DNA of 64,000 nucleotides from Cryomorphaceae bacterium (lineage in GTDB: Bacteria; Bacteroidota; Bacteroidia; Flavobacteriales_D; SKUL01). Below the pieces are notes generated by a model. The model had not been told where the DNA came from. It saw nothing but the letters and a program-made list of their open reading frames with translations, and ran no database searches. The position numbers and the translations under genes were made by a program. Below, in pieces: positions 1 through 64,000 of the stretch (the stretch's first letter is position 1; the number at the start of each line of letters is the position of its first letter). Location of the stretch: positions 1 through 64,000 of the forward strand of contig REDV01000083.1 of the NCBI GenBank assembly GCA_007695365.1. Direction: 5' to 3'.

Positions 1-333
1 GCAGTTGTCGCAGTTATCAATAAAGGCCGTACCCCCGAAGTCGCCATTGCAGTCTTCTACGCAAGGCTCCAGGCCAGTATTTCCTCCTACGCATTCTCCG
101 CATTCATCAAGGAAGGCAAAACCACCAAACACGCCGTTGCAATCCTGTAAACAAGGTTCCTGTCCGGTATCGCCGCCCACACAATTTCCACAATTATCCA
201 AAAACGCAAGACCGCCCAACACACCATTACAATCTTCCTCGCAGGGCTCAAGACCGGTATTACCGCCTACGCATTCATCGCATTGGTCAATAAATGCCGT
301 ACCGCCGAAGTCGCCGTTGCAATCCTGTTCGCA
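1..333 (-). repeat. Second array of the same 90-bp coding repeat, cut by the window edge
   Basis: Three full units and a fourth partial unit of the 30-residue DCNG..GG..D.C..CVGGNTG..PC repeat follow the PA domain of the S8 protease gene. The frame is continuous to base 1, so more units may lie outside the window. Confidence 0.85.
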
Positions 334-3300
334 GTCATCGCCGATATACATTGTAAGGTTACCGGCATTGAGGTCCGCCAAAAGGGTCTGGCCATCAGCC
401 TGAGAAATCATCACAACCGGGATATTGATTTGTGCAGCAAAATTTCCGGAGGCCATTTCTACCGGAGCTCCACCTGTATTGTTAATGATTACGAGCGCGC
501 TTGCTCCTGCATTTTGCGCATACCATGCTTTTTCGCTAAACTGACAGGTTCCGCGGAAAGCAACAGCAATGTTTCCAGCGATCTGTGCGGCATTTACCAA
601 GGGGGCACAGCCCAAATCTGGTGTGCCGGAGCCATCATTTACGAGTACTGCAGTTCCACTGATGTTGGAGTCACCCACAGGCACCGCCCAGCCGCTACTT
701 GTTGCCGTGGTGTATGTCAGCGACCCACTGAGTAGCTCAGGTGCTGTTACGTGTACAGATGGGTTGAAACACTCTTCGGGCCAGCAAAAGCTGTGTGAGG
801 CCCCGTCGCCGTAGGCCGGAGTGGGCATGGTAACCAGTTCCGTTCCGTCAGGCCCGAAAACGGCATAAGAGCCATTTGCGTCACATCCACTCCACTGAGA
901 TCCGTTCATGCCATCACCGTATTCATCAAAGATGTTGAAGGTATAACACCCCTCTTCCAGACAAACTTCAGTGGTGTATGTTTGCTCATTGCCATAGGTT
1001 CCGGGGGGTACTGCCGCAATCACATTACCATTGCTGTCAATAATTTCCCATGAAACTTCATCACCCCAGCAATCTGTGGTGATTACAACAGTGGCAAGGG
1101 CATCGCCCAACAGGCAGCTTCCATCGTCGCAGGTGGCATCGGGATCATAATTACAGGCATCGGGATTGGTGCATCCTGATGATGGACTCACTCCGGTATT
1201 TCCACCCACACAATTTCCGCATTCGTCAATAAAAGCTGTTCCTCCAAAATCGCCGTGGCAGTCTTGCACACAAGGTTCATTACCGGTGTTCCCTCCCACG
1301 CAGATGCCGCAATTATCCACAAAAGCAATTCCTCCGGGGTCGCCGTTGCAGTCCACAGGACAAGGGTCAAGCCCCGTATTACCACCAACACAGGTTCCGC
1401 ATCCATCGATAAAGGCTGTGCCACCGAAGTCTCCGTTACAGTCTTCGGCACATGGCTCTATACCGGTGCTTCCTCCCGCACAAACACCACAATTGTCAAT
1501 AAAGGCTGTTCCACCCCACTCGTTGTTACAATCCTGCACACATGGAATTTGCCCGGTATTTCCACCCACACAATTTCCGCATTGATCGAGGAAAGCCGAG
1601 CCTCCCCAATCGTTGTTGCAGTCCTGAACACAGGGTTGTAAACCTGTATTTCCACCCACGCAGGTTCCGCACTGATCAATAAATGCTGTACCTCCTAACA
1701 CGCCGTTGCAATCCTCAACACAATCACCATCGCATGAGCCGTCATCGCAGGTAGCATCTGGATTGTAATTACAAGCAGTTGGATTTGTGCATCCAAAAAT
1801 GTCATTGTCGTCAATCACTCCGCTACAGTTATCGTCAATGCCGTTGCACGAAATCTCATCCATGCCGGGATTCACGTTCGGGTCGTCGTCGTCGCAGTCG
1901 GTATTGTTGTTTGCATAAGAGCAGATAATATTGCCCTGGGTAAAGGTGGCACCTCCTGGCAGCGAGCCAAAAGCAAGAACCACTCCTGTACCCGTTGCTA
2001 CCGACCAATTGGGGGTATTGTCATTAAACTGGCCTTGGGATTCGATGAAGAAGGTAAACGGGCCATTATTTGATGAAACCGAGGCAGTGAAGTTTCCGCC
2101 GCCTCCTGTATTTCCGTAAGGCCCTCCCTGCAAAATAACTGTTCCGTTGTTGTCGCTGAATGTCCACGACACCTCATCCAGCCACCCGTTGCTATTGACG
2201 TTGATTACATAATCCCCATCGCAGGGGTTTTCGCACAGTGGATTGGTATCGTTTTGATCGCCATAGCCATCTCCATCGGCATCTACGTACCAACCGGGTT
2301 CCTGCTGACAGCTACCGTCATCGCAAACTGCATCAGGGTTGTAGTTACAGGCACTAGGGTCAGTACAACCCTGTATGAGGGTTCCGGAGGTAATTCCGGT
2401 GATGAAATTATTGCAATCGGCATTGCCAATAAACTCTACGGTAACATCAACCACGTCGCTTAAGTTGTAGTTACCAAATGTGTAAGTACCTTCCGGTTGA
2501 TTGCTGAGTACCGTGGTTGGGTTTCCGCCGTTCACGGAAGCCAGCACATTGTACTGACCTGTTTCTTCGTTGTCGGCAATGGTTAGGGTGATTTCAAAAG
2601 TTGCCGACTGGCAATCTTCGGTTACAGATGCTTCGAGGTTGGGGCGACAAGGATCATCATTGCAGTTATCTAACAGAATTTGAAGGCTGTTCATCGCATT
2701 GATCCGTCCTCCTGTGGACACCTCATTGATCAAATTCGCCTTAACATCCACTCCATCATACAAAGCCTCACGCACCAAATCTGCAGCCGCTTGCGGATCT
2801 GCCTTTACGAGAGCTGTAAAAGATTCGCATGGCACGGAGTACAGCAACGCGATTACTCCGGCAGTGAGCGGACTAGCAAAAGATGTTCCACTGGTGGTTG
2901 TGTATGTGTTGCTGCCTGAAGTGGTTCGAACATTCTGCCCGGGAGCCGCAACGTTGATGCTATTGACACCATAGCCTGAAAAGGTTCTTACATCATTGTG
3001 ATTGGTTGCTGTAACACTCACCATGTAGGGGCTGGAGCAGCCGGTAGGCATGTCTCCGTTTACATCAATGTTCACGTTGTTGTTGGCCGTTGCGCCACAG
3101 TTCAGGATTCCTTCCTCGCCAAGGGTATCGTAAAAGCCACACCACAGCGGGTAGTTATCCGGATTGGCGTTGTCTATTCCCCAACTCGCATTGGTAGCTA
3201 CCACAAACGCCCCTTCTGCACCATTGGTATTGTTGTATAGCTGACGCATAACAAGCGGATACGTGTAAGAGGCAATCACATTTGATTCGGTGAGAGAGCC

Positions 3301-4053
3301 TACCGTTACCACCATCATTTTCACGTTCCAGTTGGCTCCAACCACTCCGAGTCCGTTATCGCCCACTGCCCCGATCATACCGGCCACTGAGGTTCCGTGA
3401 TTTCCGCTCAGCACATTATCGTTGTTTTGATTTGGATTCCAACCGTTGTAGTCATCCACATATCCGTTGCCGTCATCGTCAATTCCGTTTCCGGGAATTT
3501 CACCTGTATTCACCCAGTGATTGGGCTGCAGGTCGGGGTGATTCATGTTAGCCCCTTCAATAATACACACCACAATATCATCGTTCTGTGTGGTTTGACC
3601 TCCTGTCGTAATATCCCAGGCCTCGGTAGTACGGATGTCAGCACCGGGTGTTCCGCCAGTTTGACCGGTGTTTTTGTGATGCCATTGCTGGCCAAACTGC
3701 GGGTCGTTGGGTATCGTTTCGCGCATGTACACATAGTGGTTAAACTGGGCTTCCTCTACTGCCGGATGGCGCTTTACGGCATCTAGCATTCGATAGGGAT
3801 CCATCGCCAGCTGGTCAAAGCGCAAAGTCCAAATGCGGACGGGAGGCGAGATCAGTTCACCCATCGCGACACCGGAAGCAATACCGTCTACACGCTGAAG
3901 GTCGGTAACAACGCTTCGCAAGTCGCTGTCTGTGCGCACCTGTACGAGCAGCTCTCCGGGCACAAACGACGAAATTTCAGATTGTTGCGAAAAAGAAAAA
4001 GAAACAAAAAGGCTCAAAAAAGCCCATGTGGCAATGAGTCGATTTAACATCAT
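1..4053 (-). CDS. Giant secreted subtilisin-like (S8) protease with Cys-rich repeats and PA domain, 3' end outside window
   Basis: An open frame of 1351 codons runs from ATG at 4053 to the window edge with no stop, so the C-terminus is missing. The first 22 or so residues form a signal peptide ending in SFSFSQ. An S8 peptidase domain follows: His219 in NHGTSVAGM, an Asn cluster at 324-326 (oxyanion region) and Ser391 in GTSFASP. At the first catalytic position the motif reads IIEGANMNHPDL, giving Glu166 where subtilisins have Asp. Downstream are three CTNPxACNYxPDAxCDDGSC-type units, a DADGDGYGD segment, six 30-residue DCNG..GG..D.CG.CVGGNTG repeats (about 777-956), a protease-associated (PA) domain (about 1108-1237) and at least four more repeats. 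Such proteins in Bacteroidota usually end in a T9SS sorting domain; that end cannot be seen here. Substrate unknown; activity uncertain because of the Glu. Confidence 0.88.
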   Translation of the reverse strand, partial: MMLNRLIATWAFLSLFVSFSFSQQSEISSFVPGELLVQVRTDSDLRSVVTDLQRVDGIASGVAMGELISPPVRIWTLRFDQLAMDPYRMLDAVKRHPAVEEAQFNHYVYMRETIPNDPQFGQQWHHKNTGQTGGTPGADIRTTEAWDITTGGQTTQNDDIVVCIIEGANMNHPDLQPNHWVNTGEIPGNGIDDDGNGYVDDYNGWNPNQNNDNVLSGNHGTSVAGMIGAVGDNGLGVVGANWNVKMMVVTVGSLTESNVIASYTYPLVMRQLYNNTNGAEGAFVVATNASWGIDNANPDNYPLWCGFYDTLGEEGILNCGATANNNVNIDVNGDMPTGCSSPYMVSVTATNHNDVRTFSGYGVNSINVAAPGQNVRTTSGSNTYTTTSGTSFASPLTAGVIALLYSVPCESFTALVKADPQAAADLVREALYDGVDVKANLINEVSTGGRINAMNSLQILLDNCNDDPCRPNLEASVTEDCQSATFEITLTIADNEETGQYNVLASVNGGNPTTVLSNQPEGTYTFGNYNLSDVVDVTVEFIGNADCNNFITGITSGTLIQGCTDPSACNYNPDAVCDDGSCQQEPGWYVDADGDGYGDQNDTNPLCENPCDGDYVINVNSNGWLDEVSWTFSDNNGTVILQGGPYGNTGGGGNFTASVSSNNGPFTFFIESQGQFNDNTPNWSVATGTGVVLAFGSLPGGATFTQGNIICSYANNNTDCDDDDPNVNPGMDEISCNGIDDNCSGVIDDNDIFGCTNPTACNYNPDATCDDGSCDGDCVEDCNGVLGGTAFIDQCGTCVGGNTGLQPCVQDCNNDWGGSAFLDQCGNCVGGNTGQIPCVQDCNNEWGGTAFIDNCGVCAGGSTGIEPCAEDCNGDFGGTAFIDGCGTCVGGNTGLDPCPVDCNGDPGGIAFVDNCGICVGGNTGNEPCVQDCHGDFGGTAFIDECGNCVGGNTGVSPSSGCTNPDACNYDPDATCDDGSCLLGDALATVVITTDCWGDEVSWEIIDSNGNVIAAVPPGTYGNEQTYTTEVCLEEGCYTFNIFDEYGDGMNGSQWSGCDANGSYAVFGPDGTELVTMPTPAYGDGASHSFCWPEECFNPSVHVTAPELLSGSLTYTTATSSGWAVPVGDSNISGTAVLVNDGSGTPDLGCAPLVNAAQIAGNIAVAFRGTCQFSEKAWYAQNAGASALVIINNTGGAPVEMASGNFAAQINIPVVMISQADGQTLLADLNAGNLTMYIGDDCEQDCNGDFGGTAFIDQCDECVGGNTGLEPCEEDCNGVLGGLAFLDNCGNCVGGDTGQEPCLQDCNGVFGGFAFLDECGECVGGNTGLEPCVEDCNGDFGGTAFIDNCDNC
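1184..1723 (-). repeat. Six tandem 90-bp coding repeats (30-residue Cys-rich units)
   Basis: Inside the S8 protease gene, six consecutive 30-codon units encode the pattern DCNxxxGGxAFxDxCGxCVGGNTGxxPC. Each unit carries four Cys and several Asp/Asn/Gly, as in extracellular disulfide- or calcium-stabilised stalks. Units differ at scattered positions, so the array is old enough to have diverged. A CTNP..CDDGSC unit flanks it on each side. Confidence 0.85.
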
Positions 4054-4176
4054 ACAGATTGGTTTTGGTAATGCCCGATAAAATTGGAAAAAACAGCTCG
4101 TAACAAAAAGGCTATTTAACCCTGAAATAGGAAAGCCAACAGGTTTTTATGCCTAAACCAAACGGGTTGACTCTGA

Positions 4177-5310
4177 TTACAGCCCCAGCAATTGAGCGAG
4201 CTCTTCTTGTATCACCGGGTTAATAGCCACCGCGAGTGCCACAGAAATAGCGAGACCAATAAAAGCAAAACCGGCATCACGAAGTACTAGTCCTACTGTA
4301 CTTCGCATGCTACGGTTTGTTTCGGCATGTGGTGTAAGCTGCATAGCAATTTCGCGCCCGCCAAGCAGACCCAAAAACACCCATGTGGTACTCATAGGCA
4401 TTGTGCTTAGCTCCTTGAAGAAAAATAGAATGAAAGCGTAAACAAGGTCAATCACCGACGCGGCTCGCACATCTGTTACACTTGACTTTTCTTTAACGAT
4501 GGCCTGAATTTTATCGCCACGCAAGTAAAAAAGCAAGCCCAAGCCGAAAAAGATAAAGCCAGCAAAGGCTATGTATTCCCAGATACTGAGTTGCCGGTTG
4601 AGAAAGATGGCGATATTGGCTGCGTCCTGCATGATCCAAACCGACCACAGTGCACCACTGATGGTCCATTGGGCTATCCTCCAGTAGGGATGTGGCTCAC
4701 CCTGAACCAACTTAGAAATGAGTTTTGAGAGGAAATACCACACAAATATGGCTGTTCCAAAGGCCACAAAGTAGCCGGTTAAACTTTTCTGCGTCACGGC
4801 AAGGATGGCTCCTCCATCTGAGCTGAACACGCTCAGCAACATAAATGTGGTGGACACAGGCATTCTCAGCCGTGTAATTATCAACAGGATTAGCGGGGAG
4901 ATAAGCTGTAAAAAGTGAAATGAGGTGGGCGATTCGGAAAATCCTTTTGAGGAGAGTCGCTGAAATGAGACATCGCCATTAAACGTATACCAACTGTAAA
5001 AGGAGGTCATCAAAAATATGGCACCAATAAAGAGCCACAAATGCCACCACTTTCGGTCTTCATTGGAGGCAATAAAGGTACCGATGGTCTGAATAGAGTC
5101 ATTGGCAATGGCCGAGTATGCCGCGAAGATGAATCCAATCCACATTGCTATGGCCGGATAGGGATAGAAAATGGCCGAGCAAAAAAGACAGAAAGCAACC
5201 AACCTGAAGAAGGTGCGCTCCCTGAAAAAGAATAGACTCAGAATTTTGTACCGGCGGTCACCAATAATGGCTGAACCGAGGGTAGGCTGCTGAGAAATGG
5301 GTTGCTCCAT
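4177..5310 (-). CDS. PiT-family-like membrane transporter (possible phosphate/anion permease)
   Basis: A 377-residue polytopic membrane protein with about ten hydrophobic segments. It shows the internal duplication typical of inorganic phosphate transporters (PiT): an AND-type motif at 69-72 and a PVSTT motif at 151-155 in the first half, then QDAAN at 228-232 and PMSTT at 305-309 in the second. PiT proteins carry GANDxAN and PVSTTH twice, so the order matches although the residues have drifted (the His after STT is replaced by Phe and Trp). The substrate is therefore inferred only weakly. The gene starts 5 bp after the stop of the membrane-protein gene at 5316-6095, so the two are probably co-transcribed. 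Confidence 0.6.
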   Translation of the reverse strand: MEQPISQQPTLGSAIIGDRRYKILSLFFFRERTFFRLVAFCLFCSAIFYPYPAIAMWIGFIFAAYSAIANDSIQTIGTFIASNEDRKWWHLWLFIGAIFLMTSFYSWYTFNGDVSFQRLSSKGFSESPTSFHFLQLISPLILLIITRLRMPVSTTFMLLSVFSSDGGAILAVTQKSLTGYFVAFGTAIFVWYFLSKLISKLVQGEPHPYWRIAQWTISGALWSVWIMQDAANIAIFLNRQLSIWEYIAFAGFIFFGLGLLFYLRGDKIQAIVKEKSSVTDVRAASVIDLVYAFILFFFKELSTMPMSTTWVFLGLLGGREIAMQLTPHAETNRSMRSTVGLVLRDAGFAFIGLAISVALAVAINPVIQEELAQLLGL

Positions 5311-5315
5311 CTTGC

Positions 5316-6095
5316 TTAAATGTCGTAGTCTTTATTAAAGTCTCCCGCAAACTCACCTGGCTCGGCAGAATCCACCGGGGTTTCTGCCGGGCGCATGTAT
5401 TGACTTGCTTTGACGTATGCAAGCACTACGGTAAGCAAAACCACTGCTGCAGAAAGTGCTGTTCGATGGTTGATTGCCCAGCCATCACCGCGTTGGATAT
5501 GGTGATACACATTGAGCACCATGTCTTGAGGCCATGCAATAACAGAAATACGGTCGAGAGGTAATGACAGGGCTGAAAGCACAAATACCAGAATAGCAAT
5601 GAGCAATGTACCCGTCATGCCTTTTAACACAAAAAGCTTTCGAATAATCAGAATAGAGTAAATCAGAATAAAAACCAATACTCCTTGTGAGAAGGAGTGC
5701 ATCCAGGGATCACCAATCTCAAATGACGACACAGCACCAATGTCTGCGATGGGCGATAATGTCAACACTGTGTCCAGCATGAATACGTACATTCCAAAAC
5801 CTAATAGCGTGCCCAACAATTGTGCAGGCAGGTTGAGCCATACCGGCACCCAGGTCCTTTCAAACAAACTTCGAAGCAAGGAGTAAAACGGAAATAAATC
5901 AGCCTCAAAGCGATATGAACTGACAAAGATGGCAATCACGTAGATAAATGCCACCAGCGCTGAAAGCTCAAGGAGATTTAACGTAAACGAATTGGAGAGT
6001 ACCCTGCCAAGCAGGATAAAATAAGCGAGCGAAAACATCAAACTAGATGTAATCTCTACCAAAAAAATACGGGTGTGCTTCTTCTTAAACCTCAT
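5316..6095 (-). CDS. Multi-pass membrane protein of unknown function
   Basis: 259 residues with a basic N-terminus (MRFKKKH) and about six hydrophobic segments; the C-terminal 25 residues are acidic and hydrophilic. I recognise no family. It lies directly upstream of the PiT-like permease with a 5-bp gap, which suggests a shared transcript and perhaps a shared transport role. No catalytic or metal-binding motif is visible. Confidence 0.6.
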   Translation of the reverse strand: MRFKKKHTRIFLVEITSSLMFSLAYFILLGRVLSNSFTLNLLELSALVAFIYVIAIFVSSYRFEADLFPFYSLLRSLFERTWVPVWLNLPAQLLGTLLGFGMYVFMLDTVLTLSPIADIGAVSSFEIGDPWMHSFSQGVLVFILIYSILIIRKLFVLKGMTGTLLIAILVFVLSALSLPLDRISVIAWPQDMVLNVYHHIQRGDGWAINHRTALSAAVVLLTVVLAYVKASQYMRPAETPVDSAEPGEFAGDFNKDYDI

Positions 6096-6268
6096 AGCTA
6101 CTTAATATTCACTCACCCTGCAATGAATTACGCTGTAAAAGCCGGAGATTGACATACCACGCAAAAATGCGATGGATTATTGAGTGGAATCGTGCCTCTA
6201 CGTTATGCATTTCTTAACCCTATGTTAGAATAATGTTAACAAAGCGATTTAAATCCCATCAAAACACA

Positions 6269-7309
6269 CTATTTCAAGAGCATACCACAAAGCTGATACA
6301 ATACCCGTGCTCCCACGTTTCCATCCCAATCGTCTTGTCCGGGTGCAACTTCGCACAAGTCGAAGCCGATGATTTCCTTTCCACATTCGCCAAGTCTGAA
6401 AAGCAAATATGCCAATTGTTCAAATTGCAAGCCTCCGGGAACCGGCGTTCCGGTGTTGGGGCATAGCGAAGCATCCAATCCATCAATATCGACGCTTACA
6501 AATACCTTTTTCGGTAGCTTTGCGATGATATATTCTACCAATTGATGCCAGGTTACACCTCGCATCATCTCGCGCTGGATGAGGCGGTCATAGTACACCG
6601 CAATTCGCTCACCCTGACTTTTGGCAAAATCCACTTCTTCGCTGCAGTAATCGCGAATACCCACCTGCACCATTTGCGATAGCTGCGGAATTTGCAGCGC
6701 GTTGTAAAAAATAGAGGCATGCGAGTACTTGAAACCCTCGTAGGCATTTCTCAGATCCATGTGGGCATCAATTACCAACATGCCAAAATCGTCGTGGCGT
6801 TTGGCGAGTGCGCGGTAGTAACCCAACGGACTGCTATGGTCGCCACCAATGAGTCCTACTTTTTTACCCTGATCCAACCAAAAGGAGGTGCGCTCCTCCA
6901 CCCATCGGTTCATTTGGCCACACGCCTCTGCCACCAACTCGTAGCGTTGCACCATTTCAGGATTCTCCTGCGGACGTGCACCCTGCTCCAATGCCTCAAT
7001 AATTTGCGTAGCTTGCTCACGAGCCCTTTTTGAAAGCAAACCAAGCTTGCCGGGTAAGTCATCCAGGGCAATGCCGCGTTTCCACAAATTGGGATAGTCA
7101 TAATGGTGAAGATCTACCTGATAAGATGCATCCAAAATGGCAGCCGGTCCCAGCGCGGCTCCCTCACGGTAGCTTACCGTGGCCTCCCAGGGCACCGGTA
7201 CCAGCACGAGGTCTGACTGTTCGCAGGTAAAAGGTAAACCAAAAATACCGGCATCACTGCTTCCCGGGTCATTGGGGTTAAATTGTTCAATGAGTTCTTC
7301 CTTGGTCAT
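6269..7309 (-). CDS. Arginase/agmatinase/formimidoylglutamase-family hydrolase
   Basis: 346 residues with the complete binuclear Mn site of ureohydrolases: GGDHS at 155-159, DAHMD at 181-185 and DIDGLD at 274-279. Family members hydrolyse a C-N bond of guanidino or formimino substrates (arginine, agmatine, formiminoglutamate, guanidinobutyrate). The GTPVPGG segment after the last metal motif is also typical. Which substrate is used cannot be read from the sequence, and neighbouring genes give no pathway clue. The 173-bp gap to the next upstream-reading gene at 6095 holds no recognisable feature. Confidence 0.88.
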   Translation of the reverse strand: MTKEELIEQFNPNDPGSSDAGIFGLPFTCEQSDLVLVPVPWEATVSYREGAALGPAAILDASYQVDLHHYDYPNLWKRGIALDDLPGKLGLLSKRAREQATQIIEALEQGARPQENPEMVQRYELVAEACGQMNRWVEERTSFWLDQGKKVGLIGGDHSSPLGYYRALAKRHDDFGMLVIDAHMDLRNAYEGFKYSHASIFYNALQIPQLSQMVQVGIRDYCSEEVDFAKSQGERIAVYYDRLIQREMMRGVTWHQLVEYIIAKLPKKVFVSVDIDGLDASLCPNTGTPVPGGLQFEQLAYLLFRLGECGKEIIGFDLCEVAPGQDDWDGNVGARVLYQLCGMLLK

Positions 7310-7406
7310 TTGGAATCAATTTCAGAGAGCGAAGATATGGGTTTCGCTTAAGGTAGTTCGGTGATATTGCTTAAAATTGCCGCTCAAACCACAACCCACC
7401 CTATGC

Positions 7407-9383
7407 ATGAGAACCACCTTTTTATTCCTTGCATTTTTCACCTTTTGCAATGCTCATTCTCAAACTGATACCACACAACACCTCAAAGAAGTAGTGGTTT
7501 CGAGCCACCGGCACCCGTCAACAATTGAACAGGTTGCCAGACAGGTAACGGTCATTGACCGCGCCGAAATTGAGCAGGCTCCTGTGCAGAGTTTATCGGA
7601 GCTACTTGAGTTTGTGATGAGCGTTGACATCCGACAGCGCGGGCAGTTTGGTGTGCAAAGCGACGTAAGCATCCGGGGAGGAACCTTTGACCAGACCCTG
7701 ATTCTGGTAAACGGCATCAAAATGTCTGACCCACAAACCGGCCATCACAGTATGAACCTTCCGGTTGACCTCAACCAAATTGAGCGCATTGAAATACTTC
7801 ACGGCGGTGCGTCGCGCGTATTCGGACCCAATGCTTTTGCCGGCGCCATCAACATCATCACCCGCACACGAGGCGAAAACCAGGTAGGTGCCGAACTCAT
7901 GGCCGGTCAACACGGCTTGTTTGGCGCAGGTGCCCATGTTACGCTCAATACAGGTAACTGGAATCACAGCTTTTCATACAACCGCAGAGGCTCTGATGGC
8001 TTTATGCGCAACACCGATTTCATCTGGAACAACGCCTTTCTCCAGAGCGCTGCTCATCTGAAAAACCACGAGATTATCATCAACGCAGGATACAACCAAA
8101 AAGCTTTTGGAGCCACCACGTTCTACAGTGCCTTCTTCCCCAATCAGTTCGAAGAAACCAGCACGCGCTTTGTGTCTGTTTCTGACAAAATGCAGCTTCA
8201 CGAAAACCTCTCGCTCAGTGTGCGGGGTTACTACCGCGAGCACCGCGATCGCTTTGAGCTTTTTCGCGAAGGCGACGGGTTCTTTATTCGAACAGATGAT
8301 AACTTCTTTGTGATGGGCAACGATACCGCACCCGTCTGGTATCAGGGCCACAACTACCATCGCACCGAAAGCTGGGGCCTGGAAGCCGATGCCAGCTACA
8401 AATGGAAAGCCGGGGTAAGCACCGTGGGGATTGAATACCGTAGCGAAAAAATACAAAGCAACGTGCTCGGGCAGCCGGTTGAAAATCCAGTAAGTGTAAG
8501 CGGTGAGCATCCTTCGGCTCAATTTACCCGGGCAGATGGACGCGAAAACCTTAGTATTTACGCAGAGCACAACCTCAACTACAAAAACCTCTTTGTGTCG
8601 GCAGGAATGCTCTACAATATGAACACAGCATTTGAGGATGAGATTTTTCCCGGCATTGACGTGGCCTATCAGTTGGGGCAGCATTTCAGACCTTATGCAA
8701 GCTGGAACCGCTCTGTTCGTTTCCCCACTTTTACTGATTTGTACTACAATCTGGGCGGTGCTGTAGGCAGTATTGAGCTCACTCCGGAATCGTCTGTAAA
8801 TTACGAAGGGGGGCTCAAATACTTTGGCAAACATGTAAGCGGGGTGGCTACCTTCTTCCGTCGCGAAGGGGTGAATCTTATTGACTGGATTCGCTTTGAA
8901 GGCTCCGACATAACCCAGGCTGCCAATATCACTACGCTCAACATCAACGGACTGGAATTGGGTTTTCAGGCCAACCTGAAAGCACTTCTGGGTGAAAAGT
9001 CCCCGTTTTCATCAATCCGCATCGGTTACACGTACATGCAGGGAGACAGCGCCAGCACAGGTTTTGAATCGAACTACGCTCTTGACTTCCTTCAGCATCA
9101 GTTTAACGCGGTGTTGCTTCAGCAAATCAGCGACAAGATTTCGGTGCAATGGAATACCAGTTTTCAGCAGCGTTTGGGCGGATACTTCGACCCATCTGTT
9201 GGCGAAGAAGTGCCCTTTGCACCTGTGCTACTGCTTGATGTGCGCATCAGTCACCGCACAGAAATGTTTGATGTGTTCCTGGAAGTGGCCAATCTTTTTG
9301 ACCGGCTTTACGTGGATATCGGAAATGTTCCTCAACCCGGGCGCTGGCTGCGGGCCGGTGTTGCCATCAGACTGGGATACTAG
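7407..9383 (+). CDS. TonB-dependent outer membrane receptor (BtuB/vitamin-type architecture)
   Basis: About 658 residues from ATG 7407. This start is preferred over ATG 7377 because a signal peptide (MRTTFLFLAFF... to NAHSQ) begins exactly there. A plug domain follows, with QVTVIDRAEIEQ, SIRGGTFDQTLILVNG and RIEILHGGASRVFGPNAFAGAINI, then a 22-strand-type barrel ending in LGY. It imports a ligand across the outer membrane using TonB energy. There is no N-terminal carboxypeptidase-like domain and no SusD partner, so it resembles cobalamin/siderophore receptors more than SusC. Substrate unknown; no riboswitch was seen in the 97 bp upstream. Confidence 0.9.
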   Translation: MRTTFLFLAFFTFCNAHSQTDTTQHLKEVVVSSHRHPSTIEQVARQVTVIDRAEIEQAPVQSLSELLEFVMSVDIRQRGQFGVQSDVSIRGGTFDQTLILVNGIKMSDPQTGHHSMNLPVDLNQIERIEILHGGASRVFGPNAFAGAINIITRTRGENQVGAELMAGQHGLFGAGAHVTLNTGNWNHSFSYNRRGSDGFMRNTDFIWNNAFLQSAAHLKNHEIIINAGYNQKAFGATTFYSAFFPNQFEETSTRFVSVSDKMQLHENLSLSVRGYYREHRDRFELFREGDGFFIRTDDNFFVMGNDTAPVWYQGHNYHRTESWGLEADASYKWKAGVSTVGIEYRSEKIQSNVLGQPVENPVSVSGEHPSAQFTRADGRENLSIYAEHNLNYKNLFVSAGMLYNMNTAFEDEIFPGIDVAYQLGQHFRPYASWNRSVRFPTFTDLYYNLGGAVGSIELTPESSVNYEGGLKYFGKHVSGVATFFRREGVNLIDWIRFEGSDITQAANITTLNINGLELGFQANLKALLGEKSPFSSIRIGYTYMQGDSASTGFESNYALDFLQHQFNAVLLQQISDKISVQWNTSFQQRLGGYFDPSVGEEVPFAPVLLLDVRISHRTEMFDVFLEVANLFDRLYVDIGNVPQPGRWLRAGVAIRLGY

Positions 9384-9393
9384 CGCGGGCAGC

Positions 9394-9915
9394 TTACCAC
9401 TCCAAACTGTCTTTGTCCATCCAAAGACCCTGTACCTTTAACACCTGTTCTACCACATCGCGCACACAGCCTTTGCCTCCGGGCAGGTGCGACACGTAAT
9501 CACAAATCTGACGCACTTCGTGAGCAGCATCAGCCGGGCAGCATCCTACCGCTACATCTTTCAGCACGCGGATATCCACAATGTCATCACCCATGTAAAG
9601 GGTTTCTTCAGGTTTTAGTTTGTGCTGCGCCATGTAGTCGCTATAAACCTGCCACTTGTCTTTGGAGTTCAGAAAAACATCCTTCATCCCCAGCCCTTTA
9701 AAGCGCTCGCGCACCGCCTCTGAATCTCCGCCTGTAATCACAGCCAATCGAAAACCTTTTTTCACTGCGAGCTGCACAACATAGCCGTCTTTAACATTGG
9801 ACGACCTGATTTGCTGTCCGTCGGGCATCAGTAGTACAATGCCGTCGGTAAATACACCGTCCACGTCAAAAATCATGTTTCGGATACTGCGGAGTTTCTG
9901 TTTATAGTTTTCCAT
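9394..9915 (-). CDS. kdsC: KdsC, 3-deoxy-D-manno-octulosonate 8-phosphate phosphatase (HAD family)
   Basis: About 173 residues from ATG 9915; an ATG at 9930 would add five residues. HAD motifs are complete: FDVDGVFTDG (motif I), ITGGDS (motif II), a Lys in NSKDKW and MGDDIVD (motif IV). There is no cap domain, as expected for tetrameric KdsC-type phosphatases, and the C-terminal GGKGCVRD segment is characteristic. The enzyme makes Kdo for the LPS inner core in the cytoplasm. The start overlaps the stop of the upstream DUF2520 gene by 14 bp, so translation is probably coupled. Confidence 0.92.
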   Translation of the reverse strand: MENYKQKLRSIRNMIFDVDGVFTDGIVLLMPDGQQIRSSNVKDGYVVQLAVKKGFRLAVITGGDSEAVRERFKGLGMKDVFLNSKDKWQVYSDYMAQHKLKPEETLYMGDDIVDIRVLKDVAVGCCPADAAHEVRQICDYVSHLPGGKGCVRDVVEQVLKVQGLWMDKDSLEW

Positions 9916-10687
9916 TGGATTGTGCTGCAATACTTTCGGTTAATAACTGGTAGATTGCCCGCAGGCGGGGATGTTCCTCCAGTTGGGCGAGATGTTTGCG
10001 AAGTGTTTGCTCATCGCCGCGCACGGCCGGACCGGTTTGTACCCCGTAAGGGTCATGGGTAAGAGCCTTTGCAAGGGTTTCGCGCATCAACGGGTGAAGA
10101 ATGGCGGGATCCACTTCTGCTTCTTCAAGTAAGCGCCTGCTCCATCCCCACAGATGATTGGTAAAATTGTTGGCAATCACTGCTGCCACATGCAGTCGGG
10201 CGCGCTGGTCTGAATTGAGTTCATAGTGCTGCGCTCCTAGTTGTGTGCAAACATCTTTGAGAACTGCCAACGCATCATGGCAACTTGCCTCAAGGCAAAA
10301 AGGCACATCGCTCCATTGATGGCGAACCGCTGAGGTTAAGGTCTGTAAGGGATAAAAAACACCTCTGTTGGGGTGCTTGCTCAAATCAGCCATGGGCCGT
10401 GTACCAGAAGTATGCACAACTACAGCTTCTCCGGCCGGCAACTGTTCCGACACCTCTTGCACGGCGTCATCACTCACAGCAATCACAAAAAGATGTGCCC
10501 GCACTTGCTCTGCCTCATTCAAGCGAAAGAAGTGCGTACCCAGCTCTTCGGCCAATAGCCTGCCGCGCTCTTCATTGCGGCTCAGCACACATTGCAATTC
10601 AAAACCTCTAAGCTTAAAGGCAGTGCCGAGATTGCTTGCTACCCTCCCGGCTCCTATCAGCGCTATGCCGAAGGAGTTATCAGGCAT
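9902..10687 (-). CDS. Rossmann-fold protein with DUF2520 domain
   Basis: About 261 residues from ATG 10687, chosen because the Rossmann motif IALIGAGRVASNLG follows directly; a longer frame reaches 10723 inside ccmF. The N-terminal half is an NAD(P)-binding fold like F420-dependent NADP reductases (ALSRNEER..., VIAVSDDAV), and the C-terminal half has the helical DUF2520 pattern with NNFTNHLW. Family members sit near pantothenate or cell-envelope genes and have no settled reaction. It overlaps the end of ccmF by 8 bp and kdsC by 14 bp, so it is one transcript with both. Confidence 0.8.
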   Translation of the reverse strand: MPDNSFGIALIGAGRVASNLGTAFKLRGFELQCVLSRNEERGRLLAEELGTHFFRLNEAEQVRAHLFVIAVSDDAVQEVSEQLPAGEAVVVHTSGTRPMADLSKHPNRGVFYPLQTLTSAVRHQWSDVPFCLEASCHDALAVLKDVCTQLGAQHYELNSDQRARLHVAAVIANNFTNHLWGWSRRLLEEAEVDPAILHPLMRETLAKALTHDPYGVQTGPAVRGDEQTLRKHLAQLEEHPRLRAIYQLLTESIAAQSNGKL

Positions 10688-13469
10688 CGGATTTTTCTTT
10701 ACGCACACGCTGAAAAACGGCAATGAGCGTTCCGATAACCATCAAAATACATCCCATCCACAACACATTAATCATGGGGAACATAATGGCTTGCATCACG
10801 ATAAACTCGCGTCTGTTCGACTCATTTTCGGCCACTACAAATGTAAATGTGCCTGCCTGGGGGTCAATTTTGGTAAAGGCAAATTTCAGCCCTCGCTCCT
10901 CCTGTTTCACCGGTTCAGATACCACGCTCTCATTATCGCGCACAATAAACAATGGCTCTGCATACGACACTTGATTGCGCTGATTGACTACGCGCAACAC
11001 GGCACGTACCCCTATATCACCGGCTTTCAGGTTGTGTTGCTCCGGCCTGGAAACCGGTCGGATAGAATCAAGTATCACAAGATTCACAGTAGTAAAGATG
11101 GTATCGCCCAGTGAAATTTCATGCTCTTTGGGCTCGAAAAACCCATCTTTATCCAGCTCTCTTTCCTCAATTTCCGCCCAACGGATGTGGGTGTAGATAT
11201 CTTTGTTGAAGTAGTGCTTTGTATCAGGTTCAGGAACGTTACCAAAACGCTCATTGAGTTGCAGGTGAGGACGAAGCGTAAATAGCTTGTCGCCGGGTTG
11301 ATGGGCATTCCACAGAGTGATGGGCGGCGTTTCCTGAGAGTCAGCGAGAGTAAGCAGCTCCCAGTACTTTTCACGATCCTTCAAAAAGCTTTCACCCGCG
11401 CGGTGATTTTCCTTGGCTTTAAAAAAGTAGCCGGAATGATACACCACCTCTCCTTTCATGTAATCGCGGGGCATTTTGTTAAAGTACTCAACGTTGAAGT
11501 ACTTGTTGTGGCCTTCGCGCTCACTGTGTGTGTAGAGGATGAAATATTCATTCATACTCAGTGTATCGCCTTTGAAGAGGAGAATATCCTTGCGGTTGTC
11601 GAAGGTTTCGTTCAGCCTGCTGATGTCAATGCCCGAGGTGTTCTGCGAGATTTTCACGCTTTTTCCAGTAGAAATCAACGCCCCGGCCATGAGTAACCCA
11701 AAACCGATATGCGCCACCGATTGACCAGCCACGGGCATTTTTCGCTGAGCAATACGCAGGATGTAATCGGTATTGGCGGCAACGGCAAAAATGGACGAGA
11801 AAAGCAGGGCAATCAGCGTAAATTCACTCATGGTAAATTTCATGGCCCACACGATGAATACTGTAAAAGCCAGTGAAATGGCGAAAGAAAGTGCCATCTT
11901 TCTCACAAAAAGGTTCATGTTGGTTTTGTGGTAGCTGAAAAACTGCCCCACAGCAATCAGCAAGGTCACCATAAACGCAAATGGTAGCTGCCATTTATTG
12001 TAGTGCGCTATTACATCGCTTTTTGGAGCCATTTTACCTTCGGCGAGCACCTTCAGCACTTCGAGGTTCAGGGCATCACTTAACCACAGCAACACACCTG
12101 AGAATGGCGCTGCCAGCAGGTTATACACTGGTTTAGAGGTTTCGAAGGTAATTTGGGCAGCCGACAGGAGCAATACCAACGACGCGATAAAAACCCAAAA
12201 CTCGCGGCTCCAGAGCTCTTCTTCTTTTTTCTGCCTGGGGAAATTCCTGCTCCGCGCCACAAAAATCATTACCACCGACAACACCAAAAAGATGAGAATG
12301 GCCGGTATCACCATTTTATGAAATGCAATACCCACTATCAGCAACAAGAACGAAACACCCGCATACATCATTCGCCGGCCACCATTGAGCGCTACACCAA
12401 TCATCAGCCCAAAGAAGAAGAGCAGGTAAACAAGCAGTTGGCCTGTCATACCATCATCGGTAAACGAGTGCACGGAAGTTTCGCCAAGTACACCACTTCG
12501 GGTAAGGAAGGTGGAATACAGTACAAATATGAATGCCAGTGCGGTAAGTGCATAGGCTGCAAACACAGACCTGTTTTTGTGCCGGTTAATGAGCATGAGG
12601 TGCGCTCCTCCTACCAACAGCACCCACGGAACGAGCGAGGCGTTCTCAACAGGATCCCAGGCCCAGAATCCACCAAAGCTCAATGCTTCATAAGCCCATG
12701 CACCTCCCATGAGGATACCCAGACCCAGCGTAGCCACCGCAAAAAATGCCCAGGGCAAACCGGGCTTTATCCAGGCGCGGTATTCTCTGCGCCAGATGCC
12801 TGCCAATGCAAAAGCAAAAGGAAAGAGTGTGGCGGCAAAGCCCAAAAAGAGTGTGGGAGGATGGATGGTCATCCAGTAGTTTTGCAGCAGCGGATTTAAA
12901 CCACGGCCATCCTGAAACTGCGGAAGGCGGGTGTAATCTGCGATTTGGGTCCAGGGCATACCCACATTTTCGGGCAATTCGCGAATGAGGATAAAAGGGC
13001 TGCTCCCCATCTTATAGCCGAAAAAGTAAATTCCGAGCAACATGGTTCCAAGAAAGACCTGCACCAGCGACACCACAGCCATCACCGGGGGCTCCCATCT
13101 TCCACCTCTGAAAATCATCACATTACCTAATACTACATGCCAGAAAATCCAGAGCAGGAAGCTCCCCTCCTGGCCTTCCCAGAAACACGAAAAGATATAA
13201 CGAAGTGGCATGGCCGTGTTGCTGTGCTTCCATACATAGTCGTACTCAAAGTACTGACCCAAAATCATGTAGAACAAGGTGATGATAATACCCAACACGG
13301 AAAGGCTGTGAACCCTGAAAGCCCAGCGAGCCATCGTGCGCCATGATTCACCGTTGGGTCTTGCAGCCTGGTAAAAAGAAAAGGTAGCCAGTACACTCGC
13401 CACAAATGAAAGAATTACCCAAAAGTGACCCAGCTTACCTATCCATGCATTCTCTCCAATGTATTCCAT
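10680..13469 (-). CDS. ccmF: CcmF-type cytochrome c heme lyase
   Basis: 929 residues, longer than the roughly 650 of proteobacterial CcmF. The first 500 or so residues are polytopic and contain the Trp-rich signature GGFWAWDPVENASLVPW plus conserved His residues (for example PPTLFLGF and FLTRSGVLGETSVHSF). After residue 600 there is a large extracytoplasmic domain and then a final membrane helix. CcmF attaches heme to CXXCH motifs of apocytochromes c. The long C-terminal periplasmic insert is seen in Bacteroidota homologues. It lies 12 bp downstream of ccmE. Confidence 0.93.
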   Translation of the reverse strand: MEYIGENAWIGKLGHFWVILSFVASVLATFSFYQAARPNGESWRTMARWAFRVHSLSVLGIIITLFYMILGQYFEYDYVWKHSNTAMPLRYIFSCFWEGQEGSFLLWIFWHVVLGNVMIFRGGRWEPPVMAVVSLVQVFLGTMLLGIYFFGYKMGSSPFILIRELPENVGMPWTQIADYTRLPQFQDGRGLNPLLQNYWMTIHPPTLFLGFAATLFPFAFALAGIWRREYRAWIKPGLPWAFFAVATLGLGILMGGAWAYEALSFGGFWAWDPVENASLVPWVLLVGGAHLMLINRHKNRSVFAAYALTALAFIFVLYSTFLTRSGVLGETSVHSFTDDGMTGQLLVYLLFFFGLMIGVALNGGRRMMYAGVSFLLLIVGIAFHKMVIPAILIFLVLSVVMIFVARSRNFPRQKKEEELWSREFWVFIASLVLLLSAAQITFETSKPVYNLLAAPFSGVLLWLSDALNLEVLKVLAEGKMAPKSDVIAHYNKWQLPFAFMVTLLIAVGQFFSYHKTNMNLFVRKMALSFAISLAFTVFIVWAMKFTMSEFTLIALLFSSIFAVAANTDYILRIAQRKMPVAGQSVAHIGFGLLMAGALISTGKSVKISQNTSGIDISRLNETFDNRKDILLFKGDTLSMNEYFILYTHSEREGHNKYFNVEYFNKMPRDYMKGEVVYHSGYFFKAKENHRAGESFLKDREKYWELLTLADSQETPPITLWNAHQPGDKLFTLRPHLQLNERFGNVPEPDTKHYFNKDIYTHIRWAEIEERELDKDGFFEPKEHEISLGDTIFTTVNLVILDSIRPVSRPEQHNLKAGDIGVRAVLRVVNQRNQVSYAEPLFIVRDNESVVSEPVKQEERGLKFAFTKIDPQAGTFTFVVAENESNRREFIVMQAIMFPMINVLWMGCILMVIGTLIAVFQRVRKEKSDA

Positions 13470-13481
13470 TCAGCCCGCTAA

Positions 13482-13868
13482 TCAGGTTTCTATCTTATTC
13501 TCCTCGTTATATTTGGACGGGCATTTCATCAAAATGTCGGTAGCCATAAACTCTTCGTCCACTACCCTGCCAATGAGCACCACGCTTTCGGAGCGCTCAA
13601 AATCCTGGGGTTTAGCTTGTAGCAGGTGTACCTGCCGCCTCTCGCCTTTCTCATCTTTCATGGTGAAAGTAGTTCGGTGAGGATCAATGGTAGGTTCGTA
13701 AACAATTGCTTCAGTGCGATCGAGGGTACCCACCACATGGTATTCCCTGCCGGGGTTGCTGAAAGCCTCGGCGAAATCAGCGTAGGTACTGGTTTCAGCG
13801 AGCGATCCCGCGATGGCCGCAATGGCAACCGCAATCACGATGATGGATATAATATGCGAGCGTTTCAT
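13482..13868 (-). CDS. ccmE: CcmE heme chaperone, CxxxY variant
   Basis: 128 residues: an N-terminal membrane anchor (8-22), then an OB-fold periplasmic domain with VVGTLDRTEAIVYEP and VVLIGRVVDEEFMATDILMK. The C-terminus ends in KCPSKYNEE: Cys116 and Tyr120 form a CxxxY motif in place of the usual HxxxY. In proteobacterial CcmE the His binds heme covalently; archaeal and some other bacterial forms use Cys here. So this is the CxxxY branch. It sits between ccmD and ccmF, in order with the pathway. Confidence 0.9.
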   Translation of the reverse strand: MKRSHIISIIVIAVAIAAIAGSLAETSTYADFAEAFSNPGREYHVVGTLDRTEAIVYEPTIDPHRTTFTMKDEKGERRQVHLLQAKPQDFERSESVVLIGRVVDEEFMATDILMKCPSKYNEENKIET

Positions 13869-13914
13869 GGTTGTTTGTCAGAAAAAAGCGTTGCGAAATT
13901 AACAAGCGATGAAG

Positions 13915-14154
13915 CTATAGGTTTTGGTTGTTTTCGTGATGTTGCATCACCTCTTCTTCCAGCTTGCCGATGCGACGGTCGAGCAACACAAGATAGGCAA
14001 AGATTCCAGCCAGAATTACCGTAACCACTGCCAGAACGACATTGATTTTTCCGCTGGCATACATGGTTTCCTGCAACCAATCATGGTTGGCGTGGCTCAC
14101 TGCCGGAAGCAAAAAGAACAGTAACAAACTCATTATCTTCAACATTCTCATCAT
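13915..14154 (-). CDS. ccmD: CcmD-like small membrane protein
   Basis: 79 residues from ATG 14154. A hydrophobic N-terminal segment ending in SHA looks like a signal peptide; a second helix (about 38-58) is followed by a charged tail, LLDRRIGKLEEEV. The size, topology and place directly after ccmC fit CcmD, which helps release heme-loaded CcmE from the CcmABC complex. The start overlaps the ccmC stop (14151-14154, ATGA), giving translational coupling. Family members are poorly conserved, so the call rests mostly on context. Confidence 0.72.
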   Translation of the reverse strand: MMRMLKIMSLLLFFLLPAVSHANHDWLQETMYASGKINVVLAVVTVILAGIFAYLVLLDRRIGKLEEEVMQHHENNQNL

Positions 14155-15173
14155 TCGAGGTTGTGTTTTAGTTGTGCGATTCGGTATCGCAATGTGTATA
14201 TCCAGTAACCCAGCAAAATCCATCCCAATACTGCGGGGTAAAAAACGGCCCGTAGTGTACTGTCGAGGTCGTATGCGCTAAAAGCGGGGTTTCCTCCTTT
14301 TCCGGGGTGAAGGGAATCGGTAAAACGCGGAAGTATTAAAATCAGCACCACCAACATAGCAAAGGCAAAAATGTTGTACACCGCCGAAACCCTTGCGCGC
14401 CGGTCTTCATCATCCATACTGCCGCGAAGGATAAGATAGGCCACGTACATCAGAAAGGTAACTGCGGCACCGTTCAATTGCGGATCGCTTACCCACCACG
14501 CGCCCCAGGTGAAGCGCGCCCACAACGAGCCTGTAACGAGACCGAGTACGGCAAAAAGCAGCCCCACGCGAACGCTTTGCTCAGCTTTCACGTCGTGCAT
14601 ACGGTGGCCATTACCCAGAAAACGCACCCCTTGCACCACCGAAATTCCCATCAGGAAAAACATGGCAAACCACATGGGCACGTGAAAAATGAGGTTGCGA
14701 ATGGTTTCGTTGAGAATACTGCGATTTGGAAAAGCGAATGTATCGTGGTGCGCCCGTGCCACAGGCTGCACACAAGATACTGCTACCCTCGCCTGCGGAA
14801 AAACCCTGAAATCGCGTCCGTAAAAGGCTTCCGGGTAAAAGAGCGTTCCGTCTGTATCATTGTTTACGAACATGTGGAAAAACACCTCATGTACATCCAC
14901 CGGAAGGTTGAACTCTACGCGCATTTCTGTGGGGCTCATGATCTCACGGACGGTTCCGCAAAATGTCTGCTCACCAGAGGTCAACCATACTTGCTGATTG
15001 AGGTCCTTTTGAAAATGGGTGTTGTATCCGCGCACTATCACGGTAGAAACCCCGGGGAGCACGGTGCCGGTCGACAAGCTCACAATTCCCGGAGCAAGCG
15101 GAGTGTACAGGCTGACAATCACAACATAAAAGAGCAGCAGCACACTCCCGATTTTCCACCACCAATACCTCAT
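14151..15173 (-). CDS. ccmC: CcmC-type heme transporter with an extra N-terminal periplasmic domain
   Basis: 340 residues. Residues 1-30 form a membrane helix, about 30-150 an extracytoplasmic beta-rich domain (VLPGVSTVIVRGYNTHFQ, TLFYPEAFYGRDF), and the rest is the six-helix CcmC core with the WD-type signature WGAWWVSDPQLNG and conserved His (IFHVPMW, SLHPGKG). CcmC binds heme at the outer face of the inner membrane and passes it to CcmE. Proteobacterial CcmC is about 240 residues; the extra N-terminal part is the difference. It lies 12 bp after ccmB and overlaps ccmD. Confidence 0.9.
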   Translation of the reverse strand: MRYWWWKIGSVLLLFYVVIVSLYTPLAPGIVSLSTGTVLPGVSTVIVRGYNTHFQKDLNQQVWLTSGEQTFCGTVREIMSPTEMRVEFNLPVDVHEVFFHMFVNNDTDGTLFYPEAFYGRDFRVFPQARVAVSCVQPVARAHHDTFAFPNRSILNETIRNLIFHVPMWFAMFFLMGISVVQGVRFLGNGHRMHDVKAEQSVRVGLLFAVLGLVTGSLWARFTWGAWWVSDPQLNGAAVTFLMYVAYLILRGSMDDEDRRARVSAVYNIFAFAMLVVLILILPRFTDSLHPGKGGNPAFSAYDLDSTLRAVFYPAVLGWILLGYWIYTLRYRIAQLKHNLE

Positions 15174-15185
15174 TTCACGCGGGAT

Positions 15186-15878
15186 TTAATCGCGCCAAAG
15201 GTAGGGAAATAAAACGTAAGCCAGGGTCACCGAAATCACCGTAATCATGCCCGTAAAGAGGGCGTTTTTCCAGCTATCGGAGAGGGCAATTCCCACCATA
15301 GCGTGCTGCGACAAACGGATAATGGAAAGCAGCAAAGGGAGTATCACCGGCATGCCAAGTATGGCCATGATTCCAAAGGCGTTGTTGGTTTTAGAAGCCA
15401 CGGCTGCAATCATCGTAAGAGCCGAGCCAAGACCTGTGCATCCCAACACGATGGCTGTGAAAAGGGATGGCCAGTGACAATCTTCCAGCGCAGCCGGCCC
15501 CATGAACAGCACAAAAAAGAGCAAACTAAGCAAACCCAACACATTCATCAAAAGCGTGTTGTACACCATCTTAGCCAGGATGACGGATTGGGGCGCCGCC
15601 ATCGTGTACCAGTAAATAGCCAGTCCGGGGCGATCGTGCCAAAAAGATTTGGCCGTGGCGTTAAAGGCGGCAAAGAGCACAATAATCCAGAAAAGCGCAT
15701 TCCAGGTATTGGGATCTACGATTTGACGAAAGCTCAGATATGCCACAAAAATGGTGGCCATCACATAAAGCACCACCCCGCCAATGGAATGTTTCTGGCG
15801 CATTTCGAGCTTAAAATCGCGGGCAATCAGTGTGCTTATTTCCTGCAGTTGCATGGTCGCAAAAGTACGGAATGCCAT
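15186..15878 (-). CDS. ccmB: CcmB heme exporter permease
   Basis: 230 residues with six membrane helices and the CcmB pattern WIIVLFAAFNATAKSF, APQSVILAKMVYN and LGMPVILPLL. CcmB is the permease half of the CcmAB ABC transporter that powers release of holo-CcmE. No ccmA ATPase gene is in this window, so the partner must be elsewhere. The start could also be ATG 15854 (MQLQEIS). It is 29 bp downstream of the TonB receptor gene and reads in the same direction. Confidence 0.9.
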   Translation of the reverse strand: MAFRTFATMQLQEISTLIARDFKLEMRQKHSIGGVVLYVMATIFVAYLSFRQIVDPNTWNALFWIIVLFAAFNATAKSFWHDRPGLAIYWYTMAAPQSVILAKMVYNTLLMNVLGLLSLLFFVLFMGPAALEDCHWPSLFTAIVLGCTGLGSALTMIAAVASKTNNAFGIMAILGMPVILPLLLSIIRLSQHAMVGIALSDSWKNALFTGMITVISVTLAYVLFPYLWRD

Positions 15879-15907
15879 GAGGCCATAAGCATTTTCAGAG
15901 GGCTGCG

Positions 15908-18232
15908 CTAGTTGATAAGCCGATTAGGTTTTACAAAGGTAACGCGGATTCCTCCGTATATGCTCCTCCCCATTTGTGGATTGAAGTAGCGGCCGTTGTT
16001 AGCATTGAGCCGAAAAAATGAATTGTAGCGCGTATCCTGAAGGTTCTCGGCACCGAAGTAAAAATCTACGTGGTACTTTTCTCCGAAACGTGTGCCGTAT
16101 TGAATCCGCACATCCAAAAGGCTGTAAGCTTCCGAGTAAACCGAGTTCGCATTGTTGAGCGGAACGCCATCAAAAAACCGGAAATTCATGTGCATGGATA
16201 ACTTGTTGTAAAACATTAAGTCAGCAACCGCACTATATTGAAGAAGAGGTATTCCGGGTAAATCATTTCCCGAAAAATCCTCGTTATTCAACACCATGTC
16301 ATCGTATCGGTAACGCTGAATTCCCGACGATAAACCAATGTATGCAGCCGAAAGCAAATGCTCGTCGCTCCGTTTTATGCGGTATCGCAAAGTAAGTTCA
16401 ACGCCGCGCATGTCAATAGCTCCGTTGTTGCTGAAACGACTGAATCCAAGGGAGTCGGGTTGTTCAATAATGGCATTGCCAATGCGCGTAGCATAGCCGT
16501 TTAACTCAACAAGCATAGCATTATTAAAAAGGCTGTTGCGCAAGCCAATTTCATAATGATCGCTGCGCTCAGGTGTTACCTCCGGGCTGGCCTGAATTTC
16601 CCAAAGTGTAGGTGTTGAAACACCCCTACTCACCAGGCTGTACAGCATAAATCGCCGATTAAACTGGTAAGACATCGAAAGCTTGGGCAACCAAACCGGG
16701 TCAAAAGCAAAACGCCCACTGAGATCTACGGGCTCGGCTACAAGGTCGGTTCTGCGAAAAGTGGTTTGAAGAATTCCCAACGAGGCATCTACAAAAAGCT
16801 TACGGCGGAGGTGGGTAGTAGCTTGCAGAAACCCGTTAAAATAGCGGCTCACTGTTTCGTCGTTGGTACGCATGTCGCCAAAATCGGCATCCACCAGATC
16901 AAACTCCGTTAAGGCGTTCAGATCGCGCTGGTACTCCCCTCCCAGCCTGATGTGCAGACCGGCGTCGTCCTCATCCCACTCGTACCCGAAAATGGTTCGC
17001 AAACCGTGTCCATTGGAGCCTTCGTCTTTAAAACCATTAAAAAACGGACTGGCTCCGTAGGGATTTAACTTGTTGGTGCTGTGTAGAAATACTGCCGTGA
17101 AGTTGTAGAGGTTCTCGGTAAAGTGAATTTTATTGGACAGCCCTAGCCGAAGCCACCTTCGCTCCATGCGGGTGTCGTTTTCAACAGCGTAAGGCCGCGC
17201 TGCTCTGGGGTTGGTGGCTACCTCCAGCGAATCGAGCTCTCCGGGTAGCCCCCAGGCTCCGTTGTAGTAAATGAAAAACAGCTTGATTTCTCTGTTGCTG
17301 GCCGGACGGAAGCGCGTAACCAGATTAAGCTGGTCTTTGCGCACACCCTCCTGCTGACGAAAACCGTCGTGCCTATATCGGAAATAGTTGAGCGATACAG
17401 CCGTTTTTTTGGAACTGGTAGAGAACGACAAGGTTTGTTTCTGCATGCCGTAGGATCCGGCCTGCACGTTGGCCGAAGCCGACAACTCTCCATATGGCGC
17501 CCAACGCGTGCTAAAAAGTGCTGCCCCTCCGTGTCCTTCGCCGTAAATGCTTCCCTGCGGGCCTTTGAGAATCTCGAGGCGGCCGATTTCTTCGGGGTCT
17601 ATCAGTTCAAGCGCGGTTGATCCATCGGCAAGCGTCAGTGGAAACTCATTCCAATACACTTTTACATCGCGCACTCCAAAGGGCGAACGCATCAAGCTAC
17701 CGCGAATAGACAATCGGCGGGAGCCACCGGGCCCGCGCGACTCCATTTGCACCCCCGGAATGGTGTTGATAGTTGGTTCAATAGACGCTGCAGCATTGCG
17801 TTCAAAGTCCTGTGCTTCGAGCCGAGCGATGGTTTGAGGTGTTTCAAAATGCCTGCTCTCGCGGGTGTAGGCCACAATTTCTACATCCCTAAGTTCAACC
17901 GGAACTGGCGTAAGTTTGATGAACAGATCGCCAAATCGCGGAATGGTTAGTTTTCGCGTAAAGTAACCGCGACGCATCACGTGAATGGAATCGCCGGGCA
18001 CAATGTTGCCGTAAAGCGACAAATTCCCAAAGCGATTGAGCTCGTATTTGCGTTGCTGCCTCGGAAAAACCACCACCACACTGTCGAGGTTTCGGTGCGT
18101 TTGTGCATCCACTACCTGCAAAACGATATCGCCATCCACACTTTCCTGGGCAATTGAAAAATCAGGAAGAAAGATTGCCAACACTCCTATCAGGAGCAGG
18201 AATTTTCTATACGAGGACTGCTTTGTATTCAT
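15908..18232 (-). CDS. TonB-dependent receptor with N-terminal carboxypeptidase-like regulatory domain
   Basis: About 774 residues from ATG 18232, which places the signal peptide (to SIAQ) at the N-terminus. A carboxypeptidase-regulatory-like beta domain follows (VVDAQTHRNLDSVVVVF, to about 110), then a plug with SIRGSLMRSPFGVRDVKVY and RLEILKGPQGSIYGEGHGG, then the beta barrel ending in VKPNRLIN. The plug resembles FecA-type siderophore receptors (DGST..ELIDP). A ferric chelate or heme ligand would suit its place just upstream of the ccm genes, but that is inference. Confidence 0.9.
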   Translation of the reverse strand: MNTKQSSYRKFLLLIGVLAIFLPDFSIAQESVDGDIVLQVVDAQTHRNLDSVVVVFPRQQRKYELNRFGNLSLYGNIVPGDSIHVMRRGYFTRKLTIPRFGDLFIKLTPVPVELRDVEIVAYTRESRHFETPQTIARLEAQDFERNAAASIEPTINTIPGVQMESRGPGGSRRLSIRGSLMRSPFGVRDVKVYWNEFPLTLADGSTALELIDPEEIGRLEILKGPQGSIYGEGHGGAALFSTRWAPYGELSASANVQAGSYGMQKQTLSFSTSSKKTAVSLNYFRYRHDGFRQQEGVRKDQLNLVTRFRPASNREIKLFFIYYNGAWGLPGELDSLEVATNPRAARPYAVENDTRMERRWLRLGLSNKIHFTENLYNFTAVFLHSTNKLNPYGASPFFNGFKDEGSNGHGLRTIFGYEWDEDDAGLHIRLGGEYQRDLNALTEFDLVDADFGDMRTNDETVSRYFNGFLQATTHLRRKLFVDASLGILQTTFRRTDLVAEPVDLSGRFAFDPVWLPKLSMSYQFNRRFMLYSLVSRGVSTPTLWEIQASPEVTPERSDHYEIGLRNSLFNNAMLVELNGYATRIGNAIIEQPDSLGFSRFSNNGAIDMRGVELTLRYRIKRSDEHLLSAAYIGLSSGIQRYRYDDMVLNNEDFSGNDLPGIPLLQYSAVADLMFYNKLSMHMNFRFFDGVPLNNANSVYSEAYSLLDVRIQYGTRFGEKYHVDFYFGAENLQDTRYNSFFRLNANNGRYFNPQMGRSIYGGIRVTFVKPNRLIN

Positions 18233-18252
18233 GGTGGCCGGCAACCACAAAG

Positions 18253-18726
18253 TTACTCAGCCGGGTGGAATTTCAGCGCAGCCGAATTCAGGCAGTAGCG
18301 CAGTCCTGTAGGCTTGGGACCGTCGTTGAATACGTGGCCCAAATGGCCACCACAGCCGGCACAAACAATTTCCGTTCTCTCCCAACCGAAGGCCTTATCG
18401 GGAATTTCTCGCACGGCGTCCTCGCTGATGGGTGCATAGTGACTAGGCCAACCCGTGCAGGATTCGTACTTGGTGTCACTTTCAAACAACGGATTATCGC
18501 ACCCCGCACAATGATAAACGCCCACAGCCTTCAGATTCCAGTAGCTTCCGCTGTAGGCTCGTTCGGTGCCCTGTTTACGCAATACATAGTATGCATCGGG
18601 CGACAGCAACTCCCGCCATTCGCTGTCTGTTTTTCGCACCGGAAACTCCATTTCACCTTCACCAGGCTGGGCCGAACAGGCAAGCGCAAGGGTTGCGATT
18701 TGCAGTGCTAAGAAATAGTGCTTCAT
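18253..18726 (-). CDS. msrB: MsrB, peptide-methionine (R)-S-oxide reductase, lipoprotein form
   Basis: 157 residues. The N-terminus is a lipoprotein signal (LALAC, Cys17), so the enzyme is probably anchored outside the cytoplasm. Zinc ligands CAGC (73, 76) and CAGC (122, 125), the GWPSHYAPI loop, GGHLGHVF and the catalytic Cys145 in RYCLNSAAL are all present. It repairs methionine sulfoxide in envelope proteins; Cys90 may be a second redox Cys. The gene is 20 bp upstream of the TonB receptor and probably heads the run leading into the ccm cluster. Confidence 0.93.
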   Translation of the reverse strand: MKHYFLALQIATLALACSAQPGEGEMEFPVRKTDSEWRELLSPDAYYVLRKQGTERAYSGSYWNLKAVGVYHCAGCDNPLFESDTKYESCTGWPSHYAPISEDAVREIPDKAFGWERTEIVCAGCGGHLGHVFNDGPKPTGLRYCLNSAALKFHPAE

Positions 18727-18871
18727 CCGAGGTTAAAACGCCCAATTGATGTGATTGTTTTGTAAGTTGCCAGATGAAGAAAGTTTGTTTCTCGAAGATT
18801 GACAATCATCTTCACTGATTTTTCTTTTTCAGCTCACAAGCATTTTCAGAATCCCGTAATTTCGCCGCGGA

Positions 18872-19471
18872 ATGAAGGATTTTTTGAAGAACCTACTCGA
18901 CCGATTCGCGCTAACGTTCCGAAAAGAACAATACGGACCAAAGGTCTTTTGCATCGGTTACAACAAAACCGGCACAACCACGCTCGGTAAAAGTTTGGAA
19001 ATGCTGGGCTATCGCAATTCATCTTTCAATCCACGTGTCCACAACGAGTACTTTCAAAAAGGCAAAATTGATAAAGTATTGCAGTACGCGGCCAAATTTG
19101 AATCTTTCGACGATTTGCCATGGTTGCACCCCAACCTCATTCCCAAACTTGACAAGACATTTCCCGGCAGCAAGTTCGTATATCTTGAGCGAGACGAGCG
19201 GTCGTGGAAGCGCTCATACAGAGAGTGGTACTTTCTTCAAAGGGGCGAATATCCCGACGAGGAACGCGGTTACCACAACTACCTGGTTCATCAACAGTTT
19301 GTGTTGAAGTATTTTGCCGGACGGGAGCAGGATTTAATCTGTCTGGAAATTAAAGATCCACAAGGATTTCGAAAACTCGCAGAGTTCCTCGGTAAGCCAG
19401 TAATACGCGATGATTTCCCGCACTTCAATCGCACCAGCGAAATGAAAAAACGGAAGGCTCAAAACGTCTGA
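18872..19471 (+). CDS. Sulfotransferase-family protein
   Basis: 199 residues. The 5'-phosphosulfate loop FCIGYNKTGTTTLGKSL (about 26-42) is the PAPS-binding motif of sulfotransferases, and FPGSKFVYLERDERSW matches the second (3'-phosphate) motif. It would move sulfate from PAPS to an unidentified sugar, lipid or small molecule. It is short for the family and has no signal peptide. It stands between two divergent transcripts; an element TAATTTCG at about 18856 lies just upstream. Confidence 0.82.
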   Translation: MKDFLKNLLDRFALTFRKEQYGPKVFCIGYNKTGTTTLGKSLEMLGYRNSSFNPRVHNEYFQKGKIDKVLQYAAKFESFDDLPWLHPNLIPKLDKTFPGSKFVYLERDERSWKRSYREWYFLQRGEYPDEERGYHNYLVHQQFVLKYFAGREQDLICLEIKDPQGFRKLAEFLGKPVIRDDFPHFNRTSEMKKRKAQNV

Positions 19472-19502
19472 TACGGCATAACTGGAGCGCCACCACCGCC
19501 AA

Positions 19503-19519
19503 TATATTTGGTAACTTTG
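19503..19519 (+). promoter_or_regulatory. Two adjacent Bacteroidota -7 type elements before the E1 gene
   Basis: TATATTTG at 19503-19510 and TAACTTTG at 19512-19519 both match the Bacteroidota -7 consensus TAnnTTTG. The second is 19 bp from the start codon. No clear -33 TTG was found at the expected spacing. Confidence 0.4.
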
Positions 19520-19538
19520 CCGTCCAACGATTATCAAC

Positions 19539-21632
19539 ATGCCAAAACAAGCCGAGAAAACCATGCCCGCTGCACCCGCAATCTCCGGGGAAACCTTGTT
19601 GGACGCCTGGCGACTGATGGCTACAGCCCGCGCCATGAGTGACCTCTACGAGGCCAACGCAAAGTTCACCAGTAAATATGTTCACGCTACTTCCCGAGGC
19701 CACGAAGCTCTGCAGATAGCACTCGGCCTCCAGCTCAAACCACAGGATTTTGTATCGCCTTATTACCGAGATGACAGCATCCTGCTGTCAATTGGAATGA
19801 CACCTTACGAGTGCATGTTACAACTCCTCGCCAAGCGCAGTGATCCTTTTAGCGGAGGTCGCACCTACTATTCACACCCCAGCCTCAGGCGTGATGATCA
19901 GCCCAAAATCATTCATCAATCCTCGGCAACTGGTATGCAGGCCATCCCGTGCACAGGAATTGGTCTTGGGTTTCAGTACATGGAGGGCCAGGGGCTCTCA
20001 AAACCGCAGCGTGGAGAGGAGCCTGTTGCTGTTTGCTCTCTGGGCGATGCTTCTGTAACAGAGGGTGAAGTAGCCGAAGCTTTTCAAATGGCCGCTCTGC
20101 GACAGCTCCCGGTGCTATACTTCATTCAGGACAATGAATGGGATATCAGTGCAACCGCTGAAGAGACCCGCGCCCAGAATGCCTACGAATACATTCAGGG
20201 CTTTAAGGGAATCAAAGCTGTGACCATTGAAGGCAACGACTTTATTGCATGCTACGAAGCCCTGCGCGAAGCACTTGATTACATCCGCACAGAACGCAAA
20301 CCGTTTTTGCTCCACGCAAGCGTTCCACTATTGGGGCACCATACTTCGGGTGTTCGCAGGGAGTGGTACCGCCACGATCTGGACGAACACAAAGAACGCG
20401 ACCCCTATCCTAAATACCGACGCCAACTGATTGACCTGGGGTTTGAAGAATCGGAGCTGACAGCTATTGAAAATGAAGCCCGCGATTCGGTTCATGATGA
20501 TTACAACCGCGCGCTTGAAGCGGAGGATCCCAGGCCCGAAGATATATTTGACCATGACTTTGCCCCTTCTCCCATCACCGAGGAAGTAGGTGAGCGCACC
20601 CCTGCGAACAAGGAAAAAACCCTGATGGTGGATTGTGCTCTTTTTGCGGTGCAGGAAATCCTGGCCAAGTACCCCGAAAGCCTGCTTTACGGTCAGGATG
20701 TAGGCGGCAGATTAGGAGGCGTTTTTCGCGAAGCCGCCACGCTGGCGCAGAAGTTTGGCGACGACCGGGTATTCAACACGCCCATTATGGAGGCGTTTAT
20801 TATTGGAAGCACTGTGGGAATGTCGGCCGTAGGCTGCAAGCCCATTGTGGAAGTACAGTTTGCCGATTATATCTGGCCGGGCCTCAATCAGTTGTTTACC
20901 GAAGTGAGCCGAAGCTACTACCTGAGCAATGGCAAGTGGCCCGTGAATGCCATTATCCGCGTGCCCATCGGAGCATACGGCAGTGGTGGTCCGTTTCACT
21001 CGTCAAGCGTTGAATCGGTATTGGCCAATATCCGCGGAATTAAAATTGCCTACCCAAGCAACGGTGCCGACCTGAAAGGACTGATTAAATCTGCTTTTCA
21101 CGACCCCAACCCCGTGGTGATGCTCGAACACAAAGGGTTGTACTGGAGTAAACTACCCGGAACAGAAGACGCGCGCACCGTTGAGCCTTCAGAAGATTAC
21201 GCCATTCCGTTTGGCAAGGCGAGACAGATTCAAGCCGCAAGCAAGGAAGCCATTCAAGAAGGAACCTCAGCCGTGATCATAACCTATGGAATGGGTGTTT
21301 ATTGGGCCAAAACTGCGGCGGCGGCATTTGAGGGACAGATTGAAATCATTGACCTTCGCACCATTGCCCCATGGGACCAGGAAATGGTTTACGATGCGGT
21401 TCGTGTGCACGGAAAATGCCTCGTGGTTACCGAAGAACCTGAAGACAACGGATTTGCGCAAATGGTTGCTTCAAAAATTCAACAAAACTGCTTTGAACAG
21501 CTCGACGCACCCGTGATGGTTATTGGCTCCGAAAACCTCCCTGCCATTCCGCTCAATTCTACCCTTGAACATGCCATGATTCCCAATGCCGACAAGGTGC
21601 AGAAGAAGCTCAGCTCGCTTCTGAATTATTGA
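19539..21632 (+). CDS. Fused alpha-beta 2-oxoacid dehydrogenase E1 (branched-chain type)
   Basis: 697 residues. About 1-340 is the E1 alpha subunit with the thiamine diphosphate motif (CSLGDASVTEGE to IQDNEW); about 350-697 is E1 beta (LLYGQDVGGRLGGVF, NTPIMEAFIIG, VPIGAYGSGGPFHSSSVE, LRTIAPWD). It decarboxylates a 2-oxoacid, probably branched-chain or pyruvate, and passes the acyl group to an E2 lipoamide. Single-chain E1 proteins of this kind are usual in Bacteroidota. The E2 gene is not in this window. Two TAnnTTTG elements lie 20-36 bp upstream. Confidence 0.92.
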   Translation: MPKQAEKTMPAAPAISGETLLDAWRLMATARAMSDLYEANAKFTSKYVHATSRGHEALQIALGLQLKPQDFVSPYYRDDSILLSIGMTPYECMLQLLAKRSDPFSGGRTYYSHPSLRRDDQPKIIHQSSATGMQAIPCTGIGLGFQYMEGQGLSKPQRGEEPVAVCSLGDASVTEGEVAEAFQMAALRQLPVLYFIQDNEWDISATAEETRAQNAYEYIQGFKGIKAVTIEGNDFIACYEALREALDYIRTERKPFLLHASVPLLGHHTSGVRREWYRHDLDEHKERDPYPKYRRQLIDLGFEESELTAIENEARDSVHDDYNRALEAEDPRPEDIFDHDFAPSPITEEVGERTPANKEKTLMVDCALFAVQEILAKYPESLLYGQDVGGRLGGVFREAATLAQKFGDDRVFNTPIMEAFIIGSTVGMSAVGCKPIVEVQFADYIWPGLNQLFTEVSRSYYLSNGKWPVNAIIRVPIGAYGSGGPFHSSSVESVLANIRGIKIAYPSNGADLKGLIKSAFHDPNPVVMLEHKGLYWSKLPGTEDARTVEPSEDYAIPFGKARQIQAASKEAIQEGTSAVIITYGMGVYWAKTAAAAFEGQIEIIDLRTIAPWDQEMVYDAVRVHGKCLVVTEEPEDNGFAQMVASKIQQNCFEQLDAPVMVIGSENLPAIPLNSTLEHAMIPNADKVQKKLSSLLNY

Positions 21633-21708
21633 TATTTACATCGACCTGCCCGTGGAAGTTTTCCATGCGCCTTGCATGAACCTTTGCCGTTTGTGGGTGT
21701 TGAGAGCG

Positions 21709-21738
21709 TTGCCTACCCCTAAGGAAATACTAAATTTG
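21709..21738 (+). promoter_or_regulatory. Bacteroidota-type promoter of the PaaE-like gene
   Basis: TTG at 21709-21711, 19 bp spacing, then TAAATTTG at 21731-21738, matching the -33/-7 pattern used by the Bacteroidota primary sigma factor. The start codon is 19 bp further on. Confidence 0.55.
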
Positions 21739-21757
21739 CAGCCAAATTTTTTGAACC

Positions 21758-22846
21758 ATGTCAAGATTTCACGCCCTTCGCGTAAAGCATATCCAGAGAG
21801 AAACCCCCGAAGCTGTTTCTGTAGAATTCGACGTTCCCACTGAACTGAAAGAAACTTTCAAGTTCAAGCACGGTCAATATGTGGCCATTAAAGTGGACGT
21901 GAACGGCGATGAACTGCGCAGGTCTTATTCTATCTGCTCCAGCCCGCATGAAAACAAACTTTGCGTAGCCGTTAAAGAAATTGAAAACGGACGTGTTTCG
22001 GGTTATTTTAATCGTGAACTGCGCGAAGGTGATGTGATGGAGGTAATGCCACCACTCGGAAATTTCACCGTTCCTTTGGATGCAGGCAACCGCAAAACCT
22101 ACGTGGCTTTTGCTGCCGGAAGCGGAATTACCCCAATTATCTCCATTCTAAAGGCCGTATTAGAAACTGAACCTAACAGTACTTTTCGGCTCTTCTACGG
22201 AAACAAGGAGAGCAAGTCGGTGATTTTTCATAAGGAGCTCGAAGAGCTTCAGGCGCGTTATACCGACCGCTTTCATGTACATATTCTTTACAGCCGCCAG
22301 CGCTCGGGCGACCCACTTTTTGAGGGCCGAATAAGCCGCGAAAAGATTGAGGCACTGGCGGAGAAATATCCTGCTGTAACGCGTGCAGATGAGTTTTTCC
22401 TCTGCGGTCCCAAACCGATGATTGAGGCTGCGTCGGATCTGTTGCAAGCAAGAGGCGTGGCCAAAGAAAAAGTTCACTTTGAACTCTTCACCACGGCCAT
22501 TCCCGGTGAAGTGGCCGATGCCGATCCTGATACCCCGGAAAGCAAGGGGCCGGAAGAAAATTCCGGCATTTCCAAGGTGCTGATTATTCTGGACGGCGAT
22601 GAAACCGAAATAGAAATCCCGAAGGGAACCACCATTCTGGACGCAGCCATTGATGCCGGTTTAGATGCTCCTTTTGCTTGTACCGGCGGTTCATGCTGTA
22701 CCTGCAGGGCAAAAATGCTGGAAGGTCACGCCGAAATGGAAATCAATTATGCGCTCACAGATAAAGAAGTAGCAGACGGCTACATTCTCACTTGCCAATC
22801 GCATCCAACCACTCCGCGAATGGTGGTAGATTTTGATGCCTCCTAA
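21758..22846 (+). CDS. PaaE-like flavin/NAD(P)H-2Fe2S reductase
   Basis: 362 residues in the order FAD domain (RRSYSICSSP), NAD(P)H domain (FAAGSGITPIISIL, FFLCGPKPMI) and a C-terminal plant-type 2Fe-2S ferredoxin with Cys308, 313, 316 and 346 in ACTGGSCCTCRAKML. This is the layout of PaaE (phenylacetyl-CoA epoxidase reductase) and related class I oxygenase reductases. No phenylacetate genes are nearby, so the electron acceptor is unknown; in Bacteroidota such stand-alone genes are common. It overlaps the convergent lipase gene by 4 bp at the stops. Confidence 0.85.
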   Translation: MSRFHALRVKHIQRETPEAVSVEFDVPTELKETFKFKHGQYVAIKVDVNGDELRRSYSICSSPHENKLCVAVKEIENGRVSGYFNRELREGDVMEVMPPLGNFTVPLDAGNRKTYVAFAAGSGITPIISILKAVLETEPNSTFRLFYGNKESKSVIFHKELEELQARYTDRFHVHILYSRQRSGDPLFEGRISREKIEALAEKYPAVTRADEFFLCGPKPMIEAASDLLQARGVAKEKVHFELFTTAIPGEVADADPDTPESKGPEENSGISKVLIILDGDETEIEIPKGTTILDAAIDAGLDAPFACTGGSCCTCRAKMLEGHAEMEINYALTDKEVADGYILTCQSHPTTPRMVVDFDAS

Positions 22847-23961
22847 TCTGCCGCTTCGAAAAAAGGTGTTTCCATCTTTTCTGCAAGAAAGATGTACGGA
22901 CTGTGTTGATGGTGACCAAAAATTTCTTTCGGGTCATCAGGATATTTCTCCCGGTACTTATCATCGGGCTGCAACACAATAGTGGTTCCGGTGCGCACGT
23001 AGTTATTACTCGCAACAAAAGGCGGTAGTATCAGACCTTCGAGACGATTCTGCACCATTCGCTCTGTGAGTTCTCCGAGATATTTCTGATAGCGCTGTTG
23101 TGCCTTGCGCGTAGGTTTATCCAGGTGATTGTAGATGTGTCTGGCCACAATTCTCTGCGGCAGCTTTTGCGCACGAATCAATGCGTCCACATGCAGAAAA
23201 GGATTGATGCGGTTAAAGTCATCAAATGTTTGAACGGATATCGGCACCTCAGGAACCCAATCCGCAGAATTTACCACGTTGTAGGCCCACCCGTTCTGCG
23301 TAAGGGCTTCATAGTTGTACGCAAAATACAGATTACCCGGCTTTGGGGCGGCGCTACAATAAGTTTTGAAACGGATTTTTTCCGAAAGTGTACCTTCTTT
23401 CTGCATGTGCAGTAAATGAGCTGTAAGCAGGTAAGCAATGGCACCGCCCTGACTGTGTCCAACGATATAAATGTTGCGGATTTTGCGATGAGAAAGGTCG
23501 CGGATTTTCGGAATAACATCCCGCGCAATAAAAGCCATTCCTACTGTCCAGCCTGCGTGCACCGCTGCATCGGGATGCATTGCCAGCGTATAATCAAACA
23601 TTTCATTGGGAGCGAGCTGAAGCGTTCCACGAGCTGGAATCATCGCTGCGTAAATATTCTCCAGCCAGCTGTCCTGTTCAGGTGTTGTTCCGCGAATACT
23701 TATGACAGCAGCCGTCCGATCCTCATTAAGCCACAGATCATAATAGTTGTCCAGGCCCATTACCGGACTTTGATATGCCCTGTAAAAACTAACGGGAGAC
23801 TCAAATTGCTCAATGTATTCGTCGACCAGCGTAGTTTGCACAGAAACCCGCAGCATTTCCAGGTATTCTTCTTTATTGAATCCGGGAGCAAACTCTTGAG
23901 CAATGAATATGCTATGCTGCATCAGGGCAGCTAACATCAAAAGCAAAGGCAGTTTTTTCAT
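22843..23961 (-). CDS. Secreted lipase class 3 family protein
   Basis: 372 residues. A signal peptide (to FIAQ) precedes an alpha/beta hydrolase domain: oxyanion strand ISIRGTTPEQDSW (88-99) and nucleophile elbow IVGHSQGGAIAYLL with Ser170, matching the Lipase_3 (fungal lipase-like) pattern. Candidates for the catalytic Asp lie in NSADWVPEVP and for the His near HVDALIR or HIYNHL. It should hydrolyse ester bonds in the periplasm or outside the cell. No T9SS tail is seen. Confidence 0.85.
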   Translation of the reverse strand: MKKLPLLLMLAALMQHSIFIAQEFAPGFNKEEYLEMLRVSVQTTLVDEYIEQFESPVSFYRAYQSPVMGLDNYYDLWLNEDRTAAVISIRGTTPEQDSWLENIYAAMIPARGTLQLAPNEMFDYTLAMHPDAAVHAGWTVGMAFIARDVIPKIRDLSHRKIRNIYIVGHSQGGAIAYLLTAHLLHMQKEGTLSEKIRFKTYCSAAPKPGNLYFAYNYEALTQNGWAYNVVNSADWVPEVPISVQTFDDFNRINPFLHVDALIRAQKLPQRIVARHIYNHLDKPTRKAQQRYQKYLGELTERMVQNRLEGLILPPFVASNNYVRTGTTIVLQPDDKYREKYPDDPKEIFGHHQHSPYIFLAEKMETPFFEAAD

Positions 23962-24125
23962 GACATTGTCACAATTAGGACTTGAAAGTTACGGTTTCGG
24001 GCGGGATAAGTGTTTGTTTTTTTTGCACTCAGCAACAAGCACCAAAATCCAAAACTCAAAGGTAAAGTTACGAACGGTCGGGATTTTGTTGCCGGTGTCA
24101 GGAAGCCCAAGCCATTTCTGCAAGG

Positions 24126-25355
24126 CTACCTTACCACCACCCTTCTCCGCTCCGCTTCCTCTTTGTGGTGAATGTGCAAAATGTACACTCCTTTGCCGAA
24201 GTGTGCCAACTGCAAGTCGTGCTGGAGCGCTCCTGCAGCAATCATCGATTCCGAATGCACCATCCTGCCGGATACGTCAAAAACCGTGATGAAGACTTCA
24301 CCCAGAAAAGCACCACCAGCAAGGGTAATGCGATCCGCAGTGGGATTGGGATACAGCCTTACTTTTTGCAGCTGCAGCGAGACAGAGCTGGCGAGGATGT
24401 CGCAGTCTTTGATGGTACCGTCGGGTGCGTTCGGTGCGCCCGGGAAGATATCAGCATCCGTATCGTCGCAATCGAGGTCGTTGTCCACAAAACCTTCCGG
24501 AGGGAAGCACTCCCATACTGAAACCTCGGGGTTTCCAAACCCATCGCCATCGGCATCTTCAAAATACCACATGGGTTCAAAGACTTCAACCCACACGATA
24601 AGGCTGTCGGTTTCCGGCTCAACAGCGGTACCTTCCATAGCCGTAACACTGTACATGATGGGATGTAATCCCGAGCCTGCTTCAGCGGGGTCAAACACAT
24701 TTCCCGAAACACCCGGGCCGCTGAAATCTCCTCCGGCAGTACCGGTTGAAATCAGGGTTCGCGCAGAATCGGTAGTGCAATACGCAATGGTATCCAGCCC
24801 GGTAAAAGAAGCATCGGGTAGTATGCGTAAAATAACGTCAATACTGATTTCTTCACCATTGAGAGTAGCGGGTGGCAAAAAACCACCGCAAGAGGTGCTA
24901 AGAAGCCAGGCCTGCACATCTGCCTGAAAAGATACGCTGAAAAGAAAAAGACCTGCCTGCTGGGGTGTTCCCTCCAGAAACCCGCAACCATTGGCCGGAG
25001 GGGAGTAACTGTTTTCGTTGAATCCCCCGGTTATTCCTACCGGTAAACCTGTAAATTCCGGGTTGTACATCTGAATAACGATACCGGAAGCAGAGGAATA
25101 GATTGGGTCCAATATACTTCCCGGAATACACCCTGTTGTGATGTGAAAGGAGATGTTGTCGAAATAAGGCTCGTTGATCTTGCCGGGAATGGTTTCATCC
25201 TGACAAACACCGCCGTAATCAGGTAATTCGCTAAGGCAATCTTCCGGTTCGCACTGGCTGAATGCGGTGGATGCACTGCTGCAAACCAAAAGAAGAGCAA
25301 AAACCACCCGGAAGATTGAAATCTCTGTACATCGCACGGGCTTAGATGTTTTCAT
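24126..25355 (-). CDS. Secreted protein with T9SS C-terminal sorting domain
   Basis: 409 residues. A signal peptide to about FSQ is followed by a beta-rich ectodomain with paired Cys, a metal-binding-like segment DADGDGFGNPE with NDLDCDDTDADIFPG, and a C-terminal type A sorting domain (LYPNPTADRITL... GKGVYILHI... RRVVVR). It is exported by the type IX system to the surface or medium. I recognise no enzyme domain. Its start overlaps the stop of the MscS-like gene by 14 bp (25342-25355), so it belongs to that operon, which is an odd partner for a membrane channel-like protein. Confidence 0.8.
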   Translation of the reverse strand: MKTSKPVRCTEISIFRVVFALLLVCSSASTAFSQCEPEDCLSELPDYGGVCQDETIPGKINEPYFDNISFHITTGCIPGSILDPIYSSASGIVIQMYNPEFTGLPVGITGGFNENSYSPPANGCGFLEGTPQQAGLFLFSVSFQADVQAWLLSTSCGGFLPPATLNGEEISIDVILRILPDASFTGLDTIAYCTTDSARTLISTGTAGGDFSGPGVSGNVFDPAEAGSGLHPIMYSVTAMEGTAVEPETDSLIVWVEVFEPMWYFEDADGDGFGNPEVSVWECFPPEGFVDNDLDCDDTDADIFPGAPNAPDGTIKDCDILASSVSLQLQKVRLYPNPTADRITLAGGAFLGEVFITVFDVSGRMVHSESMIAAGALQHDLQLAHFGKGVYILHIHHKEEAERRRVVVR

Positions 25356-26067
25356 GGTTCTTCATTTTGGTTTTCACATACTTCTCAATGTTGCCCAACG
25401 CTGAACGATCAACCGGAAAAACCGAAAGTTGGTAGCGCCCTGATTCTGTTTGGCTCACCTGCACGGGCTGTACGGAGGCAGTCCACGGACATTGTTCAGC
25501 CCATTGGCGCAATTGTCGTGAAGCATTCTCCGGCTCTGCCTCGGGCCAAGAAATTTCAAAGCGGTCGGGCATATTCAGGGCGCGATCGGTTTGGCGGGCG
25601 TAGGATTGAAAGGCTACTTCGGTATAGGGTATGCTCAGCAACTCGCCTGAATCATTCAGCACACCCAGCGATTGCAAGTAAAAAGCAGCCACCTGTCCGT
25701 TTCCGTGACTGGTTCGGATACTGTCACCCAAACGAAATCTTCGCTCCAAACGAATCATCAAACCGCTGAATGCCTGCATCCATGTTTTGAATCCCGCGAT
25801 AAATACAACCGCCAATACCACAATAGTGAGCAGAAAATTCACCTTAATCAAATGGAAAAGAGCCCAGGAGGAATAGCCTGCCCACGCAGCAAACCGCACA
25901 CGAAAATCCCAGCGCTCAATCATTTTAAGGTACTTCCGCTCCTTAATCAACACCAACACATACCGATCGAGTATCCGGAAGAACAAGTACAGCAGGACTC
26001 CCACAATTACCAGAAAAATCATCTGGCGAATGGGGTTGTTGTCAATCATGTCGTAGGCTGTTTCCAT
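25342..26067 (-). CDS. MscS-like membrane protein
   Basis: 241 residues with about three membrane segments in the first 110 and a soluble C-terminal part. The segment FSGLMIRLERRFRLGDSIR followed by GQVAAFYLQSLGVLNDSGELLSIPYTEV resembles the TM3b/beta domain of MscS channels (fxGDxI, short beta strands, IPN-like IPY). The Gly/Ala-rich packing of MscS TM3 is not evident. It may gate ions or only share the fold. It begins 4 bp after the stop of the large ATPase gene, so its function is probably tied to it. Confidence 0.68.
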   Translation of the reverse strand: METAYDMIDNNPIRQMIFLVIVGVLLYLFFRILDRYVLVLIKERKYLKMIERWDFRVRFAAWAGYSSWALFHLIKVNFLLTIVVLAVVFIAGFKTWMQAFSGLMIRLERRFRLGDSIRTSHGNGQVAAFYLQSLGVLNDSGELLSIPYTEVAFQSYARQTDRALNMPDRFEISWPEAEPENASRQLRQWAEQCPWTASVQPVQVSQTESGRYQLSVFPVDRSALGNIEKYVKTKMKNHENI

Positions 26068-26071
26068 TACT

Positions 26072-28966
26072 CTAAGGTATCAATTTTATTTCGCGCAGGT
26101 ACTGCTCAAGATAGGGGCGAAGCGCACGGTTGATTTCAAAAACATCCTTGCTAACTTCCACGACAAGGGTGGCTCTTTTCATCGTGTTTAGCTGATGTCG
26201 CACCCAGGTTTCACCTTCGAGGTTAAAGAGCATAACCATCCGCTCAAGGCTTAATGAACGATGCAGGTATAGGTTGTACAGCAAGGCTTTCCAGTTGGCA
26301 TTTCGAATGTCGGGAATAGACATATTGCCAGGATCCGAAACCCAGATAGCTCCTTTGCTCACCTGATTGACACTTCGCACCCAGTACCTCAATGCCAGTC
26401 CGACATTGCCCTCAGAGCGACGGTATAGCTTTTTGACAAGCTTCTCCATTTTTCTAGACTTCAAGCCCTCTGCCTGTTTTTGTTCGTTTTCGAGCAACAG
26501 GCCACCTGTTTCGTGTCGCTTCCAGATGGCATCGCGGGTTTCTTCAAACGATGCAGGCTTGATCACAATAGTGCCAACAAGGTGCTCACCAAGCGTTATT
26601 TGCGATGAAATCATTCTAAAACCCTCATTTCCTGCTGATAGCAAAAAGAAATGCCTGTGTCCGAAGCGTACAATCAGTTTTTCGAGTGCCAGAAGCGCCT
26701 CTCCTCCACCCTCAGCACGCAGCCACCACTGCTCAATATCATTAAAAATGAATACCGTGCCTTCCTGAACAGATGTGAGAATACTGCGCAGGGTCCCCTT
26801 GGGGTTGCCAAGAGCTTTTCCTATCTGAGCGAACAAATCTGAGGCACTGTGACTCCCTCCCTGAGGTGGTTCAATGCGGATGATTTTGCCTTTAATCAGG
26901 TTGCCGGCTATGTGCTCAATCAGAAAGGTTTTTCCTGATAGGCTATCTCCAGTTACAATCAGGGCTCCACCTGAGCCACCTTTCATACGTTGAACAGCTG
27001 AGCGGGCAACCACCATTTCGCGGTTCCGGACGTGGATGGCACTTCCTGTATTGAGATGCCTGCCGCCAAAAAGCTGCTTGTAGTAGTACGGGAGATCCGA
27101 GTCAATGTGCGGTGGCAACTTGAGTGTGTCCAGAAAATCAAGCATCCGTGCCGTGTCGTTATCCAACTCTTGGTACTTCCGCTCGTAGCGGGCAACCACA
27201 GCTTCGTATTGCCTTCGGGAAATGAATTGTAAAAACTCATCCTTCAAGGCACTCACCCTGGAGAAGCGTTTACCCAACCACTGATAAAGCAGCGGTGAAG
27301 ACTTGTCTTTATCACTCTGAATGGTGAGCTGAGCCGCTCTTTCCAGGACAGTTTCTGTCTGCAAAACCCCAAGCAGTTGAAGCCGCATATCGAGCAGCAT
27401 GGCACCAAAAGCTTTCTCAGTCTTTTCGAGCTCTTCGCGCGCTTCTTGCGCTGTTTGTTCCGATTGTTCAAGCACCGATTTCCAATCTTCACCTTCAGCC
27501 TTTGGTTCGCTGTCAAAACTGTACGAAATCAGATTTGCCGTATTCACCACCTTGCCATTGATGCGGTTCAATTTAGAGGTAATGTCTTGAATTTCTTTAC
27601 GGTAAGGCTCAACCAAAGTAGTGTCAATCAAGTAGTCGGCAATACGCGCTATTACAATATCTTTTTGAGGCAAGCGCTTGGTGAATGTAGCACCCGACCA
27701 CTCTTTTCCGGTGTTGAGCAGTGTGCATGATTCAGGAAGCATTGCTGTTGCCTCATCACTTCCACTTTCCACCCTTTGAATAAGCAATTGCGGATTTAAA
27801 AACAGTCGTTCGTTCAACTTAAAAACCGTTTCCTCTTCGCCAATATCCTTGTTTGCTTCTTTGCGCAAGTGTTCAATTCCATCAAAAAACACGTTGATAT
27901 TGTCGCGAACAGCCTTAAAGTATTGGCTCCTAACAGTAGCTTCAGAACGCTGTAAAACAGATAGTATGTTAGCCAAAACAAGCTGAAACCACAGTCCTCC
28001 TTCCATGTGTTGCAGAAACAATTTCTGGTTTTGCGCCCAAGCCTCAGGGAAGTGCCGCAAGCGATTGAGAAGTGCGGACTGCGTTTTTCCCGTGAAATCT
28101 ATTCTTCTCGCCCGAATGAGACCGTTTATGTCAACATCGCACGCAGCCCTGGCCAGTTCCTTCGCCATGGAATCCACCAAAGCTGAGAGCTTTTCGCCAA
28201 ACCGCTTGTGCATGCATTCCGCTTCATCTTTGAGTTTACTAAAAACACTCTGCAATTCATTTTGGTTGCCGTTATTTTGACTTACAAGTGGGCGCTCTAT
28301 AAGGTGCTTTTTCACAAGCATCTGTGTCTTTTCTGCCAGTTGGTAATTGTTCTGTACCCACTCCCCCATCAGCCGCTGAAATCCGGGCAGCAAAAAGGTA
28401 TCTGTCCAAACAGCCAGTAGCTCATGAAGGGCAACATGGGTGCGTTTTGCCCCTCCGAGTCTTCGCCAAAACTTCAAACGCGTTTTGGCTTTTCTAATTC
28501 TGGCGCTATCATCCGGGTGCACCGCCAAATCGGCTATCTGCAGTGCACGCTGAAATACTTTTTCATGTTTGCCCGGTAATTGCTTTACCTGGTCTAACCA
28601 AATCTGGATGCCCTGCCCGAGTGCCTCTTCCTGCTGCTCAAGGGGTTCTGTGGCTTCACGAAGCGCCTCTTGTTGCAGCTTGTTTAAAAAAACCTTGCTA
28701 CGTTCAGAAAGCTCTTTTGTGGTAAGTGTATCATATTCTGAACAATAGACCAACAACAGTTCACCCATGCTGCTCACAATTCCTCGCCAGTGCTCCGAAA
28801 CCGAACCCAGAGCGCTATTGACGAATACCTCGTTGACTTCCTTAAGTTCGGATACTACTTCATGCAGTGCTTCATCAAGGCCCACTACGGGCGAATCAAA
28901 TCCCTCCGGAGATCGTTTCTCCACGGAAATCTTCTCAGCGCTGGTATCCTTCTCTTCTTCTAGCAT
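26072..28966 (-). CDS. Large AAA+-like ATPase with long helical N-terminal region, function unknown
   Basis: 964 residues, no signal peptide or membrane helix. Residues 1 to about 620 are predicted mostly helical and coiled-coil-rich with no family I recognise. The C-terminal third holds a P-loop domain: Walker A GDSLSGKT (673-680), Walker B VFIFNDIE (about 738-745), a sensor-1-like SAGNEGF (Asn780) and a sensor-2-like GNVGLALRYW (Arg860). The last 80 residues look like a winged helix (SLSLERMVMLF ... FEINRALRPYLEQYL). This resembles Orc/Cdc6-TniB type AAA+ proteins in layout. It is the first gene of an operon with an MscS-like protein and a T9SS cargo. Confidence 0.75.
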   Translation of the reverse strand: MLEEEKDTSAEKISVEKRSPEGFDSPVVGLDEALHEVVSELKEVNEVFVNSALGSVSEHWRGIVSSMGELLLVYCSEYDTLTTKELSERSKVFLNKLQQEALREATEPLEQQEEALGQGIQIWLDQVKQLPGKHEKVFQRALQIADLAVHPDDSARIRKAKTRLKFWRRLGGAKRTHVALHELLAVWTDTFLLPGFQRLMGEWVQNNYQLAEKTQMLVKKHLIERPLVSQNNGNQNELQSVFSKLKDEAECMHKRFGEKLSALVDSMAKELARAACDVDINGLIRARRIDFTGKTQSALLNRLRHFPEAWAQNQKLFLQHMEGGLWFQLVLANILSVLQRSEATVRSQYFKAVRDNINVFFDGIEHLRKEANKDIGEEETVFKLNERLFLNPQLLIQRVESGSDEATAMLPESCTLLNTGKEWSGATFTKRLPQKDIVIARIADYLIDTTLVEPYRKEIQDITSKLNRINGKVVNTANLISYSFDSEPKAEGEDWKSVLEQSEQTAQEAREELEKTEKAFGAMLLDMRLQLLGVLQTETVLERAAQLTIQSDKDKSSPLLYQWLGKRFSRVSALKDEFLQFISRRQYEAVVARYERKYQELDNDTARMLDFLDTLKLPPHIDSDLPYYYKQLFGGRHLNTGSAIHVRNREMVVARSAVQRMKGGSGGALIVTGDSLSGKTFLIEHIAGNLIKGKIIRIEPPQGGSHSASDLFAQIGKALGNPKGTLRSILTSVQEGTVFIFNDIEQWWLRAEGGGEALLALEKLIVRFGHRHFFLLSAGNEGFRMISSQITLGEHLVGTIVIKPASFEETRDAIWKRHETGGLLLENEQKQAEGLKSRKMEKLVKKLYRRSEGNVGLALRYWVRSVNQVSKGAIWVSDPGNMSIPDIRNANWKALLYNLYLHRSLSLERMVMLFNLEGETWVRHQLNTMKRATLVVEVSKDVFEINRALRPYLEQYLREIKLIP

Positions 28967-29017
28967 CTTTCCTTACTCTGTAAATTTAGGTAGCGGAATC
29001 AGGGCAATGTGCTTGCA

Positions 29018-29051
29018 CAAAGATATTTTTTTCACATTCAGGCGTGCTCAA
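29018..29051 (-). promoter_or_regulatory. Possible promoter of the ATPase/MscS-like operon
   Basis: On the minus strand TATCTTTG (29018-29025) matches the Bacteroidota -7 element, with a TTG 23 bp further upstream (29049-29051). It lies about 50 bp before the ATPase start at 28966. The spacing is at the long end of the normal range. Confidence 0.4.
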
Positions 29052-29163
29052 AGCATGCAAAAAGCCTAAAAATCGTCAATTTCAGTAATAAACCTTACTA
29101 TCACATCCCCATTCCATACATTACCATTACCTTCGTGGCCTGAACCAAAAAATTGAAAAACCC

Positions 29164-29802
29164 ATGAGAAAAGTAAACCTCGCATTATCTATCTTCGTTG
29201 CCGGATTGTTTCTGGTATCATGCGAAGAACAACAAGCTCCACAGGAAAAGGCGGAAACCCCTGAAAAAACCGAAAGCGGCATTGCTGACGGAACTTACGA
29301 TATTGATCTCAAAAACAGTGTTGTTGAATGGAAAGGCACCATGCTTGGTGTGAAGCATCACACAGGAACACTGAATTTTCAGGCCGGAAAACTGGCCATT
29401 GAAAATGGTGTGGTAACTGCGGGAACTTTTGTCGTTGACATGAACTCGATGAGAACTACCGACGACAACTACAACCCTGAGGAAGGTCAAACTCCAGACA
29501 AACTGATTGAACACCTCAAGTCTGACGATTTCTTCCTAACCAGCGAGTATCCTACTGCTACTTTTGTGCTTTCGGATATGTCGGGCGAAAAAGCCAAAGG
29601 TGAAATGACCATTCGCGGCAACACCAATGATGTAAAAGTGAGCGGTGTTGCTGTTGAAGCGCATGGCGACCACATCCACGGCTCAGCTACTGCTGTTTTG
29701 GATCGTCAGAAATACGACGTGAAATTTTCTCACCCACTGGAGGAAATGGTTCTCTCTGATGACCTCGAAATCAAGGTAAACTTCACTGCGAACAAAAACT
29801 AA
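29164..29802 (+). CDS. YceI-family lipoprotein
   Basis: 212 residues. A lipoprotein signal (FLVSC, Cys20) and a Glu/Lys-rich linker precede a YceI lipocalin-like barrel: VVEWKGTMLGVKHHTGTLNF, FVVDMNSMRTTD, HLKSDDFFLTSEYPTATFVL and GEMTIRGNTNDV. YceI proteins bind long-chain isoprenoids or amphiphiles in the periplasm and are often stress-induced. Here it is probably held on a membrane by lipid. It is a single gene with its own terminator. Confidence 0.9.
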   Translation: MRKVNLALSIFVAGLFLVSCEEQQAPQEKAETPEKTESGIADGTYDIDLKNSVVEWKGTMLGVKHHTGTLNFQAGKLAIENGVVTAGTFVVDMNSMRTTDDNYNPEEGQTPDKLIEHLKSDDFFLTSEYPTATFVLSDMSGEKAKGEMTIRGNTNDVKVSGVAVEAHGDHIHGSATAVLDRQKYDVKFSHPLEEMVLSDDLEIKVNFTANKN

Positions 29803-29825
29803 GAATAGAGATATTCCTAAAGGAG

Positions 29826-29859
29826 AGCCCCGGTGCAACCGCATCGGGGCTTTCTTTTT
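29826..29859 (+). terminator. Rho-independent terminator after the yceI gene
   Basis: An 11-bp stem (29826-29836 with 29841-29851, one G-U pair) closes an AACC loop and is followed by TTCTTTTT. It starts 24 bp after the stop codon. Confidence 0.85.
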
Positions 29860-29884
29860 GTGGTCGGCCGTAATACCCCATTAA

Positions 29885-31525
<1,641 letters not shown>

Positions 31526-31526
31526 T

Positions 31527-32042
31527 TCAGCGGTTTAGCCAATAAAACGCTGCGTTGAGCACCGTTGCAAACGATACCCACATGAGGTATGGAACCTGAA
31601 GGTAAGCCGCCCATGGACTTACTTTGTAAAAGGAGAGTATCATCCAAAGAATGCATACCCAAAGCACCCCTATTTCGGCAAGGGCCCACCCCAACTCTTT
31701 GAAATTGAAAAAGAGAAAACTCCACAGAAAGTTCAGCCCCAGTTGAATGAAGAAAGCCGTGTAGGCCATGCCCTTCAACGGAGATGCTTCACTGCTCCAC
31801 ACGAGGTACAAGGAAATACCCATTAGCGCGTAAAGAATGGGCCACACAATACCAAAGAGGAAACCCGGGGGCGTAAAGGAAGGCCTGTCCAATTCCTGAT
31901 ACCATGTGCTGGTTCCGCCTGCGGTGAGATAGCCCGACAGGCCGCCAACCATCAGCGGAATGGCGATACAGATAACAAGCGCTATGAAATCCTGTGCCCT
32001 GATGACCCAAAGGTAGTAGCATTTGGCCATAATCTGAGTCAA
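31527..32042 (-). CDS. tspO: TspO/MBR-family membrane protein
   Basis: 171 residues with five membrane helices. Family landmarks are WYQELDRPSFTPPGFLFGIVWPILYALMG and a Trp/Tyr-rich C-terminus with LPYLMWVSFATVLNAAFYWLN-like end. TspO proteins bind porphyrins and respond to light or oxidative stress. The start may be ATG 32030 (MAKCYY). It is convergent with the ABC-F gene; the stops are 1 bp apart. Confidence 0.9.
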   Translation of the reverse strand: MTQIMAKCYYLWVIRAQDFIALVICIAIPLMVGGLSGYLTAGGTSTWYQELDRPSFTPPGFLFGIVWPILYALMGISLYLVWSSEASPLKGMAYTAFFIQLGLNFLWSFLFFNFKELGWALAEIGVLWVCILWMILSFYKVSPWAAYLQVPYLMWVSFATVLNAAFYWLNR

Positions 32043-32147
32043 AACCTGCTAAAAAACAGTTTTGAAACTGACATATATCATCCTATGGCGCGAAATCCTC
32101 TCTTACCTTTATCCTGTTCAAAGGAAATAATCAAAAAACATACAACC

Positions 32148-32567
32148 ATGAAAAAAAGAGAGCCCGTTAGCAAGATTATGACTTCTCAGTTGGTAACACT
32201 CAACCTAACTCATTCTCTTACGGATGCAGAAAAGATGTTCACCAAAAACAACATTCGACACATACCCGTGGTAAGCGGAGATGAGTTAATTGGAATGTTG
32301 AGCCTCACAGATTTGCTTCGTATCAGCTTTGTTGACAATTTTGGCGAAGGAGAAGGCGAAATAGATACTGCAGTCTACAACATGCTGAGCATTGACCAGG
32401 TAATGGTTTCGAAGCCGGTGGCTGTGCAGAGCGATGCGACCATTCGCGAAGTGGCTGAAATTCTCGCCACCAAAGAATTTCACGCCCTGCCGGTAGTTGA
32501 AGGCAAAAAACTGGTTGGTATCGTTACCACCACCGACCTGATTAAATACTTATTGGAGCAGTATTAA
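32148..32567 (+). CDS. Two-CBS-domain protein
   Basis: 139 residues from ATG 32148, chosen over an ATG at 32085 because the first CBS motif (PVSKIMTSQLVTLN) begins right there. Two CBS domains in tandem (about 6-60 and 78-136) and nothing else. Paired CBS domains bind adenine nucleotides and usually report energy state; stand-alone forms act on partner proteins. No partner gene is adjacent. Confidence 0.85.
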   Translation: MKKREPVSKIMTSQLVTLNLTHSLTDAEKMFTKNNIRHIPVVSGDELIGMLSLTDLLRISFVDNFGEGEGEIDTAVYNMLSIDQVMVSKPVAVQSDATIREVAEILATKEFHALPVVEGKKLVGIVTTTDLIKYLLEQY

Positions 32568-32590
32568 CAACCATTCTGCTAACCAATCAA

Positions 32591-32624
32591 AAAGGTCGCT
32601 GCCTTGAGGGGTAGCGACCTTTTT
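32591..32624. terminator. Bidirectional terminator between the CBS and SPFH genes
   Basis: An 8-bp perfect stem AGGTCGCT (32593-32600) and AGCGACCT (32613-32620) has A-rich sequence on the left and TTTT on the right, so it can serve both the plus-strand CBS gene and the convergent SPFH gene. Confidence 0.75.
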
Positions 32625-32644
32625 AACGTCTTGCTGTTGAATGA

Positions 32645-33418
32645 TCAGCGCGCTCCGTCAATCATTAGGGGTGTTTCACCATTGGTGATGATTACTTTGG
32701 CGTTGGGCGATCTGGATAGTTGCTTAAAGGCCTCGATGGCCTCATAGCGTAGCACTTCGGGGGTTAATCCTTCTGAAAGGATTTTCTGTGCGTCGCGAAC
32801 ACCTTCGGCTTCAATGCGCTGACGATCAGCTTCAAGCCGCTGCTGATCAATTACAAAGCGCATTCTCTCGGCATCCTGCTCAGCACTGAGCTTGGCCTCA
32901 ATGGCAGCTGCCAATGTGGGCGGCAAAATGATGCGCTTCAAAAGAACCGATTCGATAACTACTCCCCGAGGCTTCAATTCTATCATCATGCGCTCGCGAA
33001 CTTCCTGCTCAATCTCGCCGCGCTCACCGGTGTGCATATCCTTGGCCATGTGCCGCGAACTCACATCCGCCATGGCCGACCGGAATACCGGAGAAATCAA
33101 ATCTTCCTCAAAGTTAGTTCCCACCTGACGAAGCAGAGCCGGAACCTTATCTACATCCAAACGGTAGAGGATGGAAACCTCAGAGCGTATGTTCAGCCCC
33201 TCTTTGGACGGAATTTCAAGCTTTACCTCGTAGTTGATATTGCGCACAGGTACCTTCAGGTACAAAGTGGTAAACGGATTGAACATGCGGGCCTGCTCAG
33301 TAATTGGCTCACCAATAAGCTTACCGCCACGCCGTTTCATAGCTACCTCTCCCTGCCGCACCACCAAACAACTACTCATGGTTGCTGCAACCAGAACAAA
33401 AACCAATAACTTTTTCAT
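32645..33418 (-). CDS. Prohibitin-like SPFH/Band 7 lipoprotein
   Basis: 257 residues. In place of the usual N-terminal membrane helix there is a lipoprotein signal (ATMSSC, Cys17). The SPFH core follows (EVSILYRLDVDKVPALLRQVG, LKPRGVVIESVLLKRIILPPTLAAAIEAKL), then a charged coiled coil (AEQDAERMRFVIDQQRLEADRQ). Such proteins assemble into rings on membranes and scaffold proteases or lipids. Lipid anchoring puts it on the periplasmic side. It is a single gene. Confidence 0.87.
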   Translation of the reverse strand: MKKLLVFVLVAATMSSCLVVRQGEVAMKRRGGKLIGEPITEQARMFNPFTTLYLKVPVRNINYEVKLEIPSKEGLNIRSEVSILYRLDVDKVPALLRQVGTNFEEDLISPVFRSAMADVSSRHMAKDMHTGERGEIEQEVRERMMIELKPRGVVIESVLLKRIILPPTLAAAIEAKLSAEQDAERMRFVIDQQRLEADRQRIEAEGVRDAQKILSEGLTPEVLRYEAIEAFKQLSRSPNAKVIITNGETPLMIDGAR

Positions 33419-33597
33419 ATCTTGTTGTTTTTAAAGTGAATACTCGAAATGCATTTCGCCGCCAACTTCACAAAAATTCAACCACATTGGTCAAACAAAC
33501 TGCCACCCGCTCACAAAAATTGTGAAGCATCCGTGCGCTCAAAAAAGGACTTCAGGGCAAGCCAATGCCAGACGCTGCTATATTGTCAAAATCCGAA

Positions 33598-34077
33598 TTA
33601 CAAATTCCCAACGTAATCTGCCAGAGCACCGTTAGTAGGCATTAGGATCCCCTTCACTCCTGCACCTCCGGCACATTCAATATCGCGGTGTTTATCGCCC
33701 ACCATTCGGCAATGCTCCGCCGGGAGCTTGTATTTATGCAGCGCCTTTTCAACGAGTAAGGAATTTGGTTTGCGGCAAAGACACAAGCCGGTCTCAGGGT
33801 GATGCGGGCAGAAAAAAGTCTCCAGCATGGGAATATTTTCCTCCAAAAAACGCGCGTGCATCAACTTATCCGTGCGCAAAAAGTCATCCAGCGTGTAACG
33901 ACCGCGGGCAATGCCTCCTTGATTGGTTATCACGACAAACCTCCACCCTTTGTCGCGAAGCTGACGCAAGGTTTCGAAAACTCCGGGTAAAAACTCAAAC
34001 GACTCCCAGTTGCAGGTATAGTCTCCGGGGTCGTGGTTGATTACGCCATCGCGATCAAGAAACAGAACTTTTTGCAT
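33598..34077 (-). CDS. gmhB: GmhB-like D-glycero-D-manno-heptose 1,7-bisphosphate 7-phosphatase
   Basis: 159 residues from ATG 34077; the open frame continues upstream without homology. HAD motifs: FLDRDGVIN (Asp8, Asp10), VITNQGG and MVGDKHRDIE. The zinc loop CPHHPETGLCLCRKP marks the GmhB/HisB-N group. It removes the C7 phosphate in ADP-heptose synthesis for LPS core. Histidinol-phosphatase activity is the alternative, but there are no his genes here. Confidence 0.87.
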   Translation of the reverse strand: MQKVLFLDRDGVINHDPGDYTCNWESFEFLPGVFETLRQLRDKGWRFVVITNQGGIARGRYTLDDFLRTDKLMHARFLEENIPMLETFFCPHHPETGLCLCRKPNSLLVEKALHKYKLPAEHCRMVGDKHRDIECAGGAGVKGILMPTNGALADYVGNL

Positions 34078-34140
34078 GCTGCGAAGGTAGTGAATTGCAG
34101 GTGGGGCGGAACGCGATTTCAACAGCCCCAACGAACAACG

Positions 34141-34148
34141 TACCTTTG
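34141..34148 (+). promoter_or_regulatory. -7 element TACCTTTG before the DUF2452 gene
   Basis: Exact TAnnTTTG match 16 bp before the start codon at 34165. No -33 TTG at normal spacing. Confidence 0.4.
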
Positions 34149-34164
34149 TATACACACAACAGCC

Positions 34165-34626
34165 ATGAGCAAAGAGAAAGAGCAGGAAAAGAACCCCATT
34201 GACCCCGATAAGATTACGCAGCATCCCGGGTTGGTTCCTTTTGCACACCACGTGGGAAGCGCCCTGGTACGCCCTGAAGATTTGGGCAAAATGAAAAGCA
34301 GGGCGCTGGGGGCCATGGAACAACAAACCCATCTACATATGCGACAGATATTTGAGCAGATGGAAAAACTGGCGGAGCAGGCAGAGCGCATCCGGCGGCG
34401 CGTGGAAATCTCGCACGAGATATACCGCTGCAAAATGGGTTTTGAGCCCATCATCGGGCACGTCTATCACCTATACGAAAAAGACAACGGCGAGAAGGTA
34501 CTGTCTATGATTGGCCCCAACGAATGGGGAGGCGCGTTTCCCTATGCGCAGCATATCAGCACAGTAAAAATGCTGGGCGACCACACCTGGGACGTGCTGG
34601 ATGACCCCGCAGGCGAAGATGAGTAA
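34165..34626 (+). CDS. DUF2452 protein
   Basis: 153 residues from ATG 34165, the first Met after the -7 element. A central helical, charged segment (QIFEQMEKLAEQAERIRRR) is followed by the DUF2452 pattern FEPIIGHVYHLYEKDNGEKVLSMIGPNEW. Function unknown; cytoplasmic by lack of signal or helix. Its stop is 2 bp from the stop of the convergent PspC gene. Confidence 0.8.
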   Translation: MSKEKEQEKNPIDPDKITQHPGLVPFAHHVGSALVRPEDLGKMKSRALGAMEQQTHLHMRQIFEQMEKLAEQAERIRRRVEISHEIYRCKMGFEPIIGHVYHLYEKDNGEKVLSMIGPNEWGGAFPYAQHISTVKMLGDHTWDVLDDPAGEDE

Positions 34627-34628
34627 AG

Positions 34629-34820
34629 CTAAATCTCCTTGGCGGCGGGTACTACAATCCACAGAATCAGGTAGGCAAGCAGTCCTCCTCCCACAAATAA
34701 AAAGAGCAGGATAAAAATGATTCTGATCAGTGTGGGGTCTGTATTGAAATGCTCTGCCAAACCGTAGCAGACGCCTCCCAACATGCCTTTTTTCGGATAT
34801 CGCAGTAGTTGTCGTTGCAT
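34629..34820 (-). CDS. Small PspC-domain membrane protein
   Basis: 63 residues made up of the PspC pattern alone: KKGMLGGVCYGLAEHFNTDP followed by TLIRIIFILLFLF and a second helix ending in LWIVVPAAKEI. PspC proteins sense or buffer envelope stress at the inner membrane. It stands alone, without pspA/B. Confidence 0.88.
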   Translation of the reverse strand: MQRQLLRYPKKGMLGGVCYGLAEHFNTDPTLIRIIFILLFLFVGGGLLAYLILWIVVPAAKEI

Positions 34821-34940
34821 GGAGTAAAGGTAGCAAAATGAATGTGCAATGTAGCCTGCTTGGTGATGTATCAGGGTGTACTTTATACAGACATGGCTTC
34901 TAAAAGAGTACAGGGTTTGTGGACCAAAGACTCATCTGTG

Positions 34941-34977
34941 TAATCAATATCACACAAGCGTATCTGTAGATTGATTA
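34941..34977. promoter_or_regulatory. 8-bp inverted repeat upstream of yeiH (possible operator)
   Basis: TAATCAAT (34941-34948) and ATTGATTA (34970-34977) form a perfect inverted repeat with a 21-bp spacer, ending 10 bp before the yeiH start. The half-sites are about 29 bp apart centre to centre, close to three helical turns, as for a dimeric or tetrameric regulator. No regulator gene is adjacent. Confidence 0.45.
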
Positions 34978-34987
34978 TCTATGCAGG

Positions 34988-35974
34988 ATGTTTGCCATGA
35001 AAATCAAACCGCTGTTACCCGGACTGCTGTTAAGTGCCTTGGTAGCGGTGGCTGCTTTTTATCTGCACCCATTGGTGCCCGGCGTTGGAGCCATCGTGCT
35101 CGGACTAATTATGGGTGTGGTGCTGGGCAATGTGATGAAATGGCCCGAGAAATTTAACGCGGGAATTAAATTTTCGTCCGGAAAAGTGCTGGAAGCCGCC
35201 ATTGTGCTGATGGCATTTGAGGTAAATCTTCTGGAGTTGAGCAAGGTTGGTTTGCCCATCATCGCCATTGTGCTGTTGGCGGTAGGATTGATTTTGTTTA
35301 TTACCATTCAACTCAGTAAGCGCATGCAATGCCCGGGTGCAAACGGGTGGTTGATAGGATTTGGCACAGCCATTTGCGGCTCTGCGGCTATTTCGGCCAT
35401 TGGTCCGCTCATTACCAAAGACAAAAGTCAAATCGGTATATCGCTGGCGGTCATCAATATCCTTGGAGGGATTGGGATCTTTGCCTTGCCCGGATTGGTG
35501 GCCTTGCTCAACATGGGAGCTACAGAAGGTGGAATTCTGATGGGTGGAACACTGCACTCTATGGGGCATGTGGCCGGTGCGTCGGTTATTATGGACGAAG
35601 AGGTGCGCAACGTAGCCATATCGGTAAAGCTGGCTCGAATCGCACTCCTCACCCCTGCCCTATTGGTTTTCAGTCATTTTGTAAACGTGAGTCAATCTAC
35701 CGAAAAAGTAAAGTTCAGCTTAAAACTGCCCGTTTACCTCGTACTGTTTGTGTTGATTTCGGTGGGCGTAAGTTTATTGAATGTGCCCGACGTGGTGCTG
35801 CGAAATGCCAAATCCCTCAGCGCAATACTTCTCACCGTGGCCATGGTGGCCATTGGTATAAAGATTAGTTTCCGTCAGATTGTGTCTTCGGGCGGAAAAG
35901 CCGTGTTGTTTGGCACCATCCTCTTTACCATTTTCCTGTTGATAGTGCTGGGATTGATTGCGGTGTTTATTTGA
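34988..35974 (+). CDS. yeiH: YeiH-family (UPF0324) putative anion exporter
   Basis: 328 residues with about ten membrane helices. Signature segments are GVGAIVLGLIMGVVLGN, KFSSGKVLEAAIVLMAF, FGTAICGSAAISAIGP and GGTLHSMGHVAGAS. YeiH proteins are inner-membrane transporters thought to export sulfate or sulfonate-type anions. An alternative start is ATG 34997 (MKIKPLL). Single gene preceded by an inverted repeat. Confidence 0.9.
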   Translation: MFAMKIKPLLPGLLLSALVAVAAFYLHPLVPGVGAIVLGLIMGVVLGNVMKWPEKFNAGIKFSSGKVLEAAIVLMAFEVNLLELSKVGLPIIAIVLLAVGLILFITIQLSKRMQCPGANGWLIGFGTAICGSAAISAIGPLITKDKSQIGISLAVINILGGIGIFALPGLVALLNMGATEGGILMGGTLHSMGHVAGASVIMDEEVRNVAISVKLARIALLTPALLVFSHFVNVSQSTEKVKFSLKLPVYLVLFVLISVGVSLLNVPDVVLRNAKSLSAILLTVAMVAIGIKISFRQIVSSGGKAVLFGTILFTIFLLIVLGLIAVFI

Positions 35975-36042
35975 TGGGGAGGAGTCTAATGATTGCAATT
36001 CCGCTTTGATGCCCTCAAGGTTCAAAACCACTTTAATTGTAC

Positions 36043-37239
36043 CTATTCCAACACATTTTTAAATCCAAACTTGTAGAGCGTCCAAACGCGCTGCTCATTA
36101 TTTGCCTCGTGGAGAAAGACCGATGCTCCAATACGGCCAGAGAACTTAATTTCTTCAGGTAAATCCATTTCTGCCACCACTTCAAAGTCACTGTTCAAGA
36201 CCTGTACTTTCCGAATATCACTACGTTCCGGAGATCCTGTCAGGGCGTTTACAGGAAACATCTTCACCAATTCTCTCACGTAGAACCCCGATGCCTCTTC
36301 GAAGAAAATACGGTGATATCCACGCTCCTGACTTTCATAGGTGGCAGGAGTTACATGTGCTGGTTCTCGCTTTGGAACTTTCGCAGGTGTGAGAACTACG
36401 TCGGAGCCTGTTACAACATGTTTTTCAACTTGCTCGTCGTCCCAGTTAAAGGTCATTACCGTATCTGAACTCACATGATGCACGAGAACCTTGCGTCGTT
36501 TTGAATCCACTTCAAAAAACGGCTTGTCAATGAGCATTGAGTCCCGTATTGTGGTTCTGCGCAGGATTGGTTTGATTAGAATATCCCTTCGAAGCACCGT
36601 ATCACCTTGAACTTTGAAAAAAGCTGCCATGTTTCGTTCGTCCATCAGGGCATCGTAATCCACTTCAGGCCCACCTTCACCATATTGAATCCATGTGCTT
36701 AAACCAAGGTATCCGTCCAGTTCAACCATACGCGCCCAAACAGGCAGAAAAATCAAGTGAGGAGGGTCATGAACTGTGCTCAAAGCCAACGAAACTGAGT
36801 GCACAACACTTTCGCGATTAGCAACGAGAAGGGTTTGGGTTTCTTCTTTGAACACGATTATTGAATCCAAACTGACTACCTCAAGTAGCCGGGGTTTTAC
36901 ATGATCATCATTCGGAAAAGAAAAAACTTCCTCAATTTCAGCCTTTTCAGCATTGAAAACCAAAAATTCCGAAAGAATCTGCACAAAAAGCACATACTTC
37001 TCGCCTCGCTGCCCTGAAATACCCTTCAGAACCACTCCGGACGGCGTGTACGAACCCAGACCGAGAGAATCAAATGGAAGTTTCACTACCTCCTCAAAAC
37101 AATCCGTCCAATGCAATTGAATGACAGTTGTTGTATCTCTAGGAGTCTCTTCAATTCTGCAAGCAAGGCTTGATGCAATAAGCACAGCAAACAGACCTTT
37201 CCTCAGTATAAGCGAATAAACCTGCACTTGAATTCGCAA
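36043..37239 (-). CDS. Beta-propeller-like lipoprotein (DUF4221/6-bladed type)
   Basis: 398 residues with a lipoprotein signal (SSLAC, Cys27). The body is a run of beta-strand-rich units ending in KFGFKNVLE, in the style of the Bacteroidota DUF4221 or 6-bladed beta-propeller lipoproteins. No catalytic motif. It lies 56 bp downstream of a TlpA-like thioredoxin gene in the same direction, a pairing often seen in this phylum. Confidence 0.6.
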   Translation of the reverse strand: MRIQVQVYSLILRKGLFAVLIASSLACRIEETPRDTTTVIQLHWTDCFEEVVKLPFDSLGLGSYTPSGVVLKGISGQRGEKYVLFVQILSEFLVFNAEKAEIEEVFSFPNDDHVKPRLLEVVSLDSIIVFKEETQTLLVANRESVVHSVSLALSTVHDPPHLIFLPVWARMVELDGYLGLSTWIQYGEGGPEVDYDALMDERNMAAFFKVQGDTVLRRDILIKPILRRTTIRDSMLIDKPFFEVDSKRRKVLVHHVSSDTVMTFNWDDEQVEKHVVTGSDVVLTPAKVPKREPAHVTPATYESQERGYHRIFFEEASGFYVRELVKMFPVNALTGSPERSDIRKVQVLNSDFEVVAEMDLPEEIKFSGRIGASVFLHEANNEQRVWTLYKFGFKNVLE

Positions 37240-37295
37240 CTATTTAGATTCACCACGTTTTCGAAAACCTCTATTATAAATCATATTCCTGTCAT

Positions 37296-38057
37296 TTACA
37301 TATTCGAATCGACCTGCAGCAAGTCTTTTATTACGGATTCAAGCTCGGAAATCAGCATTTCGTTATTACCATCAACCGACGCACCCTTTTCAATACAGCG
37401 AATAATCCCGTGCTTATCAACCACCATGTTAACAGGAATACCACGAACGTCAAAATCTTTAAAAACATTCGCTGCATTTTTGACTTGCGTAAAGTGAAAA
37501 TCCACCATCGTCCCCCGATTTTTGTTTGCTGCCCCGAACTGTCTTGGACGCATGTAAATCAATTCATCTTGAGCATTTACTACAATGCTGTCCGCAAAAA
37601 AAGAGAGAAACTGCACATTTTCTTCGTCTTCAAAAGCAGACACCAGGCTGTTCAGCGCCGGAATTTCTGCCACACAGGGAATACAGCTAGCGCTCCAAAA
37701 ATTAAGTACTGTTGTTTTGCCTAAAAAGTCATTTCTCGTGCATAATCCTCCACGGGCATATTCCAGCTCAAAATCGGGAATAGCTTGATTAAGCATCCTG
37801 AAATAACTGTAATTACTCAATGCTATCACTTGACTTGCCGTGAGAGGCATTGGCAGGCTACCAGCAGGCAGTTCCTTCCAGTCATCTTTGAAATGTGGGT
37901 TAATTGCTGCTTGAAAATGTCTTCGGACACCTGGACTCCCTTCAGCTTTTGGGGTAATCAACACCTCAAACGGAATGGTATCGTGCGGCAGGAGAAACAG
38001 CACGGAATCATTACACTTGTATTTTACCATACCGGTGGTTTCTAATCTTGTAATCAT
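37296..38057 (-). CDS. TlpA-like thioredoxin-fold protein, probably the 3' part of a frameshifted gene
   Basis: 253 residues from ATG 38057. The thioredoxin domain has FWSASCIPC with Cys125 and Cys128 and the cis-Pro region GIPVNMVVDKHG. Family members reduce disulfides outside the cytoplasm and need a signal peptide, but this frame has none. A lipoprotein signal sits in the small frame just upstream, which overlaps it by 47 bp in another register. The two together look like one lipoprotein of about 320 residues split by a frameshift. Confidence 0.72.
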   Translation of the reverse strand: MITRLETTGMVKYKCNDSVLFLLPHDTIPFEVLITPKAEGSPGVRRHFQAAINPHFKDDWKELPAGSLPMPLTASQVIALSNYSYFRMLNQAIPDFELEYARGGLCTRNDFLGKTTVLNFWSASCIPCVAEIPALNSLVSAFEDEENVQFLSFFADSIVVNAQDELIYMRPRQFGAANKNRGTMVDFHFTQVKNAANVFKDFDVRGIPVNMVVDKHGIIRCIEKGASVDGNNEMLISELESVIKDLLQVDSNM

Positions 38058-38247
38058 GCAGGTTCAATCGCTCGCTATTCACGAAAACCTGATATTTTGT
38101 CCAATCCATGATTCGAAGCTCGTGTTTACTCAGATTTTCGAATTCCACATGCGGTTCCCTCTGGCTCTCTGTCTGGCAGGAAGAGAACAGCGAGATGGAC
38201 AGAACCAACCATGTCACGTAAAACAAAGCAGTTAACCGGAATGCCAT
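38011..38247 (-). CDS. Short lipoprotein frame, probably the 5' part of the TlpA-like gene
   Basis: 78 residues from ATG 38247 (ATG 38268 also possible). A lipoprotein signal ends in SLFSSC (Cys24), followed by about 54 residues with no known domain (VNSERLNLHDYKI). The TlpA-like frame starts at the HDYKI codons in the next register. Either this is a small lipoprotein translationally coupled to the TlpA-like protein, or the front end of the same gene with one base lost or gained near 38010-38057. Confidence 0.6.
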   Translation of the reverse strand: MAFRLTALFYVTWLVLSISLFSSCQTESQREPHVEFENLSKHELRIMDWTKYQVFVNSERLNLHDYKIRNHRYGKIQV

Positions 38248-38429
38248 TATATAGGATGTCTTGCTCATTCTTTCATTGAAACAAACGAGACTTTTAAAAG
38301 TCATTCGGGCTCAAGGTAAATAATTGCCGTCAATTCTGAGATGGTTCCGTTTTAACGGGCTTCCAAAGGCACCTTCCTCCCCACATTTCCCAAAACCTGT
38401 AACTTCGGGGCGCATACTGCATCACAACC

Positions 38430-40724
38430 ATGAAGAACAAACGCAAGGTACATATTCTTCCTCCCGAAAAACTTACCGGACTGCAATTCACTGAGCCACC
38501 CACCAGTGCGGCCGGCCTTAAAGGTATTACCACAGCCATGAAACACCTGAGTGAGGAACTCGGTTTGATTTCAGGCTTAAAGGTGATGTCGAAAATCAAC
38601 CAGGTAGACGGCATTGACTGCCCCGGTTGCGCCTGGCCCGACCCCAAACACCGGTCGGCTTTGGGTGAGTATTGTGAAAACGGAGCCAAAGCCGTGGCCG
38701 AGGAAGCCACCAAAAAGCGAGTGAACGCAGCTTTCTTTGAGCAATACAGCGTAGAAGAACTCAGCGCATGGAGCGATTACGAAATCGGAAAAGCCGGTCG
38801 TGTTACCGAACCTTTTTATCTCGCAGCGGGCGAATCGCACTACCGCCCTATCTCGTGGGACGACGCTTTTGGCAAAATCGCCGCCAAACTCAAATCCATT
38901 CATCCCAATGAAGCCGTTTTCTACACCTCAGGGCGCACAGGCAACGAAACCGCTTTTCTCTACCAACTGATGGTGAGGAAATACGGCACCAACAACCTTC
39001 CCGATTGCAGCAACATGTGCCACGAAAGCAGCGGCGTGGGGTTGGGCGAAACCGTGGGGATTGGCAAAGGCTCCGTGACCCTCGAAGACCTCTACGAAGC
39101 GGACGTGATTCTGGTGATGGGCCAGAACCCGGGAACCAACCACCCCCGCATGCTGAGCGCCCTGCAAAAATGCAAATCCAATGGCGGCAAGATTGTACAC
39201 ATCAATCCTCTGCCCGAAGTAGGCACCCATAAGTTTGTGGACCCGCAAAGCCCCATAGAGATTCTAAAAGGCGGATCAAAAATTGCCGACATCTTTTTGC
39301 CGGTTCGTATCAACGGCGATATTGCCCTGCTGAAATTGCTCATGCTCGGATTGCTCGAAGCCGAAGAACAAAACCCCGGAACAGTCCTCGACCAGGAGTT
39401 TATATACTCGCTCACCAATGGATATGAAACATTTAAGGAAGATTTGCTTAAAACCGACCGCGAGCAGGCCCTTCGAGATTGCGGCATTTCATCGGAGCAA
39501 ATTCAGCGGGTAACACAATTGCTCGCCGCAAAGAGTAAGATCATCATCTGCTGGGCCATGGGGCTTACACAACAGAAAAACGGTGTAAACAATGTGCGCG
39601 AAATTGTGAACCTCCTGCTGATGAAGGGCGCCATCGGGAAACCCGGCGCGGGTACTTGTCCCGTTCGCGGGCACAGCAATGTGCAGGGCGACCGCACCAT
39701 GGGCATTTACGAGAAACCTGCGGAGCCTTTTTTGGCTGCGCTCGACAAGGAATTTGGCATTCACGCACCCCGCGAACACGGCTACGATGTTGTAGATGCC
39801 ATTGAAGCCATGCACGCCGACAAAGTGCGGTTTTTTATGGCCATGGGCGGCAACTTTATTTCTGCCACACCCGACAGCGAGCTTACCGGTAAGGCCATGC
39901 AGAACTGCGACCTCACGGTGCAAATCAGTACCAAGTTGAACAGGGCGCATCTTGTTACCGGCCAGGAGGCCATTATTCTGCCCTGTTTGGGTCGCACCGA
40001 CCGCGACGAGCAAAAGAATGGCGTTCAGTTTCAAACAGTAGAAAACTCCATGGGAATCATTCATACCTCGCGCGGAACCATGGAGCCACCCTCCGCAAAA
40101 CTGAAAAGCGAAGTAGCCATTGTCTGCGGCCTTGCACGGCAATTATTTGGTTCCGAAGACGCTACCCCCTGGGAGGATTTCACCGCCAACTACGATTTGA
40201 TTCGCGACAGGATTGAAACGGTGGTGCCGGGATTTGAGCACTACAACCGTCGCGTGCGCGAACCACACGGCTTTGCGCTGCCCAACGGAAGTCGCACACG
40301 CAAGTTCAACACCCCTGATGGCAAAGCCAGTTTTACCGTTAACAACCTACCGCAGGTTGATCCGCAGGAAGCCGACTTCATCATGATGACCATCCGCACG
40401 CACGATCAGTACAACACCACCATTTACGGTTTGGACGACCGCTACCGGGGCATTCGAAACGAGCGCCGCGTAGTGCTGATGAACGAAGACGATATGGCAG
40501 CACTCCAGCTCAAAAAAGGCGATTTGGTTGATTTGATCAGTGTATTCCGGGGCGAGAAAAGAACCGCCCGAAAATTTCACGTGCTACCCTATTCCATTCC
40601 ACGCAAGTGCATTGCCACTTACTTCCCCGAAACCAATGCCCTGGTACCGCTACAAAGCAAAGCCGATAAAAGCAACACACCAAGCAGCAAGTTTGTAGAG
40701 GTGGATGTGGTGGTGGGGATATGA
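38430..40724 (+). CDS. YdeP/FdhF-type molybdopterin oxidoreductase
   Basis: 764 residues. The N-terminus carries IDCPGCAWPDP, two Cys only, so no 4Fe-4S cluster of the usual four-Cys type. The molybdopterin domains are clear: FYTSGRTGNETAFLYQ, LPDCSNMCHESSG, VILVMGQNPGTNHPRM, and the C-terminal dinucleotide-binding domain (TIRTHDQYNTTIYGLDDRYRG). It matches the FdhF/YdeP branch, which in E. coli is linked to acid resistance; the reaction is unknown. Single gene; TAACTTCG about 28 bp upstream is a near -7 element. Confidence 0.88.
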   Translation: MKNKRKVHILPPEKLTGLQFTEPPTSAAGLKGITTAMKHLSEELGLISGLKVMSKINQVDGIDCPGCAWPDPKHRSALGEYCENGAKAVAEEATKKRVNAAFFEQYSVEELSAWSDYEIGKAGRVTEPFYLAAGESHYRPISWDDAFGKIAAKLKSIHPNEAVFYTSGRTGNETAFLYQLMVRKYGTNNLPDCSNMCHESSGVGLGETVGIGKGSVTLEDLYEADVILVMGQNPGTNHPRMLSALQKCKSNGGKIVHINPLPEVGTHKFVDPQSPIEILKGGSKIADIFLPVRINGDIALLKLLMLGLLEAEEQNPGTVLDQEFIYSLTNGYETFKEDLLKTDREQALRDCGISSEQIQRVTQLLAAKSKIIICWAMGLTQQKNGVNNVREIVNLLLMKGAIGKPGAGTCPVRGHSNVQGDRTMGIYEKPAEPFLAALDKEFGIHAPREHGYDVVDAIEAMHADKVRFFMAMGGNFISATPDSELTGKAMQNCDLTVQISTKLNRAHLVTGQEAIILPCLGRTDRDEQKNGVQFQTVENSMGIIHTSRGTMEPPSAKLKSEVAIVCGLARQLFGSEDATPWEDFTANYDLIRDRIETVVPGFEHYNRRVREPHGFALPNGSRTRKFNTPDGKASFTVNNLPQVDPQEADFIMMTIRTHDQYNTTIYGLDDRYRGIRNERRVVLMNEDDMAALQLKKGDLVDLISVFRGEKRTARKFHVLPYSIPRKCIATYFPETNALVPLQSKADKSNTPSSKFVEVDVVVGI

Positions 40725-40888
40725 GGTAATGAGATGATAGGTTTCCCCTTAGAAAAGATTTCTCCCGAATTTAGATTTCTCCCCCTGAAGCATTTCGGGG
40801 CGCAACTCCTACCGTCGTTGTTGCGGTCGAAATGACAAAGCGCTAATAATCAAGCATCATTTTCACTCCCGCCTTAATGCGCTAGTGC

Positions 40889-43444
40889 CTACTGCTTCAC
40901 CACCTTCAGATGCCCGGCACCGGAAGTGTTCTGCGCACGTACAATGTACATTCCCGCCGGAAAAGCTGTAAGGTTGAGCTCTATACGATTGTCTGCTGTT
41001 GATTGAGCGTACAATCGCTCACCGCTGAGATTATATACCTCTACCCACATCAGCTCATTATTACCTTTCAGTTCAAGAGTATAGTTGCCCGTTCCGGGGT
41101 TCGGAAAAATTTGCATGGCCGGGCCTCTTCCGCGCTCAAATACCATAGTTGGAACCACAAACTCGTTCTCTGTGGTATTGGTAATAATCGCCTCGTTGAA
41201 GTCAAAGTAGATGTGCGCGGTATTCTCGATGACTGTTCCTGCGGGCAGATCAGCCAATGGCTTAATGCGGTATTGCACATAGCCGATACTTCCTTCGAAA
41301 TCGGTTGTGCTGTCGGGCAACATGATGTTGTTGAAGCGGAAAGTGGCCACATTTCCATGCAGATAGGTGAGCATATCGTGGCTGTAATTTATCACCTCAA
41401 AAGTAGAGAGGTCGAGCTGGTTATCGAGGGTATCGGCTATGCGGATATTGAAGGCGGGAGCATTTCCGGTATTCTGGAAATACACGGTGTAGTTGAAGTA
41501 GCCATCAAAACCCGGCTCCACGTCCCCGGGCCAGGCCGTTTTCATGTTGGGGTCGTAGGAATTGACAACGGGATAACAAAACTGCATTGTATTGTTGGTC
41601 GGATTGTAATCTCCCTCTTCAGGTAATACACTCACCGTAACGCATATCAAATCATCGGCCTGTGCGGTGGTATCAGTGGTAAACAGCAATCTGAACGACT
41701 GGTTGAAGCTCACCTCTGAAAAATCGGCCAGGAAATAGGTAAACTGATTATCACCGGTCAATTCGGGAGTCATGGCAGAGGGCGGAGTTCCAGCATAACT
41801 CACCGGACCACTTACCGAAACGGTAACTTCTCCACTCACTCCCTGGGCGCAATTCAATCCGAACCATTGTGAAAAGTCGCCGGCCTGAATCCGGAGCTCG
41901 TGTTCCTGACCGGGAAAAACCCATCCCAAAGGCAATATACCCTGCACACCCACGTCGAAACCGGGCTTGCAAATCAGGCCAAAATCAAGGTTTTGAATAA
42001 GCGAATTAGACGAATCAAGCTCCACCTCGTGCTCTGCACCCGGATCTTCGCACGATACCTGAAAGGGCTTGTTCAAAGTATCAACCTGAACCGTAAAAGC
42101 ACCGTCTTCGGCACTCAGAAAGTACACTCCGTTGCCGCCCGTTGTGGTTGAAGACATGAAGTCTGTCTGGGCATCGAGAAGTCGGATGCTCACGTTGTGC
42201 ATACCGCTTTCGTCGTTGATCATTTCACAATCGGTATTGCTATCCTTAAAAGCAAAACCACTCACCCCTGCAGCACTCGTGCAGCCCAATGGGTTATTCA
42301 CCAAATCACTATCCTCACAAAGGGGGTACTCCAAAAGGCCAAATACACCCATAGACGGGATGTAGTTGGGCAGGCAGATAAAGGGATTATCCAGAATGTT
42401 GGGGCTGGCGAGGGTTGAGGGAAATACCGGAAAACAGCCGATCTGGTTGTTTGAGCAATTGAGCACCAACATGGATTGCGGAATGACTGGCAGCGAGGTG
42501 AGTTGGTTGTTTTGGCAATGCAGGTTGTTGAGCAAGGATGGCAGCTCCGGCAGGGAGGTGAGCTGATTGTTGTAGCATTCCAGTATGGTCAATGAAGACG
42601 GCAAATCGGGTAATTCGGAAAGTTGATTGTTGTGGGCAATGATATAATCCATGCCATCCGCAAAATTCACGAAGGATTCAATCTGGTTGTTCTGACACTG
42701 TATTTGAGTCATGGTTTCGGGTAATTCCGGCACCGCAGTGATTGAATTATCCAAGCAGTTCAGAAACTCAAGCGCAGGGGGCAGTGGATCCGGCAATGAA
42801 GTAAGCTGGTTGCCGATGCAGATCAAACTGGTAATGGTGGATGGAAGCTCTGGTAGTTCACCAATGGGGTTGTAGCTGCACTCCAATGCCTCAAGATTGG
42901 GTGGTAATGCAGGTAACACGCTGTAGTTACCGTGCGTGATTTTGAGGGTGGTGAGGCTCTCAGGCAAAGGCACGTAGTTGTTAAGATTGATGGAGGTGCC
43001 GCTGGTTGTAAGGCTTTGTAAACCCGGAGGTATGTTCGGTAGTGTAGTAACGCTTTGGTTCCCGAAACAATTCAAAACCAACAGTCCTTCAGGTAAATCA
43101 GGCAGTGATGTTAGCTGGTTCGATGCACAATTGAGGTTGGTTAAACTTTCGGGTAAAGAAGGCAAAAATGTAAGCTGGTTCATGGAACAGTTCAGCACTA
43201 CAAGTGATGTAAAATGCTCTATACCGCTCAGATTGGAAATGCTGTAACCCGCTACGTTTACCATGGTGGCCGTTTGAATGCCAGGGCAATCAATATCCAT
43301 CTGATTGCCGTTCATGCATGCCGGATGCACAGTATTCAGCCAATTTACAAAATTGGCGTCGGGGATGGTTACATAGTTTTGAGACGAGCCAATGTTGGCA
43401 GAAAAAATCAAAACGGTACTTAGCAGTAGTGTAATTCTTGTCAT
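40889..43444 (-). CDS. Secreted bacterial-type leucine-rich-repeat protein with T9SS tail
   Basis: About 851 residues from ATG 43444, which begins the signal peptide (to IGSSQ). A T9SS-associated N-terminal segment leads into about 14 repeats of 20 residues with the consensus LPxLPxxLxxLxCxxNQLTS, the LRR subtype of YopM and IpaH effectors. A carboxypeptidase-like domain (SIRLLDAQTD), a DUF7619-type domain (SYDPNMKTAWPG, YFQNTGNAPAFNI) and a C-terminal sorting domain (IFPNPGTGNYTLEL to LKVVKQ) follow. It is exported by T9SS; the LRR face probably binds a protein or glycan. Confidence 0.85.
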   Translation of the reverse strand: MTRITLLLSTVLIFSANIGSSQNYVTIPDANFVNWLNTVHPACMNGNQMDIDCPGIQTATMVNVAGYSISNLSGIEHFTSLVVLNCSMNQLTFLPSLPESLTNLNCASNQLTSLPDLPEGLLVLNCFGNQSVTTLPNIPPGLQSLTTSGTSINLNNYVPLPESLTTLKITHGNYSVLPALPPNLEALECSYNPIGELPELPSTITSLICIGNQLTSLPDPLPPALEFLNCLDNSITAVPELPETMTQIQCQNNQIESFVNFADGMDYIIAHNNQLSELPDLPSSLTILECYNNQLTSLPELPSLLNNLHCQNNQLTSLPVIPQSMLVLNCSNNQIGCFPVFPSTLASPNILDNPFICLPNYIPSMGVFGLLEYPLCEDSDLVNNPLGCTSAAGVSGFAFKDSNTDCEMINDESGMHNVSIRLLDAQTDFMSSTTTGGNGVYFLSAEDGAFTVQVDTLNKPFQVSCEDPGAEHEVELDSSNSLIQNLDFGLICKPGFDVGVQGILPLGWVFPGQEHELRIQAGDFSQWFGLNCAQGVSGEVTVSVSGPVSYAGTPPSAMTPELTGDNQFTYFLADFSEVSFNQSFRLLFTTDTTAQADDLICVTVSVLPEEGDYNPTNNTMQFCYPVVNSYDPNMKTAWPGDVEPGFDGYFNYTVYFQNTGNAPAFNIRIADTLDNQLDLSTFEVINYSHDMLTYLHGNVATFRFNNIMLPDSTTDFEGSIGYVQYRIKPLADLPAGTVIENTAHIYFDFNEAIITNTTENEFVVPTMVFERGRGPAMQIFPNPGTGNYTLELKGNNELMWVEVYNLSGERLYAQSTADNRIELNLTAFPAGMYIVRAQNTSGAGHLKVVKQ
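42290..43220 (-). repeat. About 14 tandem 60-bp coding repeats (LRR units)
   Basis: Inside the LRR gene, 20-codon units of the LP.LP..L..L.C..NqLts type follow one another, with a few of 21-22 codons. Units 4 and 5 and unit 9 are the most divergent. Boundaries are approximate. Confidence 0.75.
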
Positions 43445-43514
43445 TGTTGTTGGGTTGGTTAAGTGTATGACTGATTTTGGCGGCACAAGTTGCACAGCGA
43501 TTCAAAATGCAGTT

Positions 43515-44264
43515 TTAAGTGCGTGCGGGTTCAGAGTAGCCTTCTTCTTTCAAATCAACAAGTACTTCAATCAGATCGCAAAGTGTATGCGCAGCACCCT
43601 CAGTTCCGGTGCGCTGGTAGTACATACGCTCCTCCTGAAACTGCTCCGATCGTCCGTACATTCTGATGTGCGCCCCAAGGTCTTTCAAGGAGGTATTCAA
43701 ATCCATCAGCATGGCCACCAGTTCGGGCGCCAGGTATTCTGCATGTTTCATGTTGAGGAGGTTCCAGGTTTCGTTGGCCTTTTCCTCAAAATAGTTGAAG
43801 TTTAATTCAGTAAACAGTGATGGCACAATACGCTTTGCCAGTTCTTCAGCAGGAAGCTTTTGTAAAGTGTCGAGCAGCTCATCGCGTTGCTTTCTCACAT
43901 CTTCGGTAAGTTCGGCCCCCTCAAGCCCGGTTTTGATGTGAGGCCGGAATCCGAAAGCGCGGTATACCAGTCCCTCGCGAATTCTGCTCACATTGCGCGC
44001 AATGAGGTAGTCGCATTGCTCCTGCACCACCCCCCACTGCTTGGTTTTGGAGCGGACGAGCAACACGTCAATGACAAAAATGAGGAAGGCACCGCCCAGA
44101 ATTTCCGACACCAGATTCAACGAAAGCTCGTCGTGATAGGGCTCAATCAAAAGGGCCACCACAATACCAAGCAGCAATGCCATGTAGATAATCAGCCTGG
44201 CACCGGAAATGCGCCACCACTGGTTGCGCGTGCGTTGCCTGAGGGGTCTTTTTCGATCTGACAT
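43515..44264 (-). CDS. Membrane protein of unknown function
   Basis: 249 residues from ATG 44264. A basic N-terminus (MSDRKRPLRQRTRNQWWR) precedes two membrane helices (about 24-65), then about 180 residues of soluble helical sequence rich in charged residues (RKQRDELLDTLQKLPAEEL). I recognise no domain. A longer frame starting at 44312 adds residues without signal. It lies 70 bp upstream of the LRR gene and could share its transcript. Confidence 0.6.
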   Translation of the reverse strand: MSDRKRPLRQRTRNQWWRISGARLIIYMALLLGIVVALLIEPYHDELSLNLVSEILGGAFLIFVIDVLLVRSKTKQWGVVQEQCDYLIARNVSRIREGLVYRAFGFRPHIKTGLEGAELTEDVRKQRDELLDTLQKLPAEELAKRIVPSLFTELNFNYFEEKANETWNLLNMKHAEYLAPELVAMLMDLNTSLKDLGAHIRMYGRSEQFQEERMYYQRTGTEGAAHTLCDLIEVLVDLKEEGYSEPART

Positions 44265-44368
44265 GCGGGAAAGATATAAAATGCCTGAAAAACAAGAAAC
44301 CGCACCCCTCATTTTGGACTTGAAACCCCGAGAGGTTGCTTAATCCGAAACACCCTTAAAAAGAGGCC

Positions 44369-45202
44369 TTAATCACCAAAAAAATACCTAAGTTGATAAT
44401 TTCCCCATTTCGCAAGGATGTGGTCACGATGAATATGATAGGGGTTTGCTCCTTGCTCCTCTTTACCCCTGTTGGTAGTAACAGCCGTCTTAAAGCCGAG
44501 TTTTCGGGCTGTGCGTTCCAGAACTTCGGGATTAAAATCAACCCCGCTTCTCCCCCACGGACTGGCAAAATGCATACAGGGAACGCCAAGCTCTTCCTCA
44601 ATTTTCTGTTTCGAAACTCTTAATTCGCGTTCAACCTTTTCTTCACTGAGCTTTATCAAATGTGCATGGCTGCAAGTGTGCGATCCGAACTGAATATTGT
44701 GATTCAACATTTTACGACAATCATCCCAATCCAGAAACGGAACCAGCATTGGACTGTCGGGATAAAAGTGCGCAATTCTTTGGGCTTCCTCCGGCTGATT
44801 CTTGTCCAGACCGATATAGTCTGTAGGAAGATAAATCAGCACTGGAACATTAAGCAAACCTGTAACATCCATCATGTGCTCCAAACAAGAATAAAAGCCG
44901 TCATCAAAGGTTACGCAGAAATACCTGCCGGAAAGCTTCTCACTGCCGGTAAGCATATCGTGCGCGGTATCCATCGAGATAAAATCACCAAAGTTCTTCA
45001 GGTAACGCAACTGTCGCTCAAAATCCTTTTTCTCATCCCCAAATACATGGTGGTAATAGGGAAAGCGTATCCAATCGGAGGATCTTTCAATGCTTCTGGT
45101 GCTTGATTGAGCAGCAATCACAAGCGCACGCACCAGCCCACGAGCCTTAGAGGCAAGTCCATCATGTTGCACAAACTGGCGATAACTCCTTATTTCCTGC
45201 AT
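44369..45202 (-). CDS. Polysaccharide deacetylase (NodB-like)
   Basis: 277 residues. The NodB domain has motif 1 TFDDG (98-102, catalytic Asp100 and metal Asp101), motif 2 SHTCSH (His175, His179), and motif 3-like HFASPWGRSG. It removes acyl groups from a polysaccharide or sugar-lipid. There is no signal peptide, and the N-terminal 90 residues resemble the leader of cell-surface glycan-synthesis deacetylases. TACTTTCG about 30 bp upstream is a near -7 element. Confidence 0.87.
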   Translation of the reverse strand: MQEIRSYRQFVQHDGLASKARGLVRALVIAAQSSTRSIERSSDWIRFPYYHHVFGDEKKDFERQLRYLKNFGDFISMDTAHDMLTGSEKLSGRYFCVTFDDGFYSCLEHMMDVTGLLNVPVLIYLPTDYIGLDKNQPEEAQRIAHFYPDSPMLVPFLDWDDCRKMLNHNIQFGSHTCSHAHLIKLSEEKVERELRVSKQKIEEELGVPCMHFASPWGRSGVDFNPEVLERTARKLGFKTAVTTNRGKEEQGANPYHIHRDHILAKWGNYQLRYFFGD

Positions 45203-45285
45203 AGCACGTGTACATCTAAATGCGGACGAAAGTAGCCAAAATCAGGTTGTGCCGGAGATTTCAATGGCGTTGGCTTCTGATGTCT

Positions 45286-48200
45286 TTACATCTTCACTAA
45301 ACGCTTAACCAACCGCTCTTCAGAATCCAAATCGCGAATTTCAACAAAGTATAAACCGGCCGGGAGGGCTTGCAAATTAATGGTGGTCATTTCGCGGAAC
45401 TGCGGAGTTTGTGAAACTTCCACTCCTCCGATGTTCATCACGCGCAAGGCGTAATCGCGGTGGTTACCGGTTGCAATGGTGGCTATTCCACGGGCCGGAT
45501 TGGGATACAGCACCACCTGCGCCGTGGGTACATCGGCTCGCTCATCCGAAGTGATAATCAACTCGGGTCCGTACACCGGAAGGGTGATGTGGCTGGGCTG
45601 CTCATCCGAAAAGTGAATGCTGTTGAGCACCACCCGCGGACTCATCTCCACACCATTAAATGTGTAAGTGGTTTCATCGCCGGGCTTCCAGCGAAAAAAC
45701 TCACCATCCTCAATCGGCAGGTTGGGATTTACCTGGTAACGGGTGTAGTTGCTGCTGGAAATGAGTACTTTCATTTTATGACCGTGGCCAAAAGTATAGG
45801 CAATGGGGAGCAGGTTGAAATAGTATTCGTACACCTCGCCCAACTCAATATTGGTAAACGGGATGTTGTCTACGTCAAATGGGTAGGTAAAATCTGCGGT
45901 GATATCATCCGCAAGAGCAGCCGCATAATCCCGGGCACGCGCACTCACTGAACCTTCCACCACAAAGTACTCCCGTCCGTCGGGATACACGTCCACGATC
46001 CGTACGAAGAAATCGGTATCTGTGGGGCCTTCATCCATACCTTCTATGGTGCTACGGGCCCACAATCTGGCCTGCGGAAAGCCAATTACACAGAGTGAAT
46101 CTTCCTCGATCGGTGCCGTTTCAAACTGAATTACCCCGGGATGGGTAAGCGTATGCGGTGCGTAAAGCGGGTCGCTTAGCTCAAACTGGCCTTGGCTATC
46201 GCGCAGTCCATCGGGTGTTTTCACAATCATATTGGCGCCACCGATGCTGCGAACAGGGTCATTGGGGTCGTGCACATAGGTGTGAAATCCTTCGTCGGAT
46301 TGAGGCTGGTTGTAGCTCAAGTCTCCGTTGCCGCGCAGATACAGCGTGCGGCGGTGAACGGGGTCTGCAGAGGTGGCTTCGGGGAGCGGAAAAGTGTCGG
46401 CCGACATCCAGTAGCTACCCAATGTATTGTTGCTAAAAGAGTTGTCGTCGTTAGGCCCGATGACGTAAAACCGCACATTGGCTACTTCTTCTTCATTAAG
46501 GAAATCGCGGTACGGAATTCCGGTGGTACCGGGTTCAATGCCCGGAATAAGGGCGCCCAAAGGAATATCGGGCAGCGAAATAGGCTCTGAACCGCTTCCC
46601 AAAAGCGGAACCTCCCAGCTCAACTCTGCACTCACGTTGCTGAGAGGCTGGTTTCCGCCCAGTACAGCGAGCATTTCCTCAAAACTCAAGCGCACAGTAT
46701 CTGCAGGAACCCGCAAATACAGAAAAGCCGTTCCCACAAAAGGGAGATCTACCGAAGCAATCACAGTAGGGTTATGAGAGCGCGGTATCATAAAACCCGG
46801 CTCGCGGTACTCAAATCCGTTTCCGTCGCAGCGGTAGTTGAGGTTGTAGCGGAACCAACTCAGAATTTCCGACTGTAAAGCGGAAGCTACCGGAAGGTTG
46901 TCGTCTGATAAATCCGCAAAATTCAGCCCGATGAGTTCACTCACATTGTCGGGATAGGTGCGGTCGCCGGTGGTGGTATTGCCAATGGTTTGGTGCGCCC
47001 ATGGCCCGATTACCAGCTTCTGCAATTGTTGGTTGGTTTGTGCCGGATTGAGGTGTTGACGCATCTGTGCCCATGTTTCAATCTGGCCGTCAATAAAAAT
47101 GTCGTACCAGCCGGTGAGGTGATAGGCCGGCACTTCCATGTTTGAATAACGACTGTGCGTGAGTCCGGGGCGCGGTGTGCTTCCCATTCCCGGAATACCG
47201 TCCGGGTCGTCATCGGGGACATCCACCACTACTCCATCTACAATTTTTCCTCGGCTCACCGATTCACCCATCGCATCCACCATGGCCCGCGAGGCGTCCA
47301 TTTCCCGTCGCCCGGTAGCATTGGGATACAAACCCGCCGGATGAAGACCTATGTCGCTGTCTGGGTAGCGCAATGCCACAAAATGGTCAATGGCCAGCTC
47401 GGCAGCGTCCTGCTTGTTCATTTCATAGGTGCGTGGAATTCCGTTTATGATAAGCGTTTGGGGCAAATCGTAATCGGCAGAGCTGTGCAAATCATTGTGT
47501 GGGTCGTCGTCAATCTCGTTCAAATCGTCATTCACCCCCGAAAAAATCTGCCCCTGCAACCATCCGTTCACGAGGCGATGCCTCAATACGCCATTTTGAA
47601 AGGCCGTACTGCGGTAAAAATCGGCGGGCGCAACAATGGGAAAAAGAGCTTTCAGCCCGGGTTCATCACTGTGAATACGGTGGGCCGCCGCTGCCTGGTA
47701 TTGGTTGTAGCCCAATGCCGAGGCGCCAAACATAGCGATACGACCGTTGTACAGCAGGTCTTCGGTTTCGGGCGAACCATAACCGTCCAGATCATATTGA
47801 CGGGTAAGCTGATGGCGTATGTACTCAATGGAATTGTAGCCATCTTCATGCCTGTTGGAGTTTCGCGGGTCATCAAAAGGCACCTTGTCCAAAGCGTGAT
47901 CATACTCAGGGTGATAAGCATTCTTGTTCCACGAGTCGGAAATAAGCGGAAGGTACACGCCTTCAGAAGTATATCGTCCACGCTGATCCTGCACTGCATA
48001 AGCATAACCAAGAATACCAATAACCGCACCTTCAAGATTTTCTGACCCTTTGTTATACGGCGTACGCGAAAAGACCATTGGCAATTTATAGGGATTGGGG
48101 TTCTTAACCATTTGATCAGATGAGCAATCGTAAATACTATCGTACACAATAAACTGATGGTTGTTGGGTAGGACTTCAAAATCGTAGTTGAGCGAACTTC

Positions 48201-48456
48201 CAAACACATCCTGCAAAAAGTCGGGAATGTCAATGTTCACAGGAACAATCAGACTATCGCGGGTAATTGGAAGGTAAATATCGGTGCGAAGCTTTGTACC
48301 ATCGGGCATGGTAAAATCTTCGGTAACCGGCGATGACATTTCCATGATATCATCTATCTGACCGTTGGGATTGACCTGGGCAAAAATGGCCATCGGAAGG
48401 GCCATCAAAAGCAATAAGCTATTGTTAATAAGCTGTTCCAGAAACATGGTTACCAT
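45286..48456 (-). CDS. Secreted CocE/S15-family hydrolase with T9SS tail
   Basis: 1056 residues (ATG 48447 is an alternative start). After the signal peptide (to AIFAQ) comes an X-Pro dipeptidyl-peptidase/CocE-like domain: DIYLPITRDSLI, YAVQDQRGRYTSEGVY and the nucleophile elbow MFGASALGYNQ with Ser246. Two long insertions separate the alpha/beta core. The C-terminal jelly-roll domain of the family follows (VIQFETAPIEED, ARSTIEGMDEG), then a T9SS sorting domain (LYPNPARGIATI to RLVKRLVKM). It should cleave peptides or esters outside the cell. Confidence 0.87.
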   Translation of the reverse strand: MVTMFLEQLINNSLLLLMALPMAIFAQVNPNGQIDDIMEMSSPVTEDFTMPDGTKLRTDIYLPITRDSLIVPVNIDIPDFLQDVFGSSLNYDFEVLPNNHQFIVYDSIYDCSSDQMVKNPNPYKLPMVFSRTPYNKGSENLEGAVIGILGYAYAVQDQRGRYTSEGVYLPLISDSWNKNAYHPEYDHALDKVPFDDPRNSNRHEDGYNSIEYIRHQLTRQYDLDGYGSPETEDLLYNGRIAMFGASALGYNQYQAAAAHRIHSDEPGLKALFPIVAPADFYRSTAFQNGVLRHRLVNGWLQGQIFSGVNDDLNEIDDDPHNDLHSSADYDLPQTLIINGIPRTYEMNKQDAAELAIDHFVALRYPDSDIGLHPAGLYPNATGRREMDASRAMVDAMGESVSRGKIVDGVVVDVPDDDPDGIPGMGSTPRPGLTHSRYSNMEVPAYHLTGWYDIFIDGQIETWAQMRQHLNPAQTNQQLQKLVIGPWAHQTIGNTTTGDRTYPDNVSELIGLNFADLSDDNLPVASALQSEILSWFRYNLNYRCDGNGFEYREPGFMIPRSHNPTVIASVDLPFVGTAFLYLRVPADTVRLSFEEMLAVLGGNQPLSNVSAELSWEVPLLGSGSEPISLPDIPLGALIPGIEPGTTGIPYRDFLNEEEVANVRFYVIGPNDDNSFSNNTLGSYWMSADTFPLPEATSADPVHRRTLYLRGNGDLSYNQPQSDEGFHTYVHDPNDPVRSIGGANMIVKTPDGLRDSQGQFELSDPLYAPHTLTHPGVIQFETAPIEEDSLCVIGFPQARLWARSTIEGMDEGPTDTDFFVRIVDVYPDGREYFVVEGSVSARARDYAAALADDITADFTYPFDVDNIPFTNIELGEVYEYYFNLLPIAYTFGHGHKMKVLISSSNYTRYQVNPNLPIEDGEFFRWKPGDETTYTFNGVEMSPRVVLNSIHFSDEQPSHITLPVYGPELIITSDERADVPTAQVVLYPNPARGIATIATGNHRDYALRVMNIGGVEVSQTPQFREMTTINLQALPAGLYFVEIRDLDSEERLVKRLVKM

Positions 48457-48633
48457 TGGTTTAGGTTGTTGGAGGGCTCAAGTTAGCAAAATATGGCGTT
48501 GCGGACAATCTCATGTGGGCTGTAAACTTGACATCTGCGGCCACTGATGGCAACCAAATGCCTTTTGGGGTGTTGAACTGCCGAACACTGCACAACGAGG
48601 TTCAAAAACTTCAGATATCTTCGCACGGCACGC

Positions 48634-50952
48634 ATGGCACGACAGCTCTCCATCCTCACCCTGATTGTACTCGCTTTGGTTTCCGGTTATTTCATTGCCG
48701 GCCTGGGCAGCGTGGGCTTTGATTACGACTTTGAGAAGTTCTTTCCGGAAGACGACCCCGAAACGCAGTACTTTCTGGATTACCGCAAAACCTTTGGCAG
48801 CGACAACGATTTTGTACTGATTGGCCTTTTGAACCGCGAGGGCATTTTTAACGAGGGTTTTTTGAGGAAGGTAGATCGTCTGACGGATTCACTCGCCACC
48901 GCCCGCCATGTGCTCAGTGTACAATCGCCCACCCGCGTTAAGCAGCTCACTTTCGACCCGCTCTTTGGTACCCCCATCGAGCGTGCATGGCTCCGGTTTG
49001 ACCAACCACAACATTACCAGCGTGATTCGTCGCGCATTTACCGGCACCCTCCACTGGTCGGCACGCTCTTTTCTCCCCACGGCAAGGCACTTTGCCTGTT
49101 TGTGGAGACAGACGAGTACATCAGCAAAGAAGCCGCCGATGAACTGGCCGCCGACCTGAACCGCATCATGAATAGCTTTACTTTTGACGAGCTGCACATG
49201 GCCGGGCGAGCCACCGGTCAGGCCTATTATGTGGATCTGTTGCAACACGAGTTTATCCTCTTTATCAGCCTGAGTATTCTGCTTATCATCGTGTTTTTAG
49301 TGGTGGCATTCCGCTCATTTTGGGGAGTGTGGGTGCCATTGCTTGTGGTGATGATGGCTGTGCTCTGGACGGTGGGCATTCTGGCCCGCATGGATTTGCC
49401 ACTGGGCATTATGCTGAATGTGCTTCCCGTGATTGTTTTTGTGGTAGGCGTGAGTGATGTGGTGCACCTCGTTACGCGCTATTTTGAGGAGCTGCGCAAT
49501 GGTAAACCCAAGATGCTGGCCCTTAAAACCGCATACAAGGAAGTGGGATTGGCCACCCTGCTCACTTCTCTGACCACCGCCATCGGGTTTTTAACACTGC
49601 TCACTTCTAATATCCAGCCCATCCGTGAGTTTGGCAGCTACACCGCCATGGGCATTGTGCTGGCCTTTTTGCTGGCCTTTACCCTGCTTCCGGCGGTGCT
49701 GAGCCTCTCCTCTATTCCAGAGGCGGTGAACCATCCTACCAACCGCAACTTCTGGGACCGCCAATTGCGAAAGCTGCTGTCCAGGGTATTGCTGCATCCC
49801 AAACGAACCTTTGCCGGTTGTATCGCCGTACTGGCTATCAGCCTGGTGGGCACTTCGATGATGGTGTCAGACAATTACCTGCTCGAAGATCTGCGCGAGT
49901 CAGACCCGCTGAGGCAGAATTTTTACTTTCTGGAAGAACACTTTGGCGGTGTGCGCCCTTTTGAAATGTCGCTTTACGTGCAGGGAGACCGCGATGTGTG
50001 GGACCTTGAAGTGCTGCGCGAAATGGACAAACTCAGCCAGTATCTTCAGGAGGACTATGAGGTGGGCGCGCAGATTTCGGTTTTGCAGGTGGTGAAAACC
50101 CTTAACCAGGGACGCCACAACGGAAACCCCGAGCGCTACCGCCTGCCCGATACCCAGGAGCAACTCAACAAGCTGGTGCGAAACATGGAGCAGGCACAAC
50201 GCGCCGGAATGCTCAAGGCGCTGCTCAACGAAGATGCCAATCGCGCGCGCATGGCGGGGCGCATTGCCGACGAGGGCAACATTGCCGTAAGCAACAAAGA
50301 CGCGCAACTGGCTACCTTCTTTGCCGAAAACATCAACCCCGGGCTTTTGCAGTACCGATTAACCGGAACTTCACTGCTTATTGACCTGAACAACAAATCG
50401 CTGTCAACCAATATGATATACGGACTGCTCATTGCATTTGGCGTGATTGCGCTGATTATGGGCGTGCTCTTTCGCTCGATGAAGATGGTGATTATTACGC
50501 TTATCCCCAACATGTTGCCCTTGGTGATGATTGCGGGTATTATGGGTTTTGCCGGCATTCCTTTAAAGGTGAGTACCTCCATTATATTTACCATTGCTTT
50601 TGGTATTGCGGTGGACGACACCATTCACTTTATGAGCAAACTGAAGCTGGAGTTAATGAAAGGAAAAAGTATGCTCTACGCCGTGAAGCGCACCTTTCTC
50701 TCCACCGGAAAAGCCATTGTGGTAACCAGTATTATACTTTGCGGCGGATTTATCACGCTGATAGGCTCCAACTTCCTCGGCACTTTCTACATCGGTCTGC
50801 TGATCAGCCTGATGCTCTTATTTGCCGTACTGGCCGATTTGCTGCTGCTGCCTGTGTTGTTGTTTTTCTTTTACCCGAGGGAGAAATTTATACCCGGGAA
50901 TCAGCAATCGGTTTCCGAACCAAAACCTTTTCGCTCTGTTACAACGGGATAA
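48634..50952 (+). CDS. MMPL/RND-family transporter
   Basis: 772 residues with twelve membrane helices in two halves, each with a large periplasmic loop. Landmarks are the N-terminal FFPEDDPETQYFLDY, GVSDVVHLVTRYFEEL and the matching second-half segment FGIAVDDTIHFMSKLKLEL. MMPL proteins export lipids or lipid-like compounds using the proton gradient. No fusion partner or outer membrane channel is adjacent. TATCTTCG about 10 bp upstream is a near -7 element. Confidence 0.9.
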   Translation: MARQLSILTLIVLALVSGYFIAGLGSVGFDYDFEKFFPEDDPETQYFLDYRKTFGSDNDFVLIGLLNREGIFNEGFLRKVDRLTDSLATARHVLSVQSPTRVKQLTFDPLFGTPIERAWLRFDQPQHYQRDSSRIYRHPPLVGTLFSPHGKALCLFVETDEYISKEAADELAADLNRIMNSFTFDELHMAGRATGQAYYVDLLQHEFILFISLSILLIIVFLVVAFRSFWGVWVPLLVVMMAVLWTVGILARMDLPLGIMLNVLPVIVFVVGVSDVVHLVTRYFEELRNGKPKMLALKTAYKEVGLATLLTSLTTAIGFLTLLTSNIQPIREFGSYTAMGIVLAFLLAFTLLPAVLSLSSIPEAVNHPTNRNFWDRQLRKLLSRVLLHPKRTFAGCIAVLAISLVGTSMMVSDNYLLEDLRESDPLRQNFYFLEEHFGGVRPFEMSLYVQGDRDVWDLEVLREMDKLSQYLQEDYEVGAQISVLQVVKTLNQGRHNGNPERYRLPDTQEQLNKLVRNMEQAQRAGMLKALLNEDANRARMAGRIADEGNIAVSNKDAQLATFFAENINPGLLQYRLTGTSLLIDLNNKSLSTNMIYGLLIAFGVIALIMGVLFRSMKMVIITLIPNMLPLVMIAGIMGFAGIPLKVSTSIIFTIAFGIAVDDTIHFMSKLKLELMKGKSMLYAVKRTFLSTGKAIVVTSIILCGGFITLIGSNFLGTFYIGLLISLMLLFAVLADLLLLPVLLFFFYPREKFIPGNQQSVSEPKPFRSVTTG

Positions 50953-50960
50953 AACTACCG

Positions 50961-52079
50961 TTGCTTCAAACAGCCAGCATACCCAGACCCGATTTTCCTG
51001 TTTCACGACGGGCCATTGCTGCCCGTCTTGCCGAAACAGACCCGCTGCAATACGGACGTACACGAAATTTCATCAACTGAGATGTGAGCTACTTGTCGCC
51101 CTACATCTCACGCGGGGTGCTGTCCACCAAAAAAGTGCTGCAACACATCAAGGATCAAGGCCACGACCTGAAACAATGCGAGAAATTTGTGCAGGAACTC
51201 GCATGGTGCGACTACTGGCAGGAGGTTTGGCGCAACAAGGACAACGCCATCAACCGCGATTTGAAACATCCGCAACCCGATGCGCAGTTCGACGGAATGC
51301 CCATGGCGCTCTTGAATGCCCATACCGGAATTACTGCCATTGACGAAGCCGTAGAGGTTCTGTACGAAACGGGCTACATGCACAATCACCTTCGTATGTA
51401 TGTGGCTGCGGTAGCCTGTAATGTGGCGCGCTGCCATTGGTACAATCCTGCACAATGGATGTACTACCACCTGCTGGATGGCGATTGGGCAAGCAACGCA
51501 TTGAGCTGGCAATGGGTGGCAGGCTCCAACAGCAGCAAGAAGTACGTAGCCAACCAGGAAAATATCAACCGCTACGCGGGCACTTCGCAGCGCCGAACTT
51601 TTCTCGACATCCCCTACGAAGGTTTTGAGCACATGGCTATTCCACCAGTGCTGAGCCAGGTGCAATCCCTCATCTTCCAAACAGATCTACCCGAAACACC
51701 TGAACCCAAACTCAATCCCAATCTGCCCCTGCTCGTGTATCACAGCTATCACCTTGATCCGGATTGGCATGCAGATATGGACGTCAACCGGGTGCTGCTA
51801 CTCGAACCGGAGCTATTTAAACGCTATCCTGTTTCGGAACGGGTATTGGCTTTTATCCTCAATTGTGCCCGGCTCACAGAAGGCATTCAGGTGTTTTGCG
51901 GAAGTTTCGGCTCTTTGCAAAAAATTTACGGCGCACAAGATATTCGCTGGAAAGAGCACCGCCTTTGTACGCACTATATCGGCAAACCGGAACCGCCGGA
52001 CAGAATGTTTCCCGTAACGGGTTACTTCAGCTCGTTTTTCGCCTTTTGGAAACAATACCAAAAACACATGGAGTGGTAA
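50961..52079 (+). pseudogene. Photolyase/cryptochrome FAD-binding-domain protein interrupted by an in-frame TGA
   Basis: The frame carries the family's N-terminal motif (DPLQYGRTRNFIN), a stop TGA at 51078-51080, and then continues without a shift into DVSYLSPYISRGVLSTKK. In relatives this stretch reads RNFxxGxVxxLSPYISRG, so the stop replaces a Gly codon (GGA to TGA). The rest is intact: ELAWCDYWQEVW, NHLRMYVAAV, HLLDGDWASNALSWQWVAG. A GTG at 51084 could restart translation, giving 331 residues. The true start is uncertain; TTG 50961 is used here. These short proteins lack the photolyase antenna domain; repair or light sensing is possible. Confidence 0.7.
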
Positions 52080-52115
52080 AGCAAAGAATCTTTCAAACCC
52101 ATACACGACAAGAAT

Positions 52116-52745
52116 ATGCACCTTCAAACAACTGACATTGAACAAATGGACCGTATCCGGCGGCTCAATATCATTAACTCGGTAACCGGCATTAAACCTG
52201 CCAATCTGGTGGGCACGCGCTCACCCGACGGCAACAGCAATCTCGCCATTTTCAGTTCGGTGGTGCATTTGGGCAGCAATCCGCCCTTGCTGGGTATGGT
52301 GTTGCGTCCGCGTACCGAAGTTAGGCGACATACCTTTGAGAACATCGAGCAGCTGGGGGTTTACACGCTGAATCATGTTCCGGTTACGCACGTAGCCCCT
52401 GCGCATCAAACTTCAGCCAAATATCCGAGGGAAATTTCAGAATTTGAGGCCGTTGGATTTACAGAGGAATACATAGAAGGATTTGAAGCTCCTTTTGTAC
52501 AGGAGAGTCATTTGAAACTAGGGTTACAGCTAGAGGAGGTTATTCCTATCGCCACCAACGACACTTTGCTGGTGATAGGACGCATATTACACATCATAGC
52601 GCCTGACGGTGCCTTTGATGATGAAGGCCACCTGGATTTGGGCCAATTGGGCTCTGCCGGTATTTCAGGCTTGAACAGCTATTATTCGCTGCAAAAAGAA
52701 GCGCAATTTCTATATGCTCGAGTGGGATCGTTTCGTGATTACTAA
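52116..52745 (+). CDS. Flavin reductase-like FMN-binding protein
   Basis: 209 residues. The split-barrel flavin reductase pattern is visible in ANLVGTRSPDGNSNLAIFSS, VVHLGSNPPLLGMVLRP and YTLNHVP, with later segments PFVQESHLKLGLQL. It probably binds FMN and reduces flavin with NAD(P)H. It lies 36 bp after the photolyase-like gene, a pairing common in Bacteroidota that may supply reduced flavin to it. The coding frame is intact. Confidence 0.82.
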   Translation: MHLQTTDIEQMDRIRRLNIINSVTGIKPANLVGTRSPDGNSNLAIFSSVVHLGSNPPLLGMVLRPRTEVRRHTFENIEQLGVYTLNHVPVTHVAPAHQTSAKYPREISEFEAVGFTEEYIEGFEAPFVQESHLKLGLQLEEVIPIATNDTLLVIGRILHIIAPDGAFDDEGHLDLGQLGSAGISGLNSYYSLQKEAQFLYARVGSFRDY

Positions 52746-53071
52746 AACGATTAATTCCGGGAACTTCAGTGGCAATATGACGACACCCAAATCCTCAATT
52801 TCCAAAACTGAAATGCGCCCAGGCCTTTGCTGCATTCGGAACAACAATAGGTCAATAATGCTCTGCTTATAAGGAATTGTTCCGGATTTTGTTCTGGTTG
52901 ATGAGTTAGCCCAGATCATTGAGTCAAGAGTTCCAATGAAGATCCTATGCGGTACAGCTGGTAAAAGTGCCGCTCAATACCGATGTGGTTAAGTCGCGAA
53001 GCACTGGCTCCGTTATAGGCTTTGGTTGTAAGCGCAAACGACTTACCAAGCGGATAAAATGTTTCGGTCAT
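52746..53071 (-). pseudogene. Decayed MarR-family regulator
   Basis: From ATG 53071 a short frame reads MTETFYPLGKSFALTTKAY followed by LNHIGIERHFYQLYRIGS, which matches the N-terminus of Bacteroidota MarR regulators (for example the pattern FYPxGKxxxLxTKxYxGxLxxRLxHLxIERxF). It stops at 52916 after LLTQ. Helix-turn-helix-like remnants (DLG*LINQNK) continue in another register with stops. A further frame (52710-52919) carries unplaced sequence. So the gene appears frameshifted and truncated. The reading rests on pattern memory without an alignment. Confidence 0.45.
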
Positions 53072-53386
53072 CAGAGAAAATTGAAACGCAGAATTACTCA
53101 ATGGTTTCGATTGTCTACTAGTGTTTGTGTTAACTGATGTCAAAACATGATTTGTGCAAGGATGTTTTGTTTTTTGCGCGAAGATTGAAAGCAACAGAAC
53201 TGACTGTAGTATTGTTTGCATCAAGGTGTGGCCCGGATTATTTGGTAGTGAGAATAAATTGACATCAGTGTCCACTTCGTAGGACGCGGAATTACATCAA
53301 AAACCTTCGTGAATAGCTTCGCGCGGGTGCTTATTGAAATGGCAGATTCTTAGATCAAGCATTCAAAATTCGAATAGATCCGGTTC
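53072..53386. other. Stretch without a convincing gene
   Basis: The minus-strand frame of the MarR remnant continues upstream to 53275 with a hydrophobic start (MQTILQSVLLLSIFAQ) and then low-complexity Ser/Thr/Asn-rich sequence. It could be a chance frame or a small secreted peptide; I do not support it as a gene. No RNA gene, repeat or clear promoter was recognised here. Confidence 0.5.
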
Positions 53387-54061
53387 CTAGAACTGAATAC
53401 CCGCTGCAAATTGTATCCAACGGTTTTTGTACCGTGGTGTTGAAGAACTGCCGTCGCCATGATTGTCAAGTACGTCCCAACCTACCCTTGAGGCAAAAAC
53501 AAATTGGTGCACAATTACATCAAAGCCAATTACAAAGCCGAGCATATTACGTCGGATATTGTCGTTGTCAAACTGTTCTTGTTGCTCAACGCTATTCGAT
53601 CCAAAGGTGTACTTATTGGCCTCCCTGAGCAGGAAGGAATATTGCGGACCTCCCACAATGGTCAGGAAAGTAGCCGGTTTTAATTGAAGTTGCAGCGGAA
53701 TATCAAGGTGAGTAGTGGTTCTTCTGAACGTATATTCGCTGCCCAGCAGGGTGCCATCTGCCCGAAATCCTTTTTGCGAAAGCAGTACTTCAGGTTGAAA
53801 ACCGAGGTAGGTACCAATCGGAATACCGAGCCAGACCCCGCCGGCAAAACCCATTTTTGAATCCGCGCGAAAATCACCTCCGCGCTGGTCCCACACATTG
53901 CTAAGGTTGGCTCCGGCTTTCACACCTACTTTGAGATCATCCCTTGCATCAGGCTGCGCCATGGCTTGTTGCGCCATTGCAGCACTGAGCATTACTACAC
54001 ACAACATTATCATACTTTTACCTGGTGTGCTGATTTCGGAAAACAAATTTTTCTTTTTCAT
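53387..54061 (-). CDS. Outer membrane beta-barrel protein (porin-family, PorT-like barrel)
   Basis: 224 residues. A signal peptide ends near MAQPDA. The body is alternating beta-strand sequence typical of the small OMP_b-brl_2 barrels: VGVKAGANLSNV, FAGGVWLGIPIGTYLGFQPEVLLSQKGF, TTHLDIPLQLQLK and WIQFAAGIQF, ending in the aromatic residue expected for outer membrane insertion. Function unknown. Confidence 0.85.
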   Translation of the reverse strand: MKKKNLFSEISTPGKSMIMLCVVMLSAAMAQQAMAQPDARDDLKVGVKAGANLSNVWDQRGGDFRADSKMGFAGGVWLGIPIGTYLGFQPEVLLSQKGFRADGTLLGSEYTFRRTTTHLDIPLQLQLKPATFLTIVGGPQYSFLLREANKYTFGSNSVEQQEQFDNDNIRRNMLGFVIGFDVIVHQFVFASRVGWDVLDNHGDGSSSTPRYKNRWIQFAAGIQF

Positions 54062-54573
54062 GGTTCTGATTTATTCATTTTAGTGATATGATTGAGGCTC
54101 TCATTATTGCGCTCTGCAGAGATAACTCATAACACAGAGGGCAGCCATAAATCTTCATCAAATATACTTGTCACGAGGACAGCATGGGCCTTAGATGCTC
54201 TAAATCAATAAATCATACAACAACGACACAAAAAACCGCAAAAGCCGTATCTATGTTCAAAGCATTATTGTTATCACTTTAAAACGAAAAAATTAAATGT
54301 GGATGTACCGGGTTACACCATGACGGAAAGGGGAACGAAAATTAGTGTGAGACCATAAAGTTCAGAGGCCTTCGTGGATTTAGTTAAACCGTCCGGTTTG
54401 AAAGAACTACGCGAAGGCATTGGCAGCTGAAAATTCTTTTAGAGCTGGGGTGAGGTTATTTGAAAATGGTCAAAATCCTTTACATTCCTTGTATAAAGAA
54501 GCTTTACTGTGTAAAAAGTAAGCCGCCAGAATAGAGTCAAAAGGAAAGTAAAAGGCAAAAGTGCTCTTGCGGT
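54062..54573. other. 512-bp intergenic stretch with an imperfect hairpin
   Basis: No open frame or RNA gene is supported. The only structure noticed is the inverted repeat at 54368-54418. The sequence is AT-richer than the flanking genes. It separates the barrel gene from the end of the Mrp operon. Confidence 0.6.
54368..54418. repeat. Nested inverted repeat (stem-loop candidate)
   Basis: An outer pair GCCTTCG/CGAAGGC (54368-54374 and 54412-54418) encloses an inner perfect hairpin AAACCG-TC-CGGTTT (54386-54399), with 11 and 12 unpaired bases between. No T-run follows, so it is not a standard terminator. Confidence 0.5.
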
Positions 54574-54960
54574 CTATGCCTCTACCTCCGTACCGTCGCC
54601 ACCTTTTTTACCTCTATGCTCAGAATCCACGCCGTCGTGGTACTTACCAGCGAGTTCATCGTGGGTGGAGCGCTCCCACATACTTGTTCCGGTAAAATAG
54701 GCGGTACGTCCGATCATGTGAGCGGCCACAGGTGCAGTGAGGAGCAGAAAGCTGATAATGGCCAGCACACGCGATACAACCGACGCCTCTTGAAAGTACA
54801 CCGCCGCCGCAGCCAGCACGAGGCCTACGCCTAGTGTAGCAGCCTTGGTGGTTACCGAAACGCGAAGGTAAAAATCGGGCATACGCACCAAACCAATGGA
54901 GGCCAGCAGAATAAAAATGGCACCAATGGCACTGAGTATCATCACAAACACGTCACTCAT
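54574..54960 (-). CDS. mrpG: Mrp antiporter subunit G
   Basis: 128 residues with three membrane helices: IGAIFILLASIGLVRMPDFYLRV, then GVGLVLAAAAVYF and LLTAPVAAHMIGRTAYF, all typical of MrpG/MnhG. The C-terminal tail is charged. MrpG is a small membrane subunit of the Na+/H+ antiporter. It overlaps mrpF by 8 bp and is the last gene of the operon. Confidence 0.92.
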   Translation of the reverse strand: MSDVFVMILSAIGAIFILLASIGLVRMPDFYLRVSVTTKAATLGVGLVLAAAAVYFQEASVVSRVLAIISFLLLTAPVAAHMIGRTAYFTGTSMWERSTHDELAGKYHDGVDSEHRGKKGGDGTEVEA

Positions 54961-55228
54961 TTTTCTTGCGTTTTATAAGGTAATAGCTAAAAGCCACTGT
55001 ACCGAGAAAGGCTATGAGGGCCAGAATCATGGCAATATCCAGAAAGGTTTCCTGGTTGGTGATAATGCTATACACGGCAATAATTCCCAGACCGCAGGTA
55101 ATGAGCAAGTCCAGGGCAATCACACGATCAACAATACCCGGCCCTACTACAAAGCGGTAAAAGATGAGCAGCAGCGAGATACACAGCACCGGCATAATGA
55201 TGTAGTATAGAAAATCGTGTAAGCTCAT
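54953..55228 (-). CDS. mrpF: Mrp antiporter subunit F
   Basis: 91 residues, three membrane helices, with the family signature FRFVVGPGIVDRVIALDLL-like segment (FVVGPGIVDRVIALDLL) and IALIAFLGTVAFSYYL. MrpF is a structural membrane subunit. It overlaps mrpE by 4 bp. Confidence 0.92.
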   Translation of the reverse strand: MSLHDFLYYIIMPVLCISLLLIFYRFVVGPGIVDRVIALDLLITCGLGIIAVYSIITNQETFLDIAMILALIAFLGTVAFSYYLIKRKKNE

Positions 55229-55701
55229 CGCATAATGTCGAGTAAACGTTTTTCAAATCCCATTTTCACGCTTCGGATAAACTCGTCTTTGTCGCGCACA
55301 AACATGGCGTGCACATAGAGTACAGAGCGATCGTCAGAAATATCCAGGCTGAGTGTGCCGGGAGTAAGCGAAATCAGATTGGCCAGAAGGGTGATTTCCA
55401 AATCGGTTTTGGCGCTGAGTGGCACGGCAATGATACCCGGGCGCATGTAAAAGGTAGGTGTAATAACATCGTACGCTACTTGTATGTTGGCTTTGATAAG
55501 TTCATACAGGAAGTAGAAAATGAAGATGATGATGCGCGGAATACGGTTAAAGTACCGCCGACTTTGCTGATCGCGCACACCAATCCACATAATAACATAA
55601 CTCAAACCAAAGCCAAACAGAAAATTGGCCAACATAAACTTACCTGTGAGGGCAACCCATGCGAGGGCCAGCAGGAAATTCATGAGCAGTTGTTTGATCA
55701 T
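55225..55701 (-). CDS. mrpE: Mrp antiporter subunit E
   Basis: 158 residues. Two N-terminal membrane helices (LALAWVALTGKF, LFGFGLSYVIMWI) are followed by a cytoplasmic domain with the MrpE pattern PGIIAVPLSAKTDLEITLLANLISLTPGT. It is needed for stability or activity of the complex. It overlaps mrpD and mrpF by 4 bp each. Confidence 0.92.
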   Translation of the reverse strand: MIKQLLMNFLLALAWVALTGKFMLANFLFGFGLSYVIMWIGVRDQQSRRYFNRIPRIIIFIFYFLYELIKANIQVAYDVITPTFYMRPGIIAVPLSAKTDLEITLLANLISLTPGTLSLDISDDRSVLYVHAMFVRDKDEFIRSVKMGFEKRLLDIMR

Positions 55702-57233
55702 GGCATCGGAGTATTTGAATGAGTTGCACCCAGTACAGCCTGCAAATAATAGCTTGTGTCTTTCAGATCATGGGCAATGACCAGGGCCACCTGCATAATG
55801 CGTTCAGCACCAAATCCAATGTAAAGCGAAACAGCGGCAAGCAGCACGAGTGGCGCTAGGAACACGGCCTTTTTGATCGGCTTCAGTTCGTTGAAATAGG
55901 TAAACGGGCGGTCCATTTCCTGGGTACCACTCCCCTTTTTCCAAAACACTTCCGACCACAATTTGGCAATCACAAACAGGGTAAGGAAACTGGCTATCAC
56001 TACAAAAGCCACCAATACAAAGGCGCGTGTATCAAAGCCTGCCTGAATCAAAAAAAGCTTGGGCCAGAATCCCGACAGCGGTGGAATACCCACCAGTGAA
56101 AACAGTATCACGGCAACCAGAAGTGAAATCTTTGGGTACTCGTCGTAAAGTCCTCCGAGGTGCTTCATATCTACCGTGCCCTTGATTTTGAGAATCACGC
56201 CGCTCACCAAAAACAAGTTGGTTTTGATGATGATATCGTGAATCAAGTAAAAAACCGCTCCAAGTAGGGCCAATTCCGTGTACATGCCCAACCCGGCTAT
56301 CATAAAGCCAATATGGCAAATAATCAAGTATGAAAACATTTTGCGGATATTGGTTTGCACCAGAGCACCAACTCCTCCGGTAAACATGGTAAGGGCCGCA
56401 ATGGTCATGAGCATGTTGGTCATGAACTCGTCGGGAATAAACATCAGGCTGAACACGCGCAACAACGCGTACACCCCAACTTTGGTGAGCAGTCCGCCGA
56501 AGATAGCCGCAATGGCAGAGGGTGGAGTGTGGTAAGACGAGGGCAACCAGAAATACAGCGGAAACACAGCCGATTTAATACCAAAACCCACAAAAAACAG
56601 AATGGCCGTGGCGTTAACCAGTCCGCGGTTTTGCTCTTCGGCGAGCTTCAAGCTGAGGTCGGCCATGTTGAGTGTACCTACCATTCCGTAGAGAATGGCG
56701 ATGGCAGTGAGGAAAATCACCGATGCCAGAAGGTTCATGGTTACGTAGTTGATGGCGCCTTCAATCTGCGGACGCTCTCCACCAAGGGTCATCAGCACAA
56801 AGGATGAGATGATAATCAGCTCAAACCATACGTACATGTTAAAAATATCACCGGTAAGGAATGCCCCATTGAGACCCATCACCAGAAAATGCAGGATGGA
56901 GAAATAGCCGTAGCGCATCCGCTCTTTGCTGATGCTTACCGCTGAGAAGATGGAAACGGCCAACGCCGATATGGCCGTGAGCAGCACCATGGTGGCACTG
57001 AAGGTGTCGGCTACAAAGGTGATTCCGAAGGGGGCTCCCCAGCTTCCGGATTGCATCACCAGCACACCATTGCTCCACACATTTGCGAATAGCCATACCG
57101 CAATGCCCACAGCAATGAAGTTGGCCACCACGCTTACATATCGCTGCACGTCCACCTTCCGCCAGAAACCAATGAGTACCACGGCCGCCAGGAGGTGAAA
57201 TGCAATAGGCCATATGATTTGAATGTCGCTCAT
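55698..57233 (-). CDS. mrpD: Mrp antiporter subunit D
   Basis: 511 residues and about fourteen helices, homologous to the proton-pumping subunits NuoM/N of complex I. Visible landmarks: a Glu in the helix [18 protein letters not shown], a Lys in [23 protein letters not shown] and [14 protein letters not shown]. MrpD carries one of the ion channels. It overlaps mrpC and mrpE by 4 bp each. Confidence 0.93.
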
Positions 57234-57580
57234 ACTTCGTCGCTGCGGTCAATAATATCAAGGTCGTCGGTGCCAACCACTTTGTACACACGCTTGATGG
57301 TTACAATGGCAAATGCCTGCAAACCAAAGCTGATTACAATGGCAGTAAGAATCAAGGCTTGCGGAATGGGATCTGCATACACATCCGTAAATACGGATGA
57401 GTCCTCGGGGATGATGGGCGGTTTTCCGGCAGCAAGTCTTCCCACAAGGAAAATCAGCAGGTTGGCTCCGTTTCCAAGCAAAATCAGTCCGAGGATCAGC
57501 TTTACCAAACTGCGCCTGAGAATCATGTATATTCCTGTTGCGTAGAGCACTCCGGTTAGTATGGCAACGATAAATTCCAT
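57230..57580 (-). CDS. mrpC: Mrp antiporter subunit C
   Basis: 116 residues, three helices, with the NuoK-like pattern [18 protein letters not shown] and [19 protein letters not shown]. MrpC is the homologue of complex I subunit NuoK. It overlaps mrpD by 4 bp and starts 2 bp after mrpB. Confidence 0.93.
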
Positions 57581-57582
57581 GT

Positions 57583-57996
57583 TTATTTCGTGGTCTCTGC
57601 TATGGTGAAAATAATGGTGAGCGTTACCCCGATGACCACCAGAAATACGCCGATATCAAAAAACAATGCCGTGCCCACCATACCAATGACGGGAAGCGGA
57701 TCTTTTAACCAGAGTCCTGTCATAAAGGGCTCTCCAAATAACATAGGAAACAACCCGGCAATGATGGCAATACCCAGTCCAACGGGAATCATATTGCCCG
57801 GGTGATAAGCCAAAAACTTTTGGGTGCTTTCGGTACCGTTGGCAAAGGCATGCAACACAAACGCAATCGAAGCCACCAGCCCGCCCACAAACCCTCCGCC
57901 GGGCAGGTAGTGACCGCGGAGCAAAATAAACACCGAAAACAACAGCAACAAAGGCAGCAGATAATTGGCAGCAGTGCGAAGAATCAACGACTTCAT
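57583..57996 (-). CDS. mrpB: Mrp antiporter subunit B
   Basis: 137 residues with four helices and the MrpB signature [19 protein letters not shown]. MrpB is a membrane subunit of the antiporter, here separate from MrpA, as in seven-gene (group 1) operons. It overlaps mrpA by 4 bp. Confidence 0.93.
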
Positions 57997-60302
57997 GACT
58001 TGTTCTTTTTGGTTACGATTTGCAGCCTGATTAAACTAAACACGCCCAGCGCGGCTACGGTGAGTACAATAATTTCGCCCAGGGTGTCAATCCCCCGGAA
58101 ATCCACAAGAATCACATTCACCACGTTTTTACCTTTGGCCAGTAAATAGGCATTATCGGCATAGAACTTACTGGTTTCGCGGTTGAGCGGCTCCTGGATC
58201 ACTTCAAGGGCGAGAAGCGTAATGATCAATCCGAACGTGGCGCCTATTAAGCTGTCGCGAAAACGGGCAGGCGGATTGGAATAATTGAGGTACTTGGGCA
58301 GGTTGTACAGCACCAAAACAAACAGCACCACAGTAAGGGTATCGATGGTAAACTGCGTCATGGCGAGGTCGGGGGCACCAAAGTCCATAAAGAGGAGGCA
58401 AAGCGAGTATCCCACCACTCCCATGGCCACCACTGCGTGAAGTCGTGAGCGCGAAAACACCACCAGAAAAATGGAGATAAACATCAGCGCTACAATCACG
58501 CCTTCGTAGATGGTAATGCCTGTAAACAAACGAGGATCAAAGCGCAACTCAACTCCGGTAAAGAACTTGTATCCCAACATGGTGATGAGAAACAAAAGGA
58601 TAATCATCAGGTAAAACCGAAGCAAGCCGTACTGCAGAATGTTTGTGTACTTGCTGCTGAACCTCTCAAAGCTCTGCCACAGAAAAGTAATGATTTGTTC
58701 AGGAGCGAAATACTTCAACCTTTTCAACATACTTTCCCACCTTTTGGAGGGTTTCACAAGGACATAAAACACAAAACCCGAAACCACAGTTACCGCACTA
58801 AGCAGCAACACCATGTTGAAGCCGTGCCACAATTTCAGACCGGGTATTCCCAAAGAAGCCGCATATACTGACTGGTGAATTTTTCCTACAAATGCCTCGC
58901 TGATAAGTACGGGAAAAAGACCGAAAAGCAAGCCGAGCACTGCCAGCAACAAAGGCGGCACCCAAAGCAGTGGCGAGGGTAAATGAACGTTTTCGAAAGA
59001 CTCCGGGAGTTTTCCCACAAAGGGCTTTACACCCACTACCCAACCTGCCCACAAGAGACAAATATTTGTAACCACGGCAAGAGCGGTGAGCAGCCAGTCC
59101 CAATCCCGCACATTCAGGGTGGCCTCGTAAATAAGGTCTTTGCCCAAAAAGCCGAAAGTGGGCGGAAACCCTGCGTTGCTCAGGGCAGCCAGCAACCCTG
59201 CCAGGGCTACCGGAAGGAGCACACGTCGTAGTCCGGCAAGTTGGGTTACATCGCGTGTACCCGTTTCGTGATCTACAATACCGGTGAGAAGGAACAAGGC
59301 CGCTTTGTACAACGCGTGCACCAGGATAAACACCGACAACGCCAGCAAACTCTCCCGCGACCCAATTCCAATCAGAAACACCATGATACCCAGTGCAGAA
59401 ATGGTTGAGTAGGCCAAAATACTTTTCATGTCGGTGCGAAACAGTGCGTGAATGGCCGCATAGACCATGGTTAAAGCACCCACAGATACAAGCGTAACAT
59501 TCCAATACACTTCGTCTCCCAGTACGGGCGTAAGTCGCGCCAGAAGATACACCCCTGCTTTTACCATTGTGGCTGAGTGCAGATAGGTAGAAACCGGCGT
59601 GGGGGCTTTCATGGCTGCGGGAAGCCAGAAATGCAGCGGGAACTGCGCCGACTTAGAGAACGCACCGACAAACACAAAGAATATTATCCATCCGTAAAGC
59701 GCCCCTGAGCGAAGCACATCGGTTTGGTGAAGCAATTCTACAATAGAGAATGAGCCCCCGAGGTAGCCCATCAGGAGGATTCCCACCATCAGCATCAGTC
59801 CACCTCCGCCCGTAATAGCGAGGGCTATCATGGAGGATTTTCGCGATGCCGGGTCGTTGTTGTTAAATCCAATCAGGAAGAAGGAGCTGATACTGGTCAA
59901 CTCCCAGAACACGAACATAGACAAGAGGTTGTCTGACAGCACGAGGCCCAGCATACTGGCCATAAACATGCTCAGGTATCCGTAAAAACGATGCAGGTGC
60001 GCATGGCCTTTCAGATAGTTTGAACTGTAGAAAAACACCAGGGCCCCGATTCCCGAAATCATGAGTGAAAACAGCAGCGCCAGCCCATCCATGCGGAAGT
60101 CGAGGTTTACCCCGATAGACGGCACCCATGAATTACTGAACAACACTCCATCACCACCTGCAACGGGCAAAAAGGTGAGAAAATAGATGAAGAGTGCTGT
60201 GGGAAAAAGACCGGTGAGGGTCCATGCGGTGCTGCGCATCCATCGACCGGCCCAGCCAAAAACCAGGGCCATCACAAATCCTGAAAGTACAGCCGTCAAC
60301 AT
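57993..60302 (-). CDS. mrpA: Mrp antiporter subunit A
   Basis: 769 residues from ATG 60302, selected because the first helix (MLTAVLSGFVMALVFGWAG) begins there and an AGGAG precedes it; the open frame continues to 60398. About twenty helices. NuoL-like part: WELTSISSFFLIGF, SKSAQFPLHFWLPAAMKAPTPVS and HALYKAALFLLTGIVDHETGTR. The C-terminal part (from about 600) is the DUF4040/MbhE-type region with GAPDLAMTQFTIDTLTVVL. First gene of mrpABCDEFG; the whole unit exchanges Na+ for H+ and fits a saline habitat. Confidence 0.93.
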   Translation of the reverse strand: MLTAVLSGFVMALVFGWAGRWMRSTAWTLTGLFPTALFIYFLTFLPVAGGDGVLFSNSWVPSIGVNLDFRMDGLALLFSLMISGIGALVFFYSSNYLKGHAHLHRFYGYLSMFMASMLGLVLSDNLLSMFVFWELTSISSFFLIGFNNNDPASRKSSMIALAITGGGGLMLMVGILLMGYLGGSFSIVELLHQTDVLRSGALYGWIIFFVFVGAFSKSAQFPLHFWLPAAMKAPTPVSTYLHSATMVKAGVYLLARLTPVLGDEVYWNVTLVSVGALTMVYAAIHALFRTDMKSILAYSTISALGIMVFLIGIGSRESLLALSVFILVHALYKAALFLLTGIVDHETGTRDVTQLAGLRRVLLPVALAGLLAALSNAGFPPTFGFLGKDLIYEATLNVRDWDWLLTALAVVTNICLLWAGWVVGVKPFVGKLPESFENVHLPSPLLWVPPLLLAVLGLLFGLFPVLISEAFVGKIHQSVYAASLGIPGLKLWHGFNMVLLLSAVTVVSGFVFYVLVKPSKRWESMLKRLKYFAPEQIITFLWQSFERFSSKYTNILQYGLLRFYLMIILLFLITMLGYKFFTGVELRFDPRLFTGITIYEGVIVALMFISIFLVVFSRSRLHAVVAMGVVGYSLCLLFMDFGAPDLAMTQFTIDTLTVVLFVLVLYNLPKYLNYSNPPARFRDSLIGATFGLIITLLALEVIQEPLNRETSKFYADNAYLLAKGKNVVNVILVDFRGIDTLGEIIVLTVAALGVFSLIRLQIVTKKNKS

Positions 60303-60403
60303 GGGATTTCCGCTCCTGAAACGCAGTGTTTGATTCGGGGCGAAAGATATAAAATATCGGGGGCTTGCCTGAAAACTGATTTCAGTGAAAACCGGCAAAA
60401 AGC

Positions 60404-60411
60404 TATCTTTG
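60404..60411 (+). promoter_or_regulatory. -7 element TATCTTTG before sixA
   Basis: Matches TAnnTTTG and lies 7 bp before the ATG at 60419, so a transcript from here would be nearly leaderless. No -33 TTG at normal spacing. Confidence 0.35.
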
Positions 60412-60418
60412 AAAAACC

Positions 60419-60907
60419 ATGAAAACCCTCTTTATTTGCCGCCACGCCAAATCCGACTGGTCCACCTCTTTGCCCGACCACGACCGTCCGCTCAACCCAC
60501 GCGGTGAGCAGAACGCGCCCATGATGGCCGATGTGTGGCGCTCTTTGTGCGAAATACCAGATCTCTGGATATCAAGCACAGCCAAAAGGGCACACCGCAC
60601 GGCCCAACTGATGAAAAAACGGCTCCGTTCCGGTGTAGAAATTCACGTAGAGCCCGCCCTTTACCATGCCGGACGAAGAACATGGCTGGAGGTCATCAAC
60701 CAACTGGATGACGGGCACGCCTCGGCTGTGCTTTTCGGGCACAACCCGGGTATTACCGACATTGTGAACTACCTGAGCGGGTCGGATATTGCCAACATTC
60801 CCACCTGCGGGCTGGCGCGGATTGACTTTCCGCTGGATAGATGGGCAGAGATTTCTTACGACACGGGCAATCTTGCGTGGTTTGAGTATCCTCGCAAATA
60901 CATGTAA
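60419..60907 (+). CDS. sixA: SixA-like phosphohistidine phosphatase
   Basis: 162 residues of the histidine phosphatase superfamily. The catalytic motif is CRHAKSDW (Arg8, His9), followed by DRPLNPRGEQNA, STAKRAHRTAQ and the second His in LFGHNPGITD. SixA removes phosphate from phosphohistidine on signalling or PTS proteins. It is divergent from mrpA with 116 bp between starts and convergent with the YdeI-type gene (3-bp gap). Confidence 0.9.
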   Translation: MKTLFICRHAKSDWSTSLPDHDRPLNPRGEQNAPMMADVWRSLCEIPDLWISSTAKRAHRTAQLMKKRLRSGVEIHVEPALYHAGRRTWLEVINQLDDGHASAVLFGHNPGITDIVNYLSGSDIANIPTCGLARIDFPLDRWAEISYDTGNLAWFEYPRKYM

Positions 60908-60910
60908 ACC

Positions 60911-61504
60911 TTATTTGCGATAGCGGGCGTTCATATCCAGGCCCTGCCTCATCATATCCATGCACTTCTGCAGTCGGCGCATGCGGGTTTCTTCTTTTTT
61001 GGCCTCGATAATGTGTCGAATATACTCACGGCGGTGTGAGGGTGCGAGCGACTCAAAGAATGCCTGTACGACAGGCTCGGCCTCAAGGGCTTCACGCAGA
61101 TCATCGGGCATGGGAGGAACCACAACAGGTGTGGCGGCAGTTTTCACCCCTTTGGCGTCATTTTCCTTGGCTTCAAGCACATAACTGAGCATCATACCGG
61201 CGTCAAAGTTTTCGCCTTTCGGAATGCGCCATTGGCGCATGGCACGCGTTTTCTCCCCTCCGGCCACCAGCAATCCAAGGGGATCGGAGAGATGTACGCC
61301 TTCAAAAAACCACACGGAAACAAAATCCTTGAAGGCACCCATAGCCACAACATTTTTTTGATTCACATAGGTGGCGCCTCCCCATTTGATGGCTTCTTTC
61401 AAACCTGCGTTGAGCATGATTTGGCGTAATTCTTCAAGCACAGGCTGCGCCCACTGCGGCGAATCGGCATTGATTTCATCAACTGTGGTGTGTTTTTTCA
61501 TCAT
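60911..61504 (-). CDS. YdeI/OmpD-associated family protein with DUF1801 domain
   Basis: 197 residues. The N-terminal two thirds have the DUF1801 fold pattern (LKEAIKWGGATYVNQKNVVAMGAF, FFEGVHLSDP), and the C-terminus has the YdeI bacteriocin-protection/OmpD-associated motif (LREALEAEPVVQAFFESLAPSHRREYIRHI). Function in the cell is not established. Start ATG 61504; a second Met follows. Confidence 0.85.
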   Translation of the reverse strand: MMKKHTTVDEINADSPQWAQPVLEELRQIMLNAGLKEAIKWGGATYVNQKNVVAMGAFKDFVSVWFFEGVHLSDPLGLLVAGGEKTRAMRQWRIPKGENFDAGMMLSYVLEAKENDAKGVKTAATPVVVPPMPDDLREALEAEPVVQAFFESLAPSHRREYIRHIIEAKKEETRMRRLQKCMDMMRQGLDMNARYRK

Positions 61505-61555
61505 GGCTTTAAAGACTTTGGCACAAAATTAAAATTCCGCTCTACAGGCATCAAA

Positions 61556-61589
61556 TTGGTTTTTTTGAATGCTTTGGCGACTACCTTTG
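61556..61589 (+). promoter_or_regulatory. Possible promoter of the 2OG-Fe(II) oxygenase gene
   Basis: TTG at 61556-61558, 23 bp spacing, TACCTTTG at 61582-61589; start codon 16 bp on. Confidence 0.4.
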
Positions 61590-61605
61590 CTGTACACTCT
61601 TACAT

Positions 61606-62217
61606 ATGCTGAACGACCACCACCTCGACCAACTGGCACAACAGCACTATTTGCGGCTCGATGGGTTTTTTCCGGTTGAATTGTACAGCGCTTTACGAAA
61701 AAAGGCCCGTGCGCTGGTTGAGAACGATGAAATGGAGCGCGCGGGAATTGGCAGTGGCGCGCAGTTTGAAATGAACAAACGCATTCGGGGCGACGAAGTT
61801 TTTTGGCTCAACAGGCAGGACGAAGACCCGGTCATTCAGCATTTTTGGAAGTGGATTCAAGACTTGTCTGATCAGCTGAACCGGGCCTTTTTTCTTGGAA
61901 TCAGAGACGCAGAATTTCACTTTGCCCATTACCCGAAAGGCGCGTATTACCGTCCGCATTTCGATCAGTTCAAAGACCGCAACAATCGGCTCATTTCGTT
62001 TATTCTGTATATGAACGACCAATGGCAATCCGGCCACGGAGGTGAGCTGGTTATTCATAACAAGTCGGAGAAAATTGTTGTTGAACCGCTGGGAAACCGG
62101 GTGGCCATGTTCAGAAGTGATGCGGTGCTGCACGAAGTGCTGGAAGCCCACCAACCCCGATTGAGTCTCACAGGCTGGTTTACCAGTCAACCTTTGGGAC
62201 TGGGGTTTCTCACATAA
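61606..62217 (+). CDS. 2-oxoglutarate-Fe(II) dioxygenase (prolyl-hydroxylase-like)
   Basis: 203 residues. The double-stranded beta-helix core has the iron ligands His118 and Asp120 (YYRPHFDQF) and His176 (VLHEVLE) and the oxoglutarate Arg185 (PRLSLTGWF). It resembles prolyl 4-hydroxylase/PKHD proteins, so a protein side chain is a likely substrate. A TACCTTTG element (61582-61589) lies 16 bp upstream. Convergent with the racemase gene at 62223. Confidence 0.88.
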   Translation: MLNDHHLDQLAQQHYLRLDGFFPVELYSALRKKARALVENDEMERAGIGSGAQFEMNKRIRGDEVFWLNRQDEDPVIQHFWKWIQDLSDQLNRAFFLGIRDAEFHFAHYPKGAYYRPHFDQFKDRNNRLISFILYMNDQWQSGHGGELVIHNKSEKIVVEPLGNRVAMFRSDAVLHEVLEAHQPRLSLTGWFTSQPLGLGFLT

Positions 62218-62222
62218 GAGGC

Positions 62223-63293
62223 TTACTGCACCTGCTTTTCGATGTAGTCAGAGTTCATCAGGCGCAACACGGCCATGTATTGCAATCTGAACGAAATGAG
62301 ATCGCCCACTTTGTAATTTCGTCGCGTTTTTCCAAGATCAAGAACCAGCATATCTGAACTTGCTTCTGCAATTACAAGATGCTTGTCTTCAGGCACAAGA
62401 TACTCAGTTTGCACGTCAAGTAAACCGATATCCACAATGGCCCTGAAGTGGGTTTTGCCGATGTTCTCCTCCTCTACCTCAAAAGCATGGCCCGCTACAT
62501 TCTGCCCCAGCTCGCCGATAGGCACCATGGGTTTTTCGGTGAGTTCTATTACTTCTGCGTAGAGTTTGAATACATCCGTTTTCATACCCTTGATAAATTT
62601 GTTGGTAAAGAGGTTATTCCCAAAAAACAGTACCTCACCCACCCGAAAATGGTTCACTGCCATGGGGCGCATATTCCTGAGCAGCAGCGGAACTGTTACA
62701 GAAGTACCACCTGATACCCAAGGAATTTTAACGTTAAATTTGGCTTCAATGAGCTGTTTGTAAAGGCTGAGTTGAATGAGTTTGTCTTGCGAGGGCATCA
62801 CGCCGTGCAAACAATTCAGGTTGGTTCCAATACCGCTCACTTCAATATGGGGCAGATTGAACACCTCACCGTAAAAGTCAAGCAGCTCTTCGCCCAGTAC
62901 TCCTTCACGAAGATCGCCCATTTCAATCATAATGATGATTTTGTGCGTCTTATTTTGCTTTTTGGCTTCAGCCGAAAGCATGCGGATGGTGTCTAGCTCT
63001 GAATTAAAACTCACGTCTGCAAAACGAACAATGCTTGGAATACTGCGGCGCGCAGGAGGCTTGATATAAACCGTTTGCACTTGCGGATTCAGCTTTTTGA
63101 TGAGCTTGAGGTTACTTACACGCGAATCGTGTATTTCGCGGATTCCCAATTTCAGCAATTCCTGAATAAACAACTCATTACCACAGAGTATTTTGGAAAC
63201 CACCCCCCAATCAATATTCCGCTTGTGGAAGAGACGTTGAAGGAATTCATAATTGTGTTTGAGCTTGTCTGTATAGAGTCTGATAAAGGCCAT
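62223..63293 (-). CDS. Alanine/ornithine racemase-family PLP enzyme
   Basis: 356 residues of the fold-type III (alanine racemase N-terminal) family. The PLP Lys is Lys34 in WGVVSKILCGNE; ISGIGTNLNC and VSGGTSVTVPLL are the phosphate-binding segments. The C-terminal part (GELGQNVAGHAFE to LISFRLQY) is a beta domain. It may racemise ornithine, alanine or another amino acid; the exact substrate is not visible. It starts in a 1-bp overlap (TAATG) with the upstream alanine racemase. Confidence 0.82.
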   Translation of the reverse strand: MAFIRLYTDKLKHNYEFLQRLFHKRNIDWGVVSKILCGNELFIQELLKLGIREIHDSRVSNLKLIKKLNPQVQTVYIKPPARRSIPSIVRFADVSFNSELDTIRMLSAEAKKQNKTHKIIIMIEMGDLREGVLGEELLDFYGEVFNLPHIEVSGIGTNLNCLHGVMPSQDKLIQLSLYKQLIEAKFNVKIPWVSGGTSVTVPLLLRNMRPMAVNHFRVGEVLFFGNNLFTNKFIKGMKTDVFKLYAEVIELTEKPMVPIGELGQNVAGHAFEVEEENIGKTHFRAIVDIGLLDVQTEYLVPEDKHLVIAEASSDMLVLDLGKTRRNYKVGDLISFRLQYMAVLRLMNSDYIEKQVQ

Positions 63294-64000
63294 TATTCTG
63301 TTGGTTTTCTTGGTAAGTGATGAGGGAGTCTCGTAAGGAGCTCGTAGTTCAGTTGATTGGTGAGTTCACCGAAGGATGCAACGGTAATCTCCATATCTCC
63401 CTGGTATCCAATGAGCACTGCTTCATCACCCACTTCCGCGTCAGGAACTTCGGTGATGTCCACCAGCAACATGTTCATGTTCACGATGCCGACAACGCCC
63501 ACCCTGCAGCCACGAATCAGCAAACGTCCCTGGTTACTCAATTCACGGGTGTAGCCATGAGAGTAGCCCACCGGAATCACAGCCGTTCGCATGTTTTCGC
63601 GTGCCTGGTAGCTTTGACCGTAGCCTATGAATTCGCCCGGCGATACGTCTTTAATGGCCATGACGTGGCTTTTCCATGAAATAACACGCTTTAAGGGGTC
63701 CTGTCGGTTTTTCCGTCCCATCACGTACTTCACGAAAATTTCGGCACTGGGCCAAAAACCATACTGCATGATACCCACCCTCACCATATCATAGCGGTTG
63801 CGCGGAAACATCATCATGGCGGCAGAACAGCAGGTGTGTTTGATATCGGGAATAAGTCCTTGGGATTTGAAAAAAATCAGCCCTTCGCGATAGCGTTTCA
63901 TTTGACGTTGGATACGGAGATAGTTGGCGATGCTTTCGGCACCAGCGTAATGGGTACACAAACCCCGGAAATGAAGATGTTCCGAATGTTTTCTGAGCAT
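63293..64000 (-). CDS. alr: Alanine racemase, 5' end outside window
   Basis: The last 235 codons of an alanine racemase-type enzyme. PLP-barrel segments are RGLCTHYAG, SAAMMMFPRNRYDMVRVGIMQYG; the C-terminal beta domain has the catalytic Tyr in FIGYGQSYQA, VIPVGYSHGY and GIVNMNM. It supplies D-alanine for peptidoglycan. The reading frame is open to base 64000, so the N-terminus with the PLP Lys lies beyond. Together with the next gene it forms a racemase pair. Confidence 0.87.
   Translation of the reverse strand: MLRKHSEHLHFRGLCTHYAGAESIANYLRIQRQMKRYREGLIFFKSQGLIPDIKHTCCSAAMMMFPRNRYDMVRVGIMQYGFWPSAEIFVKYVMGRKNRQDPLKRVISWKSHVMAIKDVSPGEFIGYGQSYQARENMRTAVIPVGYSHGYTRELSNQGRLLIRGCRVGVVGIVNMNMLLVDITEVPDAEVGDEAVLIGYQGDMEITVASFGELTNQLNYELLTRLPHHLPRKPTE

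Follow-up and report, generated by a model that had tools for sequence, protein, structure and literature searches.

Cation-chloride cotransporters (CCCs; SLC12, TC 2.A.30), such as NKCC1, KCC and the archaeal MaCCC, include animal members that, regulated by kinases, govern cell volume and chloride. To our knowledge, the regulation of the bacterial members has been little studied. In the TrkH-TrkA and Kef-type transporters, a cytosolic nucleotide-binding regulator controls an ion transporter. Here, we describe a conserved two-gene unit in which a P-loop ATPase gene is followed by a gene for a small, MscS-like protein of the membrane. Its features point to a system for ion and turgor control in bacteria that has so far gone undescribed. 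The open-access literature that we searched contained no account either of this pair or of the CCC-ATPase fusions to which it is related.

The analysed window comprises 64,000 nucleotides (positions 1 to 64,000) of contig REDV01000083.1 from Cryomorphaceae bacterium (GCA_007695365.1). The ORF listing of the window confirmed three minus-strand frames at 24126–28966, encoding an ATPase of 964 residues (26072–28966), an MscS-like membrane protein of 241 residues (25342–26067) and a T9SS-exported protein of 409 residues (24126–25355). The first two are separated by a gap of 4 nt (26068–26071) and the last two overlap by 14 nt (25342–25355), just as the first-pass annotation had described, and the surrounding genes are of a housekeeping type (MsrB/SelR, YceI, TspO, CBS, Band_7 and similar). 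The third protein, which had been suggested to be a passenger or an effector, carries a C-terminal sorting domain (Por_Secre_tail, PF18962, E = 9.4e-10; TIGR04183, E = 2.1e-9). Its gene is found by the pair within the genus only (83% in G001), with no copy accompanying the pair in other families, and it has a 61% paralog elsewhere in its own genome (G000:C106). On these grounds it was rejected as a member of the system and is best regarded as a genus-level passenger.

Foldseek searches assigned the C-terminal part of the ATPase (residues ~641–960; 26087–27046) to an ORC/Cdc6-like AAA+ domain with a winged helix, the latter having been proposed from the sequence and now supported by matches to ORC2 (1w5t, E = 4.8e-7) and Cdc6/Orc1 (2qby, E = 2.7e-6); RuvB, TnsC and 2qen were further fold matches, and Pfam AAA_22 was also found (E = 4.7e-5). 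The Walker A motif (GDSLSGKT, residues 673–680; 26927–26950) and the Walker B region (VFIFNDIE, residues 738–745; 26732–26755) both lie where they had been annotated. Conservation in the latter is almost complete for E745 (57/59 homologs) and for the two tryptophans that follow (W747, 58/59; W748, 56/59). The ATPase is predicted to hydrolyse ATP, although Walker A is intact in 51 of the 59 homologs and lost in 8, suggesting that hydrolysis may not be essential. The sensor-2 arginine proposed at position 860 did not survive comparison, with Arg present in only 6/59 homologs. A GNxGxAL motif close by (G856 in 57/59) stands where ORC/Cdc6 proteins carry the sensor-2 Arg and, on this basis, we conclude that there is no conserved sensor 2. 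An AlphaFold2 model of the whole protein (mean pLDDT 82.3) displays long helices in the N-terminal, mostly helical region (residues ~30–624; 27095–28879). The first-pass annotation held that some 620 N-terminal residues match nothing; this is correct for Pfam, NCBIfam and PDB sequences (in the PDB, a query with the complete ATPase retrieved nothing above chance level), and Foldseek matches were likewise confined to the AAA+/winged-helix part, with none for the ~600-residue helical region. It is incorrect in that full-length homologs exist: the family profile aligns distant homologs over nearly their full length, and the helical region is kept in every architecture of the family. The protein shares an AAA+ core, Walker A and B motifs and a winged helix with ORC/Cdc6- and STAND-type P-loop ATPases, but is set apart from them by its E-x-WW and GNxGxAL motifs, its helical region, the lack of a conserved sensor-2 Arg and the association of its family with MscS partners or ion transporters.

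Over its entire 964 residues, the protein corresponds in most relatives to the cytoplasmic tail of a fusion of ~1,650–1,750 residues, homologs having open frames of 1637–1706 codons. The front half of these fusions is a full SLC12/CCC transporter (TIGR00930, E = 1e-105 to 1e-119; E~1e-68 against NKCC1/KCC structures), with the NKCC1 Na+ site ATLSSA present in 57/62 fused proteins and the Pro/Thr of the K+ site in 58/62 (roles of these residues from PMC7889885). The window ATPase starts at the point where the SLC12 C-terminal domain of its relatives ends, and has no 12-TM APC-fold transporter domain. Known CCCs, for their part, have neither a ~930-residue helical/AAA+ tail nor an MscS-like partner gene, and most Bacteroidota CCCs that we saw are ~740–800 residues long and lack both.

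Adjacency in other genomes had been set in advance as the check on the pairing, and the ATPase and MscS-like genes were found adjacent in 49/54 of those genomes in the order sample that carry the ATPase and at 61/74 evaluable named loci, the latter spanning Bacteroidota, Chlorobiota, Ignavibacteriota, Calditrichota and Fidelibacterota (a 7-row alignment was used for the related-locus search). At the remaining 13 loci, of which 11 encode CCC fusions, the ATPase lacks an MscS-like neighbour, and the pair is therefore separable. An MscS gene also adjoins the ATPase at 19/20 distant loci. The MscS-like gene tracks the ATPase and not the transporter, being present near 2/2 fused CCC loci and 0/18 unfused ones (within the 9–10 kb examined). 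The pairing is thus real, conserved and specific. Among the more distant full-length homologs, one class is standalone and lies beside a canonical MscS channel gene, while in a second the ATPase is fused to a Na_H_Exchanger-type antiporter with MscS, TrkH and TrkA neighbours in the operon; some distant ATPase genes adjoin a separate Na_H_Exchanger gene. TrkH-TrkA and Kef systems provide an analogy in how they work, with TrkH and TrkA genes also present in the antiporter-fusion operon, although here the regulator is AAA+/helical, as opposed to an RCK/KTN domain, and is paired with an MscS-family protein.

The original suggestion of ATP-driven control of ion flux or of an envelope stress response gains support from the variety of ion-transport genes to which the ATPase is fused or linked. 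Our preferred reading, to which we give a probability of about 0.6, is that the pair is an ATP-switched controller of ion flux and turgor, the surviving half of an ion-homeostasis system. In the relatives, a Na+-coupled CCC of the SLC12 type carries the ~930–1,000-residue helical/AAA+ tail, with the small MscS-like protein encoded by the next gene. The MscS-like protein would report on ionic state or on tension in the membrane. The AAA+ domain would serve as a nucleotide-dependent switch, which the helical region would relay to the transporter in the fused classes and to a canonical MscS channel in the standalone class, such that ion flux follows turgor. The gene order suggests physical contact between the two proteins; tension sensing and the target of control are further predictions of this scheme.

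The MscS-like protein matches Pfam MS_channel_2nd (E = 3.7e-5; E = 1.9e-5 for the beta domain at 25615–25773 in an own-genome search), with PF00924 above its curated cut-off, and its AlphaFold2 model (pLDDT 90) matches E. coli MscS in Foldseek (E = 2.3e-10). Three TM helices, TM3b, the beta domain and an alpha/beta C-terminal domain are all retained as in MscS channels. It differs from these in its short length, its link to an ATPase and its TM3a, which is not a Gly/Ala-rich pore helix: small residues make up 23% of this segment compared to 38–59% in the canonical MscS proteins of the same genome. The canonical TM3 motif is missing from all partners of the cotransporter-derived class (class I; 0/56) and of antiporter-fused ATPases (0/5), 0/61 combined, whereas every partner of a non-fused distant ATPase has it (14/14). 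The non-canonical pore helix makes it doubtful that the window strain gates a pore with this protein, a point against the controller reading. These observations favour a reading, which we hold to be quite possible but short of an even chance, in which the MscS-like protein serves the ATPase as an anchor in the membrane, an assembly factor or an adaptor that senses tension, having lost its pore function once the transporter became the effector. Against it, the MscS fold is kept and its sequence is still compatible with conduction, and a pure adaptor in the window strain would lack a known effector in cis. An adaptor role is a variant of the controller reading and compatible with it. A further point against the controller reading is that no transporter remains in cis in the window strain for the pair to control.

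Other histories and functions for the pair fare worse. The window form could be ancestral, a self-sufficient ATPase-MscS channel unit with the fusions arising later, and distant clades do hold a standalone ATPase with canonical MscS. However, the rooted tree nests the window ATPase inside the CCC-fused clade, in a 99* clade with fused Crocinitomix proteins, an AU test speaks against placement outside it (p = 0.00125), and the partner has the degenerate TM3 of class I. We therefore reject this very improbable alternative and conclude that the window ATPase descends from a CCC-ATPase fusion and that the transporter half was lost. No CCC was found in the window strain's own genome in searches for two families, AA_permease and TIGR00930. 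This absence, together with another lineage (L109) that has neither the transporter domain nor the MscS-like gene, might indicate a decaying remnant whose tail and neighbour are drifting to loss, but we judge this the least probable of all: the frames and Walker motifs are intact, and dN/dS between genus members (dS ~0.75–1.1) is 0.064–0.098 for the ATPase and 0.056 for the MscS-like gene, showing that both are still under purifying selection and contradicting decay. The STAND-related fold (2qen) would suit a sensor of anti-phage defence with the MscS-like protein as membrane effector, and a pore-forming partner would suit an abortive-infection design. A non-exhaustive check gave marginal PADLOC matches only (best E = 0.0044), the neighbourhood is of the housekeeping kind, linkage is stable across the order and the ATPase is fused or linked to ion transporters; a defence system is thus highly unlikely and was rejected. 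Returning to the controller reading, and given the loss of the transporter, the absence of a replacement CCC and continuing selection, the probable target of the ATPase in the window lineage is either its MscS-like partner or, in trans, a transporter encoded at an unlinked site.

More tentatively, and with somewhat less than even confidence, we propose that the P-loop ATPase and MscS-family protein form a transferable module that evolution has coupled to three or more ion-flux systems (CCC; Na+/H+-exchanger-type antiport with Trk K+ uptake; standalone MscS channel). In the transporter fusions, the MscS partner would have lost its canonical pore helix to become a sensor or adaptor, and the window strain would amount to a natural experiment, with the transporter removed and the controller retained. 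If the controller reading is true, bacteria would possess a volume and ion controller that takes tension as its input, is switched by nucleotide and has a transporter as its output, and that also serves other K+/Na+ transport systems, and lineages which keep the pair without the transporter would make its regulatory half directly testable.

The three genes lie on the minus strand exactly as the first-pass annotation had laid them out, with open reading frames for an ATPase (26072–28966; 964 aa), an MscS-like protein (25342–26067; 241 aa) and a T9SS-exported protein (24126–25355; 409 aa) separated by one 4-nt gap and one 14-nt overlap. Pfam assigns these to AAA_22 (E=4.7e-5), MS_channel_2nd (E=3.7e-5) and Por_Secre_tail (E=9.4e-10), respectively. 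The N-terminal ~620 residues of the ATPase, which that annotation could not place, have no match in Pfam or NCBIfam, and a PDB sequence search with the ATPase returned a single, chance-level match. The minus strand also encodes, downstream of the T9SS gene, a class 3 lipase with an apparent signal peptide (22843–23961; PF01764, E=2.8e-18). A sulfotransferase-domain protein (18872–19471; PF17784, E=2.9e-20) lies amid ordinary housekeeping genes.

Homologs of the ATPase were found in 20 of 60 sampled related genomes. With one exception, those from beyond the genus sit in open frames of 1,637–1,706 aa whose front half is a cation-chloride cotransporter (CCC; TIGR00930, E=1e-105 to 1e-119; E~1e-68 against NKCC1/KCC structures). 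The window ATPase aligns to the ~930 aa directly after the SLC12 C-terminal domain of these fused proteins. Of 62 fused proteins, 57 keep the NKCC1 Na+-site residues as ATLSSA-type motifs and 58 keep the K+-site Pro/Thr (residue roles from PMC7889885), with NKCC1 Asn298 replaced by Thr. Neither AA_permease nor TIGR00930 has a match in the window genome, which is 99.98% complete. Among genomes with other standalone ATPases, no CCC was found in G001 (a congener), G031, G454 or G457, and a separate one is present in G453 and G455; in G453, home of locus L061, a standalone ATPase/MscS-like pair coexists with a CCC-bearing 1792-aa open frame (L124, G453:C9). Three tandem consecutive ORFs in another Bacteroidota genome (L127:835-6954) match the CCC/APC profile, two of them weakly. 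An unfused 743-aa CCC (L139:3690-5918) scores far nearer the fused-CCC profile than other unfused CCCs do, and is possibly a relative of the pre-fusion form.

In a tree rooted with distant full-length homologs from a phylum-level search, the CCC-fused proteins form one clade (support 100), within which the window ATPase is nested beside fused Crocinitomix proteins (99); because the tree was built quickly and its branches are long, exact sister relations are unsure. An AU test rejected a position of the window lineage outside the clade (p=0.00125), and the window form is accordingly best explained by secondary transporter loss. At least five changes between standalone and fused states were required on an earlier tree, but L032, counted there, falls in the outgroup of the rooted tree. 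Both genes are still under selection, with dN/dS values between the window and its congener of 0.064–0.098 (ATPase) and 0.056 (MscS-like gene).

Adjacency in other genomes, the check which the first-pass annotation had proposed, is widespread. The ATPase occurs in 54/299 genomes of the order and is directly adjoined by the MscS-like gene in 49, the exceptions being three at or near contig ends (G512, G479, G488), a fragmentary match (G494) and, as the fifth, G536. A wider set of 80 named loci was drawn from Bacteroidota, Chlorobiota, Ignavibacteriota, Calditrichota and Fidelibacterota, together with two bins carrying Gemmatimonadota and Pseudomonadota labels; of the 74 evaluable, 61 have the MscS-like gene beside the ATPase. 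It tracks the ATPase and not the transporter, since none was found within the 9–10 kb examined at 18 unfused CCC loci, whereas both fused loci examined alongside them have one. The third gene is a passenger, an option already raised for it, because it adjoins the pair within the genus only (G001, 83%), a paralog at 61% lies elsewhere in the genome (G000:C106), and no such gene was seen next to the pair in any other family.

Distant homologs display two further designs. Class II ATPases (~970–1,050 aa) stand beside an MscS gene of mostly ~325–375 aa, while class III proteins (~1,470–1,510 aa) carry a fused N-terminal antiporter domain (Na_H_Exchanger confirmed by Pfam in 3/5) in operons that also hold MscS, TrkH and TrkA genes. 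These operons (L153, L155, L156, L160, L161), which encode another predicted membrane protein besides, apparently represent an undescribed monovalent-cation super-operon. Shorter diverged ATPases at L163 and L166 lie next to a Na_H_Exchanger gene. An MscS-family gene adjoins the ATPase at 19/20 distant-homolog loci; at L154:1282-5498, three occupy ~4.2 kb beside a standalone homolog. The canonical motif of the pore helix TM3, scored as G[IVLA]A[VIL]G[FIL]A, occurs in 14/14 partners of those distant ATPases in which no transporter domain was recognised (including L032, and L164 and L165, whose reading frames are over-extended), versus 0/5 antiporter-fusion partners and 0/56 partners of the CCC-derived class I, a set covering a few cases of secondary transporter loss, the window among them. 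The canonical pore helix is thus kept mainly where a transporter is not attached. The motif is also absent from the partner at L163, where the adjoining antiporter gene is unfused. The window partner owes its degenerate TM3, of the class I form, to descent.

The AlphaFold2 model of the MscS-like protein (56-row alignment; pLDDT 90) matches MscS in Foldseek (E=2.3e-10). TM-scores reach only ~0.4, which implies that its helices are packed differently from those of solved channels. The ATPase model (59-row alignment; pLDDT 82.3) matches ORC2/Cdc6, RuvB, TnsC and 2qen, an archaeal ATPase, over its C-terminal part. Arg860, formerly proposed as sensor-2, is not conserved among homologs. Walker A is intact in 51/59 homologs and degraded, for example by loss of the Lys, in L048, L049, L050, L055, L056, L057, L062 and L079, which suggests that part of the family functions without hydrolysing ATP.

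The analysis demonstrates descent, linkage, transporter loss, selection and folds, and confidence in the architecture as described is high; a role in ion or turgor control is favoured at a probability of about 0.6. The MscS-family partner would supply a membrane-tension or ion input, which the AAA+ domain, as a nucleotide switch, would couple to a transporter or channel. For the window strain, that output would have to be either its own MscS-like protein or the product of an unlinked gene. Neither the CCC–ATPase fusion nor the ATPase/MscS pair was found described in the open-access literature, which was covered incompletely. All of the parts fall into known fold families; the way they are combined, and the redeployment of that combination on different ion-transport systems, appear to be undescribed. 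We rate the window case as falling under nucleotide-dependent cytosolic control of ion transport, itself known, and only tentatively entertain the stronger reading that the ATPase/MscS pair may be a new transferable module.
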